Part shown: one piece after another, positions 1 through 20,168 of the stretch | Layout: each line of letters starts with the position of its first letter | Position numbering within the stretch: the stretch's first letter is position 1 | DNA from: a virus | Virus record (IMG/VR): IMGVR_UViG_3300021371_000126 | Coordinates: 1-20,168 of that record | Length of the DNA: 20,168 nt | Reading direction: 5' to 3' (one strand) | Made by a program: the position numbers and the translations under genes | The notes under the pieces: model-generated | Database searches by the model: none | The model's input: the letters and a program-made list of their open reading frames with translations, nothing else | What the model was told of the DNA's origin: nothing

Positions 1-46
1 TAATTCTAACATGGCTATATCCGTTGAGTATGATTTAGAATATTAA
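1..46 (+). CDS. C-terminal end of an upstream gene (partial)
   Basis: The frame beginning at base 2 reads NSNMAISVEYDLEY and then stops at TAA 44-46. This is too little to identify the protein. The stop overlaps the next start codon in a TAATG junction, the same arrangement seen at 866-870. Translational coupling and membership of the same operon are therefore likely. It could also be a very short reading frame beginning at the ATG at 11, but a gene entering from the left is more probable. Confidence 0.6.
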   Translation, partial: NSNMAISVEYDLEY

Positions 47-651
47 TGCAAAGTTTAGATTGTTTTATTGTAAAACCCGAGGGTGATAGATACAATAATA
101 AAGTTAGCGTTGGCGAAGACTCACTAATTACGAACACAAACATAGAAAGCTTTCGTCATATAAATAAAGAAGCTATTGTTGTTTCTATTCCTAAAAATTT
201 TCCAACACAAATTAAAGTTGGTGATAAGGTATTAATACATCATAATGTTTTTAGAAGATATTATGGCATTAATGGAAAAGAAAAAAATAGCAGTACTTAT
301 TTTAAAGAAGATTTGTATTTTGCATACCCCGATCAGATTTATATGCATAAGCGGGGTAACGAGTGGGTTCCTCATTTGAATTATTGTTTTGTTAGCCCAA
401 TTAAAGAAGACGCAATGTTTTCAATTAACTTTGAAAAACCTCTTATCGGTATATTAAAATATTCAAATAAAGAACTTAGGTCTTTAAATATAAATAAAGG
501 CGATTTAGTTGGTTTTAAGCCAATGAGAGAATTTGAATTTGTTTTTAATAAGCAAAGGCTATATTGTATGAAATCTAATGATATTGTAATTAAGTATGAA
601 CGTAAAGGAAACGAAGAAGAATATAATCCAAGCTGGGCAACGGGCAGTTGA
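46..651 (+). CDS. Tandem GroES-like (co-chaperonin-type) protein
   Basis: This 201-residue protein appears to hold two copies of a GroES-like barrel. Copy 1 (residues about 6-101) has a first strand CFIVKP, a long loop at about 20-37, a strand EAIVVSIP at 42-49, the turn KVGDKVLIHH at 57-66 and a closing EDLYFAYPDQIYM at 88-100. Copy 2 (about 114-185) repeats this with CFVSPI, PLIGILKY, KGDLVGFKP at 151-159 and RLYCMKSNDIVIKY at 171-184. The VGDKV turn and the closing 'y.ilresDIlav' strand are GroES hallmarks. Cellular GroES has about 95 residues, so this is double length. Phage co-chaperonins such as T4 gp31 help GroEL fold capsid protein; that role here is inference from fold and position. 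The loop in copy 1 would be the GroEL-binding mobile loop, but no standard hydrophobic tripeptide is clear. The charged tail (186-201) is encoded in the overlap with the next gene. The assignment is by eye only. Confidence 0.62.
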   Translation: MQSLDCFIVKPEGDRYNNKVSVGEDSLITNTNIESFRHINKEAIVVSIPKNFPTQIKVGDKVLIHHNVFRRYYGINGKEKNSSTYFKEDLYFAYPDQIYMHKRGNEWVPHLNYCFVSPIKEDAMFSINFEKPLIGILKYSNKELRSLNINKGDLVGFKPMREFEFVFNKQRLYCMKSNDIVIKYERKGNEEEYNPSWATGS

Positions 652-868
652 GGAATTAATTAAAGTAGCTAAAGAGGCTATTGTTGATTCAGATGATGAT
701 ATATCAGCTGACAGGCTTAAAAACGCGGCAGCGACCAAAAAACTAGCTATATTTGACGCCTTTGAAATACTTAATCGAATTGAAGAAGAACGAGGCTATT
801 TAGAAAACGATAAAGCAAATAGCCGACAAGCAAGTTTTAAAGGCTTTGCAGAAGGTAGATCTAAGTAA
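596..868 (+). CDS. Putative terminase small subunit-like protein
   Basis: This 90-residue, highly charged and predicted all-helical protein has a core at residues 14-62 (AGQRAVEELIKVAKEAI, then SADRLKNAAATKKLAIFDAF, then a RIEEER segment). I recall similar small proteins directly upstream of the terminase large subunit in uncultured marine phages. Terminase small subunits bind the packaging site and stimulate the large-subunit ATPase. Here that role is inferred from size, helical character and position, since no helix-turn-helix is obvious. The start lies 56 bases inside the GroES-like gene in another frame; the conserved-looking helix begins within that overlap, so this upstream start is preferred. 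The stop forms a TAATG junction with the terminase start. It could instead be a head-associated helical protein of unknown role. Confidence 0.6.
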   Translation: MNVKETKKNIIQAGQRAVEELIKVAKEAIVDSDDDISADRLKNAAATKKLAIFDAFEILNRIEEERGYLENDKANSRQASFKGFAEGRSK

Positions 869-3075
869 TGTACGAGCAAAGTTTATATAAAATACTTCCT
901 GACCATATAAAAGAAAGTGTTATTAAAAAATATAACAAATCTAAAAAATGGGAATATGGGTACAATGAAGACTATGATATAGTTATCATAAGCAAGACTG
1001 GGCAAATTGGAGATATATACGAAATACAAAATTTAAAAATAGCCTTACCCTTGTTTTCGGCTGGAGTGAAGCATGAAAATAAGAAATGGAAAAGATTGGA
1101 ATACCCAAAAGAATTAAATAAAATAAAAAGCGTTAGGGACTGGGAGGCTAAGCCTGAATACTTTAAAAATAAATGGTATGACTATATTGACGAAGAGTTT
1201 GAAAGGCGCGAAAAGGGGTTTTGGTTTTATAACAAAAATAAGTATACATATATTACTGGCACTCACTATATGTACCTGCAGTGGTCCAAGATTGATGTTG
1301 GGGCAGCAGACTTTAGGGAGTCAAACAGATTATTCTTTATATTCTGGGAAGCTTGTAAAGCAGACCCACGATCTTACGGAATGTGTTATCTTAAAAACCG
1401 CCGCTCCGGGTTTTCTTTCATGTCTTCGGCGGAAACCGTTAATATGGCAACAATTACGTCAGATGCACGGTTTGGCATCTTGTCTAAGTCTGGAGCCGAT
1501 GCTAAGAAAATGTTCACAGATAAAGTCGTACCTATATCAGTCAACTACCCGTTCTTTTTCAAACCCATCCAGGACGGAATGGACAGGCCGAAAACAGAGC
1601 TTGCATACAGGGTACCGGCATCAAAACTTACAAGGAGGAAACTTGAAGCAAACGAATCAGGCGAAGAGCTCGAAGGATTAGATACAACTATTGATTGGAA
1701 AAATACCGGTGACAATAGTTATGATGGTGAAAAATTAAAATTATTAGTACACGACGAATCAGGTAAATGGGAACGACCTGATAATATATTAAACAACTGG
1801 CGTGTTACTAAAACAACATTAAGGCTAGGTAGTAGAATTGTTGGAAAATGTATGATGGGGTCAACATCTAACTCGTTAGATAAAGGTGGTGAAAATTTTA
1901 GAAAACTTTATGAAGATTCAGACGCCACAAAAAGAAATGCAAATGGACAAACTCGTTCGGGATTATATTCTTTGTTCATACCTATGGAATGGAACTACGA
2001 AGGATATATTGATTCTTATGGCCTACCTGTCTTCGACACGCCTAAAAAACCAGTAGAAGGACCTGGCGGTGAAAAAATAAAACTAGGTGTAATTGAATAC
2101 TGGAACAACGAAGTTGAGGGTTTAAAAGATGACCAAGATGGTTTAAATGAATTTTACAGACAGTTTCCGCGTACAGAAAAACACGCTTTTAGAGATGAGG
2201 CTAAGCAATCTTTATTTAATTTAACTAAGATATATGAACAGATAGATTATAATGAAGATTTAAGAAATTCAAACGTGGTAACACAAGGTAATTTTTATTG
2301 GGAAAATGGTGTTAAAGATTCTAAAGTAAAATTTGCGCCTTCTAAAGACGGAAGATTTTTTATATCTTGGATTCCCAACCTTTTACAACAAAACAATATC
2401 ATAATAAAAAATGGTATTAAATACCCCGGCAACGAACATATGGGCGCTTTTGGATGTGACAGTTATGATATATCAGGAACAACTGACGGTAAAGGTTCTA
2501 AGGGTGCGCTGCATGGGTTAACAAAATTTAGCATGGAAGACGCTCCTGCTAATACATTTTTTTTAGAATATATAGCTAGACCTCAAACAGCTGATATATT
2601 TTTTGAAGACGTTTTAATGGCTTGTATCTTTTATGGGATGCCTATATTAGCTGAGAATAATAAACCTAGACTTTTATATCATTTTAAAAGAAGGGGTTAC
2701 AGAGGCTTTAGTATGAATAGACCGGATAAGCTTTTAAATAAATTATCAGTAACAGAACGCGAAATAGGTGGTATGCCCAATTCAAGCGAAGATATAAAAC
2801 AAGCGCACGCTGCGGCAATAGAAGCTTATATAGAAGATCATGTGGGGCTTAAAGATGAGGGTTACGGAAATATGTATTTTCAAAAAACCTTGGAAGACTG
2901 GGCAAAGTTTAATATTAATAATCGTACTAAGCACGATGCAACTATAAGCTCAGGGTTAGCCATAATGGCGTGTAATAAAAACAAATATAGACCAGTTCCA
3001 AAACGAACACTAAAATCAATGGATCTAGGAATTAAGAAATATAACAATAACGGGTATAGCTCAAAAATAATATAA
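868..3075 (+). CDS. terL: Terminase large subunit (packaging ATPase and nuclease)
   Basis: This 735-residue protein is the DNA-packaging motor, which pumps DNA through the portal and cuts it. An N-terminal extension of about 170 residues precedes the ATPase. The Walker A motif is the deviant KNRRSGFS at 176-183: it has no lysine before the serine and instead has Lys176 at the start of the loop, as in the lambda gpA type. Walker B is LLVHDE at 292-297 (Asp296, catalytic Glu297). A coupling motif GSTSN lies at 331-335. The C-terminal RNase H-like nuclease shows GCDSYD with Asp531 and Asp534, then ILAENN with Glu596, then KHDATISSG with Asp690, giving a plausible metal-binding set. At 735 residues it is longer than typical 450-600 residue terminases and closer to those of crAss-like and marine podoviruses. 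A GC-richer patch covers codons around 132-271. Its stop directly abuts the portal start. Confidence 0.93.
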   Translation: MYEQSLYKILPDHIKESVIKKYNKSKKWEYGYNEDYDIVIISKTGQIGDIYEIQNLKIALPLFSAGVKHENKKWKRLEYPKELNKIKSVRDWEAKPEYFKNKWYDYIDEEFERREKGFWFYNKNKYTYITGTHYMYLQWSKIDVGAADFRESNRLFFIFWEACKADPRSYGMCYLKNRRSGFSFMSSAETVNMATITSDARFGILSKSGADAKKMFTDKVVPISVNYPFFFKPIQDGMDRPKTELAYRVPASKLTRRKLEANESGEELEGLDTTIDWKNTGDNSYDGEKLKLLVHDESGKWERPDNILNNWRVTKTTLRLGSRIVGKCMMGSTSNSLDKGGENFRKLYEDSDATKRNANGQTRSGLYSLFIPMEWNYEGYIDSYGLPVFDTPKKPVEGPGGEKIKLGVIEYWNNEVEGLKDDQDGLNEFYRQFPRTEKHAFRDEAKQSLFNLTKIYEQIDYNEDLRNSNVVTQGNFYWENGVKDSKVKFAPSKDGRFFISWIPNLLQQNNIIIKNGIKYPGNEHMGAFGCDSYDISGTTDGKGSKGALHGLTKFSMEDAPANTFFLEYIARPQTADIFFEDVLMACIFYGMPILAENNKPRLLYHFKRRGYRGFSMNRPDKLLNKLSVTEREIGGMPNSSEDIKQAHAAAIEAYIEDHVGLKDEGYGNMYFQKTLEDWAKFNINNRTKHDATISSGLAIMACNKNKYRPVPKRTLKSMDLGIKKYNNNGYSSKII
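1261..1680 (+). other. GC-rich patch inside the terminase gene
   Basis: By hand count, these 420 bases are about 44-45% GC, while the next 300 bases (1681-1980) are about 33% and sampled lines upstream (901-960, 1081-1140) are 23-28%. The patch uses more C- and G-ending codons (TTC, CCG, CTC, AGG). It spans the N-terminal half of the ATPase domain including Walker A (1393-1416). The reading frame continues undisturbed across both edges. Recent recombination with a related phage of different composition is one explanation. Confidence 0.6.
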
Positions 3076-5484
3076 ATGATTACAACTAGTTATAACAGTT
3101 CATTTCCAAATCAGGTGGTACCTGATGAAGAAAAGCAATCATTAGAATATGGTGTAAAAGTCGGTAGGGCTATTGAATACGAATGGTTTAAAAGCAATAG
3201 AGCCGGTGGTGATCGCTTTATAACCAATTATCAAAACTACCATAGACTTAAGCTTTATGCCAGAGGTGAGCAATCAATACAAAAGTATAAAGATGAGTTA
3301 GCAATAAATGGTGATTTATCTTATTTAAATTTAGACTGGAAACCAGTACCAATACTATCAAAATTTGTTGATATAGTAGTAAATGGTATGTCGCAAAGAT
3401 CTTATGAAATAAAAGCATTTGCACAGGACCCAGAGTCTTTAAAGAAAAGAACTAATTACGCTGAAAGAATAATGCGTGATATGGTAGCTAAAGAGTTTTT
3501 AGAAAAAATGGAAAGCACTTTAGGTGTTAATATGTATTCTACCGATAAAGAAAAGCTACCAAAAGATCTAAATGAGTTATCATTAAAAATGCAATTAGAA
3601 TTTAAAGAAGCTGTTGAAGTTGCTGAAGAGCAGGCTATAGATACTATTTTAGATTCTAATAAATATGATGAAATTAGAAAAAGAGTAATATATGATTTAG
3701 TTACATTAGGAATTGGAGCTACTAAAACCTGCTTTAATAATTCTAATGGCATTACTGTTGATTATGTAGATCCCGCTAGTTTGGTTTATTCTTACACAGA
3801 AGATCCAAACTTTCAAGATATATATTACGCAGGAGAGGTAAAAACTATATCAATAGCAGAGTTAAAAAAACAATTTCCTCATTTAACACCGGAACAACTA
3901 GAGGAAATAAATAAATACGGTACCTCAACTAATTATTTAAGAGGGTACAATGGTAATGACGGCAATGATGATCAAGTAAATGTTTTGTATTTTGAATATA
4001 AAACATATTCCGATCAAGTGTTTAAAATAAAGAAAACAGATCAAGGATTAGAAAAAGCTTTAGAAAAGCCAGATACTTTTAATCCACCTAAAAATGATAA
4101 CTTTGAAAGAGTATCAAGATCTATTGAGGTTTTATATTCTGGAGCAAAAATTTTAGGGCAGGAGTTTATGCTAAGATGGGAATTAGCTGAAAATATGACC
4201 CGTCCTTTTGCAGATACTACAAAAGTAAAGATGAATTATTCTATTTGCGCACCAAGAATGTACAAGGGTAGAATAGATTCTTTAGTAAATAGAATTACTG
4301 GTTTTGCCGATATGATACAGCTAACGCATTTAAAAATGCAACAGGTATTATCAAGAATGGTACCAGATGGTGTTTATTTAGATATGGACGGTCTAGCCGA
4401 AGTTGATCTTGGCAATGGAACAAACTACAATCCGGCAGAGGCACTAAATATGTATTTCCAAACAGGATCTATTGTAGGTAGAAGCTTGACGCAGGATGGT
4501 GATATAAATAGAGGTAAAGTTCCAATTCAGGAATTACAAACATCGAATGGGCAAGCCAAGCTAAGTGCTTTAATAAATACATATCAGTATTATTTACAAA
4601 TGATACGCGATGTAACCGGATTAAACGAAGCTAGAGACGGGGCTATGCCTGATAAAAATGCTTTAGTTGGATTACAAAAAATAGCAGCGGCAAATTCAAA
4701 TACCGCTACCAGACATATATTGCAAGCGCAAGCGTTTATAACGTTGTCAACATGTGAAAATATTGCATTAAGAATCTCGGATGCTTTAGCGTTTCCATTA
4801 ACGGCGCAATCTCTTAAGCAGTCTATAAGTAATTACAATGTAGGTACGCTAGAAGAATTAACAGAGTTACAAATACATGATTTTGGTATATTCTTAGAAC
4901 TTGAGCCGGACGAAGAGCAAAGAGCTCAACTTGAGGGTAATATACAAACTGCATTATCTGCGGGGTCTATAGGCTTAGAAGATGCTATAGATATAAGAAA
5001 TATAAAAAATATAAAAACCGCAAATGAGCTTTTAAAAGTAAAACAACGTCAAAAAGCAGAAAGAGATCAACAAGCTCAGCAAGCAAATATTGCTGCGCAA
5101 GCAGAAGCAAACGCTCAACTGGCACAGCAAACAGCATTAGCAGAAACGCAGAAACAACAAGTTTTAACAGAGCAAAAAATACAGTTAGAACAAGCTAAAA
5201 TGCAGTTTGACGTTCAAAAGCTACAGCAGGAAGCTAATATTAAAAAGCAGCTTATGACCGAGGAGTTTAATTATAATATGCAATTAGCTCAAGCTACGTC
5301 AATGGCTCAAATTAATAAAGAAAACAGTAAAGAAGATCGCAAAGATGACAGAGCCAAAATAGTTGCTTCACAGCAAAGTGAGCTTATTAGTCAGCGACAA
5401 AACAACACACCTCCAAAAAACTTTGAATCTTCCGGATTTGATGTTTTAGGCGGGTTTGGATTAGAACAGTTTGAACCTAAATAA
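3076..5484 (+). CDS. Portal protein
   Basis: This 802-residue protein follows the terminase and precedes scaffold and capsid genes, the canonical portal position. Portals form the twelve-subunit ring at one capsid vertex through which DNA passes and to which the tail attaches. The body (about 1-640) is a mixed alpha/beta protein with wing and stem-like segments, including a long helical stretch around 415-545. Residues about 655-775 form a continuous Gln/Ala/Glu/Lys-rich helix with almost no Gly or Pro, followed by a short flexible tail. This resembles the C-terminal barrel of P22-type portals, which is the structural reason for preferring a P22-like head. The ATG directly follows the terminase TAA with no gap, suggesting translational coupling. 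Identification rests on size, order and the barrel-like tail, not on a sequence motif. Confidence 0.85.
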   Translation: MITTSYNSSFPNQVVPDEEKQSLEYGVKVGRAIEYEWFKSNRAGGDRFITNYQNYHRLKLYARGEQSIQKYKDELAINGDLSYLNLDWKPVPILSKFVDIVVNGMSQRSYEIKAFAQDPESLKKRTNYAERIMRDMVAKEFLEKMESTLGVNMYSTDKEKLPKDLNELSLKMQLEFKEAVEVAEEQAIDTILDSNKYDEIRKRVIYDLVTLGIGATKTCFNNSNGITVDYVDPASLVYSYTEDPNFQDIYYAGEVKTISIAELKKQFPHLTPEQLEEINKYGTSTNYLRGYNGNDGNDDQVNVLYFEYKTYSDQVFKIKKTDQGLEKALEKPDTFNPPKNDNFERVSRSIEVLYSGAKILGQEFMLRWELAENMTRPFADTTKVKMNYSICAPRMYKGRIDSLVNRITGFADMIQLTHLKMQQVLSRMVPDGVYLDMDGLAEVDLGNGTNYNPAEALNMYFQTGSIVGRSLTQDGDINRGKVPIQELQTSNGQAKLSALINTYQYYLQMIRDVTGLNEARDGAMPDKNALVGLQKIAAANSNTATRHILQAQAFITLSTCENIALRISDALAFPLTAQSLKQSISNYNVGTLEELTELQIHDFGIFLELEPDEEQRAQLEGNIQTALSAGSIGLEDAIDIRNIKNIKTANELLKVKQRQKAERDQQAQQANIAAQAEANAQLAQQTALAETQKQQVLTEQKIQLEQAKMQFDVQKLQQEANIKKQLMTEEFNYNMQLAQATSMAQINKENSKEDRKDDRAKIVASQQSELISQRQNNTPPKNFESSGFDVLGGFGLEQFEPK

Positions 5485-5517
5485 ATCAAACACTTAATTA
5501 TTTAATTATATTATATT

Positions 5518-6714
5518 ATGTCAACACAAGTAAAACAAGAAGGTGATTTTAAAATTAAAAAGCCTAAGAAATTTTCTAATAAAGAAAATGAACCTATAAA
5601 GGTAGATTTAAGTAAGCCAGCTGAAGCTGAAGATGTTACAAAGGTAGTAATAAAAGAAGAAGACAATGCCGTTCAAGAGCAAAGCACAGATGACAGCAAT
5701 GCTGTTGTCGAACAACCCAAAAACGAAAGCAGCAGCCAAGAAGTGGCTGAAGAAGTACGGGACACCAAAGAACAAGAGGTAGAACCGATAATACAAGAAA
5801 TTACAGACGAAGAAGTTCCAGAAGAAACGGTAGTTAATAAACTATCTTCTGAAGTTGAACAAGCTGTAGAACAAAAAGAAGAAACAGGTGTAGAGTTACC
5901 AGAAAATATTCAAAAAGTTGTAGACTTTATGAAAGACACTGGAGGCACTCTGCAAGACTATGTTAGGTTAAATGCGGATTATAAAAACATTAATGATGTT
6001 GCTCTATTAAAAGAGTATTACGCTAAAACAAAACCTTACTTAGATCAGGAAGATGTTAATCTTTTATTAGAAGATTTTTCTTATGATGAAGAACTCGATG
6101 ATGAAAGAGATGTACGCAAAAAAAAGATTGCGTATAAAGAAGAGATTGGAAAAGCCAGAAACTATTTGGAAGGGCTTAAGAGTAAATATTACGACGAGAT
6201 CAAGTTGAGACCGGGCGTTACTCAAGAGCAGAAGAAAGCTATGGACTTTTTTAATAGGTATAAAGAAGATGAGCAAGTACAAGCTAAAACAAGAGAAGCT
6301 TTTTTAAATGAAAATAATAATTTCTTTTCAAACGATTTCAAAGGTTTTGATTTCAATGTAGGCGAAAAGAAATTTAGATACTCTGTAAAAGACGCTAATG
6401 CTGTTAAAGAAAATCAGTCTGACCTAAAAAGTGTTATTGGAAAGTTTCTAAATAACAAGGGTACAGTTAAAAATTACGCTGACTATCACAAAGCTTTGTA
6501 TGCTGCTAGAAACGCAGATACCATTGCCCAACATTTTTACGAACAAGGTAAAGCTGATGCTGTAAAAGAAATTACAGCAAAGTCTAACAATATTAAAGAT
6601 GACGTTAGACAAACAACGCCAGGGAGTGTTTTTGTTAATGGGTTAAAGGTTAGGTCTATCAGTGGCTCTGATTCTACAAAATTAAAAATAAAAAAGAAAC
6701 AATTTAAAAATTAA
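5518..6714 (+). CDS. Scaffolding-like protein
   Basis: This 398-residue protein sits between portal and major capsid genes, where internal scaffolds are encoded. The first 115 residues or so are a low-complexity, strongly acidic stretch rich in Glu, Val and Gln and are probably disordered. Residues about 120-330 are predicted helical and highly charged, with many Tyr, Asp and Lys. The C-terminus is strongly basic (a KLKIKKKQFKN end). Scaffold proteins of P22 type are elongated helical proteins whose basic C-terminal element contacts the coat protein, so the charge layout fits. No protease active-site motif is visible and no separate maturation protease gene lies nearby. The 33-base gap upstream (5485-5517) is a pure A/T leader with no Shine-Dalgarno sequence. 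A head decoration or internal head protein is the main alternative. Confidence 0.68.
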   Translation: MSTQVKQEGDFKIKKPKKFSNKENEPIKVDLSKPAEAEDVTKVVIKEEDNAVQEQSTDDSNAVVEQPKNESSSQEVAEEVRDTKEQEVEPIIQEITDEEVPEETVVNKLSSEVEQAVEQKEETGVELPENIQKVVDFMKDTGGTLQDYVRLNADYKNINDVALLKEYYAKTKPYLDQEDVNLLLEDFSYDEELDDERDVRKKKIAYKEEIGKARNYLEGLKSKYYDEIKLRPGVTQEQKKAMDFFNRYKEDEQVQAKTREAFLNENNNFFSNDFKGFDFNVGEKKFRYSVKDANAVKENQSDLKSVIGKFLNNKGTVKNYADYHKALYAARNADTIAQHFYEQGKADAVKEITAKSNNIKDDVRQTTPGSVFVNGLKVRSISGSDSTKLKIKKKQFKN

Positions 6715-6719
6715 TTATT

Positions 6720-8198
6720 ATGGCAAGTGTATTAACACCCCAATTTGGAGATATTACTCCAAGTCAAAAACAACAAGCTCTTTCTGGAAATTACTTAAAT
6801 TTCACAGACGGAACTACTGTTGCATTCGCAGAACAATACTTACCTGAAGTATACGAAGCGGAAGTAGAAAGATACGGAAATCGTACTCTATCTGGCTTCT
6901 TACGTATGGTAGGTGCTGAAATGCCAATGTCATCTGACCAAGTTATCTGGTCTGAGCAGAATAGATTACACATTTCTTACTCTGGCTGTACAAACGCGGT
7001 AGTAGGTAATGTAAGTACAATTACTATTCCTGTAAATTTAAACCCAGCTGATCCTAAGGATTATGTTGCTAATGTTATTTCTAAAAACCAAACTATTGTT
7101 ATTATGGATCCTGCTACTAACGCAGAGATTAAAGCATTAGTTACAAATTCTGATACTACAACAGGTGATCTTATCGTTGCTCCATATACAGCTGCTGACA
7201 CAAGCGGGCTAGGCGCTACTGGATTAAAGATATTTGTTTATGGATCTGAATATGGAAAAGGATCTACATTAGTTGACAGTGGAGTTGCAGGCGAAGAGTA
7301 CAATTCTATTACTCCTCAATTCACACAATTTTCTAACTCACCAATTATTATCCGTAACAAATATGTTGTTTCTGGTTCTGACACAGCTCAGATTGGATGG
7401 GTAGAAGTTGCTACTGAAGCTGGAACTTCTGGTTACCTATGGTATTTAAAAGCTGAATCTGAAACTCGTTTACGTTTTGAAGATTACTTAGAAATGTCAA
7501 TGGTTGAAGGCGAAAAAGCTGCGCAGGGATCTGGAGCCGCTACCGCTGGAGCTAAAGGTACACAAGGTCTTTTTGCTGCTGTAACTGAGAGAGGTAATGT
7601 AAATGCTGGATTTGATGCTGCTACTGGATTAGCCGCGTTTGATGAGATTCTACAAAACCTAGACACTCAGGGGGCTATTGAAGAAAACATGTTATTCTTA
7701 AACCGAATTTCTAATTTGGCTTTTGACGATATGTTATCTGGAGTAGGTTCTCCTACAGGTGCTGGCGCAGTATATGGCGGTGGTAGTTCTTTTGGAGTAT
7801 TTGAAAACTCTGAAGAAATGGCATTGAATCTTGGATTTAGTGGTTTCCGTAGAGGATCTTACGATTTCTACAAAACTGATTGGAAATATTTGAACGACGC
7901 TTCTACTCGTGGAGGTAACGACGGATTAACTTCTTCTCAGGTTGGAGACATCCAAGGTATTTTGGTACCAGCTGGAACTTCTACTGTTTACGATCAAATT
8001 TTAGGTACTAACATTCGCCGTCCATTCTTGCATGTTCGATACAGAGCATCACAAGCTGACGACCGAAGAATGAAGAATTGGGTTACCGGTTCTGTTGGTG
8101 CTGCTACGTCTGATCTAGACGCGATGGAAGTACACTTCTTATCAGAAAGATGTTTATGTGTACAAGGAGCAAACAATTTCGTATTGTTCACTGTATAA
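6720..8198 (+). CDS. Major capsid protein
   Basis: This 492-residue protein forms the icosahedral shell, presumably with the HK97 fold of tailed phages; the fold itself cannot be read by eye. Support comes from its place after the scaffold, its length, and the N-terminal region (about 37-85) with FAEQYLPEVYEAEVERYGNR and then LRMVGAEMPM and DQVIWSEQN, phrases I associate with capsid proteins of marine podoviruses and relatives. The middle (about 110-180) looks like an inserted beta-rich domain. Codon choice differs from its neighbours: by my count 12 of 19 arginines use CGN codons, mostly CGT, whereas in the portal gene nearly all are AGA or AGG. This fits selection for high expression. A strong hairpin terminator follows the stop. 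Only five bases separate it from the scaffold gene, so it is probably co-transcribed. Confidence 0.87.
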   Translation: MASVLTPQFGDITPSQKQQALSGNYLNFTDGTTVAFAEQYLPEVYEAEVERYGNRTLSGFLRMVGAEMPMSSDQVIWSEQNRLHISYSGCTNAVVGNVSTITIPVNLNPADPKDYVANVISKNQTIVIMDPATNAEIKALVTNSDTTTGDLIVAPYTAADTSGLGATGLKIFVYGSEYGKGSTLVDSGVAGEEYNSITPQFTQFSNSPIIIRNKYVVSGSDTAQIGWVEVATEAGTSGYLWYLKAESETRLRFEDYLEMSMVEGEKAAQGSGAATAGAKGTQGLFAAVTERGNVNAGFDAATGLAAFDEILQNLDTQGAIEENMLFLNRISNLAFDDMLSGVGSPTGAGAVYGGGSSFGVFENSEEMALNLGFSGFRRGSYDFYKTDWKYLNDASTRGGNDGLTSSQVGDIQGILVPAGTSTVYDQILGTNIRRPFLHVRYRASQADDRRMKNWVTGSVGAATSDLDAMEVHFLSERCLCVQGANNFVLFTV

Positions 8199-8211
8199 TC
8201 TAAATTATCCT

Positions 8212-8256
8212 GTAGTAATTACCCTCGTTTTATCAACGGGGGTAGTTATTACTTTT
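8212..8256 (+). terminator. Hairpin terminator after the capsid gene
   Basis: An 18-base left arm (8212-8229) pairs over its full length with the right arm (8235-8252), using 15 Watson-Crick and 3 G-U pairs, across a five-base loop TTATC. It is followed at once by TTTTATTAACATTTTTATTTTATT, so it has the U-rich tail of an intrinsic terminator for the + strand. It probably ends or attenuates transcription after the capsid gene, letting capsid mRNA accumulate above the downstream tail genes. The degree of read-through cannot be judged from sequence. Confidence 0.8.
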
Positions 8257-8281
8257 ATTAACATTTTTATTTTATTATATC

Positions 8282-9103
8282 ATGGCAGAAAAAGCTAAAG
8301 CAGAAGAAACTATTGAGGTTGCACCTCAAAAAAAGACTAAGGCTAAAAAACAAGAGCCTCAAAAACCAGAGTGGGAGTTTAAAGACCGTAATTACTATTT
8401 ACTACACGGTAAATCTCCTTTAACTTATACATTACAATCTAGACATTCTAGAAGATTCCCTTTATTATACTGGGATAAAGAAACCAATACACAGCACGAA
8501 ATAAGATATGCTACTAATCAAGATTCGCCATTTGTTAAAGAACAAAATGGAGAATGCACATTAGGGCACATAGTTTTTAAAGATGGGGTTTTAAACGTTC
8601 CAAAAGAACAGCAAGCCTTGCAAAAGCTTTTGTCTTTATATCACCCTGGTAGAGGAAAAAGATATGAGGAGATGGATAAGGTTGCTGATGCTATAGATGA
8701 GCTAGACTTTTTGGATGTTCAAATTGATGCGCTAAACGCCGCAAGAGAAATAGAGATAGATATGGCTGAAGCTATAATGAGAACAGAGATTGGTTCTAAA
8801 GTAAGTGATATGACTTCAAAAGAACTTAAAAGAGACATTATGCTTTTTGCTAAAAGAAACCCAGTATTGTTTTTAAAATTAGCAAATGATGAAAACGTAC
8901 AACTAAGGAATATAGCTATTGTAGCTAGAGAAGAGGGTATCATTGCATTATCTCCAGATCAAAGAACATTTAAGTGGGCAAGCAATGGTGCTAAGTTAAT
9001 GACAGTACCTTTTGATGAAAATCCATATTCAGCAATGGCTGCATTCTTTAAAACCGACGAAGGTGTTGAAGTTTACAGGTCTATAGAGAAAAAGCTGAAA
9101 TAA
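8282..9103 (+). CDS. Conserved head-associated protein of unknown function
   Basis: This 273-residue protein has a basic, Lys/Ala/Glu/Gln-rich and probably disordered N-terminus (1-30). A compact domain follows with YYLLHGKSPLTY and LQSRHSRRFPLLYWD at 38-65 and IRYATNQDSPFV at 74-85. A helical middle (about 107-215) follows, then a C-terminal region with SNGAKLMTVPFDENPYSA at 234-251 and FFKTDEGVEVYRSIEKKLK to the end. I recall very similar wording in proteins beside the capsid gene in marine phages, but no function is known to me. Its place between the capsid and connector genes suggests a capsid auxiliary, decoration or head-completion protein; this is inference. It is the first gene after the capsid terminator, so its expression depends on read-through or on an unseen promoter. 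No Shine-Dalgarno sequence precedes it. Confidence 0.7.
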   Translation: MAEKAKAEETIEVAPQKKTKAKKQEPQKPEWEFKDRNYYLLHGKSPLTYTLQSRHSRRFPLLYWDKETNTQHEIRYATNQDSPFVKEQNGECTLGHIVFKDGVLNVPKEQQALQKLLSLYHPGRGKRYEEMDKVADAIDELDFLDVQIDALNAAREIEIDMAEAIMRTEIGSKVSDMTSKELKRDIMLFAKRNPVLFLKLANDENVQLRNIAIVAREEGIIALSPDQRTFKWASNGAKLMTVPFDENPYSAMAAFFKTDEGVEVYRSIEKKLK

Positions 9104-9115
9104 CATGTAATAATT

Positions 9116-9148
9116 AATATAAGCCCATCTTAGGGTGGGCTCTATATT
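9116..9148 (+). promoter_or_regulatory. Intergenic hairpin followed by an A-tract
   Basis: AGCCCATC (9122-9129) pairs with GGTGGGCT (9134-9141) around a TTAG loop, with one G-U pair. An outer AATATA/TATATT pairing (9116-9121 with 9143-9148) extends it across a single bulged C at 9142. On the + strand it is followed by nine A residues (9149-9157), not a T-tract, so it is not a canonical terminator. It lies 17 bases before a GTG start, leaving a role in translation, mRNA processing or weak termination open. Confidence 0.6.
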
Positions 9149-9165
9149 AAAAAAAAATATTAAAA

Positions 9166-10020
9166 GTGATAAACGTAAACACAGTATACCAAACAGTCTT
9201 ATTAATATTGAATAAAGAACAGCGCGGTTATATGACACCTAACGAATTCAACAATATAGGAGTTCAGGTGCAGCAAGAAATATATAATAGCTATTTCCCA
9301 AATGCTGATCAATTTAATAGAAAAAACCAGCAAAATGTTCAAAATGATACTGAATGGTTTAACGCTTACGAAAACGCACTTACAAAAATTGATGGGCTTA
9401 TATACTATGATGCCCAGTTTTCATATGCTTCCGCATCTTCTTCAGGGGAGCAAGTGCCATATCACTACATAGATTCACCAACAATATTAAATGGTAGAAA
9501 TATTAGGCAAATAGGCAATGTAATTGCAAGTTACAATGTGCAGGGTTTACTTAATGCAAATACGCCTGCGCCAGCCCAGTTTTCTTCTGTGTGTGAAAGA
9601 GTTACAAAAAAAGAATGCAATCAAATATCTAGATCGCGTTTAACGGCTCCAACTAAAAAGAATCCTGTATATTATATATATAACTTACCAGATTATAACG
9701 GCACCTCCTATACAACACATAATTTTAAAATAAAAGTTTTACCAGATCCTGATGCTGCAGGCTTAGGCAAGCCTCTCGGGGTTAAAGCTGATTTACTATT
9801 AACGCCAAAAGATTGCTTATGGAGTTTTAATATAGATCCAAATGTAGGTGCTTATATATATGACCCTACAACAAGTGTTGATTTTGATTTACATATAAGC
9901 GAACAGGCAAATGTTATAATGAGAATACTATTATATGCAGGGGTTGTAATTAGAGACCCTCAAATAGTACAAGCAGCGGCCACAGAAATACAAAAAGAAC
10001 AAATTAACGCAAAATCTTAA
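9166..10020 (+). CDS. Head-tail connector / ring-type protein
   Basis: This 284-residue protein begins with VYQTVLLILNKEQRGYMTPNEF at about residues 7-28, then IYNSYF. This 'NKEQRGY-TP-EFN' start is a phrase I associate with connector or tail proteins of uncultured marine podoviruses. A Cys/Lys-containing central region and a C-terminal helical segment (HISEQANVIMRILLYAGVVI, about 244-263) follow. In P22-like heads the first gene after the capsid block encodes gp4, the ring that extends the portal; the same role is inferred here. The start is GTG at 9166, the only non-ATG start in the window. It is preferred because the next ATG (9232) would cut off the recognisable N-terminal motif. The leader is the A9 tract plus TATTAAAA with no Shine-Dalgarno sequence. 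GTG and the upstream hairpin may lower translation. Confidence 0.72.
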   Translation: MINVNTVYQTVLLILNKEQRGYMTPNEFNNIGVQVQQEIYNSYFPNADQFNRKNQQNVQNDTEWFNAYENALTKIDGLIYYDAQFSYASASSSGEQVPYHYIDSPTILNGRNIRQIGNVIASYNVQGLLNANTPAPAQFSSVCERVTKKECNQISRSRLTAPTKKNPVYYIYNLPDYNGTSYTTHNFKIKVLPDPDAAGLGKPLGVKADLLLTPKDCLWSFNIDPNVGAYIYDPTTSVDFDLHISEQANVIMRILLYAGVVIRDPQIVQAAATEIQKEQINAKS

Positions 10021-10023
10021 TAA

Positions 10024-11262
10024 ATGGGGTTAATCACTGAAAACAATAGGCAATATTACGCGGGATCGCAACATTTTCAAAATACCGCAGGAGATTTAGA
10101 AAGTGCAACAGCTACATTTGATACGCCGCTTTCCATGGGTTCAGATACCTCTTGGCAGCAATCAGACCCTTATTATCCATTAAATAATTTTAAGGTATAC
10201 AATAGTACAGATGGAGGCGCCACATTTACTGAATGGGTTAATCAATATAATATTAGAGTAATAGAAAGCGTTGATGGTTTAATACAAAGCACCGTTGATT
10301 TTTTCAATGTGAAACCCGCCCAAAATAATATATTTGTTATACAATTAAAATCTTTAACAGGTGGGCAGTATGGTAATAGAGATGCATTTGGAAATACCGT
10401 AGAGCAAAATTACGGTAGTTATGCATATATAACACTAGAGGATTTGGTAGATAACTATATTGTAGGTTATGTTGGTGATGGAAAAGTTATACAGACTGCA
10501 AAAAAGTTTGATATACTATTTCATGCAAAACGCGGACTACAAGAATTTAGTTATGATGTTCTAAAAAGTATTAAAACACAGGAGCTGACCGTTCCAAATA
10601 ATCTTTCTGTGCCCATACCTCAAGACTACGTTAATTACGTAAAATTTTCTTGGGTTGATAAGCTAGGCGTAAAGCATCCTATATATCCGACAACACTAAC
10701 TAGTGTGCCAACTGATATTCCACTGCAAGACGCATACGGTACGCCAGTGCAAGATGGGTTTAATAACAATATTCAAACGACATCGATAACTCAGGAAAGA
10801 TGGAAGTCTAATGACACTAAAAAAATAACAGGGGCATATAATCAAGCTTTTATTGATGCAGATATTAATCAATGGGATTATAGCCGTATTGGAGCTGGCC
10901 AAAGGTACGGATTAACACCAGAGACAACTCAGGTTAATGGGTGGTTCAATATAGATCATAGAACAAACAAAATATCTTTTTCAAGTGATTTGGTAAACAA
11001 ATTAATAACATTTGAATATATATCTGACGGGTTAGCATATGATGATGACATTAAGATTCCAAAGCTAGCGGAAGACGCTTTATATGCGTATATAAGCCAT
11101 TCTATCGTATCAACTAGAGCTGGGCAACCCGAATATATAGTCCAAAGATTTAAGCGCGATAAAAGCGCTAAAATGAGAAATGCTAAAATAAGGCTTTCAA
11201 ATATTAAGATTGAGGAAATAACGCAAGTCTTCCGAAATAAATCTAAAATAATTAAACATTAA
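10024..11262 (+). CDS. Tail hub / second ring-like protein
   Basis: This 412-residue protein has two parts. The first 135 residues or so are beta-rich (NFKVYNSTDGG, YNIRVIESVDG) and look like a separate strand-rich domain. From about 138 a different region begins with YAYITLEDLVDNYIVGYVGDGK, then FDILFHAKRGLQEFSYDVLKSIKTQEL and VPIPQDYVNYVKFSWVD, which I recall as a conserved core in marine podovirus connector proteins. The C-terminal third includes a strand region and a final basic helix with many Lys and Arg. Its place between the first ring protein and the giant tail protein suggests a ring or hub layer connecting portal complex and tail, similar in position to the gp4/gp10 interval of P22. 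The exact layer cannot be assigned. It is spaced three bases from the upstream stop. Confidence 0.65.
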   Translation: MGLITENNRQYYAGSQHFQNTAGDLESATATFDTPLSMGSDTSWQQSDPYYPLNNFKVYNSTDGGATFTEWVNQYNIRVIESVDGLIQSTVDFFNVKPAQNNIFVIQLKSLTGGQYGNRDAFGNTVEQNYGSYAYITLEDLVDNYIVGYVGDGKVIQTAKKFDILFHAKRGLQEFSYDVLKSIKTQELTVPNNLSVPIPQDYVNYVKFSWVDKLGVKHPIYPTTLTSVPTDIPLQDAYGTPVQDGFNNNIQTTSITQERWKSNDTKKITGAYNQAFIDADINQWDYSRIGAGQRYGLTPETTQVNGWFNIDHRTNKISFSSDLVNKLITFEYISDGLAYDDDIKIPKLAEDALYAYISHSIVSTRAGQPEYIVQRFKRDKSAKMRNAKIRLSNIKIEEITQVFRNKSKIIKH

Positions 11263-11263
11263 T

Positions 11264-14200
11264 ATGGCTGAAGCTAAAAACACTTTTTTAAAATCTAAAA
11301 TGAACCAAGACCTAGACGATAGGTTGGTTCCAAACGGAGAATATAGAGAAGGTCTTAATATTGCGGTCAGTAGATCAGAAGGTGATGATGTAGGTGCTTT
11401 AGAGGATATTTTAGGTAATGGTCAAATAGCAAAGTTACTGCCATCATTTACTATAACTATTTCAAATCTTAGTGGAGATACATTTGATTATGTTTCAGAT
11501 GTTGGGGTTAGCAATGGTGATTATAGAATATCTGTTGGGTATGAAGTATTTTCATCAACCTCACAAGACCCTATAGCAACGGTATTGGATGTTAGTGGAT
11601 ATAGTGGAGGTTTAATTATAACAACTCCATCGGAAGCTATAGCAAATGGCGATGTACTAACAATAAAACCAAACTTAACTATAATAGGCGTTGAGCCAAA
11701 TCAAAATACTGATAAGGTTTATTTATTTGCAACAAATTATACTGACACTTCTTTTGATAAACTAAGTAATTATTGTTCAATTGCAAATCCAAATGGAGGA
11801 CAATGCGCAATATTTGAATATAACCTTTCTACTCCGAGTATAGCCCCAAAGGTGTTAGTTGAGGGCGCGTGGTTAAATTTATCTACAACACAAAAAATAA
11901 TTAACGCTAATATATTAGAGGATCTTTTGTTTTGGACTGATGATAGAAACCAGCCAAGAAAAATAAATATATCTAATGCAGTTTCAAACACCTTCGCGGA
12001 TCAACTCCAGCACGCTACAAATAACTGGGGCTATTATAAAAACGAAGATCACGTAAGCGTAGCTAAATATGCACCAATAACGCCTATCCAATTATGGAAA
12101 GAATACGATGATGCTGAACACATCAATGGGCCCAGCTACGAAACAACAATGCGTGATGTGGTAAGTGAAAAATTGCCAGACGGCACAACAGATAATCCTT
12201 ATTATAATCCTAACTATGCAGGTGACCCTGACTTTTTAGAAGACAAGTTTGTTAAATTTAGCTATAGGTTTAAATTTGACGACAACGAATATTCTTTAAT
12301 GGCTCCTTTTACACAAGCGGCCTTTATTCCTAAGCAAGATGGATATTTTTTAGAAGGTGACGAAAAAGAAGCTTTTTCTAGTACGCTTGTTAAGTTTATG
12401 GAAAATAAAGTTAACAATATACTGTTAAGAATACCTATGCCGCTTCCATTAGAAGCGTCGCCTAATATTCCGGATCAGGATAATTTCATGCAATGTGACC
12501 AACTGGGAGCACTTATGCATGTTAAAGAAATTGAAATATTATATAAAGAGTCGGACGCATTATCAGTACAGGTTCTTGAAAAAATTGATATAGCCGAGAT
12601 CACAAGCCAGGCTAGTGCCAAGTTTTTTGAATATGATTATCAAGTTAGAAAACCTTTTAGAACTTTACCAGAAAAAGATTTAGTTAGGGTATATGATAAA
12701 ATACCACCAAGAGCAAAAACTCAAGAGGTTATAAGTAATAGAATTGTTTATGGCAATTATGTTAATAAGTTAACGCCACCGAAAACATTGAATTATAATG
12801 TAGCTCTTAGTGATAAGTACGCGTTAAGCGATGAAAATGTAGATAAAGGCTACACTTCAATAGTAGAATATCCTCAACATACCGTAAAACACAATAGAAA
12901 TTACGAAGTAGCAATAGTTTTAGCTGATAGATATGGAAGATCGTCATCACCTATACTATCTGAGGTTACAGACGGAATACTATCACAGGGTATAAATTAT
13001 GGAGGATCTACATTTTACGCGCCTTATAGATCAGAAGAGCTTCCGGGACAACAATTAAATGAGTCATCAATATTGGAATGGCCAGGAGATTCTATTAAAG
13101 TTTTATTTAACTCACCAATTGTTTCTAATAGAAGTAATTTATTAGATAACAATGTTGGGACTGGAACACCCGGTATTTTTTCTTATGATGAATATACTTC
13201 AAGCGCAATGAATCCTTTGGGTTGGTATACATACAAAGTTGTAGTAAAACAGCAAGAGCAGTCATATTATAATATATATCTTCCTGGAATAATTAATAGT
13301 TACCCAGCAGGGCCGATAGCGGTTGCAGCTGGATCTAGTCAAACATCCATTCAAAACCCCGGAACAGGTTATTCAAATGCATCAGCATTGCCAACCGTGG
13401 GCGGGGCTGGTACGGGTTTAACTGTAACTATCCAAACAGACGCGGGAACTGGTGTTGTTACAGATGTATCAATAAGCAGCCCTGGCTCTGGTTATTCTTT
13501 TGGTGATGTATTAACAGTAATACAATCTGGTAGTGGTAACGATTGTTCATTTTTATATTCGCTATATGATTTAAGCTATAGTAATTTTGTACCTGGAAAT
13601 AGTTTAGGCCCTCCTGTGCAACCTGCGATTGAGGGTGATTCAACGGCATTTACAACTTTATTTTCTGATAATATAAATAAATTACCAAGAGATTTACAAG
13701 AGGTAGGCCCAGAGCAGAAACAATATAGAAGTAGTGTCTCTTTATATGGTAGGGTTACAAATGATGATTTTACAGTTAAACCTTATAACTCGCAGTTTTT
13801 TCCAGCAAGGCAATCACATAGCGCTGATCAAATAGCGGAGGCTTTAAATATAGCTAAAATACCTGAAGAGAAGAATTTAAATCCACCCACAGGGCTAGAC
13901 AATAATCCTTCTAGGCTAAGTTTAAGTATATACCAAAATGAAACTAACCCTTATTTAGTAAGATTATCCACAGATAAAGCTATAGGTCAAAGAGACCAAA
14001 GAACCGTGCCCAACGCTAATGTTCAATATGGTGATCCAGAGTTTCCAATCTTAGCTGTTTATGAAACAGAGCCTACAGTATCTAATTTAGAAATATACTG
14101 GGAAACATCTACATGGGGCTGGTTAGGTAGATTAAATGAATTAATTTCAACCTCTACAGAAGCACCAATAGATATAACCCCTCCTGTTTATACTCATTTT

Positions 14201-16360
14201 GAAAATCAAAATCCAAGTGGAGTTGGAACTGGAACTGGCGCAGCAGATTCGCCTTATGTTACTGATTTATTTCAACCTATATTACAGAGTGGGCTTACGG
14301 ATAGTAATTGTATTCTTACTGATTTTGTAGTTACAAGCAGCACGGGAGTTAATAGAACTGCAGATTTTGCTGTTGAGACTGGGCCTGGCAATATTGGAGA
14401 CCCCGGTTATGGCTTTAGAATAAAAATAGTAAATCCTTTTTATTATGGTCCAAACGCTACTACAGTTGAAACTTATAGCTTTAATTTTAATGTAGCCCAG
14501 GCTAGCTTTCCAGATGACAAGCTTGCTGTATTTTTCCAAGGAAGTTTACAAAACAATGAGCCCACAATAACAAATTGTAGTGTTGCTCAATCAGGGGCAT
14601 TAAATGTTTTACCAGGTGTTACAAATTTATTTACATTTACGGCAACTAACGGGACTAACGATGCAACTAGAAATGCTTTAGATTTAATATTCAGCTTTAG
14701 CGACGGAACTAACAGCCAGATTATTTCCGGAACAGATATACAGTTTGATATTAACGCGTCGACGGGTAATTTAGTTTTAGCTAACGGCACCCCAACAGGG
14801 TCTTATCCTTTGTCTATAAAAGTAATAGACGCGGCAGGTGGGCCAGGGTTTTTATTTGATACATGCGACGTAGTGGTTAATTATGGACTCGTTGAAGTTC
14901 CGGAGGCGTTTTCAGATGTTTGTAATGGGTCTCCACTTGGTGAATCATACGATGGAGATAATTTTACTTTACAATGGGACGCTAATGCTACAGTTTTAAA
15001 CGGCGCGCCTATTTTAAACGCGGGAAGCGATTACACAACAGCAACTAATCTTCCAACGGCTTATACTGGAGGGTCTAGTGGTAATGGGTCTGGGTTAACT
15101 TTTGATATAGTTGCAGATACACCATTGAATGGCGGTGGTATATTAGAGGTGACAGTAAATAATCCAGGTAGTGGATATAATATAGGTGAAAGCGTTAGAG
15201 TACTACAAAACAGTAGTCCTGGCGGGGGTGATTCTGAAATTGTAGTTAGCTTTGATGACCAAACCTCAAGATGCCCTTCTGGTTCACAGGGTAGTTTTTC
15301 TAATTTTAACACAGTAAACACATTAGGCAACTCAGACACATCCTGTGGGGGTGATATTGGATTAATAGATTTGCCTGCAAATTCAAGGCTAATGATAACG
15401 GCTGAAGTGCAGTGTGGTATTGGTTATTGCGAAGAGCCTAATACTTTCCAACCTTATACTGGCGGTATGGCGTGCTATCATATTGATGATTTTTATGTAG
15501 AATACAGGCCTGCTGGCAGCAACACCTGGGGACCAGCAAGCGATATAAAAGGCCTTGGTTCTGGCTTAGGTACTCAAGAGTGGACCGGAGGAGGTCAGAA
15601 TAATGCGTTTTATGGCTTATTCGCAACAGGGTCTGTGCAAAATCAGCCAACTACTTTTCCAGGAGCCGTATATCAAGTGTCCAACGGGGGTGGCGGCGGA
15701 GGCTATGGCAGATATAGAATTTTTGAAGGTGCTGGATCATATAGAGTTATTTCAAACTTATTAACAGGAGATGGTCCTTGTTATAAAAATCCCAACAGCT
15801 GTTCGGATTTTACCGGAGATATGGGGATGGTTTTAATTTACGCGCAAGACGGTTTTTATGATACCCCAGCCTGTGCTCCTTGCGGAGACCCACCACAAAA
15901 TCCATCTTTTTCATATGAATATATGATTAAGGCTGCGCCTTCAGGTTCCTCATGCCCCGTGGTAGGGCCCACTTATGCAAATGACCCGTACGGCGTAAAA
16001 GCACCAGGAGGCACTTTTACTAATCCAGGAAACGCTAAAAGAGTTTGGGCTAGTGCGTTCAAACATTTATATGTAGAGCAATTTTTTGAAGACAAAGAGC
16101 TTACTATTCCATTACAATATGGGGAATATCTTACGGGGTATAGCTTAACAGAAAACTCTAATATAGTATTAAAACAAACCGGCAGAAGATATGTGTCCCC
16201 AAATATTCAAACACAAAATACAGTATATGACGGTGGGCTACGAGGCAATGGAACATATAAAGCAAGATTGCTTACAAACGGAGAGGTTGGGCAAATTTTT
16301 GCAGGATCAAATGCTACGCATGGTAGTGTTATCCGTGATCCATTTGCATACTTCCCGTAG
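11264..16360 (+). CDS. Giant tail stabilisation / muzzle-like protein
   Basis: This 1698-residue protein takes a quarter of the window. It opens with NTFLKSKMNQDLDDRLVPNG and EYREGLNIAVSRSEGDDVGA (residues 6-45), an N-terminus I associate with the stabilisation or 'muzzle' proteins of crAss-like and marine podoviruses, functional counterparts of P22 gp10 that plug and extend the tail. Core regions include RIVYGNYVNKL near 494, DRYGRSSSP near 559 and ETEPTVSNLEIYWETSTWGW at about 933-952. Inserted modules follow: a GSGY-type repeat (697-755), a cadherin/Ig-like domain (about 1105-1208), a second GSGY repeat (1252-1315) and a cysteine-rich glycine-containing beta domain (about 1330-1560). The C-terminus (about 1560-1698) resembles core again, with KHLYVEQFFEDKELTIPL. 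It has no signal peptide or membrane segment. It ends in TAG, the only TAG stop in the window. The following gene is in the same frame and is probably its partner. Confidence 0.78.
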   Translation: MAEAKNTFLKSKMNQDLDDRLVPNGEYREGLNIAVSRSEGDDVGALEDILGNGQIAKLLPSFTITISNLSGDTFDYVSDVGVSNGDYRISVGYEVFSSTSQDPIATVLDVSGYSGGLIITTPSEAIANGDVLTIKPNLTIIGVEPNQNTDKVYLFATNYTDTSFDKLSNYCSIANPNGGQCAIFEYNLSTPSIAPKVLVEGAWLNLSTTQKIINANILEDLLFWTDDRNQPRKINISNAVSNTFADQLQHATNNWGYYKNEDHVSVAKYAPITPIQLWKEYDDAEHINGPSYETTMRDVVSEKLPDGTTDNPYYNPNYAGDPDFLEDKFVKFSYRFKFDDNEYSLMAPFTQAAFIPKQDGYFLEGDEKEAFSSTLVKFMENKVNNILLRIPMPLPLEASPNIPDQDNFMQCDQLGALMHVKEIEILYKESDALSVQVLEKIDIAEITSQASAKFFEYDYQVRKPFRTLPEKDLVRVYDKIPPRAKTQEVISNRIVYGNYVNKLTPPKTLNYNVALSDKYALSDENVDKGYTSIVEYPQHTVKHNRNYEVAIVLADRYGRSSSPILSEVTDGILSQGINYGGSTFYAPYRSEELPGQQLNESSILEWPGDSIKVLFNSPIVSNRSNLLDNNVGTGTPGIFSYDEYTSSAMNPLGWYTYKVVVKQQEQSYYNIYLPGIINSYPAGPIAVAAGSSQTSIQNPGTGYSNASALPTVGGAGTGLTVTIQTDAGTGVVTDVSISSPGSGYSFGDVLTVIQSGSGNDCSFLYSLYDLSYSNFVPGNSLGPPVQPAIEGDSTAFTTLFSDNINKLPRDLQEVGPEQKQYRSSVSLYGRVTNDDFTVKPYNSQFFPARQSHSADQIAEALNIAKIPEEKNLNPPTGLDNNPSRLSLSIYQNETNPYLVRLSTDKAIGQRDQRTVPNANVQYGDPEFPILAVYETEPTVSNLEIYWETSTWGWLGRLNELISTSTEAPIDITPPVYTHFENQNPSGVGTGTGAADSPYVTDLFQPILQSGLTDSNCILTDFVVTSSTGVNRTADFAVETGPGNIGDPGYGFRIKIVNPFYYGPNATTVETYSFNFNVAQASFPDDKLAVFFQGSLQNNEPTITNCSVAQSGALNVLPGVTNLFTFTATNGTNDATRNALDLIFSFSDGTNSQIISGTDIQFDINASTGNLVLANGTPTGSYPLSIKVIDAAGGPGFLFDTCDVVVNYGLVEVPEAFSDVCNGSPLGESYDGDNFTLQWDANATVLNGAPILNAGSDYTTATNLPTAYTGGSSGNGSGLTFDIVADTPLNGGGILEVTVNNPGSGYNIGESVRVLQNSSPGGGDSEIVVSFDDQTSRCPSGSQGSFSNFNTVNTLGNSDTSCGGDIGLIDLPANSRLMITAEVQCGIGYCEEPNTFQPYTGGMACYHIDDFYVEYRPAGSNTWGPASDIKGLGSGLGTQEWTGGGQNNAFYGLFATGSVQNQPTTFPGAVYQVSNGGGGGGYGRYRIFEGAGSYRVISNLLTGDGPCYKNPNSCSDFTGDMGMVLIYAQDGFYDTPACAPCGDPPQNPSFSYEYMIKAAPSGSSCPVVGPTYANDPYGVKAPGGTFTNPGNAKRVWASAFKHLYVEQFFEDKELTIPLQYGEYLTGYSLTENSNIVLKQTGRRYVSPNIQTQNTVYDGGLRGNGTYKARLLTNGEVGQIFAGSNATHGSVIRDPFAYFP
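13352..13528 (+). repeat. GSGY-type protein repeat, copy 1
   Basis: This stretch encodes residues 697-755 of the giant tail protein. It begins with NPGTGYS and ends with SPGSGYSFGDVLTV, with a beta-rich centre (GTGLTVTI, GVVTDVSIS). The same pattern recurs at residues 1252-1315. The pattern 'PGSGY..GD.l.v' is a short beta-strand module common in phage and marine bacterial surface proteins. The two copies are diverged at DNA level, so this is an old duplication or a separately acquired module. Confidence 0.7.
15017..15208 (+). repeat. GSGY-type protein repeat, copy 2
   Basis: This stretch encodes residues 1252-1315 of the giant tail protein. It aligns with copy 1 through NAGSDYTTATNLPTAY, then GSGLTFDIVAD, GILEVTVNNPGSGYNIGESV and RVLQ. 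It lies just upstream of the cysteine-rich domain, so the two repeats bracket the inserted C-terminal modules. Divergence is high (about one third of positions identical by eye). Confidence 0.7.
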
Positions 16361-16390
16361 GTTATAAGAATAATAAGTAATAATAATTAA

Positions 16391-17809
16391 ATGGCATACG
16401 CAGTAGAAGTTAAATTTTTTAACTCTTTTGTATTAAAGAAGGTGGTTACAGAAGACAAGGACAACACATGGCCTAGTCTTATAACCGCTACCACAGCAAA
16501 TAACACTATATGGCCTGTATATCCACTGTCTGCATACAATGGTACCGATCAAGATGATTTTAATTGGGCTATTGAAGAGTCTAGATTAAGAGGTGGTTTT
16601 AATAATGTTGAGGTAGGATATGGTGTAAAAGCATACGCAGTAGAACCTGAACCAAACGCTTCACTTAGGCCCAATAGCTTGATATATTCAGGTATATTTA
16701 ATTCTAGAACAGGGGTTAATAATACTAATGTATTCTCAGTAGCGGAAGAAATTACAAAATCAGCAGACCCTGCGAATGGCAGCATACAAAAGCTATATGC
16801 GGAAGATACTAACCTTATTATATTCCAAGAAAATAAAGTTAGCAGAGCTTTAATAGACAAAGACGCTATATATACAGCCGAAGGCGGTGGCGCTGTTACA
16901 AACGTAAACACTACTATAGGTACAATTCAACCTTATGCTGGTGAATACGGAATAAGTAAAAACCCTGAAAGCTTTGCTGTTTATGGGTTTAGAAAATATT
17001 TTACAGACGCATCTAGAAACGCGGTTATGAGACTTTCAATGGACGGGCTTGAAGAGATTTCTAGATATGGAATGGTTGATTACTTTAGAGATAACTTAGG
17101 AATGGTGGGTATTAATGGCGGTCAAGCAATTGGCGCTTTTGATGTTCACTCCAAGCAATATGTGTTATCACTACAAGCCGAATCCGCGCTGACTACTTTA
17201 AATGAAACACTTGTTTTTGACGAGGGAGTTAAAGGTTGGACTAGCTACATGTCTTATATACCAGATTTTATGTTTAGTTTAAAAAATAAATTTTACACTA
17301 CAACAGCGGACCAGGTTTGGCAACACTATGACCAGTTAGTTGAAAACGGCAGTTTTTATGGAACAAGAGTTCCTGCTCAAATAAAATTTGTTATTAATGC
17401 TAAACCTAGCTTGTCAAAGCTATTTAAAACAATTAATTACGAAGGTGATAGCGGGTGGGAAGTTACCAATATAGTAACTTCAGAAAATGATATTTCATTA
17501 CCCATATTGAGTTATCTTGAAGGGACTTACGATTCAGCGATACCGCCAAACATTGGGCAAAGTGCTATTTCGCCAGGAGCAGTTCCTCCTATAAACTATG
17601 CTGGATTTATGAAAAAAGAAGGAAAGTATAAGGCCGTAATTAAAAACAATTCTCAATCATCACAAGGCGAAGTAATCTTTGGTAATACAATGTCAGGTAT
17701 AAAAGGATATTTTGCAACAATAACAATGCAGGTAGACGACTCCACCAGCGTGGGTACACCTAAAGAGCTATTTGCCGTTTCTACGGAATATGTAGAATCA
17801 TCTTATTAA
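16391..17809 (+). CDS. Beta-propeller-like tail stabilisation partner protein
   Basis: This 472-residue protein begins AYAVEVKFFNSFVLKKVV and carries ESRLRGGFNN at 63-72, LIYSGIFNSRTGVNNTNVFS at 97-116, DPANGSIQKLYAEDTNLIIF at 126-145 and GEYGISKNPESFAVYGFRKYF at 184-204. Near 290 it has a GWTSYMSYIPDFMFSLKNKF segment. These strand-turn phrases are what I recall from the propeller-like half of stabilisation/muzzle proteins in marine podoviruses, which are related in role to P22 gp10. It is in the same reading frame as the giant protein upstream, separated by TAG at 16358 and TAA at 16388, so the two are probably separate chains of one tail complex. The 30-base leader is A/T only and lacks a Shine-Dalgarno sequence. 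A separate tail surface protein is the alternative. Confidence 0.68.
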   Translation: MAYAVEVKFFNSFVLKKVVTEDKDNTWPSLITATTANNTIWPVYPLSAYNGTDQDDFNWAIEESRLRGGFNNVEVGYGVKAYAVEPEPNASLRPNSLIYSGIFNSRTGVNNTNVFSVAEEITKSADPANGSIQKLYAEDTNLIIFQENKVSRALIDKDAIYTAEGGGAVTNVNTTIGTIQPYAGEYGISKNPESFAVYGFRKYFTDASRNAVMRLSMDGLEEISRYGMVDYFRDNLGMVGINGGQAIGAFDVHSKQYVLSLQAESALTTLNETLVFDEGVKGWTSYMSYIPDFMFSLKNKFYTTTADQVWQHYDQLVENGSFYGTRVPAQIKFVINAKPSLSKLFKTINYEGDSGWEVTNIVTSENDISLPILSYLEGTYDSAIPPNIGQSAISPGAVPPINYAGFMKKEGKYKAVIKNNSQSSQGEVIFGNTMSGIKGYFATITMQVDDSTSVGTPKELFAVSTEYVESSY

Positions 17810-17819
17810 ATTAAATTAT

Positions 17820-18227
17820 ATGGAATTAAAATCACGTTTATTAACAGACAACGATTGGAAAACCTTATGTAAATGGTGGGAAGCGTGGCCTAAATGGGTT
17901 AATCCACCTAAAAGCTTTTTACCCGATAATGGTAAAGGTGGGTTCATGGTTGAAAAAAATGGTAAGCCAATATGCGCGGGGTTTATATATTTAACAAACT
18001 CCGACGCAGTATTATTGGAATGGATTGTATCAGATCCAGAATACAGAGATAAAGATAGAAAACAAGCTTTAGAGTTGCTTATAACGACAGCAGAGGATGC
18101 TTGTAAAGCGCTGGGTAAAGTGCACATGTTCTCCATTGGTAGAAACAGACATTTAATAGAAACACATAAAAAATTAGGGTGGCACGTTGATAAAGACCCT
18201 TCATACGAAATAATAAAAAACATATAA
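17820..18227 (+). CDS. GNAT-type acetyltransferase-like protein
   Basis: This 135-residue protein has the length and strand order of a GNAT N-acetyltransferase, an enzyme family that moves an acetyl group from acetyl-CoA to an amine. An aromatic N-terminal part (KWWEAWPKWVNPP, 18-30) is followed by strands FMVEKNGKPICAGFIYLTN (42-60) and LLEWIVSDPEYR (65-76). The acetyl-CoA loop RDKDRKQAL (76-84) lacks the usual glycines of the R/Q-x-x-G-x-G/A motif and is degenerate. A helix and the closing HLIETHKKLGW (111-121), typical of the GNAT 'N-x-x-a-x-x-x-Y-x-k-x-G-F' end, follow. The substrate is unknown. It sits between the tail and ejection protein genes with ten bases upstream and three downstream, so it is expressed with virion proteins. 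It may modify a virion or host protein, or have become structural. Confidence 0.68.
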   Translation: MELKSRLLTDNDWKTLCKWWEAWPKWVNPPKSFLPDNGKGGFMVEKNGKPICAGFIYLTNSDAVLLEWIVSDPEYRDKDRKQALELLITTAEDACKALGKVHMFSIGRNRHLIETHKKLGWHVDKDPSYEIIKNI

Positions 18228-18230
18228 ACT

Positions 18231-18953
18231 ATGGCAGTAGCAACAGCAATTGTAGGCGGCGCGCTAGCGGTTGGTGGATCCGTCGCAGGCGCAGTAACAG
18301 CAGGCAAAGAAGCTAAAAGAGCTGGTCGAGCAGCGGCAAGCGCTAGAGCTCGTATGGACTATATTGAAAACAATAGACAAAGCATTATAAATCCGTATGA
18401 CCAAATGTCTTCTGTTTCAGATTTAGCTTCAGATCTACAAAACACTTTAAATAATCCTTTTGGCAAGCTTGGCGTTGCAACTAAAGCTGCGGAAATGCAG
18501 GCGGAAGAAGCAGATATAGCTCTTGCAAATACATTAGATACATTGCTAGCCACAGGAGCTGGCGCTGGTGGAGCTACAGCATTAGCACAAGCTGCCTTAC
18601 AAAGTAAAAAAGGAATATCAGCTAGTATAGAAAGCCAAGAAGCTAATAATGAAAAAATGAGAGCTGAAGGCGAACAGGCTGCTCAAAAAGCTAAATACCA
18701 AGAAGCCGTAAGAATGCAAAACACTGAAATGCAAGATGAAATGCGTTTACAAAATGCTAACGCACAAGGTAGAGCATATGCTTTTGAAATGGAAGAGCAG
18801 CGAGACGAGAATATGCTTGCAAGATTAGCGGGCCAACAGCAGCAAGCATCTGCACAGCGGTCACAAGCACAAGCAGGAAAAGCCGCAGCGTTTGGTGGTC
18901 TAGCTAGTATGGGAGGAAGTTTACTTGGCTCAGCAATACCAGGATTAGGATAA
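18231..18953 (+). CDS. Internal virion / ejection-type protein
   Basis: This 240-residue protein begins with a Gly/Ala/Val-rich hydrophobic stretch (about 3-25) with small-residue spacing like a glycine zipper. A long Ala/Gln/Glu-rich helical body (about 40-215) follows, and it ends in a second Gly-rich hydrophobic segment (about 222-240). This layout resembles small internal virion proteins of podoviruses (such as T7 gp14 or the P22 gp7/gp20 set), which leave the capsid with DNA and insert into the host envelope. No sequence motif proves it; the assignment is from composition and from position at the tail-to-ejection boundary. It starts three bases after the acetyltransferase stop and thirteen bases before the next gene. 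Alternative: an assembly or tail-associated coiled-coil protein. Confidence 0.62.
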   Translation: MAVATAIVGGALAVGGSVAGAVTAGKEAKRAGRAAASARARMDYIENNRQSIINPYDQMSSVSDLASDLQNTLNNPFGKLGVATKAAEMQAEEADIALANTLDTLLATGAGAGGATALAQAALQSKKGISASIESQEANNEKMRAEGEQAAQKAKYQEAVRMQNTEMQDEMRLQNANAQGRAYAFEMEEQRDENMLARLAGQQQQASAQRSQAQAGKAAAFGGLASMGGSLLGSAIPGLG

Positions 18954-18966
18954 ATAATAAAGCAAC

Positions 18967-20168
18967 ATGGAAAAACTAAATTGGAACATACCAACAATAA
19001 AAGCTTCTAGAATCTCCGGATCTGGCGGATCTAGAGGGAGCGGCGGAGCTAACTGGAGTTCGGTTGGACAATCTATTGCTAATGTTGGTTCAAGTATTGC
19101 TGCGGGTATAAACTTGCGTAGACAAAATATAAAGCACGAAAAAGAACAGCAACTAAAACTTTTGCAAGACCGAAATAAAACAAGCCAATTGCTTTATGAT
19201 AAAGTAGGAATGGTTAAGGGCTCTTTTTCTGGATTTGACAGCGAATTTGAAACTAGTAAAAATGAATATTTTTATGGCCTAATTGATAAGTATGTTGAAA
19301 TAAAACAGGCAATGGATGATCCTAGTAGTGGCATAGATTTAGCTCTAGGAAGGAGAGCGTTGTCAGATATAAATACTCAGGTAGATAAATACAAGGAATA
19401 TGCTCCAAAAATATTAACAGCCGCCGCAAAGCTTAAAGAAAATTTAAACATTGGGTTTGGTAAAGCTGGCGCGATAGCAGGCGGCGTACCTACAGCTCAG
19501 CAGCAGTTGCTTTTAAATCTTGTAGAAGGTGGTAATGTTAGAATAATGGATGATCGCGGAAACTTGGTTTTGTATGATGTAAACGACAAAGGTGATGTGG
19601 AAAATGTATTTAACATAGATGAATACATGCGAGTAACCAATGGCGGGACCGACCCTGAAAAATATTTTAGAACAATTGCTGATCTTACAGATGAATATAA
19701 AGGAGCTGCATCTTTAGTTGGAACACCTCAACAGCCTAATACAACTTATTATGATTTTGAAACCACGCAGTCTGGAGATGGATCTCAAAACATAGTTAAT
19801 CTTGCGTGGAAAAAAGATAAAAACGGTATTCCCGTTGGTAAAGAAGCAGCAATAAAAAATATAGCAGCTAGCGGCTTTAATTATATAACCGAAGATCCTA
19901 AAGAAACACAAACTATGTCTGATCTTTGGAATGACACTATTGGTGTAGATTCTAGCGGTATAACAGGGCAAGACGAGCCTTGGAACCCTAAAGATGAAAC
20001 AAAAAGAAAATACGAAGTAAAAGGATATGTTGACGATGTTACTGGTGAATTCGTTTTTGATCCAAATGGTGATTCAACTCAAATATTAAAAGATGTTTTT
20101 GGTAATGAGCTTGAATTAACCCAATTAGAGTTTGCAAAAAGATGGCTTGCAGAAGAATCAATTCATTT
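18967..20168 (+). CDS. Large ejection-type or internal virion protein (partial)
   Basis: This frame opens at ATG 18967 and stays open for 400 codons to the window edge, so the C-terminus is missing. Residues about 14-52 are a Gly/Ser-rich stretch then a small-residue amphipathic segment (VGQSIANVGSSIAAGI), followed by a charged helix with many Lys, Glu and Gln. The rest (about 70-400) is mixed helical and acidic with no recognised motif, for example YEFETSKNEYFYGLID-like segments and a region near 205-225 with MDDRGNLVLYD. Its N-terminal design echoes the preceding gene. Position at the end of the virion block and large size suggest a P22 gp16 or T7 gp15/16-like ejected protein, but this is inference. 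The leader ATAATAAAGCAAC is A-rich with no Shine-Dalgarno sequence. Confidence 0.65.
   Translation, partial: MEKLNWNIPTIKASRISGSGGSRGSGGANWSSVGQSIANVGSSIAAGINLRRQNIKHEKEQQLKLLQDRNKTSQLLYDKVGMVKGSFSGFDSEFETSKNEYFYGLIDKYVEIKQAMDDPSSGIDLALGRRALSDINTQVDKYKEYAPKILTAAAKLKENLNIGFGKAGAIAGGVPTAQQQLLLNLVEGGNVRIMDDRGNLVLYDVNDKGDVENVFNIDEYMRVTNGGTDPEKYFRTIADLTDEYKGAASLVGTPQQPNTTYYDFETTQSGDGSQNIVNLAWKKDKNGIPVGKEAAIKNIAASGFNYITEDPKETQTMSDLWNDTIGVDSSGITGQDEPWNPKDETKRKYEVKGYVDDVTGEFVFDPNGDSTQILKDVFGNELELTQLEFAKRWLAEESIH

Follow-up and report, generated by a model that had tools for sequence, protein, structure and literature searches.

Why should a virus keep an acetyltransferase-like gene among the genes for its particle? 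This question is raised by positions 17820 to 18227 of the window, by which we mean the whole 20,168-nucleotide stretch of viral DNA analyzed here (IMG/VR record IMGVR_UViG_3300021371_000126, positions 1 to 20,168). The gene, its neighbors and the protein features discussed below are listed in Table 1.

Table 1. Window coordinates of the GNAT-type gene, its neighbors and the protein features discussed in the text.
Feature	Position	Strand	Basis
Large tail protein, 1698 aa	11264..16360	+	phrog_14478, common to the 472-aa protein (apparently split muzzle)
Tail gene, C-terminal part of crAss-type muzzle, 472 aa	16391..17809	+	PF25729 E 7.9e-11, PF25731 E 7e-8
Predicted GNAT-fold protein gene, PHROG 17252 family	17820..18227	+	ORF, PHROG, AF2 pLDDT 94.2, PDB fold matches, dN/dS
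E67 on strand beta4, possible general base	18018..18020	+	E/D in 100/101 of main set; G in phi40:1
Degenerate cofactor loop RDKDRKQAL, residues 76-84	18045..18071	+	Column counts, alignments
Motif-B-like N109..H116KKLGW121 (usual GNAT N..A..LYeklGF)	18144..18182	+	Column counts, model
240-aa gene, Ala/Gln-rich, hydrophobic N-terminus, ejection/internal-virion type, T7 gp14 position	18231..18953	+	Neighbors, PHROGs
Next gene, at least 400 aa, runs past window end, T7 gp15 position	18967..20166	+	ORF, slot survey

A genuine gene and its predicted fold

The open reading frame starts with ATG, encodes 135 amino acids and is under strong purifying selection, with dN/dS values of about 0.06–0.12 against close relatives (NG86; median 0.10, n = 79 pairs). 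Because dN/dS is about 0.1, the product matches PHROG 17252 (E 1.9e-31, positions 1–133 of 134) and relatives are encoded on at least 577 IMG/VR stretches, this is a genuine gene and no chance ORF. An antisense ORF at 17816–18307 was set aside as a mechanical ORF. PHROG 17252 takes in all 62 of the 62 relatives scanned as well as the proteins found in the same genomic slot of Podoviridae sp. ctfjg026, Cellulophaga phages and phi38:1/phi40:1, but is itself without assigned function. New for this family are the predicted GNAT fold, the family-wide loss of the cofactor loop and one member reported from virions.

The closest annotated relatives of the window are Podoviridae sp. ctfjg026 (TerL 63%), Elemovirus of Flavobacterium, Maribacter Panino and Pachyviridae, among them Cellulophaga phi13:2, phi18:3, phi19:3 and phi46:3 and Tenacibaculum Gundel_1. 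No bacterial homologues of the GNAT protein were confirmed in genome contigs, and a Panino-based scan for further relatives gave no matches. In one pair of near-identical contigs (L021 8001-8432 and L026 8001-8384), one contig has an 8-residue duplication (SIGRNKHL) and the other a short deletion around motif B, reflecting either variation or assembly error. Elsewhere in the window, a 201-aa ORF (46-651) located two genes before TerL showed a weak match to Cpn10 (PF00166, E 2.1e-4, just above the cut-off); in Elemovirus, a GroES gene lies directly before TerL.

The AlphaFold2 model of the protein, built with a 62-sequence alignment as input, had a mean pLDDT of 94.2. In a Foldseek search against the PDB its best matches were GNATs with E values of about 1e-6, namely RimI, N-acetylglutamate synthase, YqjY and Ard1, and in VIA the model was aligned with RimI over 129 of 135 residues (Z 15.6, rmsd 2.4). 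RimI, Ard1 and YqjY share the fold at Z values of about 15, but are only 11–18% identical to the window protein, which is missing their canonical loop. Based on this model, we are confident that the protein is predicted to have a GNAT fold across the whole domain. The support from sequence comparison was weaker than that from structure, yet concordant: a Pfam search with the window protein itself gave no match, PF00583 matched 20/62 relatives (best E 5.7e-5), and PHROG acetyltransferase profiles were matched weakly by relatives. The original prediction had called the gene acetyltransferase-like and proposed structure prediction as a check, with any other fold speaking against it; the fold found is that of a GNAT.

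Cofactor loop and catalytic positions

GNATs carry the pyrophosphate-loop signature R/Q-x-x-G-x-G/A. In the window protein D79 and K81 stand where the loop glycines belong, and we counted the corresponding alignment columns in 101 non-identical relatives. Position 79 was occupied by Asp in 76 relatives, Lys in 9, Leu in 5, Glu in 4, Ile in 3 and Arg and Ala in one each, plus gaps, with Gly in 0/101; position 81 was Gly in 1/101. The Arg between both glycine positions, R80 (18057–18059), was found in 101/101 relatives. The replacement of the loop noted in the original prediction is thus part of a family-wide loss of the glycines. At position 116, usually Tyr in GNATs, we found His in 76, Tyr in 15 and Phe in 7 relatives, and Leu in phi40:1. 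Outside the classical site, P35, G41, G54 and T59 are invariant.

The main clade therefore retains a shadow of a catalytic site, without the pyrophosphate loop. We infer that the protein is catalytically inactive. A catalytic remnant, with residual acyltransferase activity in the main clade, is possible, since E67 is nearly always acidic there and the outline of motif B is kept; given this acidic beta4 residue, such a remnant could still act on a virion or host protein. A fully active acyltransferase, in which a non-canonical loop would use R80/K81 in place of the glycines to acetylate a virion protein during assembly (e.g., the N-terminus or a lysine of an ejection protein), appears unlikely to us. 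It would agree with a fold whose nearest matches include the acetyltransferases RimI, Ard1 and YqjY, with the beta4 acid and motif-B outline, and with the strong conservation of the gene, but both glycines are missing throughout the family, the first mostly replaced by Asp, and the Tyr acid is mostly replaced too. Moreover, phi40:1 keeps the slot although all catalytic-type positions are lost: its protein gp098, the most eroded relative, has kept neither the loop Arg nor the two glycines, and the acid on beta4 and the Tyr/His of motif B are gone as well.

The slot between muzzle and ejection-type genes

The 240-aa gene starts 3 bp past the GNAT stop codon, and some homologues of its product match the virion structural PHROGs 13764 and 6121. 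We surveyed this slot in 140 records, which are partly redundant. The GNAT gene and its upstream gene were co-oriented in 138/140 records, a muzzle-C homologue lay directly upstream in 135/140, and the downstream neighbor, usually an ejection-type gene, mostly followed after 1–4 bp. The same order of TerL, portal, capsid-type protein, tail proteins, muzzle, GNAT and a small, a medium and a giant protein was also seen in ctfjg026 and Elemovirus. The position amid virion genes, as originally described, is hence confirmed, and synteny, the loss of which had been named as evidence against the idea, is kept at the locus. As for the muzzle itself, it looks split in the window (1698 + 472 aa), is one gene in Elemovirus and phi38:1, and is in more than one piece in ctfjg026. 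The 1698-aa protein has two Gly-rich GSGY-type modules (residues about 688-758 and 1290-1350), the first of which matches the head-closure/baseplate PHROGs 460 and 438.

When phage records were searched by tblastn, muzzle-C was found in 87 and GNAT in 80. The seven muzzle-C records missed by the GNAT search (phi38:1, phi40:1 and Calle) have the slot filled by a diverged homologue, represented by phi40:1 gp098 (PHROG 17252 E 3.5e-10; E 8e-7 in BLASTP against the window protein), and a match was obtained in seven of seven. Taking the 80 tblastn matches and the 7 diverged homologues together, all 87 of the 87 muzzle-bearing records appear, by count, to have a GNAT homologue. Within the window's clade, the median identity of the GNAT protein was 63%, compared with 39, 36 and 24% for its neighbors. 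In crAss001, the muzzle gp44 is directly followed by gp45 with no GNAT gene between them, and the family HMM gave no match on the partial genomes of crAss001 and phi14:2.

Evidence on the presence of the protein in virions differs between lineages. The deposited record of one phage, phi40:1, notes gp098 as 'structural protein' from experimental MS/MS proteomics, so that the relative that looks most enzyme-dead, to judge from its residues, is the one reported in particles. The phi38:1 record (L182 6763-7161) credits 'phi18:1_gp98' for its structural annotation; the MS/MS note sits on phi40:1 gp098 (L184 6763-7161), so the name given in the phi38:1 record is apparently a slip. In the phi18:3 record gp112-115, 120, 121 and 123 are marked as MS/MS-detected, but the GNAT protein gp116 is unmarked, and presence in the virion therefore does not appear to be general.

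Further variation was found in the Pachyviridae. The GNAT gene lies on the strand opposite to the virion genes in phi19:3 and Gundel_1. Between phi18:3 and phi19:3 the GNAT proteins are 36% identical, compared with 99% for muzzle-C and 100% for the first ejection protein, which looks as if phi19:3 had exchanged the entire gene for one from a distant branch of the family. Around these two genes (L002 9001-9411 and L003 9001-9411), identity is 98-100% for most of the flanking tail proteins and first ejection proteins.

Probable reuse of the fold and its alternatives

T7 has an equivalent slot, in the order gp12 (tail tube B), gp13, gp14, gp15 and gp16. With 138 aa, T7 gp13 is close in length to the window protein. 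Its AlphaFold2 model (pLDDT 93.7) has a predicted GNAT fold (Z 12.1, Foldseek 3e-5) with the same order of elements; the window and gp13 models were each compared with PDB GNATs. The glycine loop (GxG) is not conserved in gp13 homologues either. T7 gp13 is labeled 'probable scaffold protein' in Pfam (PF11090) and 'internal virion protein' in PHROG 308; T7 gene 13 (L032 5308-5724) thus combines a scaffold label with a confident GNAT-fold prediction, and our literature search found no paper linking DUF2833/gp13 to the GNAT fold. The window protein did not match PF11090 or PHROG 308 at E 1, and hhalign of the window family against gp13 gave P 0.01–0.1 with a probability below 4%, above controls but not significant. 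Direct sequence homology was therefore not demonstrable, and membership in the gp13 family is not claimed; the window family resembles gp13 in predicted fold and in slot, and would work like it. Homology of the downstream proteins to T7 gp14/gp15 was likewise not demonstrable (hhalign P 0.08–0.5), and homology of the 240-aa family to T7_gp14 is not claimed, with the Pfam family matching 2/46 members (best E 0.25). T7 gp13 is needed for assembly, but is not known to persist in mature particles. The virion proteome of the T7-like phage phiPsa17 lists T7-type structural proteins, and a gp13 homologue is not among the rows considered of that list (PMC4517105).

Between the tail tubular B and internal-type genes of Alteromonas phage ZP6 lies ORF12, a 132-aa protein annotated as an acetyltransferase and, like the window protein, without GxG. 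It matches PHROG 4177 and PHROG 308, not PHROG 17252; through its match to PHROG 308, the PHROG of T7 gp13 (E 1.5e-8), it connects acetyltransferase-annotated proteins with the gp13 type at the sequence level. The slot hence recurrently holds a GNAT-fold gene (T7 gp13, ZP6 ORF12, PHROG 17252 family), and the original view that an enzyme gene is out of place here does not hold. Not all phages share this arrangement: in LUZ19 the gp13 slot holds no gene, and the GNAT of this phage, Rac, is located elsewhere. We tentatively propose that at least three groups of podoviruses (T7-like, ZP6-like and marine crAss-type/Pachyviridae/Pervagoviridae) might have in common a catalytically dead protein of ancient GNAT origin, encoded between the tail nozzle and the ejection genes and acting as a shared chaperone or adaptor in the loading of ejection proteins. 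T7 gp13 would be its unrecognized member; we hold this to be possible, though short of probable.

For the window family itself, the evidence points to a reused fold more than to an enzyme. The explanation we prefer, with somewhat better than even confidence, is a GNAT fold minus the canonical acetyl-CoA loop that serves the ejection/virion module without catalysis, or at least without being driven by acetyl-CoA any longer. The protein would be produced alongside the muzzle and ejection proteins, would most likely bind at least one of these while the particle is assembled, may help the internal (ejected) proteins to be loaded or ordered at the portal/tail, and would be retained in the particle in some lineages only. 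What the analysis shows is the predicted fold, the family-wide loop loss (with R80 kept), purifying selection, the conserved slot and the one record of a virion-reported relative, phi40:1 gp098; T7 gp13, ZP6 ORF12 and the higher conservation of the GNAT protein than of its neighbors in the window's clade also count in its favor. Beyond this, we infer that catalysis is absent, which proteins are bound and what part is played in assembly. Counting against reuse are gp116 of phi18:3, undetected although its neighbors were detected by MS/MS, and the opposite strand in phi19:3 and Gundel_1, and the 36% identity of the phi18:3 and phi19:3 GNATs beside flanks of 99-100% argues against a tightly co-evolved interface there. 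Of the three functions originally offered, structural reuse is thus the best supported, by the family-wide loop erosion and the MS/MS note on gp098; acetylation of a virion or a host protein is possible, but less likely.

Somewhat less likely still than acetylation of a virion protein is an enzyme or effector directed against the host, which would be produced late or enter the cell along with the ejection proteins and would have an aim comparable to that of phiKMV Rac. Host-acting phage GNATs do exist: Rac (gp28 of phiKMV/LUZ19), a GNAT-related protein encoded near virion genes, alters the host RNA polymerase, the alpha subunit of which is cleaved, in a manner dependent on predicted acetyl-CoA pocket residues (PMC7552054). 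The authors of the ZP6 study took its GNAT-type gene as host-directed (PMC8515928), and the divergence, inversion and replacement of the whole gene within the Pachyviridae would fit. However, Rac is located before the particle protein and head-tail adaptor in the LUZ19 map, shows no detectable similarity to the window protein (BLASTP E 0.16) and needs its pocket residues, whereas the cofactor loop of the window family is eroded; the slot is moreover kept across distant phages, and in the window's clade the GNAT protein is better conserved than its neighbors. We regard it as improbable that the protein is a sensor or switch with a different ligand (nucleotide, peptide, tRNA or a non-CoA cofactor), bound through R80 and the P35/G41/G54/T59 surface; invariant residues outside the classical site would fit this, but Gly and Pro may be invariant for structure alone. 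That the gene is a passenger or was inserted by chance, with no part in the virion module, is suggested by the opposite strand in phi19:3 and Gundel_1 but scarcely credible against synteny and selection (slot kept in at least 135/140 records, dN/dS about 0.1, the phi40:1 MS/MS note).

Genes of this type are annotated as 'acetyltransferase' and read as metabolic or host-modifying, or left hypothetical; on the present evidence, many of them probably belong to the ejection/assembly module. The role of T7 gp13 and its location in the virion are poorly defined, and for this protein a fold and hence testable ideas are suggested. In marine short-tailed phages, an old enzyme fold has probably been reused for virion building, much like T7 gp13; if true, distant phages would provide a clear example of how an enzyme fold becomes material for building virions.
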